NCBI RefSeq assembly: GCF_004214815.1
Contig: NZ_CP035926.1
Location: 1-64,000 of the forward strand
Source of the DNA: Aliarcobacter thereius LMG 24486
GTDB lineage: Bacteria; Campylobacterota; Campylobacteria; Campylobacterales; Arcobacteraceae
Length of the DNA stretch: 64,000 bases
Reading direction: 5' to 3'
How positions within the stretch are numbered: the stretch's first letter is position 1; every line of letters begins with the position of its first letter. Below are positions 1-64,000 of the stretch, one piece after another. Below the pieces are notes generated by a model. It saw only the letters and a list, made by a program, of their open reading frames with translations, made no database searches and was not told the DNA's origin. Made by a program: the position numbers and the translations under genes.

Positions 1-1311
1 ATGACACAAAAAGAGTTTTTAGTAAATATCCAAAAAGAGACAAATTCTATTGATTTTGATAGATATTTTAAACAACTAAATTTAAAAAAGCTATCACTTG
101 AAGAAAATATTGCTATATTTGAAGTAGCAAATAGATATATTGCTGCTTGGATAAAAAATAAATTTGAAGAAAATTTAAAAGATTTTTTTGAAAAATATAG
201 TAGTTTTAAACCAGAAATTGAGCTAAGAATCGCTGGTGAAAGAAAATTAAAAAAACAAAATGAACTACAAATTCAAAATCAAACTCCTGAAAGTACTATT
301 TTAAATCCTTCATATACATTTAACTCTTTTGTTGTTGGACCATCAAATCAAATGGCTTATAATGCAGCACTTGCTGTTTCAAATAAACCAGGAATTCAAT
401 ATAATCCACTTTTTATTTATGGTGGAACAGGACTTGGGAAAACACATATTTTACAAGCTATTGGAAATAAAGCTTTAGAAAATGACAAAACAGTAATTTA
501 TGTAACAATCGAACAATTTATGAATGATTATACATTTTCTCTAAAAAATAAAAATATGGAACATTTTAGAACAAAATATAGAAATTGTGATTTATTACTT
601 ATAGATGATGTTCAATTTTTAAGTGGAAAAGAACAGACTCAAGAGGAATTTTTCCATACTTTTAATGAGCTTCATAATGCAAAAAAACAAATTGTTATGA
701 CAAGTGATAGATTACCTTCACAAATTGCTGGTTTAGTTGATAGATTAAAATCAAGATTTGAATGGGGACTTACAACTGATATTCAAATTCCAAGACTTGA
801 AACAAAAATTGCAATTATTGAGAAAAAAAGTGAGCTAAATGGTATTAATCTTTCAAGAGAAATTATATCTTTTATAGCTACAACTTTAGATAGTTCTATA
901 AGAGAAATTGAAGGTGTTCTAATAAGAATAAATGCTAGTGCATCACTTCTTAATCAAGAGATAAATCTTGCAATGGTTCAAAATCTTTTGAAAGATCAAA
1001 TAAAAGAGAATAAAGAGAATATAAAACTTCCAGATATTATTAGCTTAGTTGCAAGTGAATTAAATATAAAACCAAGTGATATAAAATCTAAAAAAAGAAC
1101 TTCAGCAGTTGCAAATGCTAGAAGAGTTGTAATATATCTTGCAAGAGAATTAACTCATAATTCAATGCCTGATATTGCAAAATTTTTAGATATGAAAGAT
1201 CATAGTTCTATTTCACATAATGTGAAAAAAACTACTGAACTTATGAATAGTGATGAAAATTTTAAGTTAGTTATTCAAAATTTAAAGAATAAATTAATAA
1301 ATAAGGAGTAG
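1..1311 (+). CDS. dnaA: Chromosomal replication initiator DnaA
   Basis: DnaA is the AAA+ ATPase that binds DnaA boxes at oriC and opens the duplex. The 436 residues are full length for the family. Visible in order are an N-terminal domain (about 1-80), a short linker, the Walker A motif GGTGLGKTH at 141-149, Walker B LLIDDVQF at about 198-205, and the C-terminal DNA-binding domain with the DnaA signature DHSSISHNV at about 400-408. The ATG is the first base of the window, so its promoter and upstream origin elements are outside. dnaN follows after 148 bp that hold origin-like motifs. Confidence 0.99.
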   Translation: MTQKEFLVNIQKETNSIDFDRYFKQLNLKKLSLEENIAIFEVANRYIAAWIKNKFEENLKDFFEKYSSFKPEIELRIAGERKLKKQNELQIQNQTPESTILNPSYTFNSFVVGPSNQMAYNAALAVSNKPGIQYNPLFIYGGTGLGKTHILQAIGNKALENDKTVIYVTIEQFMNDYTFSLKNKNMEHFRTKYRNCDLLLIDDVQFLSGKEQTQEEFFHTFNELHNAKKQIVMTSDRLPSQIAGLVDRLKSRFEWGLTTDIQIPRLETKIAIIEKKSELNGINLSREIISFIATTLDSSIREIEGVLIRINASASLLNQEINLAMVQNLLKDQIKENKENIKLPDIISLVASELNIKPSDIKSKKRTSAVANARRVVIYLARELTHNSMPDIAKFLDMKDHSSISHNVKKTTELMNSDENFKLVIQNLKNKLINKE

Positions 1312-1459
1312 AAGTAAGTAAATGTGTGAAAAGATGTGAATATAAAAATAGTTTTATTCACTATCTAAACTATCCAAATCTTGGTGGTTTAAAAGGTATT
1401 TTCATCTTTTCACATGACCTACTACTAATACTAAAGAAATAAACTAAATAGGAGAAAAA
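1312..1459. other. Candidate oriC (dnaA-dnaN intergenic DnaA boxes)
   Basis: This 148-bp gap carries four copies of the GTGAA/TTCAC pentamer, which is the core of DnaA boxes reported for Campylobacterota. They are at 1326-1330 and 1336-1340 (GTGAA, one helical turn apart) and at 1357-1361 and 1409-1413 (TTCAC). The outer ones sit in a perfect 12-bp inverted repeat, TGTGAAAAGATG at 1325-1336 and CATCTTTTCACA at 1403-1414. The rest is AT-rich. The dnaA-dnaN gap is a usual oriC site. A second origin part upstream of dnaA cannot be judged here. Confidence 0.6.
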
Positions 1460-2530
1460 ATGAAGTTGGTAATAAACAAACAAGTGTTAGAAAATGTTGT
1501 TAGCTCAATGCAAGCATTTTTAGAGAAAAAAGATTCTAGTGCAATAACTTCTCACATATATCTTGAAATCATAAATAATAGATTAATTGCTAAAGCAACT
1601 GATTATGAAATTGGTTTTGAAACATTTGTAGAAAATATATCAAACTATGAAGATGGAAAAACAACTGTAAATGGTGTTAATTTATTAAGTTTTATTAAAA
1701 GATTAAAAAACGAAGATATATCTTTAGAAACAAGTTCAAGTAATTTAATAATAAAACAAAATAAATCTATATTTAAATTACCAACTTATGATGCAAATGA
1801 ATTTCCAACTATTAATAAATATGAAAATTTAAAAGAGTTATCAATATCTATCTCAAATTTTATGAATTCAATTAAAAAAATATCTCCAGCAATTGATAGT
1901 AATAATCCAAAATTTGAATTAAATGGTGCTTTAATAGATATTAAAAGTCAGAAAATAAATTTTTGTGCAACTGATACTAGACGATTAGCTTTAACTCATT
2001 TAGAAAATATGTCAAATGATGAAGCACAATTAATAATTCCTAAAAAAGCTATATTTGAAATTCAAAAACTATTTTTAGATGAAGCAAAAATATCTTATGA
2101 TAATACTAATTTAGTAATATCAAATGAAAATAGTACTTTCTTTACAAAATTAATAAATGGAAAATATCCAGATTATGAAAGAATTATTCCTACAAATCTA
2201 AAATACAATATATTTATTCCAAAAAATAGTGTAGTTGAATCAATAAAACTAATTACTTCTTTATCTTCAAATATAAAAATTACATTTACAAAAAATGCTA
2301 TTTTATTTGAATCTTTAGATGAAGATAGTGTTGCAAATACACAAATAGATATTGATTTAAATATAGAAAAAGATTTTTACATTGCTGTAAATGCTAAATA
2401 TATTTTAGATTTCTTCTCAATGTCAAATAGTGAGAAAGTAAGAATTGGATTTAATGAATCAAATCTTCCTTTCTATTTAGAAGATAATAAATTTATAACA
2501 ATTGTAATGCCAATTGTTTTAGAAAAATAA
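1460..2530 (+). CDS. dnaN: DNA polymerase III sliding clamp, beta subunit
   Basis: The beta clamp is the ring-shaped processivity factor that tethers Pol III to DNA. The 356 residues fit the usual size and the three-fold repeated clamp domain layout. Recognisable segments include FPTIN near 112, the stretch around CATDTRRLALTH near 170, and the C-terminal VMPIVL that ends clamp proteins. A clear AGGAG ribosome site lies 6 bases before the ATG. It sits in the standard dnaA-dnaN-gyrB order, directly downstream of the presumed origin, and is probably co-transcribed with gyrB 25 bp downstream. Confidence 0.98.
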   Translation: MKLVINKQVLENVVSSMQAFLEKKDSSAITSHIYLEIINNRLIAKATDYEIGFETFVENISNYEDGKTTVNGVNLLSFIKRLKNEDISLETSSSNLIIKQNKSIFKLPTYDANEFPTINKYENLKELSISISNFMNSIKKISPAIDSNNPKFELNGALIDIKSQKINFCATDTRRLALTHLENMSNDEAQLIIPKKAIFEIQKLFLDEAKISYDNTNLVISNENSTFFTKLINGKYPDYERIIPTNLKYNIFIPKNSVVESIKLITSLSSNIKITFTKNAILFESLDEDSVANTQIDIDLNIEKDFYIAVNAKYILDFFSMSNSEKVRIGFNESNLPFYLEDNKFITIVMPIVLEK

Positions 2531-2543
2531 AAATATCAAATAA

Positions 2544-4877
<2,334 letters not shown>

Positions 4878-4904
4878 TTAAACTTTATTTAGGGGGAGTT
4901 TGAT

Positions 4905-5489
4905 TTGAAAAAACTTGTTAGTACAAAAGAAGCTTCAGAAATTTTAGGAATTTCTGTTCAAGGGGTTCATTATCGTATTAAAAGAAATCAACTCCAATCT
5001 GAAACAAAAGATGGAAAAATATTTGTATATATAGATGAAATAGATCAAAAATATACAAATAAAAAAGATAATAAAGATGAACAAAATATTATTGCAAATT
5101 TAAAAGACGAACAAATTCTAATCTTAAAAAAATCACTTAAATACCTTAAAAAAATGCATGATAAAGAGATAAAAAGACTTGAAAATAGTCATAAAATGGC
5201 AATTGATGTATTTAATAGTGAAATAAAACTTTTACAAAGTGCTTTTAATGAGATGAGAACAGTTTATAAAAATGAAATAGAGTATAAAAAAGATAAAACT
5301 TCTGAAAATAGAAGTGAGTTTTTAACTTTAAAAGAGTTTTTTATTATTTTAAAGAAAGCTTCAAAAAGTGATATTGAAATAAAAGATATTATAATTAATT
5401 CTATAAAAAATGATGATAAAAGATTTATCTATAATAAAAATAGTAAAAAAATATTAATTTATAGGGATGATTTTAAAGATTTATTTTAA
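4905..5489 (+). CDS. Helix-turn-helix DNA-binding protein with coiled coil
   Basis: The first 45 residues look like an excisionase/MerR-type helix-turn-helix (STKEASEILGISVQGVHYRI, then a wing with KDGKIFVYIDE). A long charged helical region, about 60-125, is probably a coiled coil, and the C-terminus is unfamiliar. The start is TTG at 4905, placed 7 bases after a strong GGGGGAG ribosome site. It lies 27 bp after gyrB and may be co-transcribed. A target-binding role is likely but no target can be named. The family is common in this position in Arcobacter as far as I recall. Confidence 0.75.
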   Translation: MKKLVSTKEASEILGISVQGVHYRIKRNQLQSETKDGKIFVYIDEIDQKYTNKKDNKDEQNIIANLKDEQILILKKSLKYLKKMHDKEIKRLENSHKMAIDVFNSEIKLLQSAFNEMRTVYKNEIEYKKDKTSENRSEFLTLKEFFIILKKASKSDIEIKDIIINSIKNDDKRFIYNKNSKKILIYRDDFKDLF

Positions 5490-5490
5490 A

Positions 5491-5671
5491 AGAAGTTTAG
5501 CACTCCTTCCCAGATACCCAATCACAACTCTAAAAAAGGTGCCTTGCTATGTTCCCATCCTGGGGCGTTGTCTTTAGTAAAGTTTGAAAAGGTCTAAAAA
5601 GGAGCATTCAAAACACTATTTTGTGTTCTCAATGCTACTTTAAAAGACGGTTATTCTAACTAAAATATCTT
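5491..5671 (-). ncRNA. Candidate minus-strand structured RNA (4.5S-like size, identity unresolved)
   Basis: The stretch is much richer in G+C than its surroundings, typical of structured RNA in an AT-rich genome. Read on the minus strand, 5604-5593 pairs with 5514-5503 as a continuous 12-bp helix with three G-U pairs. On the plus strand those three become A-C mismatches, so the fold favours minus-strand RNA. Inner short helices are 5571-5567 with 5528-5524 and 5566-5564 with 5543-5541. The roughly 100-nt hairpin matches a small SRP (4.5S) RNA in size, but I cannot see the canonical GGAA tetraloop core. A perfect minus-strand TATAAT lies at 5683-5678. Confidence 0.45.
5596..5636 (-). terminator. 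Hairpin with minus-strand U-tract
   Basis: The arms AGCATT (5603-5608) and AATGCT (5631-5636), plus AACAC (5612-5616) and GTGTT (5623-5627), form a hairpin with a TATTTT loop. On the minus strand it is followed by CC and five T (5600-5596), so it could end transcripts arriving from the right, including readthrough from the gene ending at 6103 or a short RNA started at about 5671. On the plus strand there is no T-tract. The T-run is also the 5' arm of the structured RNA, so the two foldings compete. Confidence 0.4.
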
Positions 5672-5693
5672 TAATTTATTATAAAAGAGAAGA

Positions 5694-6101
5694 ATGACAT
5701 ATTTTATACTTTTTATTTCTGCATTTTTATCTGCAACTTTGCTTCCATTTGGAAGTGAAGCACTTTTAATATATGATATAAAAGCTGGTTATAACATCTA
5801 TTTACTTCTATTCTTTGGAACTTTAGGAAATAGTTTAGGTTCAGTTTTAAACTATTATTTGGGCTTAAAAGGTGAAGAATATTTAATAAAAAAGAGATTA
5901 ATAAATATAAAATATATAGATATTTGTAAAAAATACTTTGATAAATATGGTGGTATATCTATTTTATTTGTATGGTTACCAATAATTGGAGATCCTATTA
6001 CTTTTGTAGCTGGTATTTTGAAATACAATTTTAAGAAATTTTTAGTTTTGCTAGTAATATCAAAGCTAAGTAGATATCTATTTATAGCTTTGATAATTTG
6101 A
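5694..6101 (+). CDS. YqaA/DedA-like inner membrane protein
   Basis: A 135-residue membrane protein with about three to four hydrophobic segments. It resembles YqaA and the wider DedA/VTT group: FGSEALLI near 20, GNSLGSVLNYYLG near 48, YFDKYGGISILFVWLPIIGDPITFVAG at about 82-109. DedA-type proteins have been linked to lipid flipping and envelope stability, but YqaA itself has no firm role. The start is ATG 5694 with a purine-rich AGAGAAG just upstream. It converges with the minus-strand block, with one base between the two stops. Confidence 0.7.
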   Translation: MTYFILFISAFLSATLLPFGSEALLIYDIKAGYNIYLLLFFGTLGNSLGSVLNYYLGLKGEEYLIKKRLINIKYIDICKKYFDKYGGISILFVWLPIIGDPITFVAGILKYNFKKFLVLLVISKLSRYLFIALII

Positions 6102-6102
6102 T

Positions 6103-6609
6103 TTAAATTTTACCTACAATGATTTTTTCAAGCCATTTTATATGTCTTGGACCATTTCTTATATCATCAATACTTATAAGTGCAATTTTACCTTGATAAT
6201 CTTCAAGATATTTTCCATTTTTCTTATAAAAAACTATTATATTATCTCCTAGTTTTGTATTAAAAATTTCATTATATGAAAATATAGCCTCATAACCATC
6301 ACTTGAAATTGCCTGAATATATATTTTGTTAAAATCTTTTCTACTATTTATATCTATTACTGCTTTATCTAATAAATCTTTTAATAAAACACCTTCATAG
6401 CTCTTTACATTATCTTTTGTTTCACCACTCATACAAATAACAGGAGTTGAACCACTTTTAAAATAACTTAGTTTTTCAAGTTCTTTTACATCTAAGTTTA
6501 ATTTATTTAAAACAAGACCAGAGATTTCAAGATTTTTTGATACTTTATAGTTATTTTCATTTGAAAATAAAAATAAAGATAGAAGTAAAAGAAAAGCTAA
6601 GCTTCTCAT
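6103..6609 (-). CDS. Secreted molybdopterin-fold (sulfite-oxidase-like) small protein
   Basis: 168 residues with an N-terminal signal peptide (about 1-17, cleavage near FLFS). The rest resembles the oxidoreductase molybdopterin-binding fold: a Cys at 59 in PVICMSG, where the sulfite oxidase family has its Mo-ligating Cys, followed by YEGVLLKDLL near 70, and a C-terminal GPRHIKWLEKI. It is much shorter than catalytic family members and may bind a metal or pterin without being an enzyme. It is the last gene of the long minus-strand block that starts with modE, and overlaps the upstream methyltransferase by 4 bp, which supports a molybdenum link. Confidence 0.65.
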   Translation of the reverse strand: MRSLAFLLLLSLFLFSNENNYKVSKNLEISGLVLNKLNLDVKELEKLSYFKSGSTPVICMSGETKDNVKSYEGVLLKDLLDKAVIDINSRKDFNKIYIQAISSDGYEAIFSYNEIFNTKLGDNIIVFYKKNGKYLEDYQGKIALISIDDIRNGPRHIKWLEKIIVGKI

Positions 6610-7412
6610 TTATTTACTTCCCAAGAGATAAATGCCCAAGTTAATCCCTCTTTTTCTATTTTATTTTTATAAGTAGTATTAAAATATTCTCTTAAAATTT
6701 TTTCCTCTTTTTTAGACATTTCGCCTAAACTCCATTTCAAGCTTTGTATAAATCCATCTTCATCAGGAGAATCAAATTTAGAGTTTTTTGTCTCTATAAA
6801 ATCAACTTTTGCAAATATTCCCATACTGTGAAGTGTATTTACTAAATATATATAATCAGGTCTTGGAATAATATCTCTTTTTATTTGAGCTAAAATCTCT
6901 TTATCTATAAAACTTCCACCAACTTTTGTAGTTATATAAACTCTTTTATTTGCTTTACTATTTAATTTTTTTAAAGCTTTTTTAATATCTTTTACTTCCA
7001 TTGACCTACTAGCAACTACAATATCAGCGTTTGGAACATCGTCCCAAGAGTCATACCAAGATTTATTTATAGTTTTTAGATTTTTTACATCTCTTTCTTT
7101 TGCATTTTGTTCTGCATAATTTAGCATCTCTTTTGAATAATCAAGTGCATAAACACTTTTAAGTTTATCTGCAAGTGCTAAAGATATTGTTGCTGGTCCA
7201 CTTCCTACATCAAGTAAAGTTTCACAACTACTTAAATCAACTCTACTTATAAACTCTTTTGTATAAGGACTATTTACAACATTTTCACTAAAATGCTTTG
7301 CTTTTTTATCCCAATCTCCACTATTTTTACTTTTAAAAGTAGAGTTTTTCATCTGTTTTTTATATAGTTTAGAAAAAGCTAATTTTTCTAAATTTGTTTT
7401 TGCTAATGCCAT
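6606..7412 (-). CDS. Class I SAM-dependent methyltransferase
   Basis: 268 residues with a Rossmann methyltransferase core: motif I LLDVGSGPATISLAL at about 67-81, the acidic end of strand 2 (ALDYSKEML) near 94, and a motif II-like segment ADIVVASRSMEV near 131. The substrate cannot be read from sequence. Methyltransferases of this kind often sit beside FecBCD-type ABC importers and TonB receptors in Campylobacterota, as here. Start and stop codons overlap with both neighbours, so it is part of the same operon. Modification of an imported metallophore or corrinoid-like ligand is possible, but this is inference. Confidence 0.75.
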   Translation of the reverse strand: MALAKTNLEKLAFSKLYKKQMKNSTFKSKNSGDWDKKAKHFSENVVNSPYTKEFISRVDLSSCETLLDVGSGPATISLALADKLKSVYALDYSKEMLNYAEQNAKERDVKNLKTINKSWYDSWDDVPNADIVVASRSMEVKDIKKALKKLNSKANKRVYITTKVGGSFIDKEILAQIKRDIIPRPDYIYLVNTLHSMGIFAKVDFIETKNSKFDSPDEDGFIQSLKWSLGEMSKKEEKILREYFNTTYKNKIEKEGLTWAFISWEVNK

Positions 7413-7876
7413 TATTTCTCCTTTGTTATATTTTTTAAATGATCTTCTATGATTATTATAAACAGTTTCTGAGGCTGAAAATCATTGTTATCTGCAATAT
7501 CTTGTAAAGTATCATCAAAGTTTTTGAAATCAAAATTGATATCTTTTAATACTTTTTCAACTCTTTTTTTATCTAAATTCAATTTTTTAATTAAATTACT
7601 TAAAGAGTTTAAACTTAAGTTATCTAAAGAGTTATGAAAATCATATTTTTTATTTTTTGAATTTTTTTTAAAACTCTCTTTTAATAGCTTCAAAACTCTC
7701 TTTTTTCTAAGAAAAATATGAGATATTAATGAGATTATAAAAATTGATATTGAAATTAAATGAATTTTTATATAGTTTTCACCTTCCAATATGAAGTAAC
7801 CACTAAAAAGTGCTGTAAATAAACTAAAAATTAGTATGAAAATAACAAAAACTCTAATACGAATACTATTTATCAA
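7412..7876 (-). CDS. Uncharacterised two-TM membrane protein
   Basis: 154 residues, not recognised. Two hydrophobic segments near the N-terminus (about 7-29 and 35-52) are separated by a short loop. A basic, Lys-rich cytoplasmic region of about 100 residues follows, rich in Asn, Asp and Leu and probably helical. It overlaps the Cys-rich small protein upstream by 11 bp and touches the methyltransferase start by 1 bp, so it is translationally coupled within the operon. It might anchor or regulate a soluble partner of the block. No function is claimed. Confidence 0.6.
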   Translation of the reverse strand: MINSIRIRVFVIFILIFSLFTALFSGYFILEGENYIKIHLISISIFIISLISHIFLRKKRVLKLLKESFKKNSKNKKYDFHNSLDNLSLNSLSNLIKKLNLDKKRVEKVLKDINFDFKNFDDTLQDIADNNDFQPQKLFIIIIEDHLKNITKEK

Positions 7877-8069
7877 ATAAAACCCTTTTTGTACAGATAA
7901 AACTATCTTTTGTCCATCTTCTATAAAGGCAATTGTAACAAGATTTTATATCTAAAGATGTTATGCACTCTTCTTCATCAACATCTTGTTTAAACTCTTT
8001 ACAAACAGCCTTTATAGCTTCTTTAAAACTTTTTTTACCAAATAAAAATATATTTTTATTATCAAACAT
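7866..8069 (-). CDS. Small Cys-rich protein (putative metal-binding)
   Basis: 67 residues with five Cys: two in the middle (C23 and C35) and a C-terminal set, CYNC at 45-48 and C59, spaced like a small zinc or iron-sulfur knuckle. It is basic at the C-terminus and has no signal peptide. The start ATG overlaps the stop of the TiaS-like gene (TAATG), which suggests translational coupling and perhaps a physical partnership. TiaS itself carries a zinc ribbon that the neighbouring protein lacks, so this could supply that part in trans; that is speculation. Confidence 0.65.
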   Translation of the reverse strand: MFDNKNIFLFGKKSFKEAIKAVCKEFKQDVDEEECITSLDIKSCYNCLYRRWTKDSFICTKRVLFDK

Positions 8070-8803
8070 TAGTATATTGCCAACTCTTCTTTATTTAATG
8101 GAAGATAAAACTCATTTGAATCTTTTATTAGAAGTGTTTTTTTATTGTTTTTTAGTATCCATTTTAAACTAGAATCATCAAAAAATATTTCTTTTGATAA
8201 ATCTAATTTTTGATTATTAGGAAGTTTTATATCATCAATTATCTTATCTTCTAAAAGCTCTTTTGCATTTAATTTTTGAGCTTTTAATTTTACTTTTCCT
8301 CTTAATCTTCCATCATTTCCACTAAGTCTTAAAGCAATACCAGCCAAAGCTCCTATTATTCCATTTCCCTCATTTTTTATCTCTTTTAAAAATATATTTT
8401 GCTCTTTTGCAAGATTATATGCAATTTTTTTATTTAAAACTTTATTCTTTGCATCAAAACCATAATTTATTAGTTGTTTAATATCTTTTATATCTTTTTC
8501 GAAAACCATAGCAACTCCACCACTTGATGATGGAGCACTTATATTTGAAACATAATTTAAAATATATTTTTTTATATCTTCAAACTCTTTTAAAAATAAA
8601 TCACATGTAAAACACATTGAACTATTGTGAGAAGTATAAGGTATATCTTCATGTAAAAATAGTTGATGTCTTGTTATAGCACTTGTATTTGAGTATTTTT
8701 CTCTTATATATTTTGCAATATTTTCACAAATTTCTCCAGTTGAGATAAAATATCCTATCTCATCTGTATCATCAATTGCTATAAATGTTTTAAATTTTTC
8801 CAT
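8069..8803 (-). CDS. TiaS-like (tRNA-Ile2 agmatinylcytidine synthetase family) domain protein
   Basis: 244 residues. The N-terminus carries the AIDDTD motif at 9-14, followed by a TG and a region with HEDIPYTSHN, and the second half has NEGNGIIGALAGIALRL near 141. Both match archaeal TiaS, whose kinase-like domain begins with IDDTD and contains a GxIGALA segment. The zinc ribbon and OB-fold of full TiaS are absent. Bacteria use TilS and lysidine for tRNA-Ile2, so the substrate here is probably different. It sits 8 bp after a TonB receptor and before a Cys-rich protein. The call rests on motif recall, not on a search. Confidence 0.65.
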   Translation of the reverse strand: MEKFKTFIAIDDTDEIGYFISTGEICENIAKYIREKYSNTSAITRHQLFLHEDIPYTSHNSSMCFTCDLFLKEFEDIKKYILNYVSNISAPSSSGGVAMVFEKDIKDIKQLINYGFDAKNKVLNKKIAYNLAKEQNIFLKEIKNEGNGIIGALAGIALRLSGNDGRLRGKVKLKAQKLNAKELLEDKIIDDIKLPNNQKLDLSKEIFFDDSSLKWILKNNKKTLLIKDSNEFYLPLNKEELAIY

Positions 8804-8811
8804 TTTTTTGC

Positions 8812-10971
8812 CTAAAATTTATATTCTAAAGATGCAAAATACTCTCTTCCTGCCATAGGATAAGCCATATCATATCTAATTAATTTATCACCAATATTTT
8901 TAACACCAATTTGTGCACTTAAATTTTTATTTGCTTTGTAAATAGCTTTTATATCAAATGTTGTTGTAGTTGGATTTTCTACATATGATTTATCCATTTT
9001 ATTTTCATAAGCACCTTTTCTAAACTTCATATTTCCATATATAGAAAAACCTGCACCAATCTCTTTTTGTGCAAAGAAAAATATTTGATGCTTTGGAACA
9101 TCTACAATTTTATTATTATTGTTGCTTCTATTTTTTATAGAGATAAATGTATAGTTTGTACCAATTTTAAAATCATCATTTGCATACTCTAAATCTAATT
9201 CTATACCTCTATGGTCAAAACTACCAATATTTTGGTTTTGTTTTAAGTTTTTATTTGAATTATAAGTAACATTTTGAATTGCATCATCAACTCTTGTAAA
9301 AAAACCTGCTAAAGCAAAATTTAAACCATTGTAATATCTTTGATAAGATAGTTCATAGTGGATAGCTTCTTCACTTTTTAAATCTGGATTTGGAACTTTT
9401 TCTCCACCAGAACCGTTTCCACCACCAGAACCGTTTCCACCACCAGAACCGTTTCCACCACCAGAACCGTTTCCACCACCAGAACCGTTTCCACCACCAG
9501 AACCGTTTCCACCACCAGAACCGTTTCCACCACCAGAACCGTTTCCACCACCAGAACCGTTTCCACCACCAGAACCATCCCCCCCTGGACCTCTAGAGTA
9601 TCTATCTTTCATAGATGGCATATAAGTTTTTTTTGAAACACTTACTCTTAATTTTGAATCATCATCAATACTATATATTAAAGCAGCTTGTGGAGAAAAA
9701 GAGTCATTTTCTTCTAATTTCATCATATTTAAATATTTTGTTTCAGTATCATAAAGCTTATCAGCTTTTTTCATATCATAACTCAAACCAGCCAATAATT
9801 CTAATTTTGGAGTAATATTATATATATTTTCTACTCCTAAAGAAATTGTATGATCTTCATAATTTTCACTTAAAGTTTTTTTATTATTTGTTTTTCCTAT
9901 ATCATAAGTTTTGTGAGAATCTTTTTTGTAGTTTGTAGCTGTTTTAAAGAAATTATTATCATTTGCTAAACCATATTCTACTCTAGCACCATATGTATAA
10001 TCTTCATTTTCATTTTTAAATGTTTTCTTATTATTATCAAAAGAAGAGTAAGTATTATCTTTATATGAATTTAGATTGTTTTTACTACTATCATAATATG
10101 CTAGAGCTTTTACATAGCTATTATTAAAGTTTTTTTGCCCAACAATAGATATAGATTCTTTATCAACTTTTGGCCAATCCCAGTACTTTTCTTTAGCAAA
10201 ACTTGTATCAGTTACAGGAGCTTGTTGTTTTTCACCTTTTTGATTTGAGTAATTTATAGATATTTCACTATCATCATTTGCTACATAACCTACTTTTAAA
10301 GATATCTTTTTATCTTCATTTTCACTTCTTAATCTATCTCCTGAAGCTTGATGAGAATTTCCTTTAAAATCATCACTCATTCTGAAGTGATCTTGTTTTG
10401 AATAACTAGCTCCTACTTGAGTATAAAAACCATTTTTTTGCATTGTTCCTAAATTTAAACTCTCAATATGTCTAGCCATTTTCATATTTGAGTCAAAAAT
10501 CATTTCAGCTTTTATATTTCCTTCAAACTCTTTTTTTGGTTTTTTAGAAATAATATTAACAACTCCACCCATAGTATTTCCACCAAATACAACAGAAGAG
10601 TAAGCTTTAGATACATCAATTTGAGAAATATCCGTTGTTAAAAATCTTCCATAATCAAAGTTTCCATCATAAGGAACATAAATAGGAACTCCATCTATAA
10701 AAACACCTACTCTTTTTGAATTAAATCCTCTAATATGAATAGTTGATTCACCTCTTCCACCTTGAATATCTTTGCTAACTCCACTTATATTGTCTAAAGC
10801 ATCAGATATATCAATACTATTATCTCTTGAAATATCATCAGAAGTGATTGTCTTTTCAAATACATTTATATTTTGATTTTTTTTTGCTTCTACATTTACT
10901 TGACCTAAATTGTAACTTTGAGCTAATGAAGCTGAAGCTATTAGTGATAAACTTATTATACTTTTTTTCAT
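8812..10971 (-). CDS. TonB-dependent outer membrane receptor with Gly-Asn-Ser repeat insert
   Basis: A plug-and-barrel receptor of 719 residues from the start preferred here. The ORF opens further upstream, but MKKSIISLSLIASASLA is a signal peptide and its ATG at 10971 has AGGAAG 4 bases before it. The plug contains SDALDNISGV, IHIRGFNSKRVGVFIDGVP and NTMGGVVNIISKKP; the C-terminus ends in a barrel strand with terminal Phe. An 18-bp unit repeated nine times encodes GNGSGG repeats inside a barrel loop, before PNPDLKSEEAIHYE. It shares architecture with the receptor at 14759. The ligand is unknown; the operon suggests a molybdenum, tungsten or metallophore complex. Confidence 0.88.
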   Translation of the reverse strand: MKKSIISLSLIASASLAQSYNLGQVNVEAKKNQNINVFEKTITSDDISRDNSIDISDALDNISGVSKDIQGGRGESTIHIRGFNSKRVGVFIDGVPIYVPYDGNFDYGRFLTTDISQIDVSKAYSSVVFGGNTMGGVVNIISKKPKKEFEGNIKAEMIFDSNMKMARHIESLNLGTMQKNGFYTQVGASYSKQDHFRMSDDFKGNSHQASGDRLRSENEDKKISLKVGYVANDDSEISINYSNQKGEKQQAPVTDTSFAKEKYWDWPKVDKESISIVGQKNFNNSYVKALAYYDSSKNNLNSYKDNTYSSFDNNKKTFKNENEDYTYGARVEYGLANDNNFFKTATNYKKDSHKTYDIGKTNNKKTLSENYEDHTISLGVENIYNITPKLELLAGLSYDMKKADKLYDTETKYLNMMKLEENDSFSPQAALIYSIDDDSKLRVSVSKKTYMPSMKDRYSRGPGGDGSGGGNGSGGGNGSGGGNGSGGGNGSGGGNGSGGGNGSGGGNGSGGGNGSGGGNGSGGEKVPNPDLKSEEAIHYELSYQRYYNGLNFALAGFFTRVDDAIQNVTYNSNKNLKQNQNIGSFDHRGIELDLEYANDDFKIGTNYTFISIKNRSNNNNKIVDVPKHQIFFFAQKEIGAGFSIYGNMKFRKGAYENKMDKSYVENPTTTTFDIKAIYKANKNLSAQIGVKNIGDKLIRYDMAYPMAGREYFASLEYKF
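9404..9583. repeat. 18-bp tandem repeat, nine perfect copies plus one degenerate
   Basis: The unit CCACCAGAACCGTTTCCA occurs head to tail with no mismatch at 9404-9421, 9422-9439, and so on to 9548-9565; a degenerate tenth copy ends at 9583. On the coding (minus) strand each copy reads Gly-Asn-Gly-Ser-Gly-Gly. Because 18 is a multiple of three, copy-number change alters loop length and leaves the frame intact. Perfect identity implies recent expansion or ongoing slippage. The paralogous receptor has only a short RFGKQ loop at the same place. Confidence 0.97.
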
Positions 10972-10982
10972 TTTTCTTCCTA

Positions 10983-11753
10983 CTATAAAATTGGGATACA
11001 ATATTTGTATCCATTCTTTTTTGATATAATTTCTACATCTATGTTGTAAAGTATTTTTATGTTTTCTTGTGTAAGTTTTTCTTCAATATCCCCAAAATCC
11101 AGCACTTTCCCTTTTTCTAACATCATTACTTTATTTGAAGCATATAAAGCATGTTCTGGATAGTGAGTTGTTTTTATAAATGTATAGCCCTCCTTTGATA
11201 GTGTTTTTAAAAAATTTAATAGTTTTAATTGATTTCCATAATCAAGTCCAGTAACTGGTTCATCCATAAATATGATTTTTGCACTTTGTGTTAAAGCTCT
11301 TGCAATAAAAGCAAGTTGCCTTTCTCCACCACTTACTTGAGAATATATTTTCTCTTTTAGGTGTAAAATCCCTACTTTTTCTAGTGCTTTTATAGCAATA
11401 TCTCTATCTTTTGAAGAGTAGTTTGAAAATAGTCCAATATGTGGTAACCTTCCCATTAAAACGACATCAAAAATAGTATAATCAAAAGGAATCTGATGAG
11501 TTTGAGGAACATAAGAAATAAGTTTTGCTAACTCTTTATTTGAATACTCTTTTATACTCTTATCTAAAATTTTTACTTCACCTTTTGATTTGAATATTCC
11601 TAAAAGTATCTTTAATAAAGTAGTTTTTCCTGAACCGTTTTTCCCTAAAAGAGATAGAATATCTCCTTGATTTAATTCAAAATTTATATCATCTAAAACT
11701 TGATTATTTTTATATGAAAAAGATATATTTTTTGCTTCTATTAATTTCATCAA
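10983..11753 (-). CDS. FecE/BtuD-type ABC importer ATPase
   Basis: 256 residues. Walker A is GKNGSGKTT near 37-45, a Q-loop follows, the ABC signature is VSGGERQ near 139, and Walker B IIFMDEPVTGLD near 160 leads to the switch His in TTHYPEHA. This is the COG1120 group that powers iron-siderophore, B12 and molybdate (MolC) importers. It overlaps the permease gene by 4 bp. Substrate cannot be read from the ATPase. The block's ModE-type operators point to molybdate or tungstate, as in the Haemophilus influenzae MolABC system, which is also built from FecBCD-type parts. Confidence 0.9.
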   Translation of the reverse strand: MMKLIEAKNISFSYKNNQVLDDINFELNQGDILSLLGKNGSGKTTLLKILLGIFKSKGEVKILDKSIKEYSNKELAKLISYVPQTHQIPFDYTIFDVVLMGRLPHIGLFSNYSSKDRDIAIKALEKVGILHLKEKIYSQVSGGERQLAFIARALTQSAKIIFMDEPVTGLDYGNQLKLLNFLKTLSKEGYTFIKTTHYPEHALYASNKVMMLEKGKVLDFGDIEEKLTQENIKILYNIDVEIISKKNGYKYCIPIL

Positions 11754-12760
11754 AAACCTTTTTTTGCATTTTTTAAAACAAAGATAAAAATAGGAATTCC
11801 TATAATTGCTGTAACAATTCCAATAGGTATTTCAAAGCTAAAAATTAGTTTAGATGTATTATCAACAATAAGTAAAAATATTGCACCAATAAGAGCACTC
11901 ATTGGTAAGATTACTTTATTATCAGCTCCAAAAATAAGCCTTGTAATATGAGGAATAATTAATCCAATCCAACCAATAATTCCTGCTAAAATAACACTTA
12001 ATGCACTTATTAAAGTGGCTACTATTATTATGATTAGTTTTATAAGTTTTGTATTTACTCCAAGAGCTTTTGCCTCTTCATCTCCAAGACTTAAAGCATT
12101 TAAATATTTTGAAAAAAAGATTAAAATCAAAATTCCACCAAGCATAGGAATAGTTAAATTCCAAACAATAGAACTTGTGCTAAAAGATAAGCTTCCCATG
12201 AGCCAATATGTAATTGCTGGTAAAACATCATTTGTATCTGCTCCATATTTTATAATAGAGAGCAAAGCTGAAAATAAAGAACTACTAATAATTCCACCAA
12301 GAACTAAAATAATCATATTTCTTGAACTAGAGTAGATAAAAGATATAGTAATAGCAAAAAAAACGGCAAGAATTCCAAAAATAAACGTAGAAAGATTTAT
12401 CAAAAACCAGTTTAAGCCTAAAATCATACCAAGAGCTGCACCAAAAGAAGCACCACTTAAAACTCCTAAAATTCCAGGAGAAACCAAAGGATTTACAAAC
12501 ATAGCTTGAAAAGAAGCTCCAGCAACTGCTAAAGAAGCTCCTATTAAAACAGCAGATATGATTCTAGGTAATCTAATATCAAAAATAATACTTTTCATAG
12601 TTTCATATTTCTCAATAGATATTGAAGAGTTAAATCCTAATAACTTTTGAATAAACATAAAATATTCATTTAAACTTATCTCATATTGACCTAAAAAAAG
12701 TGAAGCATTAATAATAATTATTAAAGCTAAAGCTAAAACAAAATAGCCACTTTTTATCAT
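11750..12760 (-). CDS. FecCD-type ABC importer permease
   Basis: 336 residues with about nine to ten membrane segments and the FecCD family landmarks: GASLAVAGASFQAMFVNPL at about 78-96, followed by SPGILGVLSGASFGAALG, and the later GWIGLIIPHITRLIFG near 265. It would form the homodimeric channel for the ATPase encoded next. It overlaps both neighbours by 4 bp. The family serves iron-siderophore, heme, cobalamin and, in MolB of H. influenzae, molybdate/tungstate. The operon context favours the last, by inference. Confidence 0.9.
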   Translation of the reverse strand: MIKSGYFVLALALIIIINASLFLGQYEISLNEYFMFIQKLLGFNSSISIEKYETMKSIIFDIRLPRIISAVLIGASLAVAGASFQAMFVNPLVSPGILGVLSGASFGAALGMILGLNWFLINLSTFIFGILAVFFAITISFIYSSSRNMIILVLGGIISSSLFSALLSIIKYGADTNDVLPAITYWLMGSLSFSTSSIVWNLTIPMLGGILILIFFSKYLNALSLGDEEAKALGVNTKLIKLIIIIVATLISALSVILAGIIGWIGLIIPHITRLIFGADNKVILPMSALIGAIFLLIVDNTSKLIFSFEIPIGIVTAIIGIPIFIFVLKNAKKGF

Positions 12761-13767
12761 AAATTTTTGCCTAAAATATCATCTATTTGCGAATTATCTA
12801 AATCTAAATCTAAAAATAGTTTATAAAACTTTTTTGATTCTTCATAAATATCCATCTCATATAAATCAGGATGAAGTATAGAAATAATATATCTTAAGCC
12901 CAATAATCTCATAAATGATGGTGGTCTATCAAACCAGCTAAAAGGACCTTTTGGTAAAAAATATACTTTTTTATTTTTTACAGCATCTATTAGTTGCCAT
13001 TTCTTATCATTAAAAATATTTTTATAAAACTCTTTTTCATAAACTAAGATTATTTCAGGATTGTAGTTTAAAACTTGTTCAAAATTTACAGCTTGTCTTC
13101 CAAAACTATTTGTGGCTTGGCATTTATGAACATTATCTCCACTTGCAAGATTTATTAATTCTGAGTGAATTGAAGTATTGCAATCAGTTAAAAGTCCATT
13201 ATTTCCTTCTGCATAATATACTTTTGGTTTTTTGCTTACTTTTTTTTCTATCTCTTTTGCTAAATTTAAACTCTCATTTCCATAGTTTTCTAACTCTTTT
13301 GCTCTTTTCTCTTTATCTACAAGTTTTCCTATATAATAAAAAGAAGAAACAAGTTCTTCAAGTGTGTTTGCTTTTAGATAAACCAAAGGTACATTTATAT
13401 TTCCTAAAGATGATTTGAGTTTCTTTTCTCCCATTTTTTTTGTAGAATCAGATAGTAAAATCACATCAGGTTTTGCTTGTAAAATCATCTCACTATTTGG
13501 CACTCTTCCTTGACCAAACCAACCACCAAGTACAGGTAAATCTACAATTCTTTTATCAATAAATTTTGCTTCATTTTCATTAAAAGGGAAGTTTAATCCA
13601 GCAATTTTATCTTTATCAATTGCATATAATGAATATAATAAAATAGGAGTTGCTGCATGAATTTTTTCTACTTTTTCAATATTTATCTTTGTTCCTAGCA
13701 TATCTTCATAAATTTTTGCATTTAAAAAAATTACAATAGAAGCTATTAAAAAAACTGTTCTAAACAT
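12757..13767 (-). CDS. FecB/BtuF/MolA-type periplasmic substrate-binding protein
   Basis: 336 residues with a signal peptide (about 1-17) and the two-lobed class III binding protein pattern: KIAGLNFPF and PVLGGWFGQGRVPNSEMILQAKPDVILLSD in the first lobe, then INLASGDNVHK, FEQVLNYNPEIILV and the segment FSWFDRPPSFMRLLGL near 286. It would deliver ligand to the FecCD-type permease. The start overlaps the preceding oxidoreductase gene by 8 bp. It is not a siderophore-binding protein by any motif I can see. A molybdate/tungstate MolA-like role is inferred from its place in the mod block. Confidence 0.85.
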   Translation of the reverse strand: MFRTVFLIASIVIFLNAKIYEDMLGTKINIEKVEKIHAATPILLYSLYAIDKDKIAGLNFPFNENEAKFIDKRIVDLPVLGGWFGQGRVPNSEMILQAKPDVILLSDSTKKMGEKKLKSSLGNINVPLVYLKANTLEELVSSFYYIGKLVDKEKRAKELENYGNESLNLAKEIEKKVSKKPKVYYAEGNNGLLTDCNTSIHSELINLASGDNVHKCQATNSFGRQAVNFEQVLNYNPEIILVYEKEFYKNIFNDKKWQLIDAVKNKKVYFLPKGPFSWFDRPPSFMRLLGLRYIISILHPDLYEMDIYEESKKFYKLFLDLDLDNSQIDDILGKNL

Positions 13768-14758
13768 ATGGTTTTACCTCATTTATATATAAATCTAATA
13801 CCTCTTTTGCTCTTTTTTGTGAGCTTACAAGAGGTTTTAATAAAAGTGCTTCAATATTAAATTCACTTTTCAACTCTTTTATCTGTTCCACACACTCTTT
13901 TGGTGTTCCATAAATTGCATTTTGCAAAATCCTATTTTTGTCAAACAAAGTTTCTCTTATTTGTAAATACTCTTTTGTAAGAAGTTTCACTAAAGTAGGA
14001 TTTGTATCTTTTGATAGAAGCATAGATTTTAAAAATATTTCAGCACTTTTTTTTGTCTCTTCTTCAATCTCTTTTTGATTAAAACCAATATTTATACCTC
14101 TTGCAACTCTAAAAGATAAACTCTTTTTTGGATTAAAACTATCAAAGTTTTTAAAAATATCTCTTATTTTCTCTTTACTTAAAGCTAAGCTTCCTATTAA
14201 AGAGAAATCTTCTTTTGCACATTTTTCTATGGCTTCAAGAGATTCAGAAGCTATGAAAGTAGTCATTGGTTTTTTTATTTTTGGTCTTATAGATATATCT
14301 TCACAAGAGAAAAACTTGCCACTAAAAGTTACTCTCTCTTCTAAAAGTAATCTATGAATAAGTTCATTTGCCTCAAACATAAGCTCTCTATTTGTTATTC
14401 CATCTGTTTTAAAAGTTTTATCATAAATAGCAAATGCACCTTTTGCAATACCATATAAAAATCTATCTTCATCATAGGATTTGATTGTTGCAATATCTTC
14501 AGCTAGTTTTATAGGATTATAATATGGAAGAAGTATTCCAGCTGTTCCTATTTTTATCTTGTTTGTTTTTCCTAAAAGATAGTTTGCAACACTAAGTGGA
14601 GATGGGCTTACGCTAAAGTTGTTGAAGTGATGTTCTGTAAGCCATGCTTCATCAAATCCTAGCTTTTCTGCATAACAAACCAGTTCTATCTGGTCTGTTA
14701 TAGCTTTTTCGTAATCATCTTCCCAATTTTCAAAAAGAGAAAAAATCGCACTTTTCAT
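13760..14758 (-). CDS. LLM-class (luciferase-like) flavin-dependent oxidoreductase
   Basis: 332 residues of the bacterial luciferase-like TIM-barrel family: FDEAWLTEHHF at about 35-45, then IGTAGILLPYYNPIKLAEDIATI near 72 and ERFSGKFF-type features later. Members are two-component monooxygenases or reductases that use FMNH2 or F420. The substrate is unknown. It lies between a TonB receptor (0 bp away) and the binding protein (8-bp overlap), so it is a fixed member of this uptake block. Oxidative or reductive release of the metal from an imported ligand would fit but is speculation. Confidence 0.82.
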   Translation of the reverse strand: MKSAIFSLFENWEDDYEKAITDQIELVCYAEKLGFDEAWLTEHHFNNFSVSPSPLSVANYLLGKTNKIKIGTAGILLPYYNPIKLAEDIATIKSYDEDRFLYGIAKGAFAIYDKTFKTDGITNRELMFEANELIHRLLLEERVTFSGKFFSCEDISIRPKIKKPMTTFIASESLEAIEKCAKEDFSLIGSLALSKEKIRDIFKNFDSFNPKKSLSFRVARGINIGFNQKEIEEETKKSAEIFLKSMLLSKDTNPTLVKLLTKEYLQIRETLFDKNRILQNAIYGTPKECVEQIKELKSEFNIEALLLKPLVSSQKRAKEVLDLYINEVKPYV

Positions 14759-16759
14759 TTAAAACTTATAAGTAATATTTGAGTAAACAACTCTTCCAGC
14801 TTCTGGGTAACCATAACTATAAGAATAGTTTTTATCAAAAATATTTGATGCACCAATATCAAAAGTTAAACCTTTTTTAATCTCATAAGCAAGTTTTGCA
14901 TTCCAAATAGCTGCACTACTTACATCTTTTTCTTTATTTTTTGAATGAGTGTGTCTGCTTGAAGAGAATTGCATATTTATATTTGTCATTAAACCTTTGA
15001 TTGGTCTATATGTTGCACTTAGAGCAATTTTATGTTTTGGAGCATCTGTGATTAGATCTTTTTTACCTGTATCTTTATTTATCTCTTCATTTTTAGTTAA
15101 AAGTCTTGTATAGCTTGCATCAAAATCAAGATTATTATCAAATGCATAGAAATACTCTAGCTCATATCCCATATGTTTAACTTTTCCAAGGTTGTAGTTT
15201 TTACTTATTTGATTATTCTTTGGTGCACTAGGGTTAGTTATTTCAGATTGTATATAATCTTTTACATCAGAGTAAAATAGTACTGCTTTTATACCCTGAT
15301 TTTCAAATAGTTTACTAGCACCTATTTCATAGTTGATTGTTTTTTCAGGTTCTAATTCTGGATTTGGAATTTGTTTACCAAATCTATAAGAGTATTTCTC
15401 TTTTAAACTTGCAAATCTTGTTTTTTTTGCAACTCCTGCATAAGTAGAAAAACTATCATCTATATCATACTCAACTTTAATCATAGGATTAAAAGAGTCA
15501 GAACTTGCATGTTCAAACTCTTTTCCATAAGTTGCATCTGGATTTTTGTTATTTGCTTCTTTTACTTCATCTTTATCCCAGCTTGCACCTGCAATAATTC
15601 TAAAGTCATCTGTTACTCTAAATGTATTTTCTAAGCCAATAGAAAAATAGTTCATTTTCTTTCTATAAACTTTTCCATCTTTTTCATTGTCTTTTTGAAT
15701 ATCTTGTTTCGCATGTAAGGCTAGTTTTAAACTATTTCTTTGTGTATCATATTGACCAAGTTCTAGTGAAATTCCTTTTGTGCTTGCATCATAAGGAGTT
15801 GGAGTCAGATGTAATTCAGAAAAAGAGATATCTTTATAGAAATTCATACTATCTTCATATTTATCATAGAAGATTCTAGATTTTATATATCCTAAATCAA
15901 AGTTTGTATTTGATAAGAAGTAAAAACTCTCTTTATTTGAATAATCCCACTGTCTATAAGGACCACCTTTTTTAGGATCTGTCATTGCACTATCACCATT
16001 ATAAACATCTGTTGGCATACCTTTATCTGTTTTCTGATTTATATAGTTAAATGCATATTCATCAGTTTCATTTGGAGTAAAACCTACTTTTAGATTTATA
16101 TTTTGATCATTTTTATAAGAATTTACTCTTTTATTGTTATCTTGAATAGTAGTTTCTTTAAAATCACTTGACATTGGATAGTAATCTCTTTCCATAATAG
16201 AACCACTAGCTTGAACATAATATAAACCTTGATTTGTAGCAAGATTTAAGTAAGATTTTCTTCCTTTTCCATTAAAAACACCAGTTGAAAGAGTACCTTC
16301 TAGCTCTTTTGTTGGTCTTTTTGTAACTAAGTTAATAGCACCTGCAAAAGTATTAATACCTAAAAGTGGAGAGCTTAAACCTTTTGTTACTTGAATTTTA
16401 TCAAGATTAAAAGTCATATAGTTTGATAAATCTACATAACCCTCAACAGGAAGATTTATAGCAATACCATCAATAAACACAGGAGCATGTCTTCCACTAA
16501 AACCTCTTATAGAGATTGTTTGCTCTCCTCTTGCACCATAACCATAAGTGTTTAATCCACTAATTGTATTTAAAGCATCCAAAACACTATTTTTGTTTTG
16601 AAGTTCCATATCTTCAGCACTTATTTCATTGCTTTTGAATTTACTATCTGAATTTGTTTTTTCAAATATATCAATTTGTCCTAAATTTGTTGTTTCATTT
16701 GCAAGAAGTGTTCCTGCAAAAAGTGTTGTAGCTACAACAAAGCTCAATTTTCTAACCAT
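14759..16759 (-). CDS. TonB-dependent outer membrane receptor, putative ModE target
   Basis: 666 residues with a signal peptide (about 1-20), a plug domain (VLDALNTISGL, TISIRGFSGRHAPVFIDG, NTFAGAINLVTKRP) and a beta-barrel that ends in YSNITYKF with C-terminal Phe. It is a paralogue of the receptor at 8812 but lacks the repeat insert. AAGGAATAGG precedes the ATG. A minus-strand TATAAT at 16810-16805 and a ModE-like inverted repeat at 16769-16790 lie just upstream, so it may have its own molybdenum-controlled promoter besides readthrough from modC. Confidence 0.9.
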   Translation of the reverse strand: MVRKLSFVVATTLFAGTLLANETTNLGQIDIFEKTNSDSKFKSNEISAEDMELQNKNSVLDALNTISGLNTYGYGARGEQTISIRGFSGRHAPVFIDGIAINLPVEGYVDLSNYMTFNLDKIQVTKGLSSPLLGINTFAGAINLVTKRPTKELEGTLSTGVFNGKGRKSYLNLATNQGLYYVQASGSIMERDYYPMSSDFKETTIQDNNKRVNSYKNDQNINLKVGFTPNETDEYAFNYINQKTDKGMPTDVYNGDSAMTDPKKGGPYRQWDYSNKESFYFLSNTNFDLGYIKSRIFYDKYEDSMNFYKDISFSELHLTPTPYDASTKGISLELGQYDTQRNSLKLALHAKQDIQKDNEKDGKVYRKKMNYFSIGLENTFRVTDDFRIIAGASWDKDEVKEANNKNPDATYGKEFEHASSDSFNPMIKVEYDIDDSFSTYAGVAKKTRFASLKEKYSYRFGKQIPNPELEPEKTINYEIGASKLFENQGIKAVLFYSDVKDYIQSEITNPSAPKNNQISKNYNLGKVKHMGYELEYFYAFDNNLDFDASYTRLLTKNEEINKDTGKKDLITDAPKHKIALSATYRPIKGLMTNINMQFSSSRHTHSKNKEKDVSSAAIWNAKLAYEIKKGLTFDIGASNIFDKNYSYSYGYPEAGRVVYSNITYKF

Positions 16760-16768
16760 ACCTATTCC

Positions 16769-16790
16769 TTTATCTATTTTAGTATATAAC
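16769..16790 (-). promoter_or_regulatory. ModE-like operator and promoter before the TonB receptor
   Basis: Read on the minus strand this is GTTATATA-N6-TAGATAAA. The left half is identical to the site before modE, the spacing is the same, and the right half matches 6 of 8. A perfect TATAAT lies upstream at 16810-16805, so a transcript would start near 16797 and the operator would lie just after it and overlap the Shine-Dalgarno region. The layout mirrors the modE promoter. This is a sequence match only. Confidence 0.55.
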
Positions 16791-16805
16791 GACCTTGAAA
16801 AAAAA

Positions 16806-17660
16806 TTATACTCCTTTTAAATTTGGAGTAAATGCTTTTGTACTTACATTTACTCTTTGCCCTATTTTTAAACTTTCTGCTTCCTTTTGACTAATAACAA
16901 CTTCTACAATTTGTTGACCAATAGCAACAACAGCAATATTTATAATATCTACTTTCAAAATATCAAGAAGTTCACCTTCAAAACTAAACTTTTGGCTACC
17001 TTCTGTTTTTAATAAAATATCTTTTGCTAAACCATCATTTGCTATTTTTCCCTCTTTTAAAACAAGAACTCTAGAAGCAAGTTTATACATCTCACTTGGA
17101 TCATGGCTTACCATTATTGTTGTTGTCTTAAACTCTTTATGAAGTGCTAAAATTTCATCTTGAAGTTTTAATCTCATATTAGGATCAAGTGCTGAAAGTG
17201 GCTCATCCATAAGTAAAATTCTTGGTTTTTTCATCAAAGATCTACATAAACTCACTCTTTGCTTTTGTCCACCACTTAAAGAGCTTGGATATCTATTTTT
17301 TAACTCATATAAATCTGTAAGATTTAAAAGATATTTTGCAAGTTCTTTATCTTTTTTCACGAAAAGAAGATTTTCTATAACTGTTAAGTTTGGAAAAAGT
17401 GCATAATCTTGGAAAACAAAACCAATATCTCTTTTTTGAACTGGTTTTATAAACTTATCATCAAGCCAAATTTCATTGTCTACAATAATCTTTCCATTTG
17501 CATTTTCTAAACCTGCTAAAACTCTTAGAATTGTAGTTTTACCACTTCCACTAATTCCACTTAAAGCTACAAACTCTCCAGTTTTTATAGATAAATCTAT
17601 ATCTAAAAGCATTTTTCCTGTGCTTCCGTGAAGCTCTTTTTTTATATTTAAATCTATCAT
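16806..17660 (-). CDS. modC: Molybdate ABC transporter ATPase ModC
   Basis: ModC hydrolyses ATP for high-affinity molybdate or tungstate import. The 284 residues contain Walker A GISGSGKTT at about 36-44, FQDYALFPNLTV near 85, signature LSGGQKQRV near 129 and Walker B ILLMDEPLSALD near 149. The C-terminal portion (about 220-284) looks like a single Mop/TOBE domain with VVAIGQQIVEVVIS. It is shorter than E. coli ModC (352). The stop lies 46 bp before the TonB receptor, and the gene directly follows modB with no gap. Confidence 0.93.
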   Translation of the reverse strand: MIDLNIKKELHGSTGKMLLDIDLSIKTGEFVALSGISGSGKTTILRVLAGLENANGKIIVDNEIWLDDKFIKPVQKRDIGFVFQDYALFPNLTVIENLLFVKKDKELAKYLLNLTDLYELKNRYPSSLSGGQKQRVSLCRSLMKKPRILLMDEPLSALDPNMRLKLQDEILALHKEFKTTTIMVSHDPSEMYKLASRVLVLKEGKIANDGLAKDILLKTEGSQKFSFEGELLDILKVDIINIAVVAIGQQIVEVVISQKEAESLKIGQRVNVSTKAFTPNLKGV

Positions 17661-18353
17661 TTATATAACTCTATTTCTTTTTTGTTTACCATTAAAAAGG
17701 TAAACAGCAAGAAGTGTAATAAAACTCATAACAATCATAATTAAGCTATAAATATGAGCATTTTTATAATCAAGTATTTCAACAAACTCATAAATAGCAA
17801 TAGCAGCAACTCTTGTTTCGTTTGGAATACTTCCACCAATCATTAAAACAACTCCAAACTCTCCAACAGTATGAGCAAAAGTTATGATTAGAGCTGTAAG
17901 AAGTGATGGTTTGATATTTGGTAAAGCTATTAGTAAAACAGTTTTAAATTTACTTTTTCCACTAATATAACTTGCTTCTATCATATTTTTATTTAGGCTT
18001 TCAAAACCACTTTGAAGTGGTTGAACCATAAAAGGAAGGCTATAAAGACAACTTGCAATTATTATTCCATTTAGATTAAAAACTAAACTAATACCAAAAT
18101 AGTTTTGAAAAAATTGTCCAATAGGAGAATTGTGAGATAATCCCCAAAGCAAATAAAATCCTAAAACAGTTGGAGGAACAACTAAAGGCATAGTGCAAAG
18201 TGCTTCAATAAATGGTTTCGATTTTGACTTTGTTTGTGATAAATACCAAGCAAGAGGCATACATAAAACAAACAAAATCAAAGTTGTAATTAGAGCTAAT
18301 TTAAAAGATAATGTAAAAGGTGCATAATCTACACTTAATAAATATTCAATCAT
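17661..18353 (-). CDS. modB: Molybdate ABC transporter permease ModB
   Basis: 230 residues with five to six membrane segments. MPLVVPPTVLGFYLLWGL near 55-72 and the EAA-type loop around EASYISGKSKFKTVLLIALPNIKPSLLTALIITFAHTVGEFG near 126-167 are typical of ModB/CysT permeases. It would form the channel with ModC and receive molybdate from ModA. The start overlaps the Mop-protein gene by 8 bp and the stop abuts modC. Confidence 0.93.
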   Translation of the reverse strand: MIEYLLSVDYAPFTLSFKLALITTLILFVLCMPLAWYLSQTKSKSKPFIEALCTMPLVVPPTVLGFYLLWGLSHNSPIGQFFQNYFGISLVFNLNGIIIASCLYSLPFMVQPLQSGFESLNKNMIEASYISGKSKFKTVLLIALPNIKPSLLTALIITFAHTVGEFGVVLMIGGSIPNETRVAAIAIYEFVEILDYKNAHIYSLIMIVMSFITLLAVYLFNGKQKRNRVI

Positions 18354-18738
18354 TTAAAATCCTATAAATTGATAAATCACTAGCTTTTATTAAAATATTT
18401 ACTTCATCATTCTCTTTTAAGTTTAATCTCTCTTTAGAATTTTTTGTAATTATACTTTCAAGCTTTGTACTGTTTATCTCTAAAATAATATTTGATAAAA
18501 GTTCTCCACTATTTATAGAGATAATTTTTGCAAGAGCTTGGTTTGATAAGCTAATATCTTCAATATGTTTTTTTGAAATAGATATATTTGTAGGTTTTAC
18601 AAGTAGCTCAACTTTTGAACCTACTTGTAAATTTTCAATTAAATCTAAACTCATCATCTTAAAAATATTATTATAAAAATCAAACTCAATAATATTTAAA
18701 CTATCACTAGAATGAATATTTTTTACTCTTGCAATCAT
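18346..18738 (-). CDS. TOBE/Mop molybdate-binding protein
   Basis: 130 residues with two TOBE/Mop-like halves (about 1-62 and 66-130). The second has the familiar pattern NQALAKIISINSGELLSNIILEI, ending in VNILIKASDLSIYR. Such proteins bind oxyanions as oligomers and store molybdate or help regulate it. It lies between modA (13 bp) and modB (8-bp overlap), a common place for a ModG-like protein. The first half is more diverged than the second. Confidence 0.82.
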   Translation of the reverse strand: MIARVKNIHSSDSLNIIEFDFYNNIFKMMSLDLIENLQVGSKVELLVKPTNISISKKHIEDISLSNQALAKIISINSGELLSNIILEINSTKLESIITKNSKERLNLKENDEVNILIKASDLSIYRILND

Positions 18739-18751
18739 ATTTACTCTTTTA

Positions 18752-19498
18752 TTATTTTACTAAATATCCAAAATCAACAAATATCTTTTTTGCTTTAGGG
18801 CTTAGGATAAAATCATAAAAAGCTCTAGCTTCTTTGTTCTGTTTTGCTCTATTTAAAATAACAATTCCTTGGTCAATTGGAGTATATAATTTTGGGTCAA
18901 CACTTACCCAGTCAATATTCTCTTTGTATTGAGACATTTTTTCATCATATAAAGATGATTTTGCAATAAATCCTACTTCTGCAGCTGTTAAAGCATAAGT
19001 TACAGCTTGAGAGATTGATTCTGCATAGATTAGTTTTGATTCAATATCATCATAAACTTTTGCATTTTTAAATGCTTCAACAGATGCTGTTCCATATGGA
19101 GCAGTCTTTGGATTTGCAATTGCAACTTTTATAACTTTTTTATCTGTTACAATATTAATACCTTTTGAAAGGTCAAGTTTTTTTGAACTTAGCATTGCTA
19201 AACTACCTTGAGCATAAAGCACAGGTTCTGTTACAGTTAATTTTTTATTATATAAATTTTCAGGGAATTTCATATTTGCACTCATAAATATATCAAATGG
19301 AGCTCCATTTTCAATTTGTGCTGTAAATTTTCCACTACTTCCTAAAGTTACTTGAACTTTTGTATCTGGATTTGTTTTGTTAAATTCTGCAATTAAATCG
19401 TTGATTGCATAAGATACATTCGCTGCAACTGCTATATTTATTGTTCCTGCAAAAACACTTGAACATAAAAATGCAAATACTAAAACTATTTTTTTCAT
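18752..19498 (-). CDS. modA: Molybdate-binding periplasmic protein ModA
   Basis: 248 residues with a signal peptide (MKKIVLVFAFLCSSVFA). The mature part begins INIAVAANVSYAINDL, the ModA hallmark, with SSGKFTAQIENGAPFDIFMSAN near 54-75 and FIAKSSL near 180. It binds molybdate or tungstate in the periplasm and hands it to ModBC. A ribosome site AAGGAT lies before the ATG. It follows modE by 9 bp, so the transporter is probably co-transcribed with its regulator. Confidence 0.95.
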   Translation of the reverse strand: MKKIVLVFAFLCSSVFAGTINIAVAANVSYAINDLIAEFNKTNPDTKVQVTLGSSGKFTAQIENGAPFDIFMSANMKFPENLYNKKLTVTEPVLYAQGSLAMLSSKKLDLSKGINIVTDKKVIKVAIANPKTAPYGTASVEAFKNAKVYDDIESKLIYAESISQAVTYALTAAEVGFIAKSSLYDEKMSQYKENIDWVSVDPKLYTPIDQGIVILNRAKQNKEARAFYDFILSPKAKKIFVDFGYLVK

Positions 19499-19507
19499 AT
19501 TTTATCC

Positions 19508-20290
19508 TTATCTACCTATCATAATATCAGATGCTTTTATAATAGCATCAACTTCAAGACCAACTTCTAAACCTAAATTTTTTACAGAATTTGTAGTTAC
19601 AATAGTTACTATTTTATCTGTATTTCCAATATCTATAACAACTTCAGAGTTTACATCACTGCTATTTATAGCTTCAATTTTTCCTCTTAAGCAGTTTCTA
19701 GCACTAACTTTTAGACTAGTATCAGTTGAAATCAGAACATTGCTTGATTTGATTAAAGCAACAACTTCATCATTTTTTTCTAAATCAAGATTCTCAACAG
19801 ATGTAAGAGTAATAACACTTACAAGCTCTTTTCCACTTTTAAGTTTTAAAGTAAGTTCTGCATTTACTGCGCCTTTGTTTATATTTGAAACAACAGCAAT
19901 AATTTGGTTTCTAGCACTAATTTGCATTGATAATCTCCTAATTGTTTTTAGAGTTCCGCTATTTAGATCTGTAATTCTATGTAGGTTTTCCAAGAATTTC
20001 TTTTGTTCCTCTTTTAAAAGAAAATATGTATTTAAAAGATTCTCTCCATAAGAAGTTAGCTTTGTTCCACCACCACCAACACCACCAGTTTCTCTTATTA
20101 CTATTGGAGTATTTGATAAATTATTCATATCTTCAATAGCTTCCCAAGCTGCTTTATAGCTAAGTGGAACTTCTTTTGATGCTTTATTGATTGAACCTGT
20201 TTTTTTAATTGCATTTAAAAGAGCGATTCTTTTTTCAAGTAAAAAAGGTTTGTCAAAAAGTTCTAAAGTCAAGTTTGATGAAATTTGCAT
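19508..20290 (-). CDS. modE: Molybdate-responsive regulator ModE
   Basis: 260 residues: an N-terminal LysR-like winged helix (INKASKEVPLSYKAAWEAIEDMN near 37-59, then GGVGGGGTKLT near 73) and two C-terminal Mop/TOBE domains (about 124-186 and 195-258) that bind molybdate. In E. coli Mo-bound ModE represses modABC and activates Mo-enzyme genes. Here it is the first gene of the block, and a ModE-like palindrome lies 12-33 bases before its start codon, so autoregulation of the whole operon is likely. Confidence 0.94.
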   Translation of the reverse strand: MQISSNLTLELFDKPFLLEKRIALLNAIKKTGSINKASKEVPLSYKAAWEAIEDMNNLSNTPIVIRETGGVGGGGTKLTSYGENLLNTYFLLKEEQKKFLENLHRITDLNSGTLKTIRRLSMQISARNQIIAVVSNINKGAVNAELTLKLKSGKELVSVITLTSVENLDLEKNDEVVALIKSSNVLISTDTSLKVSARNCLRGKIEAINSSDVNSEVVIDIGNTDKIVTIVTTNSVKNLGLEVGLEVDAIIKASDIMIGR

Positions 20291-20301
20291 AAAAATCCTT
20301 T

Positions 20302-20339
20302 GTTATATACAGATTTACATAACGACACAAAATATTATC
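20302..20339 (-). promoter_or_regulatory. modE promoter with ModE operator
   Basis: The inverted repeat GTTATATA-N6-TACATAAC spans 20302-20323; seven of eight positions in each arm are symmetric, and it resembles the TATAT/ATATA operator known for E. coli ModE. A minus-strand -10 element, GATAAT, lies at 20339-20334, so transcription would start next to the operator and bound ModE would block it. AAGGAT before the ATG is the ribosome site. The same arm sequence recurs at 16769-16790. Confidence 0.65.
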
Positions 20340-20352
20340 TTTATGTAGCTTA

Positions 20353-20368
20353 AGTTATAATGATAACT
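20353..20368. promoter_or_regulatory. Second palindrome upstream of modE
   Basis: AGTTAT-AATG-ATAACT is a perfect 6-bp inverted repeat with a 4-bp spacer. It falls where the -35 region of the modE promoter would be, so it could be an operator for another regulator. It has a slight likeness to a Fur-type site (ATAATGATAA) but is not a good match. No binding protein can be named. Confidence 0.35.
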
Positions 20369-20446
20369 CAAATTAGGTAAAAAAATCGAAAAAAATATAA
20401 ATTGATTAAATTAGTTTAAAAACCTAAACAAGAATAAATAAAAAAC

Positions 20447-20543
20447 TGCTATAATTTCGCAATTTTAATATATATTGATAAGTGATGAGTATAAAACTTA
20501 CAGAAAAGTTTAACTAAAACGCCTATACTCATCGCTTATTAAT
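20447..20543 (+). ncRNA. Candidate small RNA with 20-bp stem
   Basis: An extended -10 promoter, TGCTATAAT, is at 20447-20455 on the plus strand with no gene ahead of it. The RNA would begin near 20462 and fold 20474-20493 against 20524-20543 as 20 bp with two G-U pairs; on the minus strand those become A-C mismatches, so the plus-strand RNA is the better fold. Within the loop, 20494-20499 pairs with 20506-20511. It overlaps the 3' end of the LysR gene in antisense. No T-tract follows the stem, so the 3' end is unknown. Confidence 0.4.
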
Positions 20544-21369
20544 CAAAAACTATCTCTTTTAAATAATCACTAATTTTTGGAATATTATCAACTCTACAAA
20601 CTAGACAAGTAGGAATATTTGCTTCACTTTTTGGTAAAATAGTAATTTTTATATCTTTATCATATCCCATTTTTCTTACAAGACTTAAAGGAAGTAAAGA
20701 TTTTCCCATTCCCACTTTGATACAAGAGAGAATTGTTTCTAGGTTTCCAAAAGATAAGGATTTTTCTACATAAATATTTTTTTCTTTATAGTAGTTTTTT
20801 AAAAATTCATCATAAACACAACCTTCTTTAAAAGTAAGTGTAACATTTGGAACATTTTTCTTTTTTGGTTCTAAAATTGCTATCTCTTCTTCAAATTTTT
20901 TTAAAACTTTTAGATTTTTATTTTTAGGTTCACCACTTATAAAAGCAATATCTACTTTATAATCAAGAATTAACTCATAGATATCTTTTGTAGTTCCAGT
21001 AAAAAGTTCAAGCTGTGTATTTGGAAAATCATTATGAAGTTGTAATAAAAAAGGAGAAATTCTAACAGCTGCATTACAATCTGTTGAACCAATTTTAAGA
21101 GAGTTCATACTATTTTCATTTTTTAAGCTTTTTATAGAGTTTTCCATTTTATGAACAATCTCTAAAGCTTGAGGATAAAATAGCTCACCATTATTTGTCA
21201 ATATTACACCTTTTGGAACTCTATAAAATAGCTCTGTATCAAGTATTTTTTCAAGTTGTTTTACTCTTGAAGTTGCATTTGATTGTGAGCATTTTAGTTC
21301 ATTTGATGCAAGAGAAATACTTTTATTATCTGCAACAGATATAAAAACTTTTAATAAATTAAGATCCAT
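20539..21369 (-). CDS. LysR-family transcriptional regulator
   Basis: A LysR regulator of 276 residues from the start chosen here. The reading frame extends to an ATG at 21396 without a ribosome site; the ATG at 21369 (MDLNLLKVFISVADNKS) has AAGGA 8 bases upstream and gives the normal family N-terminus. The winged helix holds SISLASNELKCSQSNATSRVKQLEKILDTELF; the rest is the effector-binding domain (GSTDCNAAVRISP and onward). It is divergent from the MFS gene, which it probably controls. The effector is unknown. Confidence 0.88.
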   Translation of the reverse strand: MDLNLLKVFISVADNKSISLASNELKCSQSNATSRVKQLEKILDTELFYRVPKGVILTNNGELFYPQALEIVHKMENSIKSLKNENSMNSLKIGSTDCNAAVRISPFLLQLHNDFPNTQLELFTGTTKDIYELILDYKVDIAFISGEPKNKNLKVLKKFEEEIAILEPKKKNVPNVTLTFKEGCVYDEFLKNYYKEKNIYVEKSLSFGNLETILSCIKVGMGKSLLPLSLVRKMGYDKDIKITILPKSEANIPTCLVCRVDNIPKISDYLKEIVFD

Positions 21370-21406
21370 ATCATTTTTCCTTATATCATCTATCATTATT
21401 GATTAT

Positions 21407-21436
21407 TTGACATAGAATAACCCTTAGTGATATGAT
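21407..21436 (+). promoter_or_regulatory. Sigma-70-type promoter for the MFS gene
   Basis: TTGACA at 21407-21412 and TATGAT at 21431-21436 are separated by 18 bp and point to the MFS gene at 21467. The -35 lies inside TTATTTGACATAGAATAA (21403-21420), whose ends TTATT/AATAA are symmetric, as in a LysR-type T-N11-A site. This fits control by the divergent LysR protein. Confidence 0.5.
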
Positions 21437-21466
21437 AACAAATATTTGACTTAAGAGAGATGAGAG

Positions 21467-22648
21467 ATGTTAAAGATTTTTGATAGAAATAATAATATTG
21501 CAATATTAATTGCTGGAATATTTTCAATTATAATTGGATTAGGAGTTGCTAGATTTGCATTTACTGGATTAATTCCAGCTATGCTTGAAGATTATTTGAG
21601 TATTAAATTTGTAGGAATTTTAGCTTCATTAAATTTTGCTGGATATTTAGCAGGATCAATTTTTTCTATGTTTGTAAAAGATATAAATGTAAAAGTTTAT
21701 CTTTATAGATTAGGAGTTTTTCTTGCAATCTCTAGTACTTTCGTTTTAGCTTTTAGTGATAACAATACATTTTGGATAATTTCAAGAGTTTTAGGAGGAT
21801 TTGCGGGAGCTATGTGTTTAATTGTAGGAACAGCTATTGTTATGCAGAAACTTACAATTAAAAGTAAAACAAAAGCTATGGGAATACATTTTAGTGGAAT
21901 TGGTTTTTCTATTTTAACAACAGATTTAATAGCAAGATTTTTCCTAAGTTTAGATTACACTTGGAGAGATTCTTGGGCTATTTTGGCAATATTTGCACTT
22001 ATATTATCATTTTATAGTGTTTATATTTTATCTTTTGATAAAGAGGTAAAACAAAATGCTGTTAAAGTAAAATTTGATTTTTCTTTGTTTACACCATTTG
22101 TAATTGTTTTGATTATGGCATATTTTGCAGAAGGTATAGGATTTGTAGTTCAAGCTACATTTTTGCCAGATATTATAAATAATCTTCCAGGACTTGAGGG
22201 ATATGGAAGTATTACTTGGACTTTAGTTGGACTTGCTGGAATTCCATCTTGTATAGTTTGGATGCTTCTTGCACATAGATTTGGAAGTTCAAATATAATT
22301 ATAATTGCACTTTTACTTCAAGCAGTTGGAATATTAATTCCAGTCTTTAGTTCAAATATCTATTTTAATTTTTTAAGTGGTATTTTATATGGTGGAACAT
22401 TTATAGGACTTGTTGCTCTTTTTATGAATTTAGGTGGTCAGCTTTCTCGTGGAAATCCAGTTGTTCTAATGGGAGCTATGACATCTTCTTATGGAATAGG
22501 ACAAGTTGTAGCACCACTTTATAGTATATATTTTATTGAAAAATATGGAAACTATGATTATGCACTTATTTTAACAGCTCTTATTGTTATTGGAGGAGCT
22601 TTTATACTTTTATTAGCTAAAAAATTTGAACCAAGTGATATCTCTTAA
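21467..22648 (+). CDS. YbfB/YjiJ-family MFS transporter
   Basis: 393 residues with about twelve membrane segments. GLGVARFAFTGLIPAML at about 24-40 matches the start of YbfB/YjiJ family MFS proteins; AGYLAGSIFSMF, SRVLGGFAGAMCLIVGTAIVM and a GIGQVVAPLYSIYF near 347 are also typical. The substrate is unknown. It is transcribed divergently from the LysR gene across about 100 bp that holds a good promoter. It converges with the pseudouridine synthase gene, 12 bp apart. Confidence 0.85.
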   Translation: MLKIFDRNNNIAILIAGIFSIIIGLGVARFAFTGLIPAMLEDYLSIKFVGILASLNFAGYLAGSIFSMFVKDINVKVYLYRLGVFLAISSTFVLAFSDNNTFWIISRVLGGFAGAMCLIVGTAIVMQKLTIKSKTKAMGIHFSGIGFSILTTDLIARFFLSLDYTWRDSWAILAIFALILSFYSVYILSFDKEVKQNAVKVKFDFSLFTPFVIVLIMAYFAEGIGFVVQATFLPDIINNLPGLEGYGSITWTLVGLAGIPSCIVWMLLAHRFGSSNIIIIALLLQAVGILIPVFSSNIYFNFLSGILYGGTFIGLVALFMNLGGQLSRGNPVVLMGAMTSSYGIGQVVAPLYSIYFIEKYGNYDYALILTALIVIGGAFILLLAKKFEPSDIS

Positions 22649-22660
22649 AATTTAAAAGAT

Positions 22661-23563
22661 TCACATTATTTGATTTAAAATATCTTGATTTTTTGAGTAA
22701 AGCTTATAAGTAATTCCTTTATAGGGAAACTCAAGATGATTTGCATGAAGCCAAAGTCTATTTGAACCTGTAACTTTAAATCTATCTTCTTTACTTAGAG
22801 TTTTATTTAGATAGTTTTCAGCATTTATATCATCAACACCATAAATTGGGTCTCCTAAAATTGTGTGACCTATTGAGTGAAGATGAACTCTTATTTGGTG
22901 TTGTCTTCCTGTAAGTGGAATTGCTTCAATTAAAGTAAGATCTCTTTCTTTATTATAAAAAATAGGTTTTATAATAGTAATTGACTCTTTCCCACCTTCA
23001 TTTTCGCTGCAAACTTTCATTCTAACACCAATTAAAAGCCCTTCTCTATCAAGAGCTTTATCTATTCTTATCTCATTTTTAACTTTACCATTTACAATAG
23101 CTAAATAAGATTTATGATACTTTTTATCTTGAAACATATCTTTTAGTTCTATTTCACTCTTTTTATTTTTCCCAACAATTACTAAACCACTTGTTTCTGC
23201 ATCAATTCTATGAATTAGATTTGCATTTTCTCCAAAGTGATAACGAATTTCATCAAGTAATGAATACTCTGTATTTTTTGAAATTGGGTGAACCATTAAA
23301 TGTGTTGGTTTATCAAAAATTGCAAAATCTTGAAATTCTAATAATGGTTTTAAACCTCTTGTATGACCTTCAAAAAGTGCTATAAATATGAACTCTGTTG
23401 GGATTGTTTCCCCTGTCTTTATACTATTCATATTTTCATCAAAAACTCTTCCTTTTGAGACAAGTCTTTGTGCTATTCTGCCCTCTATATCAAGGTTGTG
23501 TACCAAAAAAGCTTGTATTCTTTTATCTTTTATAGCTTTATATTTCTTAAGTGTAAATGCCAA
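22661..23563 (-). CDS. RluA-family RNA pseudouridine synthase
   Basis: 300 residues. The N-terminus has an S4-like segment (FLVHNLDIEGRIAQRLVSKGRVF) and the catalytic domain has HRIDAETSGLVIVGKN near 131, with the catalytic Asp, then LTGRQHQIRVHLHSIGHTILGDPIYG near 217. It isomerises uridine to pseudouridine in rRNA or tRNA. The exact target position cannot be told apart among RluA, RluC and RluD. It is a single gene between convergent and divergent neighbours. Confidence 0.9.
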   Translation of the reverse strand: MAFTLKKYKAIKDKRIQAFLVHNLDIEGRIAQRLVSKGRVFDENMNSIKTGETIPTEFIFIALFEGHTRGLKPLLEFQDFAIFDKPTHLMVHPISKNTEYSLLDEIRYHFGENANLIHRIDAETSGLVIVGKNKKSEIELKDMFQDKKYHKSYLAIVNGKVKNEIRIDKALDREGLLIGVRMKVCSENEGGKESITIIKPIFYNKERDLTLIEAIPLTGRQHQIRVHLHSIGHTILGDPIYGVDDINAENYLNKTLSKEDRFKVTGSNRLWLHANHLEFPYKGITYKLYSKNQDILNQIM

Positions 23564-23675
23564 ATATTTTCCTTAGATTTTATCTTATATTTTGTTCTAC
23601 TTGGATATAGTTCAAATTCAAAATTAATACAATTTTATTATAAATTTTATAGAAATATGATTAGAAGGGTAATTT

Positions 23676-25004
23676 ATGGTTGAAAGATATGCTAGAGAAC
23701 AAATGAGTTCTAAATGGACACAAGAGGCAAGATATGCAGCTTGGTTAGAAGTAGAAAAAGCAGCTGTAAAAGCTTGGAATAAATTAGGTCTTATACCAGA
23801 TAGCGACTGCGAGAAAATAGTAAAAAATGCAAAATTTTCTGTTGAGAGGATTGAAGAGATTGAAGCAATCACTAAACATGATTTAATAGCATTTAATACA
23901 AGTGTAAGTGAGAGTTTAGGAGAAGAGTCAAGATGGTTTCATTATGGAATGACATCTTCAGATGCTGTTGATACAGGTGTTGCTTTACAAATGAGAGACT
24001 CTTTAGAAATTATTATTGATGATGTAAAAATGCTTATGGAATCTATTAAAAAAAGAGCCGAAGAGCATAAATATACTTTAATGGTAGGAAGAAGCCATGG
24101 AATTCATGGAGAGCCAATTACATTTGGATTAACTCTTGCAGTTTGGTATGATGAAGTTAAAAGACATCTAAAAAATCTTGAAGATACTATGGAAGTAATT
24201 GCTGTTGGACAAATAAGTGGAGCTATGGGAAATTTTGCTCATGCACCTTTAGAACTTGAAGAGTATGCTATGGCAGAACTTGGATTAAAACCAGAGCCTT
24301 GTTCTAATCAAGTTATACATAGAGATAGATATGCAAGACTTGCTACTACTTTAGCACTATTAGCTTCAAGTGTAGAAAAATTTGCTGTTCAAGTAAGACA
24401 TCTTCAAAGAACAGAAGTTTATGAAGCAGAAGAGTATTTTGCAGCTGGACAAAAAGGAAGTTCAGCAATGCCACATAAAAGAAATCCAATATTAACTGAA
24501 AATATAACAGGACTTGCAAGAATGATAAGAGCTTATTGTATTCCAGCATTGGAAAATGTTGCACTTTGGCATGAAAGAGATATTTCTCACTCTTCAACAG
24601 AGAGATTTTGGTTACCAGATGCATTTATTACAACAGATTTTATGCTTCATAGAATGAACAGCGTTATTGCAAATCTTACAGTAATGCCTGAAAATATGAT
24701 GAAAAATCTAAATCTTACAGGTGGATTGGTGTTTTCTCAAAGAGTTTTACTTGAGCTTCCAAAAGCAGGAGTAAGTAGAGAAGATGCTTATAAAATAGTT
24801 CAAAGAAATGCTATGAAAGTTTGGGAAGGTATCCAAAAAGGAAAAGCAACAACAGATGAAAATGGTGATTCACTATATTTACAATATTTATTAGCTGATG
24901 AAGATTTAAGAAATAGTTTAAGTGAAGAAAAAATTAGAGAGTGCTTTAATTTTGACTATTACACAAAAAATGTTGATGCAATTTATAACAGAGTATTCAA
25001 ATAA
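23676..25004 (+). CDS. purB: Adenylosuccinate lyase
   Basis: PurB catalyses two fumarate-releasing steps, in IMP synthesis (SAICAR to AICAR) and AMP synthesis (adenylosuccinate to AMP). The 442 residues are full length and carry the superfamily signature GSSAMPHKRNP near 263, TSSDAVDTG near 92 and the HDLIAF segment near 67. AAGGG precedes the ATG by 6 bases. nrdA begins 15 bp after the stop, so nucleotide genes purB, nrdA and nrdB probably form one transcript. Confidence 0.97.
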   Translation: MVERYAREQMSSKWTQEARYAAWLEVEKAAVKAWNKLGLIPDSDCEKIVKNAKFSVERIEEIEAITKHDLIAFNTSVSESLGEESRWFHYGMTSSDAVDTGVALQMRDSLEIIIDDVKMLMESIKKRAEEHKYTLMVGRSHGIHGEPITFGLTLAVWYDEVKRHLKNLEDTMEVIAVGQISGAMGNFAHAPLELEEYAMAELGLKPEPCSNQVIHRDRYARLATTLALLASSVEKFAVQVRHLQRTEVYEAEEYFAAGQKGSSAMPHKRNPILTENITGLARMIRAYCIPALENVALWHERDISHSSTERFWLPDAFITTDFMLHRMNSVIANLTVMPENMMKNLNLTGGLVFSQRVLLELPKAGVSREDAYKIVQRNAMKVWEGIQKGKATTDENGDSLYLQYLLADEDLRNSLSEEKIRECFNFDYYTKNVDAIYNRVFK

Positions 25005-25019
25005 ATTAGGGGATTACTT

Positions 25020-27404
25020 ATGGCAATTATGATTTTAAAAAGAAATGGTAGAAAAGAGATATTAGATATTACTAAAATACAAAAAATGACTATTGAAGCT
25101 ACAAAAGATTTAGATGGAGTTTCTCAAAGTGAATTAGAACTTGATTCCCAAATTAAATTTATTGATGGTATGAAAAGTAGTGATATTCAAGATGCTTTAA
25201 TTAAAACTGCTGTTGAAAAAATAGATATTGATGTTCCAAATTGGACTTTTGTTGCAGCTAGACTTTTTTTATATGATTTGTATCATAGAGTTGGAATAGC
25301 AACTCACGGAATAAAAGGTGAAGCTTATAGAGAATTATCTGATTATATAGATTATGGAATAAAAGCTGGAAGAATAGTTCCATCTTTATCAAATGGATAT
25401 GATGTAGATGATTTAAATAAATATATAAAACCAGAAAGAGATTATCTTTTTAATTATTTAGGTATAAAAACTTTATATGATAGATATCTACTAAAAAACT
25501 CTAAAGGTGAACCAATAGAGTTGCCACAACAGATGTTTATGGCAATAGCTATGTTTTTAGCACAAGATGAGAAGGATAAACAAAATAAAGCAAAAGAGTT
25601 TTATGATGTAATCTCTAAGTTTGAAGTAATGCTTGCAACTCCAACACTTTCAAATGCAAGAACAAATAGACATCAATTGTCTTCTTGCTATATTGGGTCA
25701 AGCCCTGATAATATTGAAGGTATTTTTGATGGATATAAAGAGATGTCACTTCTATCTAAATATGGTGGTGGTATTGGTTGGGATTGGAATAAAATAAGAT
25801 CTTTAGGTGGTTCTATTGATGGACATAAAAGTGCAGCTGGTGGTACTGTTCCATTTTTAAAAATTACAAACGATATTGCTATTGCTGTTGATCAATTAGG
25901 GACAAGAAAAGGAGCAATTGCTGTATATCTTGAACCTTGGCATATGGATATAACAGATTTTATTGATTTAAAGAAAAATAGTGGTGAAGAAAGAAGAAGA
26001 GCACACGATTTATTCCCTGCACTTTGGATAAGTGATTTGTTTATGCAAAGAGTTTTAGATGATTCTTATTGGACTTTGTTTGATCCAGCTGAAGTAAAAG
26101 ATTTAAGTGAATGCTTTGGAAAAGAGTTTGAAGATAAATATATTGCTTATGAAAATAATGATTCTATTACAAAGAATAGAATAAAAGCAAAAGATTTATG
26201 GAAAAAGATTTTAACTTCTTATTTTGAAAGTGGTAGTCCATTTTTATGTTTTAAAGACACAGCAAATAGAGCTAATCCAAATCCACATACAGGGCATATT
26301 AGAAGTTCAAATCTTTGTACAGAAATATTCCAAAACACAAATCCAAATCATTATAAAATAAAATTAGAGTTTGAAGATGGAACAATAAAAACTTTTGAAG
26401 AAGAGGATTTAATTATTGTAGATGGTGGAATTACTAAAAAAGCAAATAAAGTAACAGCTTTAGATAGTATAAATGGTAAAAAAATCTTTATAGTTGAAAA
26501 AGAGAAGATAGATGGAGATACAGCAGTTTGTAATCTAGCTTCTATAAACCTTTCAAGAATTAATACATTTGAAGATATAAAAAGAGTAACACCAATTGCT
26601 ATAAATATGCTTGATAATGTTATTGATTTAAACTTTTATCCACTTAGAAAAGTAAAAGCTACAAATTTAAAAACAAGAAGTATTGGTCTTGGAGTTATGG
26701 GTGAAGCAGAGATGATAGCAAATTATAAGCTATCTTGGGGAAGTAGTGAACACTTTAAAAAAATAGATGAAGTTATGGAAGCAATATCATACAATGCTAT
26801 TCTTTCAAGTTCTAATTTAGCACAAGAAAAAGGTTCTTACCCAACTTTTGCTGGTTCAAATTGGTCTAAAGGTATAATGCCTCATGATAATACTCCACAA
26901 GCTGTAAATGCACTTGTAGAAAAAGATCTATTTGATAGCTCTTGTGATTGGAATTATTTAAGAGAAAAAGTTAAAAAAGATGGTATGAGAAATGGTTACC
27001 TTATGGCTATTGCTCCAACATCATCAATATCTATTTTAGTTGGAACAACACAAGCTATTGAACCAGTTTATAAAAGAAAGTGGTTTGAAGAGAATTTAAG
27101 TGGATTAATTCCAGTTGTTGTACCAAGATTAAGTCCAGAAACTTGGGAATATTATACACCAGCATTTGAAATTGACCAGTTACAATTAATTAAAGCTGCA
27201 TCAATAAGACAAAAATGGATAGACCAAGGACAAAGTACAAATATCTTTATGAGCTTAGATAAAGCAAGTGGAAGATATCTTCATGAAATTTATACTTTAG
27301 CATGGAAACTTGGTCTTAAATCAACATATTATTTAAGAAGCCAAAGTCCAGAAGCTAAAAATGATATAGAAGATAGAAGCATGGAGTGTGCTGGTTGTCA
27401 ATAA
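25020..27404 (+). CDS. nrdA: Class I ribonucleotide reductase, alpha subunit
   Basis: The large subunit reduces ribonucleotides to deoxyribonucleotides using the radical supplied by NrdB. The 794 residues start with an ATP-cone (about 4-90). SSCYIG near 222 and the finger-loop residues around NLCTEIF near 437 and AVCNLASINL near 503 are visible, with MAPTSS-like IAPTSSIS near 662 and the C-terminal redox pair in MECAGCQ. About 60 residues separate NLCTEI from AVCNLASINL, more than in E. coli NrdA. I recall such an insert in Campylobacter NrdA, so it is probably lineage-typical. Confidence 0.96.
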   Translation: MAIMILKRNGRKEILDITKIQKMTIEATKDLDGVSQSELELDSQIKFIDGMKSSDIQDALIKTAVEKIDIDVPNWTFVAARLFLYDLYHRVGIATHGIKGEAYRELSDYIDYGIKAGRIVPSLSNGYDVDDLNKYIKPERDYLFNYLGIKTLYDRYLLKNSKGEPIELPQQMFMAIAMFLAQDEKDKQNKAKEFYDVISKFEVMLATPTLSNARTNRHQLSSCYIGSSPDNIEGIFDGYKEMSLLSKYGGGIGWDWNKIRSLGGSIDGHKSAAGGTVPFLKITNDIAIAVDQLGTRKGAIAVYLEPWHMDITDFIDLKKNSGEERRRAHDLFPALWISDLFMQRVLDDSYWTLFDPAEVKDLSECFGKEFEDKYIAYENNDSITKNRIKAKDLWKKILTSYFESGSPFLCFKDTANRANPNPHTGHIRSSNLCTEIFQNTNPNHYKIKLEFEDGTIKTFEEEDLIIVDGGITKKANKVTALDSINGKKIFIVEKEKIDGDTAVCNLASINLSRINTFEDIKRVTPIAINMLDNVIDLNFYPLRKVKATNLKTRSIGLGVMGEAEMIANYKLSWGSSEHFKKIDEVMEAISYNAILSSSNLAQEKGSYPTFAGSNWSKGIMPHDNTPQAVNALVEKDLFDSSCDWNYLREKVKKDGMRNGYLMAIAPTSSISILVGTTQAIEPVYKRKWFEENLSGLIPVVVPRLSPETWEYYTPAFEIDQLQLIKAASIRQKWIDQGQSTNIFMSLDKASGRYLHEIYTLAWKLGLKSTYYLRSQSPEAKNDIEDRSMECAGCQ

Positions 27405-27433
27405 GAAGAAAGTAAATATTTTAGGAGAGAAAA

Positions 27434-28456
27434 TTGCAAAGAAAAACTATATATAACCCAGAATCAAAAGAGAGTTTAAATGAAAGAAGAGTTTTTGGTG
27501 GAGACTCTGATGGAATGATAAATTTCACTAGATTAAAATATGAGTGGGCATTAAGACTTTGGGATATGATGGAAGCTAATACATGGTTTCCAAGAGAAGT
27601 GCAAATGACACAAGATGCAAAAGATTATATGTATCTAACTGAAGCTGAAAAAAGAATGTATGACTTAGTTTTAAGTCAGCTTATTTTTATGGATTCTTTA
27701 CAAACAAATAATCTAATGGATAATATTAATCCATATATTACTGCTCCTGAAATAAATGCTTGTCTTTCAAGACAATCTTACGAAGAGGCAAATCATAGTA
27801 AATCATATGCTGTTATGGTTGAATCAATTTCTGATAATACAGATTTAATCTATGATATGTGGAAAAAAGATGCAAAATTAAAAGAAAAAAATACTTATAT
27901 AGCAGGTGTTTATGAAGATTTAGCAAATGGAGAGCTAACTGATGAGAAACTTCTTTTAGCTATGTTTGCTAATCAAATACTAGAAGGATTATATTTCTAT
28001 GCTGGATTTGCTGCTATATATGCTCTTGGTAAATCAGGAAAGATGCTAGGAAGTTCTCAGATGATTAGATTTATTCAAAGAGATGAAGTTACACACCTTT
28101 TATTATTCCAAAATATGATAAATAGTGTAAGAAAAGAAAGACCAGATCTTTTTACAGCAGAATTAGAAGAAAAAGTAAGAAAAATGTTTAGAAAAGCTGT
28201 TGATTTAGAATCATCTTGGGGTGCTTATATTACTCAAGGACAAATTTTAGGATTTACAGATGGAATAATTAGACAATATATTGAATATTTAGCGGATAGA
28301 AGATTAGAAGCTGTTGGATATAAAGCTGAATATGGATCAAAACATCCAATTCCTTGGGTTGACGGATATGCTAGTTTTAATGATCAAAGAACAAATTTCT
28401 TTGAAGGAAATGTTGTAAACTACTCAAAAGGTAGTATAGATTTTGATGATTTCTAG
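27434..28456 (+). CDS. nrdB: Class I ribonucleotide reductase, beta subunit
   Basis: NrdB carries the dinuclear metal site and tyrosyl radical. The 340 residues are helical with metal ligand motifs ExxxH in [11 protein letters not shown] near 117-127 and [13 protein letters not shown] near 216. The C-terminus ends in SIDFDDF, the acidic tail that docks on NrdA. The start is TTG at 27434 with AGGAGA 4 bases upstream. It follows nrdA by 29 bp. Which metal (Fe or Mn) is used cannot be told. Confidence 0.96.
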
Positions 28457-28462
28457 TAGATA

Positions 28463-28987
28463 ATGTCAAATATTTCAAAAATACTTTTAATAATAGCATT
28501 TGCTTTTTCATTAAATGTTATTGCAATAATAAGCTTTGATTATAAAGAGTATTTTGATGACTCCATAGAAAAAATAGAGATAAAAGAGAGTACAAGTTTG
28601 GTTCAAATCATTTTTGATAAAAACTTCTATAATTTCTCAAATTACACAATAGAAAAAGCCAATAACTTACTCTTAATAAGTGGTAACTTTAGTAGTTATA
28701 ATACTTTAAATGCTTTACAAGAGGCTTTAAATATAAACCTAAGCAAAGATATTAAAATAGATGAAAATAGTAGATTAAATCAAAATATTATAAATGATAT
28801 TTATGAAGTAATTAATTTTCTTAAAAATAATATGGAAAATGGTTCTAAAATAGTTGTTAAAAATGACTTTGCAATTTTTGAAGGAACACTTGTAAATAAT
28901 AGATATTCAAATCTTGTGAAGTTGATTGAGAATAAACTAGATAGCAACTATTTTTTAGTAGATATTGATACTTTAGAATTTAATTAG
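28463..28987 (+). CDS. Uncharacterised membrane-anchored protein
   Basis: 174 residues, not recognised. One hydrophobic segment at about 6-24 is a signal anchor, followed by an Asn/Ile/Lys-rich region that looks like a mix of strands and helices and would lie in the periplasm. It starts 6 bp after nrdB without an obvious ribosome site, so it may be translated by reinitiation. Nothing links it to ribonucleotide reduction beyond position. Confidence 0.6.
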   Translation: MSNISKILLIIAFAFSLNVIAIISFDYKEYFDDSIEKIEIKESTSLVQIIFDKNFYNFSNYTIEKANNLLLISGNFSSYNTLNALQEALNINLSKDIKIDENSRLNQNIINDIYEVINFLKNNMENGSKIVVKNDFAIFEGTLVNNRYSNLVKLIENKLDSNYFLVDIDTLEFN

Positions 28988-29044
28988 TATAATATAATAA
29001 CTTTTTTAGATTACAAATAGTTTATATTATTATTGGGGGAAATA

Positions 29045-29554
29045 GTGTTAGAGTTTTTTGAATTTATGGCTTCAAAGCCTATTTTAGTGTTATTAATAGG
29101 GATTATAGTTGGATTTATAATTGGTAAAAGTCAGAAGAAAAGATTTAAATCTGTATCTGGTTCAAAAAATAAAGATATCTTTGAAGAGAAAAAAGTAAGA
29201 ATAAATCCAATATTTAATAAAAATGCCTCTTTGGATTTTAAACCATCACTTCTTAGCTCATCATCAAGAAAAGATAAATTTACAAAGATAAAAGGTATTG
29301 ATGAGGAACTTGAAGCTAGATTATATGATTTAGGTGTTTATCAATATGATCAAATTGCTTTTTGGACAAGCAAAAACTGTGAATGGGTTGAAAATTTTTT
29401 AGGAATTACAGGATACATTAAAGAGAATCAATGGCTTGAACAAGCAAAGATTCTTAAAACAGGAAGAGAGACAAATTATAGTCAAAAGCTTATAGATGAA
29501 GAGAACAAAGAGCCAGAAGATGTAAGTGAAAATAAGGAAGATAGTAAGATATAA
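29045..29554 (+). CDS. Membrane-anchored helix-hairpin-helix protein
   Basis: 169 residues from GTG 29045, which has GGGGGA 4 bases upstream; an in-frame TTG at 29033 overlaps that ribosome site and is unlikely. There is one membrane segment at about 11-27, a basic linker, and a C-terminal domain FTKIKGIDEELEARLYDLGVYQYDQIAFWT near 80, the helix-hairpin-helix pattern seen in COG3743-type proteins and at the end of some ribosomal or respiratory proteins. The tail is acidic. Function is unknown. It converges with the gene at 29557. Confidence 0.68.
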   Translation: MLEFFEFMASKPILVLLIGIIVGFIIGKSQKKRFKSVSGSKNKDIFEEKKVRINPIFNKNASLDFKPSLLSSSSRKDKFTKIKGIDEELEARLYDLGVYQYDQIAFWTSKNCEWVENFLGITGYIKENQWLEQAKILKTGRETNYSQKLIDEENKEPEDVSENKEDSKI

Positions 29555-29569
29555 TTCTATATCTTTACT
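29543..29569. terminator. Hairpin between convergent genes
   Basis: AGTAA-GATATA (29543-29553) and TATATC-TTTACT (29558-29569) form a stem around the loop ATTC with one bulge. It overlaps the stop codons of both convergent genes (29554 and 29557). T-tracts are weak on either side, so this would be an inefficient bidirectional terminator. Confidence 0.4.
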
Positions 29570-30537
29570 AAATATCTCCCACTAGTTTTACCTTCTAGCA
29601 TACTTTTTAATACATCTTTTATCTTTTCTAAATTTATCTCTTTAGTGATATAGTCTATATTATCAATTTTATATTTTGTTGCTAAATTATTCCAAGCTTT
29701 TTGTTTTTTCTCTAAATTACATTCTACACTATCTATTCCAATAAGTTTTATACCTCTTAGAATAAATGGAAAAATATTTGTATTTAATTCATTTGAATAT
29801 GTAAGACCAAAGCAAGTGGCTATACCATTATATTTTAATTGTTTTAATGCACAAGATAAAATATCTCCACCAACACTATCTATAACAGTTGAATATCTCT
29901 CTTTTAAAAGAGCTTTATTTTTATCTTTTAGAAAATCTTCATTTAATATAACTTCATTTACTCCAAGACCTTTTAAATAATCAATTTTATTTGAATTTGA
30001 AGATAAAGCAACAATATTAAAGCCAAGTTTATTTAATATCGATATTGCTAAAGAACTTACCCCACCACTTGCACCACTTACTAATACTTCACCATCATTT
30101 GGAGATAATCCATTATTTAGTAATTCATCAATTGCTAATGCAGCAGTTAAACCAGCTGTTCCATAACTCATAATCTCTTTATCACTTAAATTTTCAGGAG
30201 TTCTTACTAACCATTCTGATGGTACTTTTACATACTCGCAGTGACCACCATTTGTATTCATTCCAAAATCATAACCAGTGACTGTAACTCTATCTTTAAT
30301 TTTAAAATCTTTAGACTTTGATTGAAATATAGTACCAGATACATCAATTCCAGTAATATGTGGAAAAACTTTTGTAACTCCGCTATTTCCAATAGAACTA
30401 AGAGCATCTTTATAGTTTAATGAAGAGTAAGTTGCTTTTATTATAACTTCATTTTCTTCACAAATTGGAGCATCAATCTCTTTTATTCCAGATATAAAAT
30501 TTCCTTTTGAATCTTTTTCTACAACAAAAGCTTTCAT
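29557..30537 (-). CDS. acuI: YhdH/AcuI-type quinone oxidoreductase (acrylyl-CoA reductase-like)
   Basis: 326 residues of the zinc-free medium-chain dehydrogenase group. SSLNYKDALSSIGNSGVTK near 37-55 is the typical YhdH/AcuI N-terminus; IGTAGLTAALAI-like YGTAGLTAALAI near 127, and the NADPH-binding VSGASGGVSSLAISIL near 153 follow. Characterised AcuI reduces acryloyl-CoA to propionyl-CoA with NADPH. The gene starts 9 bp downstream of gpsA on the same strand. The substrate assignment is from family similarity only. Confidence 0.82.
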   Translation of the reverse strand: MKAFVVEKDSKGNFISGIKEIDAPICEENEVIIKATYSSLNYKDALSSIGNSGVTKVFPHITGIDVSGTIFQSKSKDFKIKDRVTVTGYDFGMNTNGGHCEYVKVPSEWLVRTPENLSDKEIMSYGTAGLTAALAIDELLNNGLSPNDGEVLVSGASGGVSSLAISILNKLGFNIVALSSNSNKIDYLKGLGVNEVILNEDFLKDKNKALLKERYSTVIDSVGGDILSCALKQLKYNGIATCFGLTYSNELNTNIFPFILRGIKLIGIDSVECNLEKKQKAWNNLATKYKIDNIDYITKEINLEKIKDVLKSMLEGKTSGRYLVKI

Positions 30538-30546
30538 ATATGCTCC

Positions 30547-31443
30547 TTAGTTTTTTATTAAATCTTTTAAACTATCTTTAGGATTCTTCCCATCTAAAAT
30601 TAGTTTAACTTCCTTTGCAATTGGAGTATATATTTTATACTTATTAGATAGCTTTTCAATAGCAGTCGCAGTTTGAACACCTTCTGCTACCTCTTTTAAC
30701 TCTTCTAAAATTAGTTTTAAGCTTTTACCTTGAGCTAAACCAAGACCAACACGATAATTTCTACTCATAGTTGAATTTGCAGTTAAGAAAAGATCACCTG
30801 CTCCACTAAGTCCTAAAAAAGTAGCTTTTTTTGCTTTAAAATGTTTTCCAAATCTTTGCATTTCAACCAAACCACGAGCTATTAATGAAGCTTGAGCATT
30901 TTTGCCAAGATTTAAACCTTCACAAATTCCACTTGCTATTGCTAAAACATTTTTATATGCTCCCGCAATTTCAGCTCCAATTACATCTTTACTATAATAT
31001 GTTTTTATAAAATCTGGAAAAAACTTACTAAATTCATCATAAATATCTTTTGATTTTGAGTTTAAAACCAATGCACAAGGGAGAGCTTTTATAACTTCAG
31101 CTGCAAAAGATGGACCAGATATGAATCCAATATTCTTATCTGGTATAAAATTTGCATAGATATCATTTAAAAACTCTCCACTACTTGCTTCAATGCCTTT
31201 ACTTGCAACTAATACTTTTTGATTATTAAATTTGAAGTTTTCTTTTAGCCATGCTCTTATTTCTTGAGCAGGAATTGCAATCACTAGATATTCACAAGAT
31301 AATGCATATTCTAGATCAACAAAATTCTTAATATCTTTTTTTGTTCTAGAACTTATAAAACACTCTTGCTTAAAACTAAGTGCAAAATGAAGAGCTTGTC
31401 CCCATTTTCCTGCACCTATTACAGCAATTTGTCCTTTTCTCAA
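30547..31443 (-). CDS. gpsA: Glycerol-3-phosphate dehydrogenase [NAD(P)+]
   Basis: GpsA reduces dihydroxyacetone phosphate to sn-glycerol-3-phosphate for phospholipid synthesis. 298 residues: the N-terminal nucleotide-binding [17 protein letters not shown] at 7-23, [12 protein letters not shown] near 100, the catalytic Lys in [23 protein letters not shown] near 157 and [10 protein letters not shown] near 209. It is slightly shorter than E. coli GpsA (339). It overlaps the end of gatB by 4 bp. Confidence 0.95.
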
Positions 31444-32876
31444 GATAATCTCTCTTTTAGTAATTCGCTTACTTTATTTGGATTTGCACTACCTTTACTT
31501 GCTTTCATTGTTTGACCAACAAAAAATGCAAACATTTTCTCTTTTCCAGCTTTATATTCTGCTACTTTATCTTCATTTGTAGCTAAAATATCATCAATAA
31601 TTTTTAATAAAGCTCCATCATCACTAACTTGTTTTAATCCAAGTTTATCAATAGTGCTATCAACATCTGAGCTATTATTTAATATTAAATAATCTAAAAC
31701 TTCTTTAGCTGCTTTTCCTGATATTGTACTATCTTCTATTCTTTTTACAATTGTTGCTAAAGTTTTTGCATCAATTGGTGATTGCTCAATAGTAACTCCC
31801 TCTTTTAATCTTCCTTGTAATTCAACTGTTAGCCAAGTTGTAGCATTTTTTGAACTTATTCCTTCGCTCATCATCTCATCAAAATAGTTTGCCATCTCTA
31901 ATGAAGCTGTAATAACTGAAGCATCATAATCTTTAAGAGCATACTCTTTTACAAATCTCTCTTTTTTCTCATCTGGAAGTTCTGGAATTTTTGAGTATTT
32001 CTCAATCATTTCATCACTAATAATTAAAGGAAGTAAATCAGGATCTGGAAAATATCTATAATCAGCTGCATCTTCTTTTCCTCTCATAGATCTTGTTTCT
32101 CCACTACTTGTATCAAAAAGTCTTGTTTCTTGAACAATTGTATCTTCATAAACACCATCTTCCCAAGCTTCAATTTGTCTATTTACTTCATAAGCAATAG
32201 CTTTTTCAATAAATCTAAATGAGTTCATATTTTTGATTTCACATCTTGTATAAAACTTTGTATCACCTTTTGGTCTAATTGATACATTCACGTCACATCT
32301 AAAACTACCTTCTTGCATATTTGCATCACTAATTCCAATATATCTTACAATTGAGTGAAGTTTTTTAAGATATAAAATAGCCTCTTCAGCACTTCTCATA
32401 TCAGGTTCACTAACAATTTCAAGAAGTGGAGTACCTGCTCTATTTAAATCAACTAAAGAGTAGTTATTTGAGTGAATGTTTTTTCCAGCATCATTTTCTA
32501 AGTGAGCCCTTGTTACTCCAATTGTTTTGCTAGAACCATCTGCAAAATCAATAGTTAATTCACCAAGACCAACAACAGGAACACTTAATTGAGATATTTG
32601 ATAACCAGTTGGTAAATCTGGATAAAAATAATTTTTTCTATCAAAAATTGAGTGTTTGTTGATTTTAGATTTTAAAGCAGTTCCTAGCATAATTGCTTTT
32701 GAAACAGCTTCTTTGTTTAAAACTGGTAAACCACCTGGAAGAGCTAAACATGTTGGACAAGTATTACTATTTGCTTCTTCTCCAAAACTAGTTGCACAAG
32801 AGCAAAATAGTTTGCTATTTGTATTTAATTGAACGTGAACTTCTAAACCTATTACTGTTTCAAACATTTTTGACAT
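31440..32876 (-). CDS. gatB: Asp-tRNA(Asn)/Glu-tRNA(Gln) amidotransferase subunit B
   Basis: GatB is the kinase/transamidation subunit of the GatCAB complex that converts misacylated Glu-tRNA(Gln) and Asp-tRNA(Asn). 478 residues begin with [15 protein letters not shown] and contain FCSCATSFG, the [18 protein letters not shown] block near 80, [13 protein letters not shown] near 190, and the C-terminal GatB/YqeY tail domain. gatA and gatC are not next to it. A non-discriminating GluRS is expected with this pathway, and a gltX is in the window at 53728. Confidence 0.97.
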
Positions 32877-32886
32877 ATTTTTATCC

Positions 32887-33711
32887 TTATCTTATTACTT
32901 TTATATCTGCTTTTAATTTTTGTTTTTCAAATTGATTTTCCAAAAAAACTTTTTCTCTTTGTTCCATTATTTCACCAAATATTTTACTTTTTACTGCTTC
33001 AAAGTTTAAAGCAACATTCCCCTCTTTTTTATTTATATATAGAGTTACAAATTGATTGTTTGCAACAAAAATTGGAGTAAAAGAGTTTACATCTGTTGTT
33101 GTAAGAACATATTGTAATTGAGCGTGAATATCTTTGCTAGGAATTCTTGTACTATTACTTTGAATACCATTTATTACTTTCATTGGATTTGAAATTTTTT
33201 CAATCAAAAGTTCTTTATTTGTTGAAGTGTATTGTGTAACATTAAAATACTCTGCTGTTTGATAATTTTGAATATTTTTTTCATAATATAATTTTAAATC
33301 TTCATCTGTTGCAATTGCAAGTTGCCCACGAACTAATTTTTTAATTAATTTTTGTCTAATAACACTATCTTTAACATCTTCTTCAAATTTTGAATAATCT
33401 TGATATTTCTGTTTAATTATAGATTTAAAACTATAAATATCCATTCCATTTGAATCTGCAAGATTTTTAATATAATCTTCTATCTCAAATATATCAACAC
33501 TTATACTATTTTCTTTTACTAATTGTTCAAATAGTAATTTGTCTATTAAATAAGACACAGAACTATTTTCATCTACACCTCTTTTTTTCATATCTTCTTT
33601 TATATCATATAGAGTAATTGGATCTTCATTTACAATTACTGCAATACCATTTACAGTATTTGCATTTAGAGTATAGAAAAGTAAAAAAATAATTGGTAAA
33701 ATTTTGTTCAT
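32887..33711 (-). CDS. SurA-like periplasmic chaperone / peptidyl-prolyl isomerase
   Basis: 274 residues with a signal peptide (about 1-17) followed by [22 protein letters not shown], the SurA N-terminal chaperone start. A central region around [12 protein letters not shown] resembles the entry to a parvulin domain, but that domain is short and poorly conserved, so isomerase activity is doubtful. It probably helps outer membrane proteins fold, as for related Campylobacter chaperones. It lies 10 bp upstream of gatB and may share its transcript. Confidence 0.78.
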
Positions 33712-33763
33712 CTATCTTTTCCTTTTAAAATAAAGGTTTATTTTAACAAAAATTACTTAAGAG

Positions 33764-34198
33764 TTAAGCAATCTGTTCTATAATCACTCCATTGTCTTTT
33801 AAAAATTTTGATACAACATTAGAGTTTGTATGTTCATAAGATTTATCATAAACTATTCTTTTGATACCACTTGCAATTAAATTTTTTGAACAATCACTAC
33901 AAGGTTCCAAAGTTACATATATTGTTGCATCTTCTATTGCTATTCCTTTTCTTGCTGCCCAAATTATTGCATTCATTTCAGCATGAATTTCATATGTTTT
34001 TGACCATTCGTGATGATCTTTTGTATATTCATTGTTCCAAAAGTCACAACAGTTTTGAAATCCAGATGGTGTTCCATTGTATCCTGTTGATAAAATTCTT
34101 CCATCTTTTACTATAACTGCTCCAACTTGCTTTGATACACATTTTGAAGATTTTGCTATCTCTTTTGCAATATTTATAAAAGTTTTGTCATCTATCAT
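33764..34198 (-). CDS. Deoxycytidylate (dCMP) deaminase
   Basis: 144 residues of the zinc-dependent deaminase fold: HAEMNAIIWAA near 72 gives the zinc His and catalytic Glu, and LEPCSDCSKNLIASGI near 97 gives the two zinc Cys. GAVIVKDGRILSTGYNGTPSGFQNC near 26-50 is typical for dCMP deaminase (ComEB group). It makes dUMP for thymidylate synthesis. It is transcribed divergently from accB across 134 bp. Confidence 0.92.
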   Translation of the reverse strand: MIDDKTFINIAKEIAKSSKCVSKQVGAVIVKDGRILSTGYNGTPSGFQNCCDFWNNEYTKDHHEWSKTYEIHAEMNAIIWAARKGIAIEDATIYVTLEPCSDCSKNLIASGIKRIVYDKSYEHTNSNVVSKFLKDNGVIIEQIA

Positions 34199-34293
34199 AT
34201 ATTTTCCTAAAATTAAAAAATTTCGTTATTTTAGCTATTTTTCTTAAAAAAAGCTTATTTTTGACAATAAAACATAATAAATTAGAAATATTT

Positions 34294-34302
34294 TGCTATT
34301 AT
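34294..34302 (+). promoter_or_regulatory. Extended -10 promoter for accBC
   Basis: TGCTATTAT at 34294-34302 is an extended -10 element 30 bp before accB. A TTGACA at 34261-34266 lies too far upstream (30-bp spacing) to be its -35. Campylobacterota sigma-70 promoters often lack a good -35, so the extended -10 alone is plausible. Confidence 0.4.
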
Positions 34303-34332
34303 TTACGAAATTTTTTAAATTAAAGGTACGAA

Positions 34333-34812
34333 ATGGATTTTAAAGATATAAAAGAGCTTATTAGAGTTTTTGACAAAAGTGAGTTAAATAAGCTTAGAAT
34401 TAAAGAAGCAGAATTTGAGATTTCTATGCAAAGAGGTTTTGAAAGTGGAGTTACAACAGTAGCAACTTCTCCAATGGCTCAAGTTTCAGCACCTGTTACT
34501 CAAATTGCTCAAGCAAGTGTAGCAACTCCAGTGCTTAATGTTAATGAAGAAAAATCAAATAATCAAGTAAGTGGAACTACAATTAATTCTCCAATGGTTG
34601 GAACATATTACTCATCTCCATCTCCAGATGCACCGTCATTTTGTGGTATAGGAGATACTATTAGAAAAGGGCAAGTTCTTTGTATTTTAGAAGCTATGAA
34701 AATTATGAATGAAGTTGAAGCAGAATATGATTGTAAAATTGTAGATATTTTAGTTCAAAATGGTTCTCCTGTTGAATATGATATGCCAATTTTTGTTGTT
34801 GAAAAAATATAA
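34333..34812 (+). CDS. accB: Biotin carboxyl carrier protein of acetyl-CoA carboxylase
   Basis: AccB carries the biotin that shuttles CO2 between biotin carboxylase and the transcarboxylase in fatty acid synthesis. 159 residues: an N-terminal helical region, an Ala/Pro/Thr/Val linker (about 45-85), then the biotinyl domain with NSPMVGTYYSSPSPDAPSF near 88 and the biotinylated Lys in ILEAMKIMNE near 118. The usual EAMKMM reads EAMKIM here. accC follows after 9 bp. Confidence 0.97.
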   Translation: MDFKDIKELIRVFDKSELNKLRIKEAEFEISMQRGFESGVTTVATSPMAQVSAPVTQIAQASVATPVLNVNEEKSNNQVSGTTINSPMVGTYYSSPSPDAPSFCGIGDTIRKGQVLCILEAMKIMNEVEAEYDCKIVDILVQNGSPVEYDMPIFVVEKI

Positions 34813-34821
34813 GAGATAAAT

Positions 34822-36174
34822 ATGGCAGAAATTAAAAAGATTTTAATTGCAAATAGAGGAGAAATTGTTCAAAGAGCAATTAGAACAATTAGGGAAATGG
34901 GAAAAAAATCTGTTGCAATATATAGTGCTGGAGATAAAAATGCTTCTTATTTAAAACATGCTGATGAAGCTGTTTGTATTGGTGGAGCAAAATCAAGTGA
35001 ATCATATTTGAATATTCCTGCAATTATAACTGCAGCTGAAATGACAGGTTGTGATGCAATTTTCCCTGGATATGGTTTTTTATCTGAAAATCAAGATTTT
35101 GTTGAAATTTGTAAACTTCATAATATTAAATTTATTGGACCATCTTCTGAGGTTATGGAAAAAATGGCTGATAAATCAAAAGCAAAAGAAGAGATGATAA
35201 AAGCTGGAGTTCCAGTTGTTCCTGGAAGTAAAGGTGCTGTAAGAACTCTTGATGAGGGTAAAAAAGTAGCAAGAGAGATAGGTTATCCAATCATGGCAAA
35301 AGCGAGTGCTGGTGGTGGTGGAAGAGGAATGAGACTTATTAAAGAAGAAAGAGACTTTGATCATCAATACTTAGCAGCTTCTAGTGAAGCTTTAGCGGCT
35401 TTTGGAGATGGAACAATGTATCTTGAAAGATTTATCAATAATCCAAGACATATTGAAGTACAAGTTCTTGGAGATTCTCATGGAAATGCAATTCATATTG
35501 GTGAAAGAGATTGTTCTTTACAAAGAAGACACCAAAAAGTAATTGAAGAATCACCTGCTATTTTATTAAATGATGAGACAAGAACAAAACTTCTTGAAAC
35601 AGCTGTACAAGCTACTAAATATCTTAAATATGAAGGTGCTGGAACATTTGAATTCTTAGCAGATGATCAACAAAATGTTTATTTTATGGAGATGAATACA
35701 AGACTTCAAGTTGAGCATCCAGTTTCAGAAATGGTATCAGGACTTGATATTGTTGAATGGATGATTAAGGTAGCTGAAGGTGAAGAGTTACCTGCTCAAG
35801 ATAGTATAAAATTTAGAGGTCATGCAATTGAGTGTAGAATTACAGCTGAAGATCCAAATACTTTCTTACCTTGTCCAGGGAAAATCACACAATGGATGGT
35901 TCCTGGTGGAAGAAATGTAAGAGTTGATTCACATATTTATACAAATTATATCGTACCACCACACTATGATTCAATGATTGGGAAACTAATTGTTTGGGGA
36001 AGAGATAGAAATAAAGCAATTAATATTATGAAAAGAGCTCTAAATGAGTTTGAAGTTGAGGGAATTAAAACAAATATTCCATTTCACAAAAAAATGATGC
36101 AAAATCAAGATTTCATTGATAATAACTACGATACTAAATACCTTGAAAACTATAAAGGTCTTGATAGTATTTAA
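34822..36174 (+). CDS. accC: Acetyl-CoA carboxylase biotin carboxylase subunit
   Basis: AccC carboxylates the biotin of AccB using ATP and bicarbonate. 450 residues with ILIANRGEIVQRAIRTIREMG at the N-terminus, the ATP-grasp glycine loop ASAGGGGRGMR near 160, GERDCSLQRRHQKVIEE near 228 and EMNTRLQVEHPVSEMV near 287. It forms an accBC operon, as in most bacteria. A strong hairpin follows the stop. Confidence 0.98.
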   Translation: MAEIKKILIANRGEIVQRAIRTIREMGKKSVAIYSAGDKNASYLKHADEAVCIGGAKSSESYLNIPAIITAAEMTGCDAIFPGYGFLSENQDFVEICKLHNIKFIGPSSEVMEKMADKSKAKEEMIKAGVPVVPGSKGAVRTLDEGKKVAREIGYPIMAKASAGGGGRGMRLIKEERDFDHQYLAASSEALAAFGDGTMYLERFINNPRHIEVQVLGDSHGNAIHIGERDCSLQRRHQKVIEESPAILLNDETRTKLLETAVQATKYLKYEGAGTFEFLADDQQNVYFMEMNTRLQVEHPVSEMVSGLDIVEWMIKVAEGEELPAQDSIKFRGHAIECRITAEDPNTFLPCPGKITQWMVPGGRNVRVDSHIYTNYIVPPHYDSMIGKLIVWGRDRNKAINIMKRALNEFEVEGIKTNIPFHKKMMQNQDFIDNNYDTKYLENYKGLDSI

Positions 36175-36177
36175 ATA

Positions 36178-36210
36178 TTTGCTATAAGAGATTTACTCTC
36201 TTAAAGCAAA
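36178..36210 (+). terminator. Hairpin after accC
   Basis: TTTGCT (36178-36183) pairs with AGCAAA (36205-36210); after an A-A mismatch, TAAGAGA (36185-36191) pairs with TCTCTTA (36197-36203) around the loop TTTAC. It starts 4 bp after the accC stop. The plus-strand T-tract is missing, so it may act as a weak terminator or as an mRNA 3' end stabiliser. The rest of the gap to 36387 is AT-rich with no clear feature beyond likely promoter elements. Confidence 0.5.
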
Positions 36211-36387
36211 ACTTAATTAAAACTTAGATAGAATCCGCCAATTTATACACATTTATATGCCTATCTTTTTTATGATTTAGTAATTTTAAACTAATAAATT
36301 CATATTTTATATATTTGATTATCCAATACAGGAAGGTTTTTTAATATAAGAGTGTATATTTTATATATATACTTAAGGATAAGAAAA

Positions 36388-37902
36388 GTGACTTTTAACG
36401 ATTTTAATTTTAAAGAAAATTTAAAAAAAGCAATTAGTGAAGTTGGTTTTACAGAACCAAGTCCAATTCAAGTTGAAGCAATTCCACATATTTTAGAAGG
36501 TAAAGATATTGTTGGTCAAGCTCACACAGGTACAGGAAAAACAGCAGCATTTGGATTACCAATTTTAAATAAATTAGGAAATAAGGCAGTTGAAGCTTTA
36601 GTTATTGTTCCTACAAGAGAACTTGCTATGCAAGTTTCAGATGAACTTTATAAATTTGGTAAATATTTAGGAATAAATACAGCAACAGTTTATGGTGGAC
36701 AATCATATTCAAGACAATTAAAACTTATAGAAAGTGCTAATATTATTGTTGCAACTCCAGGAAGATTTTTAGATCTTCTAAGAAGTGAAAAAATTGATGT
36801 AAAACCAAGTTTTATTATACTAGATGAAGCAGATGAAATGCTAGATATGGGGTTTTTGGATGATATTAAAGAGATTTTTACATATATGCCAGAAACTAGA
36901 CAAACACTACTTTTTTCTGCGACAATGCCAACAGCTATTAAAAATCTTGCAAAAACAATTTTAAAAGAGCCAGAATTTGTAACTATCACAAAATCAGATG
37001 TAACAAATAAAAATATTACACAAACTTTTTATGTGGTTGATGAAAGAGAAAGAGATGATGCGTTAATCAGACTTTTTGATTATAAAAATCCGAAAAAATC
37101 TATTATATTTTGTAGAACAAAAAAAGATGTTGATAGATTATCTACATTTTTAATATCTCAAGGTTTTATGGCAAAAGCTTTACATGGGGATATGGAACAA
37201 AAACAAAGAGAGGAAGCTATAAAAGCATTTAAAACATCAAGACTTGAAGTTTTAATAGCAACAGATGTAGCTGCACGAGGACTTGATGTAAATGATGTAA
37301 CTCACGTATTTAATTATCATCTTCCTTTTGATGGTGAATCTTATGTTCATAGAATTGGAAGAACAGGACGAGCTGGAAAAGATGGAATGGCAATATCAAT
37401 TGTAACTCCACATGAGTTTAAAACTCTTCAACGAATTGAACAAACAATAGGTTCAAAACTTGAATCAAAAGTTGTTCCAAATATAAGTACAGTAAAAGAG
37501 AAGAAAATAGATGAACTTAAACAAAGTATTGTTGAACAAGAAGTAAAAGATCATGCAATAGCAATAGTTGAAAGTTTAAGTGAAGAGTTTGATATTTCTA
37601 CAATAGCATTTAAACTTGCATCAATATTATCTTCAAAAACTTATGTAAAAGGTAATAATAATATTGGGAAAAGTGAATCAGATCTTAAAAGAATTGCAGA
37701 GATATTAAGTAAATCAATAAATGATTCAAAAGGTGGTTTCAGAAACAGAAGAGGTGGAAGAAACGATGGTAGAAGAAGTAATACTAGAAGTAGCTCAGGA
37801 AGAAGAGATAGCAGAGGTTCTGATAGAAGAACAAGTGATTCAAGACCTGAAAGAGAGAGCTCTTCAAGACCTAGAACTCAAAGACCAAGAAAGAGAGATT
37901 AA
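36388..37902 (+). CDS. DEAD-box ATP-dependent RNA helicase
   Basis: 504 residues from GTG 36388, which has AAGGA 8 bases upstream; earlier in-frame ATGs lack a ribosome site and add an unlikely leader. Helicase motifs are in order: Q motif near 20, AHTGTGKT near 48, PTRELAM, DEAD at 146-149, SAT near 178, ARGLDV near 297 and HRIGRTGRAGK near 325. The last 45 residues are rich in Arg, Ser and Gly, a typical RNA-binding tail. In H. pylori the sole DEAD-box helicase RhpA partners RNase J; this may be its counterpart. Confidence 0.92.
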   Translation: MTFNDFNFKENLKKAISEVGFTEPSPIQVEAIPHILEGKDIVGQAHTGTGKTAAFGLPILNKLGNKAVEALVIVPTRELAMQVSDELYKFGKYLGINTATVYGGQSYSRQLKLIESANIIVATPGRFLDLLRSEKIDVKPSFIILDEADEMLDMGFLDDIKEIFTYMPETRQTLLFSATMPTAIKNLAKTILKEPEFVTITKSDVTNKNITQTFYVVDERERDDALIRLFDYKNPKKSIIFCRTKKDVDRLSTFLISQGFMAKALHGDMEQKQREEAIKAFKTSRLEVLIATDVAARGLDVNDVTHVFNYHLPFDGESYVHRIGRTGRAGKDGMAISIVTPHEFKTLQRIEQTIGSKLESKVVPNISTVKEKKIDELKQSIVEQEVKDHAIAIVESLSEEFDISTIAFKLASILSSKTYVKGNNNIGKSESDLKRIAEILSKSINDSKGGFRNRRGGRNDGRRSNTRSSSGRRDSRGSDRRTSDSRPERESSSRPRTQRPRKRD

Positions 37903-37911
37903 ACTCTCTTT
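37890..37911 (+). terminator. Hairpin at the helicase stop codon
   Basis: AAAGAGAG (37890-37897) and CTCTCTTT (37904-37911) form an 8-bp stem with loop ATTAAA that contains the stop codon. It is followed by CTTACTTTC, a poor T-tract. It is probably a weak terminator between the helicase and the phosphate permease. Confidence 0.45.
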
Positions 37912-38011
37912 CTTACTTTCAAATTCAAATAAATAGATTTCAATAAAGCTAATATATAAATAAGATAATTTGGATTATAATTCCAATCATTATTACATAA
38001 GGAACATAAAA

Positions 38012-39595
38012 ATGGATATGAAAACAATAAAAACCATTGAAACCGCCACCGAAAAATCTCTCTCTAGTTTTGCTAAACTCTCTTTCTCTTTGCTATTTTT
38101 ATTAGCAGTTTTTCTTTGGACATATTCTTCTCATGGTAAAGTACCTGACAATACTTTTCTGATTATTGGAGCAATTTTTGGAGCTTATATGGCTTTAAAT
38201 ATTGGTGCTAATGATGTTGCAAATAATGTTGGACCTGCTGTTGGTGCTAAAGCACTTACTCTTACAGGAGCTATTATTATTGCTGCAATTTTTGAGAGTG
38301 CAGGTGCTATTATAGCTGGTGGAGATGTTGTTAATACAATTAAAAGTGGTATTATAGATATTAATCTTATTGAAAACAAAGATTCATTTATCTGGGCTAT
38401 GACAGCTGGACTTCTTGCTGGTGCAGTTTGGTTAAACTTTGCTACTTCAATTGGAGCACCTGTTTCAACAACTCATGCTATTGTTGGAGGAGTTATTGGA
38501 GCTGGAATCGCAAGTGTTGGAATTGCTATTTTAAATTGGGGGAGTTTAGCAGAAATTGCTTCTTCTTGGGTTATATCACCACTTTTAGGTGGGATTGTTG
38601 CTGCTAGTTTTTTATATTTCATAAAAAAACAGATTGTATATAAAGAAAATATGCTTGAAAGTGCACATAAAATTGTTCCAATTTTAATTGCTATTATGAC
38701 TTGGGCATTTACAACTTATTTATTACTAAAAGGATTAAGACAGCTAATACATGTAAGCTTTTTTACTGCATCTTTAATTAGTATTCCTTTTGCAATTGCA
38801 TCTTTCTTTTTAATTAAAAAACATATAGAGAGTAAACTAAGTTCTTTAACAAATGATAGAGTAAGTGTTAATACACTATTCACACCTGCTTTAATTTTTG
38901 CAGCTGCTTTATTATCATTTGCTCATGGTGCAAATGATGTTTCAAATGCTATTGGACCACTTGCAGCTATTAATGATGCAATTTTACATGAAGGTACGAG
39001 TGTAAAAGCACATGTGCCACTTTGGATTATGTTTGTTGGTGCAATTGGAATTGTTATTGGACTTGTTTTGTATGGACCAAGATTAATCAAAACTGTTGGT
39101 AGTGAGATAACTGAACTTGATCAAATGAGAGCTTTTTCTATTGCAATGGCTACTGCTGTAACTGTTATTCTTGCAAGTCAATTGGGACTTCCTGTTTCTT
39201 CAACTCATATAGCTATTGGGGGTGTATTTGGAGTTGGTTTTTTAAGAGAAGCACTTGATATGACTGAAAAGAATTTTGTTCAAGATATTAGAGAAAAATT
39301 TAAAAAACATAAAAAAGAGCTAGAAAAAGCTCAAGAAGATCTTTTTAAACTTGAAGCAGTAAAAGAGAAAAATAAATCAACTTATATAAAAATTGTTGAT
39401 TTGTTTAAAAGAATTGATGAAATTGAAGCTAAAGTTAAACAAGAGAAAAAAGACTTTAAACAAGCAAAAGGTGCAAAATATGTAAAAAGAGATGCAGTTA
39501 AAAAGATAATTGCTGCTTGGCTTATTACAGTTCCTGCATCAGCTTTATTAGCAGCTGGAATATATTATATGATAAAAGGTATTGTAGCCGTATAA
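38012..39595 (+). CDS. PiT-family inorganic phosphate permease
   Basis: 527 residues from ATG 38012, which has AAGGA 8 bases upstream; the frame is open to a TTG at 37970 but without support. The two PiT repeats are visible: ANDVANNVGPAVGAKALTL near 68 with GAPVSTTHAIVGGVIGAG near 148, and FAHGANDVSNAIGPLAAI near 302 with GLPVSSTHIAIGGVFGVG near 391. An unusual Lys/Glu-rich, probably coiled-coil segment of about 70 residues (about 425-495) lies before the last membrane helix. The N-terminus is cytoplasmic and charged. Confidence 0.92.
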   Translation: MDMKTIKTIETATEKSLSSFAKLSFSLLFLLAVFLWTYSSHGKVPDNTFLIIGAIFGAYMALNIGANDVANNVGPAVGAKALTLTGAIIIAAIFESAGAIIAGGDVVNTIKSGIIDINLIENKDSFIWAMTAGLLAGAVWLNFATSIGAPVSTTHAIVGGVIGAGIASVGIAILNWGSLAEIASSWVISPLLGGIVAASFLYFIKKQIVYKENMLESAHKIVPILIAIMTWAFTTYLLLKGLRQLIHVSFFTASLISIPFAIASFFLIKKHIESKLSSLTNDRVSVNTLFTPALIFAAALLSFAHGANDVSNAIGPLAAINDAILHEGTSVKAHVPLWIMFVGAIGIVIGLVLYGPRLIKTVGSEITELDQMRAFSIAMATAVTVILASQLGLPVSSTHIAIGGVFGVGFLREALDMTEKNFVQDIREKFKKHKKELEKAQEDLFKLEAVKEKNKSTYIKIVDLFKRIDEIEAKVKQEKKDFKQAKGAKYVKRDAVKKIIAAWLITVPASALLAAGIYYMIKGIVAV

Positions 39596-39617
39596 GCTAT
39601 TAATAAAAGGATAAATA

Positions 39618-40538
39618 ATAGAAGCTATATTAAGTGTTTTACCAATATACTTTTTTATCCTTTTAGGATTTTTAGCTAAACGAAAATTTAAATTAGAACT
39701 AGATGAGAAATCACTGGTTCTTATCTCACTTTATATATTACAACCAATTATGATTTTCTGGGGATTAACAAAAGAACCAATAAATTATGATTTTTTAGTT
39801 TCTCCACTATTTTTTCTTTTTTGTATGATGCTTACACTTTTTTTAATGCTTCTATATTCGAAATTTGTATTCAATGTAAAATCAGATGAAAATATATTTT
39901 TAGCAACAGCTTTGGTAGGAAATACAGGTAATTTAGGTATTCCACTTGGAATTGCTCTATTTGGAGAACAAAGTGTTCCTTATACAAGTATTATGAATAT
40001 TGCAAATATATTTTTTATGTATACAGTAAGTATATATTTTTTTGCTAGAGAAAAATATAGTTTTAAAGATTCATTAAAGTCAATATTTAAAATACCTGTT
40101 ATTTGGTTTGCCTTTTTTGCTCTTTTATACAACTATTTTGGTTTTAAAATACCAGATAATCTTGAGTTTACTTTACAAATGGGTGCATATAGTTCATTAA
40201 CACTACAATTAATCATTTTTGGAGCATATTTATATAGTGTAAGACTTAAAACTATTGATTGGAATTTATCACTTCAAATAAGTTTTGTAAAGCATATATT
40301 ACTTCCAATTATTGGAATAATACTTATCGTATTCTTTACAAATTTTAACTCTTTTATATCATCAATTATTGTTATGCAACTTTTGATGCCTTTAGCTGTA
40401 AATAATGTTAATTTCTCTGTTCTTTACTCTACAAAACCTAGTTTAGTTGCAGCAACAATATTGGTTTCAAGTTTTGTATTTATTGTTTTATTGCATTTTT
40501 ATATTGAAATTCTAAATTATCTTTTTAAAATAGTATGA
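39618..40538 (+). CDS. AEC-family transporter with non-canonical ATA start
   Basis: The first ATG is at 39750, but the reading frame upstream encodes a good AEC N-terminus (IEAILSVLPIYFFILLGFLA). Between the in-frame stop at 39612 and 39750 there is no ATG, GTG or TTG. AAGGA at 39607-39611 sits 6 bases before ATA at 39618 (another ATA is at 39615). From there the protein is 306 residues, the normal size of auxin-efflux-carrier family permeases, with about ten membrane segments and ALVGNTGNLGIPLG near 95. It may be an AUA start, or a start-lost gene. Its stop overlaps the next ATG (ATGA). Confidence 0.75.
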   Translation: MEAILSVLPIYFFILLGFLAKRKFKLELDEKSLVLISLYILQPIMIFWGLTKEPINYDFLVSPLFFLFCMMLTLFLMLLYSKFVFNVKSDENIFLATALVGNTGNLGIPLGIALFGEQSVPYTSIMNIANIFFMYTVSIYFFAREKYSFKDSLKSIFKIPVIWFAFFALLYNYFGFKIPDNLEFTLQMGAYSSLTLQLIIFGAYLYSVRLKTIDWNLSLQISFVKHILLPIIGIILIVFFTNFNSFISSIIVMQLLMPLAVNNVNFSVLYSTKPSLVAATILVSSFVFIVLLHFYIEILNYLFKIV

Positions 40539-42127
40539 AAAAAGTAGTTTTTGATAATTTAGAAATATATTTTGAAGGTGAAATATATAATTTATCTCAT
40601 TTTGGGTACGAAGATGAACATCAACTTATAAAAGATTTTTTCATAAAATATGGTGAAGCATTTGTAAAAAAACTTGATGGAATATTTGCTTTTACTATTT
40701 ATGATAGTTATAAAAAAGAGTATTTTCTTGCTAGAGATAGGTTTGGAAATATTCCACTATTTTATGCTATTTATGAAGATAAACTCTATTTCTCAACATC
40801 AATTAAAGAGTTGAATAATGAGTTTAAAAGCTCTTTAATATTTAATAAAATTGCTCTTAGTAAATATATGCAATATTTATCAACATTTGGAGAAGATAGT
40901 TTTTATAAAGATATATTTAAATTAGAAGAAGCAAGTTACCTTGTTTTTAGTGATTCCAAACTTAATATAAGAAAATATCATAAAATAAATACATATAAAG
41001 CTATAAATGATGAGAAACAAGCTTTAGCTACTCTTGAAGAGCTTTTATATGATTCTATTGGAAAAAGGCTAAATAAACTATCAGGAACTCTTTTAAGTGG
41101 CGGTATTGATAGCTCTTTAATATCTTCTATTTATACTAAAATATCAGGGAAGAAAATTGACACTTTTAGTGTTGGTTATGAAGATTATAAAAACTATTGT
41201 GAATTAAGATTTGCAAAAAAACTCTCAAATCATATTAATTCAAATCATTATGAAGTAATTATTGATAAAAAAACATATATTGATAACTTTTATTCTACTT
41301 TAAACTCATTTGATGAACCACATGCAGATAGTGCATCAATTCCTTTGAACATATTGTTAAAGAGTTTTAAAGAACTTGGTATTACTAAACTTTTATCAGG
41401 AGAAGGTGCTGATGAACTCTTTCTTGGATATAACTCTTATTCAAAATATTTAGAATATTATAAATTTAAAGATTCTTTATCTTCTGAGCAAAGTTTATTT
41501 CTAAATGAAATTATAAGTGCTTTACAAAATAATACAAAGGAGAGTGAATATTTAAGAAGAGTAGTAAAAGATCAAAATATTTATAACTCTTTTGGAGAAG
41601 TTTTTAATGATATCCAAAAAAGACGATTATTTGTAAATGTCCCTACTTTTAAATTAGAAAAAGCAAAAAAAGATCCTATTGATTGGATGAGCTATATAGA
41701 TATTAAACTTTGGGTTGCTAATCCAGTTTTGACAAAAGTTTATAATATTTCAAAACTTAATAATCTTGAGATACATACACCTTTTTTAGATAATTCAATA
41801 TTAGATTTTGCATTTTCTATTGATAATAGTATAAAAAAAGGTGATACAAATAAGTATCTTTTAAAAAAAATAGCAGAAAAATATATTCCAAAAGATTTAA
41901 TATTACGTACAAAAAAAGGTTTTAATTCCCCTTTTAATGAGTGGATACATGAAGAGTTTGGAAAATTGATTATAGAAACTATTTTAAATGTAAATAAAGA
42001 GACAAAATTCTTTAATGAAGAGTATTTAAAACATATATATGGATTATCTTTAGATGGAAAGTTTAAGCAACATTTATATTCATTATTTGTTTTTTCTTTG
42101 TGGTACAAAAAAGAATATTTGAATTGA
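40535..42127 (+). CDS. Asparagine synthase-like protein lacking the catalytic N-terminus
   Basis: 530 residues. It begins near the segment that reads NGEIYN in AsnB (here EGEIYN at about 14-19), so the first 60-70 residues of a normal glutaminase domain are missing, including the N-terminal Cys and the RHRGPD motif. LARDRFGNIPLFYA near 66-79 and the synthetase ATP-pyrophosphatase loop LLSGGIDSSLISS near 186-198 are intact, as is LLSGEGADELFLGY near 287. It may use free ammonia, or another amine or acid. Its ATG overlaps the transporter stop by 4 bp, and a terminator follows. Confidence 0.85.
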   Translation: MKKVVFDNLEIYFEGEIYNLSHFGYEDEHQLIKDFFIKYGEAFVKKLDGIFAFTIYDSYKKEYFLARDRFGNIPLFYAIYEDKLYFSTSIKELNNEFKSSLIFNKIALSKYMQYLSTFGEDSFYKDIFKLEEASYLVFSDSKLNIRKYHKINTYKAINDEKQALATLEELLYDSIGKRLNKLSGTLLSGGIDSSLISSIYTKISGKKIDTFSVGYEDYKNYCELRFAKKLSNHINSNHYEVIIDKKTYIDNFYSTLNSFDEPHADSASIPLNILLKSFKELGITKLLSGEGADELFLGYNSYSKYLEYYKFKDSLSSEQSLFLNEIISALQNNTKESEYLRRVVKDQNIYNSFGEVFNDIQKRRLFVNVPTFKLEKAKKDPIDWMSYIDIKLWVANPVLTKVYNISKLNNLEIHTPFLDNSILDFAFSIDNSIKKGDTNKYLLKKIAEKYIPKDLILRTKKGFNSPFNEWIHEEFGKLIIETILNVNKETKFFNEEYLKHIYGLSLDGKFKQHLYSLFVFSLWYKKEYLN

Positions 42128-42130
42128 TTT

Positions 42131-42160
42131 TTTAAAATGTTTCACGGGAAACATTTTAAA
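42131..42160. terminator. Bidirectional terminator hairpin
   Basis: TTTAAAATGTTTC (42131-42143) and GAAACATTTTAAA (42148-42160) form a perfect 13-bp stem with loop ACGG. On the plus strand ATCTTTTTATTT follows, and on the minus strand CAAAT-rich sequence with a T-run preceding. It separates two convergent genes. The same bases contain a parS-like palindrome (42138-42153). Confidence 0.75.
42138..42153. other. parS-like palindrome 1
   Basis: TGTTTCACGGGAAACA matches the widely conserved bacterial parS, TGTTTCACGTGAAACA, at 15 of 16 bases. ParB binds such sites and loads near the origin. It lies 42 kb from dnaA. It coincides with a terminator stem, which alone could explain a palindrome, but not this particular sequence. 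Confidence 0.5.
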
Positions 42161-42166
42161 ATCTTT

Positions 42167-42697
42167 TTATTTATCCCAGAAATCTTTTAGTTTTTGAGGA
42201 GATTTCTCTTCTTCAAAGCTCTCTTCAATAGTTTTTATTTCAATACAACTATCTTTTGCATCAGTATTACTATGTGAAGATGGTTTTGATAAATCAGAGT
42301 TAAGACTTAAGCTTTTTATTGCTTCCATAGCTTTTAGATAATCTTCTTCAGATATTTTATCATCAGAAATTGAGCTTAATATTGCAGATTTTGTATCTTC
42401 TATCATTTCATTTAAATTGATATCTGTTTCTATAGTTTTTGTAATATCTTTTTCTTCTTTAAAAGAGTTTGTTTCTATGATTTCTTTATTTTCTGATTTA
42501 GACTTTAAGCTAATATAATCTTTCATGATTTTTTCATATTCAATAAAATCAATAAGAATCATTGCAGGTTTTCCATCTCTTAATATGATAGCTTTTTCTA
42601 TCTCTTTTGATTGAATTTTATCAAAGATTAATTTATTCTTTCTTACGAGATCTGTCGCAGAAAACATCTCATTTGAAGTGTATTGGATTAGTGACAT
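42167..42697 (-). CDS. Phd/RelB-like antitoxin-fold protein with acidic tail
   Basis: 176 residues. The first 60 look like a Phd/YefM antitoxin domain (MFSATDLVRKNKLIFDKIQS, then KAIILRDGKPAMILIDFIEYEKI). A long acidic, Ser-rich tail of over 100 residues follows, unlike a short toxin-neutralising segment. No toxin gene lies beside it: PhoH is upstream and the other neighbour is convergent. It has its own promoter and could be a solitary regulator. Related proteins seem to be conserved in Arcobacter, from memory. Confidence 0.7.
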   Translation of the reverse strand: MSLIQYTSNEMFSATDLVRKNKLIFDKIQSKEIEKAIILRDGKPAMILIDFIEYEKIMKDYISLKSKSENKEIIETNSFKEEKDITKTIETDINLNEMIEDTKSAILSSISDDKISEEDYLKAMEAIKSLSLNSDLSKPSSHSNTDAKDSCIEIKTIEESFEEEKSPQKLKDFWDK

Positions 42698-42719
42698 TGT
42701 GTATTCCTTTACAAGTTAT

Positions 42720-42736
42720 AATACACATTATATCAC
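42720..42736 (-). promoter_or_regulatory. Promoter and palindrome before the Phd-like gene
   Basis: A minus-strand TATAAT is at 42732-42727. It overlaps the perfect inverted repeat ATAAT-ACAC-ATTAT (42719-42732), which could be an autoregulatory operator of the kind used by Phd/YefM proteins. AAGGA lies 8 bases before the start codon at 42697. Confidence 0.45.
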
Positions 42737-42767
42737 ATTTAATTTATTATTGAAGATGAATAGTTTT

Positions 42768-44168
42768 TTATGAAAATATATTTTCAGCCCACTCAGTTAT
42801 TGGACCTCTTAAAACTTTTTCAAGTTTTATTGCAAAAAGATTTACAAAATCATTATCTCTTTTAGTAGATTTCAAAAGTGTTGTTAGAGAATTTGTATAT
42901 TTATTTACATAGAAGTTATCTATTTGCTTATTTGAACCTAAAATTACAACTTTACAACTATTATCAACTCTTGATAAAACCATTTGCATAGTTTTATTTG
43001 ACATATTTTGTGCTTCATCAATTATTATAAAACTATTTGTGAGTGTTCTTCCTCTCATCTCTCCCACCCACATAGTTTCTATTCCATAATTTGAAATCAG
43101 TTGTTCAACTCTAGCTTGTATTTCACTCTCTTCCAAAGGAGTATAATTTGAATCAACTCTTTTAGACCTTTTTCTTTTATGCTCACTTCTTATAATATAT
43201 TCTAAACTATCCATTAAAGGGTGATTATATATTCTAAACTTCTCTTCAAGTCCTGGAAGATAACCAACATCTTCACCTTTGTCTAAAGATTCAATAGAGT
43301 TTCTAATATATATGATTTTTCCATAAAACTTTTGTTTTACAAGTTTTAAAGCTCCACTTAAAGCTAAAAGTGTTTTTCCACTTCCTGCTTTTGCTTCTAC
43401 TATTAGGACATTATAAAAGTGGCTTATTATTGCATTTGCAAAAAATAGTTGCTCTTTATTTAAAGGAGTTATTATTTGATTTCTTATCTCTTCTTCATCT
43501 AGAACTTTAATCTTTTTATTTTGAATAGAAGCTAAAATAATTTGGTCAGAATATTTTACTTTAAAACAATAAGAGTATTCATTTGCTTTATGCTCTTTAT
43601 CAAAGTTTGAAATATCTTGATTATCTATAAACTCAATCTCTTTAAAGTTTATTTCAATATTCTTTATAAAGTTAAAATCAAAATCTATACTATCTTTACC
43701 ATGAAGTGCATCAGTTTTTAAATCAATACTTAAAGCTCTAGTTCTTGCCATAATATCCATAGAAATAAAGATAATTTTCTTTTTATAGTACTCTTCAATT
43801 TCACTAGCAATTTCAAGTATTTTTCTATCATTTAAGATATTTAACGATGTATCTTTGCTTTTAACCCTATAATCTTCTTTTGAAATTATATCAATAATTG
43901 TATTTTGATTATTTATTAGATTTAGTCTAATTATCTTTTTATCAGAGAAAGTATTTGTGCTAATGATATTTGAATTTTCTAAAAGCCTTGCAAACTCTCT
44001 TGCTTGAAAATTTATCTCATCAAAACCACTTTTTTTGTTGTCAAGCTCATCTAGAACAGTTTCTGGAAGAATTATAAGATTTTTACCATCATCACTTAAT
44101 CTAAATATATTATTTGCATTTTCAAGAAGAATATTTGTATCTAGTAGATAGTATTTTTCAAAACTCAA
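42768..44168 (-). CDS. PIN-PhoH family ATPase/ribonuclease
   Basis: 466 residues that join an N-terminal PIN domain (YLLDTNILLENANNIF, PETVLDELDNKK, DILDDRKIL-like acidic sites) with a C-terminal PhoH ATPase (VEAKAGSGKTLLALSGAL near 259, IIDEAQNMSNKTMQMVLSRV near 378). PIN-PhoH (PhoH2) proteins unwind and cleave RNA in the characterised mycobacterial case. It is the last gene of the rsmA-to-phoH block and overlaps hemJ by 4 bp. Confidence 0.88.
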   Translation of the reverse strand: MSFEKYYLLDTNILLENANNIFRLSDDGKNLIILPETVLDELDNKKSGFDEINFQAREFARLLENSNIISTNTFSDKKIIRLNLINNQNTIIDIISKEDYRVKSKDTSLNILNDRKILEIASEIEEYYKKKIIFISMDIMARTRALSIDLKTDALHGKDSIDFDFNFIKNIEINFKEIEFIDNQDISNFDKEHKANEYSYCFKVKYSDQIILASIQNKKIKVLDEEEIRNQIITPLNKEQLFFANAIISHFYNVLIVEAKAGSGKTLLALSGALKLVKQKFYGKIIYIRNSIESLDKGEDVGYLPGLEEKFRIYNHPLMDSLEYIIRSEHKRKRSKRVDSNYTPLEESEIQARVEQLISNYGIETMWVGEMRGRTLTNSFIIIDEAQNMSNKTMQMVLSRVDNSCKVVILGSNKQIDNFYVNKYTNSLTTLLKSTKRDNDFVNLFAIKLEKVLRGPITEWAENIFS

Positions 44169-44677
44169 GATTTATCCTTTTTTGTTTTTAAAATCATATA
44201 TGAAATAAATGAAAAGAACAATATCATTATTATTGTAAATAGTAGTGAAAAGTTTTTAGTAATCACATATGTAACAATTAATATCGCTAAAAGGGTTGGT
44301 TGTTCGTTATACATTCTAAAAAACTTACCACTTTTTTTGCATTTCCCATTCGCAAGTTGCTTTCTATAATAGTTTAATGAAAAAGAGTAAGCGATAAGAA
44401 AAACTAGCATTAAGAGTTTTGCATGAAACCAGTCTTGAGAAAGAAGTGCTGGATTTAAATAAATCATTGTTATACCACTAAAAATTGTAAACCACATAGC
44501 TGGATGACCAATAAACTTATAAATCTTACTTTCTTGAACTGTTACAATATCTACAAACTCTTTTTTATCAATATTCTCAATATGATAAACAAATAATCTT
44601 GGTAGATAAAAAAGCATTGCCATCCAAGATAAAACTGCTACTATGTGAAATGAAAGTACCCAAGTATAATATTCCAT
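44165..44677 (-). CDS. hemJ: Protoporphyrinogen oxidase HemJ
   Basis: 170 residues with four to five membrane segments. The N-terminus YYTWVLSFHIVAVLSWMAMLFYLPRLFVYH is the HemJ hallmark with the heme-ligating His at 11, and a later AMWFTIFSGITMIYL and WFHAKLLMLVFL follow. HemJ oxidises protoporphyrinogen IX in heme synthesis. It is sandwiched between rarA and phoH with 4-bp and 0-bp junctions. Confidence 0.9.
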   Translation of the reverse strand: MEYYTWVLSFHIVAVLSWMAMLFYLPRLFVYHIENIDKKEFVDIVTVQESKIYKFIGHPAMWFTIFSGITMIYLNPALLSQDWFHAKLLMLVFLIAYSFSLNYYRKQLANGKCKKSGKFFRMYNEQPTLLAILIVTYVITKNFSLLFTIIMILFFSFISYMILKTKKDKS

Positions 44678-45880
44678 TTATTCTCCTTTATTATTTCCTT
44701 TAATTTTATTTATCCATTCATTTAAAGTTTTTTCAAAACCTATTTCAAGTGTTTGGTAAAGATTTAAATCTTCTTTTAAATACTCTTGATTAACATAACC
44801 ACCGAAATCATGAGGATATTTATAAGCAATATGTAAAGAATCAAGATGTTTTGGTATATCAAGTATATTTCCATCTTTAATAGTTTTTATAGCTTTATTT
44901 ATAGCTTTATAGCTTGAATTTGATTTAGGAGAAGAAGCTAGATAAATAACACATTGAGCTAAAATTATTCTGGCTTCAGGATATCCTATTTTGTTACAAG
45001 CTAGCATTGTACTTGTTGCAAGATTAAGTGCATTTGGATTTGCATTTCCAATATCTTCGCTAGAAAGAATTACTAATCTTCTTGTAATAAAATCAACGCT
45101 CTCTCCACCTTCAATAAGTCTTGACATATAATAAAGTGCTGCATCAATATCACTTCCACGAATTGATTTTATCATAGCACTTGCCAAATCATAGTGAGTT
45201 GAAGATGATGAAACACCATCTCCAATTACATTTGCTCTTAACTCTTTTAAAACATTTAAAGATATATTTTTATCAACTTTATATGCAAAGTTTAATAGTG
45301 TAAGCATTGCTCTTGCGTCACCTGAACTAGAGTATATCAAGTAATCTTTTACTTCTTTATCAAGAATTATATTGAAGTCTTGTTCAACTTTTAAAAGAAT
45401 TCTTTCCATATCATTGTATGTAAAAGCAAGGAATTCATATGTAAAAGATCTTGATCTTATTGCTGATGTTAAAGTAAAAAAAGGATTTTCTGTACTTGCA
45501 CCAATTATCTTTACACTATAAGACTCCATAATTGGTAATAAAACTTCTTGTTGATTTTTAGATAATCTATGTACTTCATCTATAAAAATTAAAGGTTTAA
45601 TAAAACTATCTTTGTATCTATCAAATACCTTTCTTAAATCTTCAACTTTTATTGTAGTTGCATTAAAGTAATAGTAATCACTAGCTAACTCTTTTGCTAT
45701 AATTTTTGCAAGAGTTGTTTTCCCAGTTCCTGGTTTCCCATAAAAAAATAGATGAGGAATCTCTTTTTGTTTAATTAATTTATAAAGTGCTTTATCTTTC
45801 CCAATAATATGAGTTTGACCAACAAACTCTTCTAAAGTTTGAGGTCTATATTTATTTGATAAGTCTATCATTTTCTTCAT
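44678..45880 (-). CDS. rarA: Replication-associated recombination protein A (RarA/MgsA)
   Basis: RarA is a clamp-loader-like AAA+ ATPase that acts at stalled replication forks. 400 residues: [16 protein letters not shown] near 13, Walker [10 protein letters not shown] near 49, Walker [13 protein letters not shown] near 98 and [18 protein letters not shown] near 132. The C-terminal half has [21 protein letters not shown], the tetramer domain. The 5' end overlaps the pseudouridine synthase gene by 29 bp; a second ATG at 45871 is an equally possible start. Confidence 0.95.
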
Positions 45881-46679
45881 TTAAAAAGATTCGTAAGTTT
45901 TTATACTCCTCTTTTGTAAGAAATCTTGATTTTCCTGTTGGTAGATTATTTAGACTAATTCCACCATACTCTACTCTTTTTAAATCCATTACATTTAGAC
46001 CAAAATGAGCAAAAAATCTTCTAAGTTCTCTATTCTTACCTTCATTAATCACTACTTTGATTTTTGAAGTCTTTTCACCATTTGTTTGTATATCATAAGC
46101 TAAAAAAGGAGAGAATGACATTGATTTTATTTTAGTACCTTTAAATGCACCTTTTGTTGCATCTTCAATCTCAATTCCTTGTTGCATAGCTTGTTCAACT
46201 TTAGGACTTATAAAGCCATTTACTTTAATTTTATAAACTCTTTCAAGGTTTGAATGCATTAAAGAGTTTACAACTTCAACACTATCACTTAAAAGCAATA
46301 ATCCTTCACTTGCAAAGTCAAGTCTTCCAACACTCATAAAGTGCTTATAACGGCTCTCTAAACCATCATAGATTGTCTTTCTAGCTTGAGGATCAGATTT
46401 ACTTACAATTTCACCTTTTGGTTTATTATAAACAATAACTGTATACATTCTCTCTTTGTCTTCTTTGATAATCTTTTTACCAATTTCAACTTTGTCTGAA
46501 TTTGATACTTTTGTTGCCATATCTGTAACAATTTTATTGTTTACTCGTACTTTACCTTCAGCAATTAATGTATCAGCTTCTCTTCTTGAATAGTTACTAT
46601 TATGAGAAATAAACTTATTTAATCTTGTAAGTTCCTCTACTTTTGTAGCTCTTTTAGTAGTTTTTATATCTTTTTTCAT
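45852..46679 (-). CDS. rluB: RsuA/RluB-family pseudouridine synthase
   Basis: 275 residues: an S4 domain ([29 protein letters not shown] near 19-47) and a catalytic domain with [16 protein letters not shown] near 117, holding the catalytic Asp, and [23 protein letters not shown] near 213. RluB modifies U2605 of 23S rRNA in E. coli. RsuA or RluE are alternatives in the same family. It overlaps kdsD by 4 bp. Confidence 0.9.
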
Positions 46680-47635
46680 TTAATTCCTGCTTCAATTAAA
46701 TCATGAATATGTAATAAACCTTTTAATTTATTATCTTTATCAGTAATAATCAATAATTGAATTTTGTGGTTTTCAATTATTTGTAAAGCATCACTTGCTA
46801 AAAGATTGTCATCATTAAATGTTTTAGGATTCATATTTGCAATATCTTCAACTTTACAATCTATTGAAAAATCATTATCCATAAGAGATCTTCTTAAATC
46901 TCCATCACTTAGAACACCTAAAACTTTACTATTATCACAAATTATAACAGTACCTACTCTTCCAGCACTCATAGTTATAATTGCATCTTTTAGTTTGGTT
47001 TCACGTGAAACAATAGGAAGATTATCTACTCTTAAAAGATCAGAAACCTTTACAAAAAGTTTTTTACCTAAACTTCCACCTGGATGGAAAGAAGCAAAAT
47101 CTTCTTTCTTGAAATCTCTTTTCTTCATTAAACAAACAGCAAGAGCATCACCCATAGCCATTGTTAATGTTGTAGAAGATGTTGGGGCAGTATCTAAAGG
47201 ACAAGCTTCTTTCGATACTGCAATATTTAAAAAATAATCTGCATATTTTGCTAGTGTTGAATCTGGGTTTTTTGCCATTGCAATCATTGGAATATTGAAT
47301 CTTTTTATATGAGGAAGAATTTGAACTAACTCATCACTCTCACCACTATAAGAGATAGCAAGAACAACATCATCTTTACCAATCATTCCTAAATCACCAT
47401 GCATAGCTTCTGTTGGATGTAAGAAAAAAGAGCTAGTACCTGTACTTGCAAGTGTAGCAGCAATTTTTGCTCCAACAAGCCCAGACTTTCCAACACCTGT
47501 AACAATCAATTTACCTTTTGAATTAACAATTAAATCAACAGCTTTTTCTATATCAAAATCAAAACTATCAGCACACTTTAATAGCTCATCAGCTTCAATC
47601 TTTAAAACTTCTTTAACTATATTTTTATAGTTCAT
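46676..47635 (-). CDS. kdsD: Arabinose-5-phosphate isomerase KdsD/KpsF
   Basis: KdsD converts ribulose-5-phosphate to arabinose-5-phosphate, the first step of KDO synthesis for lipopolysaccharide. 319 residues: a SIS domain (VTGVGKSGLVGAKIAATLASTGT near 45, LHPTEAMHGDLGMI, ISYSGESDELVQI near 93) and two CBS domains (about 200-319). The coding sequence includes the palindrome GTTTCACGTGAAAC at 46998-47011, which matches parS. Confidence 0.95.
   Translation of the reverse strand: MNYKNIVKEVLKIEADELLKCADSFDFDIEKAVDLIVNSKGKLIVTGVGKSGLVGAKIAATLASTGTSSFFLHPTEAMHGDLGMIGKDDVVLAISYSGESDELVQILPHIKRFNIPMIAMAKNPDSTLAKYADYFLNIAVSKEACPLDTAPTSSTTLTMAMGDALAVCLMKKRDFKKEDFASFHPGGSLGKKLFVKVSDLLRVDNLPIVSRETKLKDAIITMSAGRVGTVIICDNSKVLGVLSDGDLRRSLMDNDFSIDCKVEDIANMNPKTFNDDNLLASDALQIIENHKIQLLIITDKDNKLKGLLHIHDLIEAGIK
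46997..47012. other. parS-like palindrome 2
   Basis: GGTTTCACGTGAAACA differs from the consensus parS, TGTTTCACGTGAAACA, only at the first base and has a perfect 14-bp palindromic core. It lies within kdsD, 4.9 kb from a second close match. Origin-proximal clusters of such sites are the loading points for ParB in many bacteria. parAB are not in the window. Confidence 0.65.
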
Positions 47636-47643
47636 AATTAACC

Positions 47644-49674
47644 TTATTGTACAAATATTGTAGGAACAATCATTGGATATTTTTTATATTTTCTTATACA
47701 ATGTTTTCTTACTACTTTTCTTAATTCATCTTCTAAAATTCTACTGTTTTTGAATACACCTGGTTTAACATTTTCAACAAATAGAGCTAGAATATCTTCA
47801 ATTTCCTTAACAAAGAATTTATCTTGTTTATCAGAAATCAAACCGAAACTAGCAACTTTTGGTTTAGCAGCTAATGTCTTATCATTTTCATTGATTTGAG
47901 CAACAATCATTACAATTCCCTCTTTTGCCATATTCTGTCTATCAATAACAACATCATCAGAAATTTTATGATTTAAAGTATTATCAATATATACTTTACC
48001 ACTTTTTACAGATCTTACTTTTTTAAGATACTTTGGACTAACTTCAACTTGTTCACCATCAGCCATGATGTAAACATTTCTTTCTAAAACACCACAATCA
48101 ATACCTGTTTGAGAGTGTTTTAAAGCATGATTGTATTCCCCATGAACAGGTAAAAAGAATTTAGGCTTAACAAGTCTTAGCATTAATTTCTGTTCTTCTT
48201 GAGCAGCATGTCCAGATACGTGAATATCACTATAATCTTGATAAGCAACATTTGCTCCAGCTTTTAAAAGATGATTAATAATCTCAGAAACACTTCCTTC
48301 ATTTCCTGGAATTGCTTTTGAAGATAAAATTATTTGGTCTTCAGGTTTAATTTTGATATGTCTATGTTCATGAATTGCCATTCTATACAAGGCACTCATA
48401 GATTCACCTTGGCTTCCTGTTGTTACAATCATAATCTCATTATCATTATATTTTCCAACTTCATGAGCTTCTATGAATTGATCTTTTGGAAATTTAATAT
48501 AACCTAAAGTCATTGCAATGTCTAGGTTTTTCTCCATAGATCTACCTATAACACAGATCTTTCTTCCATATTTTAGAGCTTTTTCAATAGCTTGTGCAAC
48601 TCTATGAATATTTGAAGAGAAAGTACTCATAATAACTCTACCTTTTGTTGTCGAGAATATTCTTTCAAATGTAGGAGCAACTGCTTTTTCAGTTTTTGTA
48701 AAACCTGGTGTATGAGAGTTTGTTGAATCAGAAGTTAAAACTAAAACACCCTCTTCACCATAATGAGCAAGTCTATGAATATCAGTTGGAAAACCATCAT
48801 AAGGAGTATGATCTATTTTAAAATCTCCTGTATGAATCATTGTTCCAGCAGCTGTTTTTATGGCAATTGCTGATGAATCAATAATTGAGTGAGTAATATG
48901 CATCCACTCAACTTCAAAATCATTACCTATTTTAATTGGAACTCTTTTATTTATAGCTCTAAAAAGTGCTCTATGCTCTCTCATTTTATGTTCATCAAAT
49001 TTACTTCCAATCATCTCTAAAGGAAGTGGTGAACCATAAATAGGAAATTGCATCTCTTTATATAAATATGGCATTGCACCTATATGGTCTTCGTGACCGT
49101 GAGTTATAATTACAGCTACAATTTTGTCTTTAATCTCTCTTAAATATGTGAAATCAGGAATTAAAATATCAACTCCATGCATATCTGCATCTGGGAAACT
49201 CATTCCAACATCTACAATAATTGCTTCATTTTCAGTTTCAACAACCATCATATTTCCACCAATCTCATTTAATCCACCAAGTGGAGTAATTCTAAGCTTA
49301 GCACTTGTATTTAGATTTAATTTATAGTGAGGATTTAATCTATCTTTATGAATTTTCTCATTTATCATATATGATTTTTTTAAATCATTAGTCCAACCAT
49401 CGCCTGAAAGTGGTAGGTTTTTATTATTAAAAACTCTTGGTTTAGATGGTCTTCTTTTTTTAAATTCAGGTTTTTTATCTGAAGAATCATTATTTATTTC
49501 ATCATTAGATGTAGTATTATTCTCTTTTACATCTTTATTTGTTGTTCTAGGTGCTCTTGGAGCTCTAGGTTCACGAGCTTGTCTTGGCTCTCTTGGTTTA
49601 TAGTTTTGTTTAACTTGATTTGTACTTTCACTTGTAGTTTCAGTAGAAATCTCTTCTTTATTTATATTTTCCAT
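47644..49674 (-). CDS. rnj: Ribonuclease J
   Basis: RNase J is a metallo-beta-lactamase/beta-CASP enzyme with endo- and 5'-to-3' exonuclease activity in mRNA decay. 676 residues: the first 90 or so are a disordered, Arg/Pro/Asn-rich extension. Then come GGLNEIGGNMMV near 134, the zinc motif HGHEDHIGA near 192, HTGDFKID near 277, and the beta-CASP segment up to PVHGEYNHALKHSQ near 517, followed by a C-terminal domain. A similar long N-terminal extension is known in H. pylori RNase J. It overlaps rsmA by 17 bp. Confidence 0.95.
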   Translation of the reverse strand: MENINKEEISTETTSESTNQVKQNYKPREPRQAREPRAPRAPRTTNKDVKENNTTSNDEINNDSSDKKPEFKKRRPSKPRVFNNKNLPLSGDGWTNDLKKSYMINEKIHKDRLNPHYKLNLNTSAKLRITPLGGLNEIGGNMMVVETENEAIIVDVGMSFPDADMHGVDILIPDFTYLREIKDKIVAVIITHGHEDHIGAMPYLYKEMQFPIYGSPLPLEMIGSKFDEHKMREHRALFRAINKRVPIKIGNDFEVEWMHITHSIIDSSAIAIKTAAGTMIHTGDFKIDHTPYDGFPTDIHRLAHYGEEGVLVLTSDSTNSHTPGFTKTEKAVAPTFERIFSTTKGRVIMSTFSSNIHRVAQAIEKALKYGRKICVIGRSMEKNLDIAMTLGYIKFPKDQFIEAHEVGKYNDNEIMIVTTGSQGESMSALYRMAIHEHRHIKIKPEDQIILSSKAIPGNEGSVSEIINHLLKAGANVAYQDYSDIHVSGHAAQEEQKLMLRLVKPKFFLPVHGEYNHALKHSQTGIDCGVLERNVYIMADGEQVEVSPKYLKKVRSVKSGKVYIDNTLNHKISDDVVIDRQNMAKEGIVMIVAQINENDKTLAAKPKVASFGLISDKQDKFFVKEIEDILALFVENVKPGVFKNSRILEDELRKVVRKHCIRKYKKYPMIVPTIFVQ

Positions 49675-50455
49675 TTTTTACCTTTGTATACATTTGGCTA
49701 TACAAAGATGCATCAAGTTCATGAGGTCTTATATTTTCATTTATATTTAAGTCTTTAAAAATTTCTAAAATAATTTCTTTATCAAAAATAGAACTAAGAT
49801 TTTTAGATAGTTTCTTTCTTGGTTGTGAGAAACAATTTTTTAAAAATTTATTAAAAACATTATCAATTTTAGTTGATAAATCTTTTTTTATATAAAGGAT
49901 TGAAGAAGTAACCTTTGGCATTGGGTCAAATGCTTCGGGTGGAACATCAAAAAGAATTTTTGAATCTTTAGAAATATTTTGTGTAATTATTGCCAAAGAT
50001 GAATATTCTTTATCATTAACTTTTGCAGTAAATTTCTCTGCTACCTCTTTTTGAACCATAACTACTATGTGTTCACAAAGTTCATCTTCAAATGCTCTTA
50101 ATATAATATTTGTTGCAATATAGTAAGGTAAGTTTGCTATTAAGTCATATTTACTACTATGTAGAGATTTTAGCTCATCCCAAGCCATTAATACATCAAT
50201 ATGCTTTAAGTCAAATTGATTTTTTTGAATCTCTGTTGCAAATTTTTCTTTCAAAATACCGATTAAATCAGTATCAACCTCATAAGCTGTCACACCTTTG
50301 TATTTGACTAAGTTCTTAGTCAAATCACCTAATCCAGGCCCAATTTCTACAATATGATTATTGTTATGGGGCATCGATTCGATGATTTTATCTAGGACTG
50401 AACTATCTTTTAAAAAATTTTGTCCGAACTCTTTTTTTGCTTTTACTTTTTTCAT
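49658..50455 (-). CDS. rsmA: 16S rRNA (adenine1518/1519-N6) dimethyltransferase
   Basis: RsmA (KsgA) dimethylates two adjacent adenosines near the 3' end of 16S rRNA. 265 residues: KKEFGQNFLKDSSVLDKI at 6-23, SAM motif I VEIGPGLGDLTKNL near 37, and the catalytic NLPYYIATNI near 111. It is the first gene of the block that runs down to phoH, and its start is 70 bp from the divergent hisF. Confidence 0.95.
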   Translation of the reverse strand: MKKVKAKKEFGQNFLKDSSVLDKIIESMPHNNNHIVEIGPGLGDLTKNLVKYKGVTAYEVDTDLIGILKEKFATEIQKNQFDLKHIDVLMAWDELKSLHSSKYDLIANLPYYIATNIILRAFEDELCEHIVVMVQKEVAEKFTAKVNDKEYSSLAIITQNISKDSKILFDVPPEAFDPMPKVTSSILYIKKDLSTKIDNVFNKFLKNCFSQPRKKLSKNLSSIFDKEIILEIFKDLNINENIRPHELDASLYSQMYTKVKNGKYK

Positions 50456-50525
50456 AATTGATGATTATATCTTTTTTTAACTTACAATTAGGTAATATTT
50501 TTAACTAATTTTTAAGGAATTTTAT

Positions 50526-51287
50526 TTGAATAATCTAACAAAAAGAATAATCCCATGCCTTGATGTAAACAATGGAAGAGTTGTAAAAGGTGTAAATTTT
50601 ATAGGTTTAAAAGATGCTGGAGATCCAGTAGAAATAGCAAAAAGATATAATGATGAAGGTGCAGATGAATTAACATTTTTAGATATTAGTGCAAGTGTAG
50701 AGAATAGAGGAACTATTGTTGATATAGTAAAAAATGTTGCAAAAGAGGTTTTTATTCCATTAACGGTTGGTGGTGGTATTAGAACTTTGGAAGATATATA
50801 TGCATTATTAAATGTTGGTTGTGACAAAATATCTATAAATTCAAGTGCAGTTAAAACACCAAATTTAATTAATGATGGTTCAAAAAGGTTTGGAAGCCAA
50901 TGTATTGTTGTTGCTATTGATGTTAAAAAAGTTTCTGATGGTTCATATCATGTTTTTGTAAAAGGTGGAAGAGAAGATACAGGACTAAATGCTTTATCTT
51001 GGGCGAAAGAGGTTCAAGAAAGAGGAGCAGGAGAAATATTACTTACTTCAATGGATAATGATGGAGTAAAACAAGGATTTGATCTAGATATAACAAAACA
51101 AATCTCTCAAGCTTTAGATATTCCAGTTATTGCAAGTGGTGGTGCTGGAAATATGCAACACTTTAAAGATGTTTTTGATACTGGAGCAAGTGCGGCTTTA
51201 GCAGCTTCAATATTTCACTATAAAGAAGTTGATATTATGGATTTAAAGAAATATCTAAAAAGTAATAATATAAATGTAAGGATATAA
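50526..51287 (+). CDS. hisF: Imidazole glycerol phosphate synthase subunit HisF
   Basis: HisF is the cyclase subunit that, with ammonia from HisH, makes imidazole glycerol phosphate and AICAR. 253 residues form a (beta/alpha)8 barrel: [19 protein letters not shown] at 6-24 with catalytic Asp 12, [13 protein letters not shown] near 79, and [13 protein letters not shown] near 203. The start is TTG with AAGGA upstream. No other his genes are beside it. Confidence 0.96.
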
Positions 51288-51289
51288 AT

Positions 51290-51982
51290 TTGAGAAAATT
51301 AATAATAAGTACAATAGCTTTGCCGATTTTGGCTTTTTCTTATGATGTAAATCTTAATAAAAGTTTTACAAAAAGTGTAAAAGCAGATATATTAGCAACA
51401 AATATAATATTTACAGTAGAAAAACAAGATGAAAAGAGTATAAATATTGAGATTGAGAAATTTAATAATTTGTTAAAGAATAAGAAAAATATTTCTATAA
51501 AGAATACAAATTATAATTTGATTCCAAAATATGAATATATAGAAAATAAGCAACATTTTAGAGGATATGTAGGAGAAACTAGATTCTATGTAAGTTCAAA
51601 AAATGATAAAGCTGTAAATAAATTTATAAGTGAAATTATAAACTATAAAAATGATTCAAATGATTTAAAAGTTAATATCTCAAACTTATCTTGGGATTTT
51701 AGTAATAAATTAAAAGAAAATGTGACAAATGAATTAAGAATTGAATCTTTAATTTGGATAACAGAGTACTCAAAAGAGTTATCAAAAAAATTATCAAAGA
51801 GATGTGAATTAAAAAGTGTAAATATATTTGAAGAAGCATTTTTCCCAATTGCAAGAACAAAAATGTATAGTTCTCCTATGATGATTAGTGATAATGAAGA
51901 TATGAATATTAGTAATATAGCTCCATTAAACAATGAACAAGATATAAAAGTAGATTCAAATTTTACAATGGAATGCAAATGA
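51290..51982 (+). CDS. SIMPL/DUF541-like periplasmic protein
   Basis: 230 residues with a signal peptide (about 1-16) starting at TTG 51290, 2 bp after hisF, with AAGGA inside the hisF end. The body (NLNKSFTKSVKADILATNIIFTVEKQ and LKENVTNELRIESLIWITEYSKELSKKL) follows the pattern of SIMPL/DUF541 proteins, in which two repeats fold around a helix. The function of the family is poorly known; roles in envelope stress were proposed. The assignment is moderate. Confidence 0.6.
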   Translation: MRKLIISTIALPILAFSYDVNLNKSFTKSVKADILATNIIFTVEKQDEKSINIEIEKFNNLLKNKKNISIKNTNYNLIPKYEYIENKQHFRGYVGETRFYVSSKNDKAVNKFISEIINYKNDSNDLKVNISNLSWDFSNKLKENVTNELRIESLIWITEYSKELSKKLSKRCELKSVNIFEEAFFPIARTKMYSSPMMISDNEDMNISNIAPLNNEQDIKVDSNFTMECK

Positions 51983-52530
51983 TAGTATGTGCAGGAAGAA
52001 ATGAAAGATTCCAATTTGCAAAAGAGATTGGAGTTGGTTTGATTGAAAGTTCAATAAATCTTACAAAAATTTGTCTTTTTAATAGACCAGAATTTATTTT
52101 ATTTATTGGAAGTGCAGGAAGTTATGGAAAACATAATATTTTTGATATTGTTGAATCAAAAAGTGCTAGTAATGTAGAGTTAAGTTATGTTCAAAACTTT
52201 TCATATACACCACTTGATAATATAATCGAAATTGGTACAAATTTTACAAAAAGTGAAGTTATAGTAAATAGTTCAAACTATATAAACACAAATAAAGAGC
52301 TTTCAAAAGAGTTTTTAGAATATAATTTAGAGTTAGAAAATATGGAGTTCTTTTCAGTTTTAAGTGTAGCAAAAGAGTTTGAAATACCAGCATTTGGTAT
52401 TTTTGTAGTTACAAACTATACAGATGAAAATGCTCATGAAGATTTTATAAAGAACCACAAAGAAGCAATGGAAAAATTAATCAAATACTTAGAAGAGAAA
52501 AATATAATAAAAGCAAAAGAGGCAAAATAG
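51979..52530 (+). CDS. Phosphorylase-superfamily (PNP/MTA nucleosidase-like) protein
   Basis: 183 residues from ATG 51979, which overlaps the previous stop (ATGA) and has GGA 6 bases upstream; an ATG at 51973 is also possible. [12 protein letters not shown] near 37, [32 protein letters not shown] near 115 match the nucleoside phosphorylase fold (the Glu-Met-Glu nucleoside site is ENMEF). It is shorter than characterised MTA/SAH nucleosidases (about 230), with a reduced N-terminal half. The substrate is not known. Confidence 0.72.
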
Positions 52531-53609
52531 TGGCAAAATTTGATGAAATATCAATTTATGATTACACATTAGAAGAGTTAAAAGAAAAATTAAAGCCATC
52601 ATTTCGTGCAAAACAAGTATATAATTGGTTGTATAAAAAATATGCAAAATCATATGATGATATGAAAAATCTTCCAAAAGAGTTGATTGAGGATTTAAAA
52701 AACAACTATCCAATTGATATAATGCAAATTATAAAAAAAGAGCAAAGTAGTGATGGAAGTATAAAATATCTTTTTAAATTAAGAGATAATCTTACTATTG
52801 AAGCAGTTTTACTTCTAATGAAAGATAAGAAAGTAGATGAAGATGGACAAATTGTAAGAAGTGAAAAATATACAGTTTGTATCTCTAGTCAAGTTGGATG
52901 CAAGGTTGGTTGTAGTTTTTGTTTAACTGCAAAAGGTGGATTTGTAAGAAATCTTACAGTTGGAGAGTATATAGCTCAAATAGTTCACATAAAAAAAGAT
53001 AATAATATAGCTGAAAATAAAGCTTTAAATATTGTTTATATGGGAATGGGTGAACCGCTTGATAATTTTGATAATTTTGTAAAAGCTGTTGAAATCTTTT
53101 CAGAACTTGATGGCTTAGCAATAAGTAGAAGAAGACAAACTGTTTCAACATCTGGAATTGCAAGTAAGATTAAGAAACTTGGAGAAAAAGATTTACAAAT
53201 TCAACTTGCAATTTCACTTCATGCTGTTGATGATGAGCTAAGAAGTGAATTAATTCCTATGAATAAAGCTTATAATATTGCAAGTATTATTGAAGCAGTT
53301 AAAGCATTTCCTGTGGATACAAGAAAGAAAGTTATGTTTGAATATTTGGTTATAAAAAATAAAAATGATAGTCTTGAAGCTGCGAAGAAACTTGTAAAAC
53401 TTCTTGATGGAATTCAAGCAAAAGTAAATTTAATATATTTTAATCCATATACTGGAACAACTTATCAAAGACCTTTAGAAAGTGATATGATGAAATTCAA
53501 AGATTTCCTAAATAGTAAAAGTGTAATTTGTACAATTAGAGAATCAAAAGGTTTAGATATTAGTGCTGCATGTGGGCAATTAAGAGAAAAAGATATAAAA
53601 AAGGATTAA
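52530..53609 (+). CDS. rlmN: 23S rRNA/tRNA (adenine-C2) methyltransferase RlmN
   Basis: RlmN is a radical SAM enzyme that methylates A2503 of 23S rRNA and A37 of tRNAs. 359 residues from GTG 52530, which overlaps the upstream stop by one base. The iron-sulfur motif [14 protein letters not shown] near 123 (CX3CX2C), [10 protein letters not shown] near 171 and the C-terminal catalytic Cys in SAACGQL near 348 are present. [12 protein letters not shown]-type [13 protein letters not shown] is at about 27. Confidence 0.96.
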
Positions 53610-53610
53610 A

Positions 53611-53718
53611 ATGGCAATACTTGAAATAGGACTTTTGGTTTTTTTAGTAGTTGTTGTAATTATAAGTGTAGTAGGTTTTTATATGCATAATAAAGAAGAA
53701 AATAAAGATAAAGAGTAG
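53611..53718 (+). CDS. 35-residue single-TM membrane microprotein
   Basis: A short ORF, ATG 53611 to TAG 53718, with AAGGA 5 bases before the ATG. It encodes MAILEIGLLVFLVVVVIISV followed by VGFYMHNKEENKDKE: one clean hydrophobic helix and a charged C-terminal tail. It is packed between rlmN (1-bp gap) and gltX (9-bp gap), and the ribosome site, TM helix and tight spacing support translation. Function is unknown. Confidence 0.72.
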   Translation: MAILEIGLLVFLVVVVIISVVGFYMHNKEENKDKE

Positions 53719-53727
53719 GAGAATAAA

Positions 53728-55137
53728 ATGGTTATAACAAGATTTGCCCCAAGTCCAACAGGATATTTACATATTGGTGGATTAAGAACAGCTCTTTATA
53801 GTTATTTATGGGCTAGAAGAAATGGTGGAGTTTTTAGACTTAGAATTGAAGATACAGATTTAGCTAGAAATAGTCAAGAAGCATTAGGTGCTATTATAGA
53901 AGCTTTTGAATGGGTTGGATTATCATATGATGATGAGGTAGAATATCAATCACAAAGAACAAAAATATACAAAGAGTATATAAATAAACTTTTAGAAAAT
54001 GGGAATGCTTATAAGTGCTATATGAGCAAAGAAGAACTTGATAGTATAAGAGCAAAACAAGAAGAAGCAAAACAAACTCCAAAATATGATGGTACTTGGA
54101 GACCAGAAGATGGAAAAGTTTTACCAGTTATTCCTGAGGGAGTAGAACCTGTTATTAGAATAAAAGCACCAAGATTAGGAACAATAGAGTTTGTTGATGG
54201 AGTAAAAGGTGATATGAAATTTGATGCTTCATTTGTAGATGATTTTGTAATTGCAAGAAGTAATGGAATGCCTACATATAATTTTGTTGTAACTATTGAT
54301 GATATGTTAATGAATATGACAGATGTAATTAGAGGTGATGATCACTTATCAAATACTCCAAAACAGATAGTAATTTATAATGCACTAGGAGTAAAACATC
54401 CAAATTTTTATCATGTTCCAATGATAAATAATCCAGAAGGTAAAAAGCTATCAAAAAGAGATGGTGCAATGGATGTAATGGATTATAAAAGAACAGGATA
54501 TCTTCCTGAGGCATTATTGAATTTTTTAGTTAGACTTGGTTGGTCAAACAAAGATCAAGAGATTTTTTCTATGGAGGAAATGTTAAAACTATTTGATCCA
54601 AAAAATATAAATAAATCAGCATCAGCTTATAATGCAGAGAAACTACTTTGGTTAAATAGTGAATATATTAAAAATTCATCAAATAATAGACTTATAGAAG
54701 AGTTGAAGTTTTTTGATTTAGATTTAAGTAATTATTCTAAAAAAGAAGAAGTTTTAAATCTTTCTAAACAAAGAGCAAATACAGTTGTAGAATTAAAGAA
54801 ATCAATAGAAGATATAATAAACGCACCAAAATCTTATGATGAAAATGGAGTAAGTAAATTTATAAAAGAAGATAGTGCAGATATTTTAAAAGAATATCTT
54901 GAACTTTTAAGAAACAATCAAGGTAAATTCTCAAATATTGAAGAGTTAGAGAACATTACAAAACCTTTTATTAGTGAAAAAGGATTAAAATTCCCACAAA
55001 TTTTTCAACCAATAAGAATTTCATTAACTGGTGGAACACAGGCACCATCGGTATATGATATACTTTTTATACTAGGATTTGATGAAGTTGAGAGAAGAAT
55101 TATTCTAGCATTGGAAAAAAATTTTAAAAACTCTTGA
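53728..55137 (+). CDS. gltX: Glutamyl-tRNA synthetase
   Basis: GltX charges tRNA(Glu). 469 residues with the class I motifs PSPTGYLHIGG at 7-17 (HIGH) and KLSKRDGAMDVMDY near 243 (KMSKS variant). Campylobacterota often have two GltX proteins, one of which charges tRNA(Gln) for GatCAB; from the sequence I cannot say which this is. AGGAG lies 7 bases before the ATG. Confidence 0.96.
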   Translation: MVITRFAPSPTGYLHIGGLRTALYSYLWARRNGGVFRLRIEDTDLARNSQEALGAIIEAFEWVGLSYDDEVEYQSQRTKIYKEYINKLLENGNAYKCYMSKEELDSIRAKQEEAKQTPKYDGTWRPEDGKVLPVIPEGVEPVIRIKAPRLGTIEFVDGVKGDMKFDASFVDDFVIARSNGMPTYNFVVTIDDMLMNMTDVIRGDDHLSNTPKQIVIYNALGVKHPNFYHVPMINNPEGKKLSKRDGAMDVMDYKRTGYLPEALLNFLVRLGWSNKDQEIFSMEEMLKLFDPKNINKSASAYNAEKLLWLNSEYIKNSSNNRLIEELKFFDLDLSNYSKKEEVLNLSKQRANTVVELKKSIEDIINAPKSYDENGVSKFIKEDSADILKEYLELLRNNQGKFSNIEELENITKPFISEKGLKFPQIFQPIRISLTGGTQAPSVYDILFILGFDEVERRIILALEKNFKNS

Positions 55138-55189
55138 TTTAGATTTTTTTTTAAGGCATAATATCTAACTTTTTCAAAGGATAAAAAAT

Positions 55190-55471
55190 ATGAACATTTA
55201 CGTAGGTAATTTATCGTATAAAATGAGCGATAAAGATTTAGAAGCAGTATTTGCTAAGTTTGGTGCAGTTAAAAGTGCAAAAATAATTATGGATAGAGAA
55301 ACTGGAAGATCAAAAGGTTTTGCATTTGTTGAAATGGAAGAAGCTAGTGCTGGAAATGCTGCGATCGAAGCTCTAAATGGTAAAGAGACTGATGGTAGAA
55401 CTTTAAGAGTAAATGAAGCTAAACCAAAAGAAGATAGACCAAGAGATAGTAGACCAAGAAGAGAATTCTAG
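55190..55471 (+). CDS. RRM-type RNA-binding protein
   Basis: 93 residues with a single RNA recognition motif: RNP2 IYVGNLSY at 2-9, RNP1 KGFAFVEM at about 45-52, and a short Arg/Asp/Pro tail (about 80-93). Small RRM proteins of this kind are found in Campylobacterota and cyanobacteria and can be cold-induced or bind mRNA. AAGGA precedes the ATG. A perfect hairpin follows 10 bp after the stop, so it is probably monocistronic. Confidence 0.92.
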   Translation: MNIYVGNLSYKMSDKDLEAVFAKFGAVKSAKIIMDRETGRSKGFAFVEMEEASAGNAAIEALNGKETDGRTLRVNEAKPKEDRPRDSRPRREF

Positions 55472-55481
55472 TCTAAATTAC

Positions 55482-55497
55482 TGGGGTGAAAACCCCA
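55482..55497 (+). terminator. GC-rich hairpin before the response regulator
   Basis: TGGGGT (55482-55487) and ACCCCA (55492-55497) form a perfect 6-bp stem with a GAAA loop, 10 bp after the RRM gene stop and 9 bp before the next ATG. CTTTAAAAAATG follows, a weak T-tract. It may terminate the RRM transcript, and it hides the only G-rich stretch near the response regulator start. Confidence 0.5.
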
Positions 55498-55506
55498 CTT
55501 TAAAAA

Positions 55507-56166
55507 ATGAAAATCTTACTTCTAGAAGATGATTTAATCTTAAATGAAATCTTAGAAGAACACTTAAAAAAACAGAATTACGAAGTTACAACTACCTTTT
55601 TTGCGAATGAAGCCATAGAATATTTATATTCTGAAAGTTTTGATTTGTTAATTTTAGACGTAAATGTTCCAGATCAAAATGGCTTTGACTTACTAAAAGA
55701 GTTAAGAGATAAGAATATTTCAACTCCAGCTATATTTATAACATCATTAAATATGATAGAAGATATGCAAAAAGGTTTTGATAGTGGATGTGATGATTAT
55801 ATAAAAAAACCTTTTGAGTTAAAAGAGCTTGACTTACGAGTTAGTAATATAAAAAGATTATTTAATATAGGAATAAAAAAAGAGATTAAATTAAAAGATA
55901 ATTTAATCTTAGATCTTGATAACTTAAGTATAAGAAAAGATGGAAATAATTTTAATATAACAAAAAAAGAGTTTGATATATTAATTTATCTTTATACTAA
56001 GCATCAAAAAGTGGTTAGTATAGATGAACTTATAAACAATATATGGTCATATGAAGATAGTATAGAAGCTAGTACTATCCGAACTTATATAAAGAATTTA
56101 AGAAAAATCCTGGGTGACCACTTGATATTGAATATTAGAGGAGTTGGTTATAAAATTAACATCTAA
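55507..56166 (+). CDS. OmpR-family response regulator
   Basis: 219 residues: a receiver domain with acidic pair EDD near 6, the phospho-acceptor Asp in LLILDVNVPDQNG near 51 and KKPFEL near 101, and a C-terminal winged helix (KKEFDILIYLYTKHQKVVSIDELINNIW near 154, then ASTIRTYIKNLRKILGD). It pairs with the histidine kinase whose frame overlaps its 3' end. No Shine-Dalgarno is visible at the start. The downstream efflux genes suggest control of a metal response. Confidence 0.92.
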   Translation: MKILLLEDDLILNEILEEHLKKQNYEVTTTFFANEAIEYLYSESFDLLILDVNVPDQNGFDLLKELRDKNISTPAIFITSLNMIEDMQKGFDSGCDDYIKKPFELKELDLRVSNIKRLFNIGIKKEIKLKDNLILDLDNLSIRKDGNNFNITKKEFDILIYLYTKHQKVVSIDELINNIWSYEDSIEASTIRTYIKNLRKILGDHLILNIRGVGYKINI

Positions 56167-57295
56167 AGAAAAAAAAAGTTTTTTTAGATTTCTAAGTCTT
56201 TATTTGGGATCTTCTTTTATTTTACTTCTTTTATCACTATTTTTTTACTATCAAAATGAGAAAACATTATATATTGATTTAGTAAAATCAAATATGCAAA
56301 CTCTTGTTTCAAAAGCATCAAATGAGATAATAGTATCTCATATGAGTAATAAAAAGTTTAACAAAGATAATATTTTAAATAATAATGAATATAAAATTGC
56401 TTTTTATAACAAAGAAAAAGAGTATTTGTTTGGTTCATTTAATGATGAATTAAATGAAGATATAGGGTTTTTTTATAATGAAGAGAAAATAAAATTAATA
56501 GATAATTCAACTGTTGGACATTTGGGTATTTGGTATATTGTTTTAGAAGACTTTAGTTTAAATAGTAGAATTACATCATTGAAATATCAAATATTTATTA
56601 TATTTATACTTGTATATTTAATTATCTCTTTAGTTGGATATAGTTTAGCAAAGTTATTTCTAAAGCCAATAGAAGATGAAAGAGATAGGTTAAATAACTT
56701 TATAAAAGATACAACTCATGAGTTAAATACTCCAATTAGTGCAATTATAATGTCAAGTCAAGATAAAAATTTAAGTGAGAAACAGATTGAGAGAATAAAA
56801 TTAAGTGCAAAAAGAGTGAGTGAAATTTATAGTGATTTGACTTATCTTTTTTTAGATAATAAAAATAAAAGAATTGAAGAAGAGTTAGACTTAAAGAAAA
56901 TCATTGAAGAAGAAATTATAGCTTTTGAGCCTATGATTTCAAGGAAAAAAATAAAAGTGAAGTTTAATTTAAAAGAATTTTCTTATAAAATAGATAGAGA
57001 TGATTTTATAAGAGTATTTAATAATCTAATCTCAAATGCAATTAAATATAATAAAATGGGTGGAGATATAGAAATAATCTTAAATGATAATAGTTTAGAG
57101 ATAAAAGATAGTGGAATAGGAATAGATAGAGATAAAATAGATGATATTTTTAAAAGATATTACAGAGCAACAACTCAAAGTGGTGGTTTTGGATTAGGCT
57201 TAAATATTGTTAATATGATATGTACAAACTACAAAATTAAACTAGAGATAGAGTCTATTAAGAATAATGGCTCAACTTTTAAACTTATCTTTTAA
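56144..57295 (+). CDS. Sensor histidine kinase
   Basis: 383 residues from TTG 56144, which overlaps the regulator by 23 bp. The start is uncertain because GAGGAG directly abuts the TTG. There are two membrane segments (about 13-35 and 146-170) around a short periplasmic domain of about 110 residues, then the H-box DTTHELNTPISAI near 188, N-box LISNAIKYN near 295, DSGIGID near 323 and FGLGLNIVNMI near 349. There is no HAMP domain of clear pattern. The signal is unknown; the downstream Cus-like genes hint at copper or silver. Confidence 0.92.
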   Translation: MVIKLTSKEKKSFFRFLSLYLGSSFILLLLSLFFYYQNEKTLYIDLVKSNMQTLVSKASNEIIVSHMSNKKFNKDNILNNNEYKIAFYNKEKEYLFGSFNDELNEDIGFFYNEEKIKLIDNSTVGHLGIWYIVLEDFSLNSRITSLKYQIFIIFILVYLIISLVGYSLAKLFLKPIEDERDRLNNFIKDTTHELNTPISAIIMSSQDKNLSEKQIERIKLSAKRVSEIYSDLTYLFLDNKNKRIEEELDLKKIIEEEIIAFEPMISRKKIKVKFNLKEFSYKIDRDDFIRVFNNLISNAIKYNKMGGDIEIILNDNSLEIKDSGIGIDRDKIDDIFKRYYRATTQSGGFGLGLNIVNMICTNYKIKLEIESIKNNGSTFKLIF

Positions 57296-57310
57296 AATAA
57301 AGAGATAAAT

Positions 57311-58093
57311 ATGCAGAACAAAGCAAAAGACATACTTACATATAAGAATAAATTAGGAATTACAGCCTTAAAAGCAGATATAAATAATTTAATTTTAAAA
57401 AAGCATTCACACGAAGAGTATCACTTTGGTATCACTTTAAAAGGTGAACAAAAATATATATTAGATGGTTCTTCTATAATTTCTTACAAAAATGGAGTTA
57501 CAATATTTAATCCAGATCAAATACATGAAAGTAAGCTAGGGAAATATGAATATATAATGCTTCTAATCAAAGAAGAGCTTCTTATGGAAGCTATGAAAAG
57601 AAAAGAGAAGATAAATTTTTCTACATCATTAACTTATAATGAAAAGTTAAAAGATGATTTAATAAAGCTTTCAAATGCTATTTTAAATCAAGAGAATGAG
57701 CTTCTTTGTAGAGAATTAGTATTAAATGTAGTAGATAATTTTTCAAATAAAGATTTAATTTACACTTATAATAAAGATAAAATTTTTATAGAGAAATCAA
57801 AAGAGATGATATATTATGAGCTTGAGAATATATTAAATCTAGAACAAATATCAGATGAGTTAAATATCTCAAAATTTCAATTTATTAGAAGATTTAAGTT
57901 AAATACAGGAATAACTCCTTATCAATACTTTTTAAATACAAAATTAAATCATGCCAAGAAATATTTAGATTCAACAAAAGATCTTTATGGTGCTGTTGTG
58001 GAGTTTGGTTTTTCTGATTTATCACATTTTAATAGACTATTCAAAAGGGTTTATGGAATAACCCCTTTTGATTATATATCTTCAATAAAATAG
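57311..58093 (+). CDS. AraC-family transcriptional regulator
   Basis: 260 residues: an N-terminal cupin-like sensor domain (KKHSHEEYHFGITLKGEQKY near 30-49) and a C-terminal pair of helix-turn-helix motifs (LEQISDELNISKFQFIRRFKLNTGITPYQYFL near 178-209 and AVVEFGFSDLSHFNRLFKRVYGITPFDY near 228-255). It could control the DMT exporter that converges with it, or others. The two stop codons are directly adjacent (58093/58094). Confidence 0.9.
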   Translation: MQNKAKDILTYKNKLGITALKADINNLILKKHSHEEYHFGITLKGEQKYILDGSSIISYKNGVTIFNPDQIHESKLGKYEYIMLLIKEELLMEAMKRKEKINFSTSLTYNEKLKDDLIKLSNAILNQENELLCRELVLNVVDNFSNKDLIYTYNKDKIFIEKSKEMIYYELENILNLEQISDELNISKFQFIRRFKLNTGITPYQYFLNTKLNHAKKYLDSTKDLYGAVVEFGFSDLSHFNRLFKRVYGITPFDYISSIK

Positions 58094-58978
58094 TTAATTC
58101 TTTTTCTTTTTATTTATTAAAAATACACCTGAGAATATAAGAATAGTTCCTATTAAATCAAGTAAGACAATGTTTTCATCAACAAGAAAATAAGCTATAA
58201 ATAGAGCAATTGCAGGTGGAATATAAGTAGCTGATGATGCTCTTACAGGACCAATAATTTGTATTAAATAGTAGTAAAGAATAGTTGTTATTCCTGTTCC
58301 TAAGAAACCAAGACCAATTATTGTTCCATAAAAAATATGAGTATCTGATAATATATTCTCAATATTTGTAAAATCTGTAACAATAGCTAAAATTATAAAA
58401 GCAAAACCTAATTGGTATGTTGTTAAAGCTGCAAAATGAATATTTAAAGGAGATAAAAATCTTTTTGCATATACAAATGATGATGCTAATATAAAAGAAC
58501 CAAGTAAAATATATATAATACCTTCAAAGTTTGCTTCAAAAAGTTGAGTATCAAATGGTTTTGATATTAAAATAACTCCTGAAAAACCCACTAAAATACC
58601 TAAAATCAGATTTAAACTAATCTTTTGATCTTTTATAAATATAGTTGCTAAAATAAAAGTAAATAAAGGTATTGTTCCACTTATCGCACCAGCAACTCCT
58701 GAAAGAAGTAAAGCTGCACCTTTCATATAAAAGAAGTAATATATTGAAGTTCCAAGTAAAGACATAATAATAAAATGAAAACTATATTTTAGATGTTCAA
58801 ATCTTAAAACTTTTAAATATAAAGCATATAAAAATATTGGAATAAATCCAAATAAAACTCTTATTAGAACAGCTTGTTCTTCACTTAGAAGTTCACTTGC
58901 CCATTTCATATATATAAAGTTTGCACCCCAAATAATTCCAAGAGTCCAAAATAGAATAAATGGTAAATATTTAATCAT
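58094..58978 (-). CDS. EamA/DMT-family transporter
   Basis: 294 residues with ten membrane helices in two EamA repeats: GIIWGANFIYMKWASELL near 14-31 and, in the second half, LLGSFILASSFVYAKRFL near 157. The end is the usual Lys-rich tail KKKKN. DMT exporters carry metabolites out of cells, but substrate cannot be told. It is divergent from the FixH-like gene and convergent with the AraC gene. Confidence 0.85.
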   Translation of the reverse strand: MIKYLPFILFWTLGIIWGANFIYMKWASELLSEEQAVLIRVLFGFIPIFLYALYLKVLRFEHLKYSFHFIIMSLLGTSIYYFFYMKGAALLLSGVAGAISGTIPLFTFILATIFIKDQKISLNLILGILVGFSGVILISKPFDTQLFEANFEGIIYILLGSFILASSFVYAKRFLSPLNIHFAALTTYQLGFAFIILAIVTDFTNIENILSDTHIFYGTIIGLGFLGTGITTILYYYLIQIIGPVRASSATYIPPAIALFIAYFLVDENIVLLDLIGTILIFSGVFLINKKKKN

Positions 58979-59128
58979 AAATTATCCTTATTTTAAAAAT
59001 AGAATAGAAGTATATAGTTTAATTTTTTTTTTGAATAGAATAAAATTGCACTTCATTTAAGCTAGAAACTACACACAAACTACACATAATAAATGCTAAA
59101 TTTCCATAAATCAAAAAAAGGATTAAGA

Positions 59129-59512
59129 ATGAAAAGTGTAATTAAAGTATTACTAGGACTATTTTTAGGATTGAGTTTCTTAAATGCAAATGCTATGCAA
59201 GAGAAGTTTAATGTAGATGGATATGAACTTGAACTTACAAGTAAAAGAGATTTAAGTGCAGGAAGCAACGAGTTTTTTGCAAAAATCACAAAAGATGGGA
59301 AAATTGTTAATGATGCTCAATTAAGAGTAAAGTTCTTTATGCCAGAGATGCCAGGAATGCCATATATGGAACATGATGGAGAAGGAAAATTTGATAAAGA
59401 TTTATACAAATTTCATATTAATTTTTGTATGGATGGAACATGGCAATATAATATTAGATTTAAAACATCTGATGGGAAAGTTCAATCAATTAAAAGTAGT
59501 GTGAGTTTCTAA
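59129..59512 (+). CDS. FixH/YtkA-like periplasmic protein, Met-rich
   Basis: 127 residues from ATG 59129, which has AAGGA 5 bases upstream. A frame-open ATG at 59093 lacks a ribosome site. The signal peptide is MKSVIKVLLGLFLGLSFLNANA. The mature part is an Ig-like YtkA/FixH fold with FFMPEMPGMPYMEHDG near 68-83, a Met- and His-bearing stretch that could bind copper. It starts the efflux operon directly ahead of the TolC-like gene (1-bp gap), which supports a role in copper or silver handling. Confidence 0.75.
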   Translation: MKSVIKVLLGLFLGLSFLNANAMQEKFNVDGYELELTSKRDLSAGSNEFFAKITKDGKIVNDAQLRVKFFMPEMPGMPYMEHDGEGKFDKDLYKFHINFCMDGTWQYNIRFKTSDGKVQSIKSSVSF

Positions 59513-59513
59513 G

Positions 59514-60710
59514 ATGAAAAAAATAGTTTTGGCTCTTTTTATCATATGTAATTTTATCTATGCTCTAACAATAGATGAGATAGTTTCTAAATCTTTAGAA
59601 CAAAATTACGATATAAGAAGTTTGGAAAATTCAATTGAGATTGCTTCAAAAGAGCTAAGCAGAGTTAAAAAATGGCAAAACCCAGTTCTTGGGTTTTCGC
59701 TAAATAACATTAGCTTACATAAAGATGATAATGCAATGAAAATGAATAAAGAGTATGGAGTTAGTCTATCTCAAACAATTCCAATAGGAAGTAAGCTATC
59801 TTTAGAAAAAGATATAGCACAAAAAGATGAAGAGATAAAGAAACTTGAGCTTGAAGATAAAAAGTTGGAACTAGAATCAAAGATATATCAATACTCTTAT
59901 ACAATTTTAGTTTTAGAAAATAAAAGAGAGTTATTAAATGAGTATCAAAAAAACCTTCAAAGAGTAAAAGATCAATATTTAAAAATGTATGAAAGTGATA
60001 AAGTGACTTTTAATGAGCTATTAAATAGTGAAATTTCAAATTATGATGTTGAAGTTTTACAAAATGAGTTAGAGAATCAGATATCAAATTTGTATTTAAA
60101 TTTGGAATTAATTACATATTTAAATGTGGATAAAATTGAAGATAATATAGCTTTAAAAGAGATAGATGATAGTTTATTAAAAGATTTCCAAACGAATCAT
60201 CCTAAAATAGAGATACTAAGAGTTGAAAGTACAAAACAAAATAGCTATTCAAAACTAGAAGATGCGAAAAAGTTTTCAGAACTAACTCTTAGTTTAGAAT
60301 ATATGCAAGATGATGAACAAAACTGGGCGAATGTTATGATTAATTTTCCTCTTCCTATATATAACACAGAAAATATCAATAAATTAAAAGCAAAAATAAA
60401 CTCAAGTGAGATAAAAAATAAAGAGCAGAGTCAAGTTCATAATTTAAAGTTACAAAATAAGATTTTACTAAATAATATAGAATTATCAAGAAAGAATTTA
60501 GCTCTTTTACAAGAAGAGATAATTCCAAAGAAGATTAAACTTCAAAAAGTATTAGAAGAGTTTGTGGCTTATTCAAAACTTAGTTTTGGTGATAATTTAA
60601 AGAATTTAAATGAATTAATCTCTTATGAATTAAAAGCAAATGAAGAGTTAGCAAAATATTTCGAAAATTATAGTGAACTTATTTATTATTCAAACAAAGG
60701 TATAAAATGA
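59514..60710 (+). CDS. TolC-family outer membrane efflux protein (CusC-like)
   Basis: 398 residues with a signal peptide (about 1-17) and long helical repeats of the outer membrane efflux protein family: LDEIVSKSLEQNYDIRSLENSIEIA-like opening near 20 and LGFSLNNISLHKDD near 60. Coiled-coil regions dominate. It forms the outer channel of the tripartite pump. It overlaps the adaptor gene by 4 bp. The shorter length fits proteobacterial CusC/CzcC-type proteins. Confidence 0.85.
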   Translation: MKKIVLALFIICNFIYALTIDEIVSKSLEQNYDIRSLENSIEIASKELSRVKKWQNPVLGFSLNNISLHKDDNAMKMNKEYGVSLSQTIPIGSKLSLEKDIAQKDEEIKKLELEDKKLELESKIYQYSYTILVLENKRELLNEYQKNLQRVKDQYLKMYESDKVTFNELLNSEISNYDVEVLQNELENQISNLYLNLELITYLNVDKIEDNIALKEIDDSLLKDFQTNHPKIEILRVESTKQNSYSKLEDAKKFSELTLSLEYMQDDEQNWANVMINFPLPIYNTENINKLKAKINSSEIKNKEQSQVHNLKLQNKILLNNIELSRKNLALLQEEIIPKKIKLQKVLEEFVAYSKLSFGDNLKNLNELISYELKANEELAKYFENYSELIYYSNKGIK

Positions 60711-61702
60711 AAAAAATATTACTAATCCTATTTTTACTACTGCAATACAATTTTGCAGAGATTTTAGATGCAAAACAGTTATTCAATATAGAAAAAATAA
60801 AAGCAAAAGAGAAGAAAATAACTCAAAGCAAAAGTTTTTATGGACTTACTAAAATTGATGAAAGTAAAGTTGTGGATATTGTAAGTAGATTTGATGGATA
60901 TATTACATATTTAAATACAAATAAAAATTATATGGATATAAAAAAAGGAGAACTTTTATATAAGATTTATTCTCCTGAAATTAGCTCTTCTATTGCTGAA
61001 TTAGAGATTGCAAAAGAGATTAATAAAGATATTGAGAATAAAGTTTCTGGAAAGTTAATTAATCTAAATATTGATAAAAACGAGCAAGAAAGATTGATTA
61101 AATCAAACAATAAAGATGTTTTTGTTAAATCAAATGTTGATGGAATAATTACACAAAAGAATGTAAATAATCAAAGTTTTATTGAAAAAGGTAAAACAAT
61201 ATTTCAAATAAGCCAAATAGATAGTTTATGGTTTATAGCTTCTGTTTATCAAGAAGATTTGAGTTTTATAAAAACAAATATGAAAGCAAATATAAAACTA
61301 GATGGTTTAGAAAATCCTATTAATGCAAAAGTTGATTTTATTTATCCAGTTATTGATGATAGTAAAAAAACTGTTGATATAAGATTTATTATTGATAATA
61401 AATCAAGAAATATACTTCCATCAATGTTTGGTAAAGTTGAGCTAATTAAAGAAGAGAGAGAAGTTTTATCTCTTCCTAGAAGTGCAGTTATTAAAAGAGC
61501 AGATGAATACTTTGTATTTATTCCAAAATCAAATGGAGATTTTGAACCAAAGAAAATAGAAGCTAAAAGAGTTTCAAAAGAGCTATATGAAGTATATAGT
61601 GGAATAAGTAAAGAAGATGAAGTTATAAATAACTCATTGTTTTTATATGATGCAGATGCTATGACAAATAGGCTTTATGATGTAAATGATGAGGAGTGGT
61701 AG
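60707..61702 (+). CDS. RND efflux periplasmic adaptor (CusB-like)
   Basis: 331 residues with a signal peptide (about 1-17). SRFDGYITYLNTNKNYMDIKKGELLYKIYSPEI near 62-94 is the lipoyl-like half, then a short helical hairpin and VFVKSNVDGIITQKNVNNQSFIEKGKTIFQIS near 139, followed by a beta-barrel domain. It bridges the TolC-like channel and the RND pump. Length is shorter than E. coli CusB (407). It lies 3 bp before the pump gene. Confidence 0.88.
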   Translation: MKKILLILFLLLQYNFAEILDAKQLFNIEKIKAKEKKITQSKSFYGLTKIDESKVVDIVSRFDGYITYLNTNKNYMDIKKGELLYKIYSPEISSSIAELEIAKEINKDIENKVSGKLINLNIDKNEQERLIKSNNKDVFVKSNVDGIITQKNVNNQSFIEKGKTIFQISQIDSLWFIASVYQEDLSFIKTNMKANIKLDGLENPINAKVDFIYPVIDDSKKTVDIRFIIDNKSRNILPSMFGKVELIKEEREVLSLPRSAVIKRADEYFVFIPKSNGDFEPKKIEAKRVSKELYEVYSGISKEDEVINNSLFLYDADAMTNRLYDVNDEEW

Positions 61703-61705
61703 GAT

Positions 61706-64000
61706 ATGGTTGAAAAAATTATAGATTTAAGTATTAAAAATAGATTCTTAGTACTTTTTTTCTCTATTATTCTATGTTTTGCATCATTTTGGGCTATAAA
61801 GAATACAAATCTTGATGCTTTGCCTGATATGTCAGCAAATCAAGTAATATTAGAAGTTGAGTGGTCAAATCAAAGTGCAAAAACTATTGAAGAGCAGATA
61901 TCTTATCCTCTTATTTCAAATCTTATGAGTTTGCCAAATATTGAAACAATTAGAGCTATGAGTAGCTTTTCAAATTCAATGATATATATTATTTTTAAAG
62001 ATGGATATGATTTATATGATGCAAGAAGTAGAATTCTTGAGCAGTTATCAACTCTTCAAGGAACTTTTCCTAAAAATGCAAAAGTTAAGCTTGGACCAGA
62101 TGCTTCAGGAGTTGGATGGGCTTATCAATATGCTTTAAAATCTTCAACAAAAAGTTTAGATGAGCTAAGAACTTTACAAGATTATTTTTATAAATTTGCT
62201 CTTTTAGGGGTTGATGGAGTTAGTGAAGTTGCTAGTGTTGGAGGATTTGTTAGAAATTATGAGATAACATTAAATCAAGATAGATTAGTACAATATGATT
62301 TAAGTATAGATGATATACAAAATGCAGTTCTAGCGAATAATAATGATAGTGGAGCAAGAATTATATTAGAAAATGGATATGAAAATATAGTTAGTGCAAG
62401 AGCATACTTAAAAAATAAGTTTGATATAGAAAATATCACAATAAAAGTTTTAAATAATACTCCTTTAAAAATAAAAGATATAGCAGAAGTAAATATAACT
62501 TCAAATGAAAGAAGAGGAGTTGCTGAGCTAAATGGAGAAGGTGAAGTTGTTGGTGGAATTGTAATAACAAGATATGGAGCAGATGTTCATAGTGTTATAA
62601 AAAGTGTGAAAACAAAACTTGAAACTCTAAAAGTTGATGGAATTGAAGTTGTTGAGGTTTATGATAGAACTTCATTAATTGATGCTGCAATAGATACTTT
62701 AAAAAGAACACTTATTGAAGAATCTATAATAGTTATGCTAATTGTTGCCCTATTCTTATTTCATTTTAGAAGTGCTTTGATTATAATCATAACTCTTCCT
62801 TTGACTGTTTTAATTACATTTTTACTTATGAAGCTTTTTGATATTGGCTCAAATATTATGAGTTTGGGTGGAATAGCTATTGCAATTGGAGCTATGGTTG
62901 ATGCAACTATTGTAATGGTTGAGAATGCTCATAAACATCTTCAAGGAAAAGAGAATATCTCAAATCAAGATAGAATAGAGATCATTTTATCTTCAGCAAA
63001 ACAAGTAGGAAGACCAATATTTTTTGCACTTTTACTTGTAGTTGTATCATTTTTACCAATTTTTGCACTTAGTGGTCAAGAAGGAAAACTATTCTCTCCT
63101 TTAGCATTTACAAAAACTTTTGCAATGTTAGGTGGTGCAATATTATCAATAACTTTAGTTCCTATTTTGATGATATTCTTTATAAAAGGAAAAATTATAA
63201 GTGAAGATAGAAATATTATAAATAGATTCTTTATAAAAGCATATTCTCCAATGTTAAGATTAACTTTAAGAATAAAATACCTATTTGTTGCCCTATTCTT
63301 TGTAGGTATTATTTTTGGAGTTTATACTTATAGTAAATTAAAATGGGAATTTATGCCATCTTTAAATGAAGCAACATTTATGTATATGCCTGTAACTCCA
63401 TATGGAATTGGAGTTGATTTAGCAAAAGAGTTAGCACAAAAAACAAATATGGTAATAAAATCATTCCCAGAAGTAGAAAGTGCATTTGCAAAGGCTGGAC
63501 GAGCAGATAGTGCAACAGATCCAGCACCTTTAGCAATGCTTGAAACTATTATTACTTTTAAACCACAATCACAGTGGAGAGAAGGAATGACATATAAAAA
63601 ATTAATTTATGAAATGGATAAAAAACTTCAAGTAAAAGGATTAGTAAATTCATGGACTTATCCTATTAAAGGACGAATTGATATGCTTTTAACAGGAATT
63701 AGAACACCACTTGGAATAAAACTATATGGAAATGATTTAAAAATAATACAAGAACAAAGTAGTAATATTGAAGCAATATTAAAAAAATATGAAGGAACAA
63801 TGACAGTAAGTGCTGATAAGATAAATCAAGGTTACTATTTAAATGTAGAAATAGATGATGAACAAATATCAAGATATGGGATTACAAGAGATACAATTTT
63901 ACAAGCTTTATCTTTGGGAGTAGGTGGAGAAACATTAAATCTATTCTTGGATAAGCTTGAGAGATATCCAATTACATTAAGATATGAAGCAAAAAACAGA
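61706..64000 (+). CDS. cusA: Heavy-metal RND efflux pump (CusA-like), cut by window end
   Basis: ATG 61706 to the window end gives 765 residues with no stop, so the C-terminal quarter is missing. The N-terminus MVEKIIDLSIKNRFLVL, the transmembrane acidic GGIAIAIGAMVDATIVMVENAHKHL near 386 and the periplasmic domain are typical of HME-RND pumps. DPAPLAMLETI (Met 611) and RIDMLLTGI (Met 660) correspond to two of the three CusA metal-binding Met, with the same spacing. The third Met position appears to be Ile. Copper or silver is favoured over zinc or cobalt. Confidence 0.9.
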   Translation, partial: MVEKIIDLSIKNRFLVLFFSIILCFASFWAIKNTNLDALPDMSANQVILEVEWSNQSAKTIEEQISYPLISNLMSLPNIETIRAMSSFSNSMIYIIFKDGYDLYDARSRILEQLSTLQGTFPKNAKVKLGPDASGVGWAYQYALKSSTKSLDELRTLQDYFYKFALLGVDGVSEVASVGGFVRNYEITLNQDRLVQYDLSIDDIQNAVLANNNDSGARIILENGYENIVSARAYLKNKFDIENITIKVLNNTPLKIKDIAEVNITSNERRGVAELNGEGEVVGGIVITRYGADVHSVIKSVKTKLETLKVDGIEVVEVYDRTSLIDAAIDTLKRTLIEESIIVMLIVALFLFHFRSALIIIITLPLTVLITFLLMKLFDIGSNIMSLGGIAIAIGAMVDATIVMVENAHKHLQGKENISNQDRIEIILSSAKQVGRPIFFALLLVVVSFLPIFALSGQEGKLFSPLAFTKTFAMLGGAILSITLVPILMIFFIKGKIISEDRNIINRFFIKAYSPMLRLTLRIKYLFVALFFVGIIFGVYTYSKLKWEFMPSLNEATFMYMPVTPYGIGVDLAKELAQKTNMVIKSFPEVESAFAKAGRADSATDPAPLAMLETIITFKPQSQWREGMTYKKLIYEMDKKLQVKGLVNSWTYPIKGRIDMLLTGIRTPLGIKLYGNDLKIIQEQSSNIEAILKKYEGTMTVSADKINQGYYLNVEIDDEQISRYGITRDTILQALSLGVGGETLNLFLDKLERYPITLRYEAKNR

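Follow-up and report, generated by a model that had tools for sequence, protein, structure and literature searches.

A candidate ModE operator before a TonB-dependent receptor gene points to molybdenum control of a MolABC-like transport block in Aliarcobacter

We propose that a 24-bp imperfect palindrome, CGTTATATA-N6-TAGATAAAG, at 16768-16791 on the minus strand of Aliarcobacter thereius is a ModE operator controlling a TonB-dependent receptor gene and the MolABC-like unit that follows it, with molybdenum-chelate uptake as the probable function; judged from the sequence evidence, we put the probability of this explanation as a whole at roughly 0.85. The window, i.e., the whole 64-kb stretch of DNA analyzed, holds the element (with its spacer, CGTTATATA-CTAAAA-TAGATAAAG) in the 46-bp gap between modC and the receptor gene, which reads ...GGAGTATAATTTTTTTTCAAGGTCGTTATATACTAAAATAGATAAAGGAATAGGTATG on the minus strand. 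The original prediction had described a 22-bp element, GTTATATA-N6-TAGATAAA, at 16769-16790; its letters, strand, and coordinates were all correct when read directly from the window, but the element is better delimited as the 24-bp palindrome, in which TATATA-type arms with flanking CG are separated by 6 bp. The left arm is complete, and the right arm matches at 7/9 positions, reading TAGATAAAG instead of TATATAACG and extending into the Shine-Dalgarno sequence AAGGA of the receptor gene (16766-16770).

The genes upstream of the gap, all on the minus strand, form a molybdate regulation and uptake unit. The first, modE (19508-20290), encodes a molybdate-dependent regulator with a helix-turn-helix and two Mop/TOBE domains, which passes the TIGR00637 cut-off (100.5 versus 98.5 bits) and matches E. 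coli ModE (1o7l) at an E value of 2e-33. It is followed by modA for a molybdate-binding protein (18752-19498) and the permease gene modB (17661-18353), both named from gene order and orthologs, with a Mop/TOBE-domain protein (18346-18738) encoded between them, and by the ATPase gene modC (16806-17660; stop codon 16806-16808), these last two assigned by profile matches. Where a single ModE-like site had been predicted before modE, such a box does exist, but as one of a pair about 40 bp apart: a proximal box, CGTTATGTAAATCTGTATATAACA, at 20301-20324 (minus strand, 18.2 bits in the matrix scan described below) and a distal box, CATTATAACTTAAGCTACATAAAG, at 20339-20362 (minus strand, 15.7 bits). 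The tandem arrangement (20301-20362) is found in most of the genus, the distal copy often reading CATTATATATTAAGNTATATAANG, and suggests cooperative or looped repression. The modE promoter and the receptor gap are alike in that the box reaches as far as the Shine-Dalgarno sequence, within a few bases of the start codon. Compared with the ModE operators of E. coli modABC and Geobacter sulfurreducens mod (PMC545781, PMC2700814), for which the published E. coli consensus is ATCGNTATATA-N6-TATATANCGAT, the arms, the 6-bp spacing, the regulator family, and the molybdate uptake genes behind the operator are the same, whereas Aliarcobacter has an extra box before the TonB receptor gene, whose degenerate right arm shares letters with the Shine-Dalgarno sequence.

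Could so AT-rich an element be a look-alike arisen by chance, with its mod neighborhood due merely to insertion of a receptor gene there? Simple matching leaves room for such a view: the loose 22-mer (up to 3 mismatches) occurs 10 times in the window against 6.7 expected and is not rare in AT-rich DNA, and the 15/20 matches of the receptor element to the E. coli consensus are equaled at unrelated places. Plain consensus counting, whether with the loose 22-mer or the E. coli 28-mer, was dropped as evidence since it failed to separate the site from background, and the element is thus not significant by eye alone. Because loose matching was not decisive, we trained a symmetric weight matrix on 49 boxes that precede 26 modE genes in 25 other Aliarcobacter genomes. 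Neither the source genome nor its nearest relative (G015) contributed to it, and all receptor gaps were excluded; the training boxes were the best matches to an assumed consensus, CGTTATATA-N6-TATATAACG, so the matrix carries a mild circularity and is not fully blind. Scored in this way, as the original prediction had suggested, the receptor box ranked first in the window at 21.7 bits, ahead of the two modE boxes of the same genome and within the range of the training sites (14 to 27 bits, median 22.7). The next unrelated place reached 8.1 bits, and apart from the three named boxes nothing in the 64-kb window exceeded 8.2 bits. For this score the exact tail under an order-1 model gives p = 2e-9 per position, equivalent to 0.004 expected occurrences in a genome and 1e-7 over the 46-bp gap. 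The matrix itself was scanned across the window, and genome-wide ranking came from pattern searches followed by scoring of the matches.

The same gap in relatives provides a second line of evidence. Within the genus Aliarcobacter (including A. vitoriensis, locus L123), seven genomes, the source among them, carry a receptor behind modC, and all seven have a box there, bearing out the expectation that the motif would be conserved among close relatives. These boxes score 13.1 to 27.6 bits with each genome's own modE boxes excluded from the matrix; the weakest, in G017, has a weak right arm. The left arm CGTTATATA is invariant in all seven gaps, across a receptor identity of 50-77%, and an alignment of the five nearest shows all nine left-arm columns invariant and most flanking columns variable. 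None of the 17 scored genus genomes in which modC lacks a receptor behind it has a box at that position (best 2.9 bits); the association (7/7 versus 0/17) gives a Fisher p of 2.9e-6, which ignores kinship and is overstated because the genomes are related. The closest genome, G015, with a 97% identical ModE, has neither receptor nor box after modC. Together with the matrix score, persistence of the box across such diverged receptors, its absence behind modC in genomes that lack the receptor there, and a reversed control pattern found in none of 104 family genomes leave the chance explanation very improbable.

Across the family, the exact 24-mer pattern CGTTATATANNNNNNTANATAANG occurs in 33 of the 104 genomes and co-occurs with the regulator: where a full-length ModE is encoded, 32 of 78 genomes have it, versus 1 of 26 where it is not (p = 2e-4), and the sole exception, G018, is a 54% complete genome. 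Two complete genus genomes that lack a full-length ModE have no match to the pattern even at one mismatch. Each of the 19 family loci checked has modE, modA, a molA-like gene, or a TonB receptor gene directly behind the box. The box precedes TonB receptor genes at the unlinked molABC-like loci of G010 and G021, G010 having no receptor and, on scoring, no box behind modC, as well as receptors in other genera (G045, G056, G060, and G084), where the G060 protein was counted as a receptor because its sequence is plug-like and resembles the L092 receptor, not by a profile search of its own. Some receptor relatives from other genera (L221 and L227) lacked a good box within 300 bp. Among the boxes found in the source genome, the next in rank (19.9 bits) lies before an operon of an uncharacterized protein and ModD, the latter above the TIGR01334 cut-off, and elsewhere the box precedes a moved modA (L084) and a gene for a molybdopterin-domain, sulfite-dehydrogenase-like oxidoreductase (L085). 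The gene content behind the boxes is what a ModE regulon would be expected to hold. Further afield, receptor homologs in Sulfuricurvum, Sulfurovaceae, Sulfurimonadaceae, and Sulfurospirillaceae have the same neighbors, often with modABC and box-like sites. The uncharacterized protein of the boxed operon belongs to a group of 168-187 aa (MTxEKIMTxLFEFSxPTYYKW; L102 1553-2059, L086-L089) encoded at the head of units that carry a ModE box, modD following in the source genome, G002, and G027; it had no Pfam or NCBIfam match.

The genes behind the receptor box lie on one strand (minus), overlapping or a few bases apart, from the receptor (14759-16759; plug and barrel domains, with orthologs) through a luciferase-like (LLM class) flavin monooxygenase (13760-14758), found beside the receptor in most relatives, a class III substrate-binding protein with a predicted MolA-like fold (12757-13767), a FecCD-family permease (11750-12760), an ATPase (10983-11753), and a second TonB-dependent receptor (8812-10962), for which the window scan showed no separate ModE box, to a 244-aa protein (8069-8803) that is a recurrent neighbor of mol and receptor genes. 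Because no place besides the three named boxes rises above 8.2 bits, one box would serve the whole receptor block. Among solved structures, the closest relative of the permease is HI1471 (MolB; E = 2.6e-63), with BtuCD, Fhu, and Hmu relatives at 7e-50 or weaker, and that of the ATPase is HI1470 (MolC; E = 1.9e-45), only 2nq2 reaching 1e-40 or better. The model of the binding protein (pLDDT 87) best matches the fold of 4pag from Sulfurospirillum; MolA (3psa; Z 26.5, E 6e-10) comes fourth, with 4pag, 4hn9, and 4ovk closer. The second receptor carries nine GGGNGS repeats (54 residues; 9409-9570, minus strand) within its barrel domain. The 244-aa protein had no Pfam match, and its likeness to methanogenesis marker 11 and TiaS was weak and far below the cut-offs; relatives of it (L132-L134, L225-L227) stand beside mol or TonB receptor genes in several Campylobacterota, and it is possibly a new molybdenum-linked family.

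Where transcription of the block would begin is less clear-cut. The original prediction pointed to a TATAAT in the 46-bp gap, and the hexamer exists at 16805-16810 (minus strand), where with TTTACT at 16827-16832 and a spacer of 16 it makes a possible -10 with 10/12 matches. It overlaps the modC stop codon, however, so that its last base alone lies in the gap. Only the nearest relatives share it; it is not conserved in G017, G029, and G021, which weakens it as a fixed promoter. A -10 at this place would set the operator just downstream of the start, though the role of the TATAAT is uncertain. An alternative -10, TATACT, predicted from sequence at 16780-16785 (minus strand) inside the operator, would set the operator over the -10; a TATA-type hexamer stands at this place in all receptor boxes, kept by the operator itself. 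No terminator-like site was found around the modC-receptor gap, and a stem at the modC 3' end (GAGTAAATG/CATTTACTC), considered as a terminator, is not kept in G027 or G017. Because no terminator was found, transcription from the modE promoter might also read through, and the gap would then have no promoter of its own, with bound ModE acting as a road-block to transcripts from upstream. The placement of all genes on one strand with gaps of at most 46 bp, the lack of a terminator-like site around the gap, and the poor conservation of the TATAAT would all suit this arrangement. Against it, the modC-receptor gap widens to about 140-150 bp in G029 and G021 with the box still close to the start of the receptor gene, and receptor genes at unlinked loci have a box of their own; the box therefore belongs to the receptor gene and not to modC, and we regard a pure road-block as unlikely.

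Our preferred reading remains an operator that governs the receptor unit directly. We propose that when molybdenum is replete, a molybdate-loaded ModE dimer would bind the palindrome, which immediately precedes and partly overlaps the receptor gene's Shine-Dalgarno sequence, and block a second transcription unit comprising the receptor, the LLM monooxygenase, the MolABC-like transporter, the second receptor, and the 244-aa protein. When molybdenum is low, ModE would leave both modE boxes and the receptor box, and the modABC pump would come on together with an outer-membrane route into a MolBCA-type ABC importer, the receptor probably importing molybdenum (or tungsten) in a chelate. We infer ModE binding, the start site, the cargo, and the role of the monooxygenase from these arrangements. 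Repression by molybdate-loaded ModE is likely, since ModE bound at this place would block initiation or early elongation. ModE can activate some E. coli genes, and the box before the sulfite-dehydrogenase-like molybdoenzyme gene might hint at activation of the receptor unit as well; yet in the receptor gap, as before modE, the box sits at the translation start and either covers any -10 or lies downstream of it, a position that fits repression and makes activation improbable.

The boxes before receptors of unlinked molABC-like loci, and a permease and ATPase nearest HI1471 and HI1470, support the predicted tie between the TonB/FecBCD half of the block and molybdenum control. The cargo is a separate matter. 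ModE may bind while the receptor carries an iron-siderophore or another metal chelate, molybdenum control then serving a side purpose such as avoiding clashes between oxyanions and siderophores. By profile the receptor falls in siderophore- or heme-like families, the top solved relatives of the binding protein include ones called iron- or siderophore-binding, and, going by the title of a reference listed in PMC10669500, siderophore production in Azotobacter responds to molybdenum. Set against these likenesses, there is no Fur-like box in the gap (the best candidate there reached 11/18, a score met by 29% of random segments), and homologous receptors across Campylobacterota recur jointly with modABC, ModE boxes, and HI1470/HI1471-like ABC genes. 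We consider an iron-siderophore or other metal-chelate cargo of this kind unlikely, and molybdenum-chelate uptake under ModE control the better account.

Two known systems offer partial counterparts. For the permease and ATPase, the nearest solved structures are those of Haemophilus influenzae MolBCA (HI1470-1472; PMC7759655), and MolA is one of the four best fold matches for the modeled binding protein; in Aliarcobacter, by contrast, TonB receptors, an LLM monooxygenase, and a ModE box accompany the genes, and the importer is a candidate known from its genes. The VnfA1-dependent operons of Azotobacter vinelandii, as described in the excerpt of PMC9542535, likewise combine a TonB receptor with ABC components, and their expression follows molybdenum and vanadium supply; within that excerpt, control is by the activator VnfA1 and no ModE box is reported, whereas Aliarcobacter has the ModE box.

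The usual view is that molybdate enters through outer-membrane porins. Somewhat more speculatively, though we lean toward it, Campylobacterota may possess a dedicated ModE-controlled TonB route that would deliver molybdenum or tungsten chelates to a MolBCA-type importer, with the LLM monooxygenase and the 244-aa protein perhaps freeing the metal, as a molybdenum counterpart of siderophore uptake. If true, molybdenum would join iron, nickel, and B12 among the nutrients that some bacteria actively scavenge at their surface. The box would then be a sequence handle, and any TonB receptor behind a ModE box elsewhere a candidate molybdenum receptor. Literature searches, whose coverage largely excluded subscription journals, returned no paper on a ModE-controlled TonB receptor; the operator type is already known, and its occurrence ahead of a TonB receptor that is paired with a MolBCA-like importer appears to be a variant for which we found no paper.

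Two further box-like sequences were observed. A near-perfect palindrome, CTTTATATACATTAATACATAAAG, at G000:C1:726047-726070 (L099, L091; 19.1 bits, 0.04 expected per genome) stands a few bases upstream of a gene of 337 aa. This gene matches EF-hand weakly, and an ortholog was found in G030 only, with no box there. A near-box, CGTTATATTGGTTTATAAATAA, recurs in G010, G011, G023, and G024 (e.g., G010:C1:2157758).
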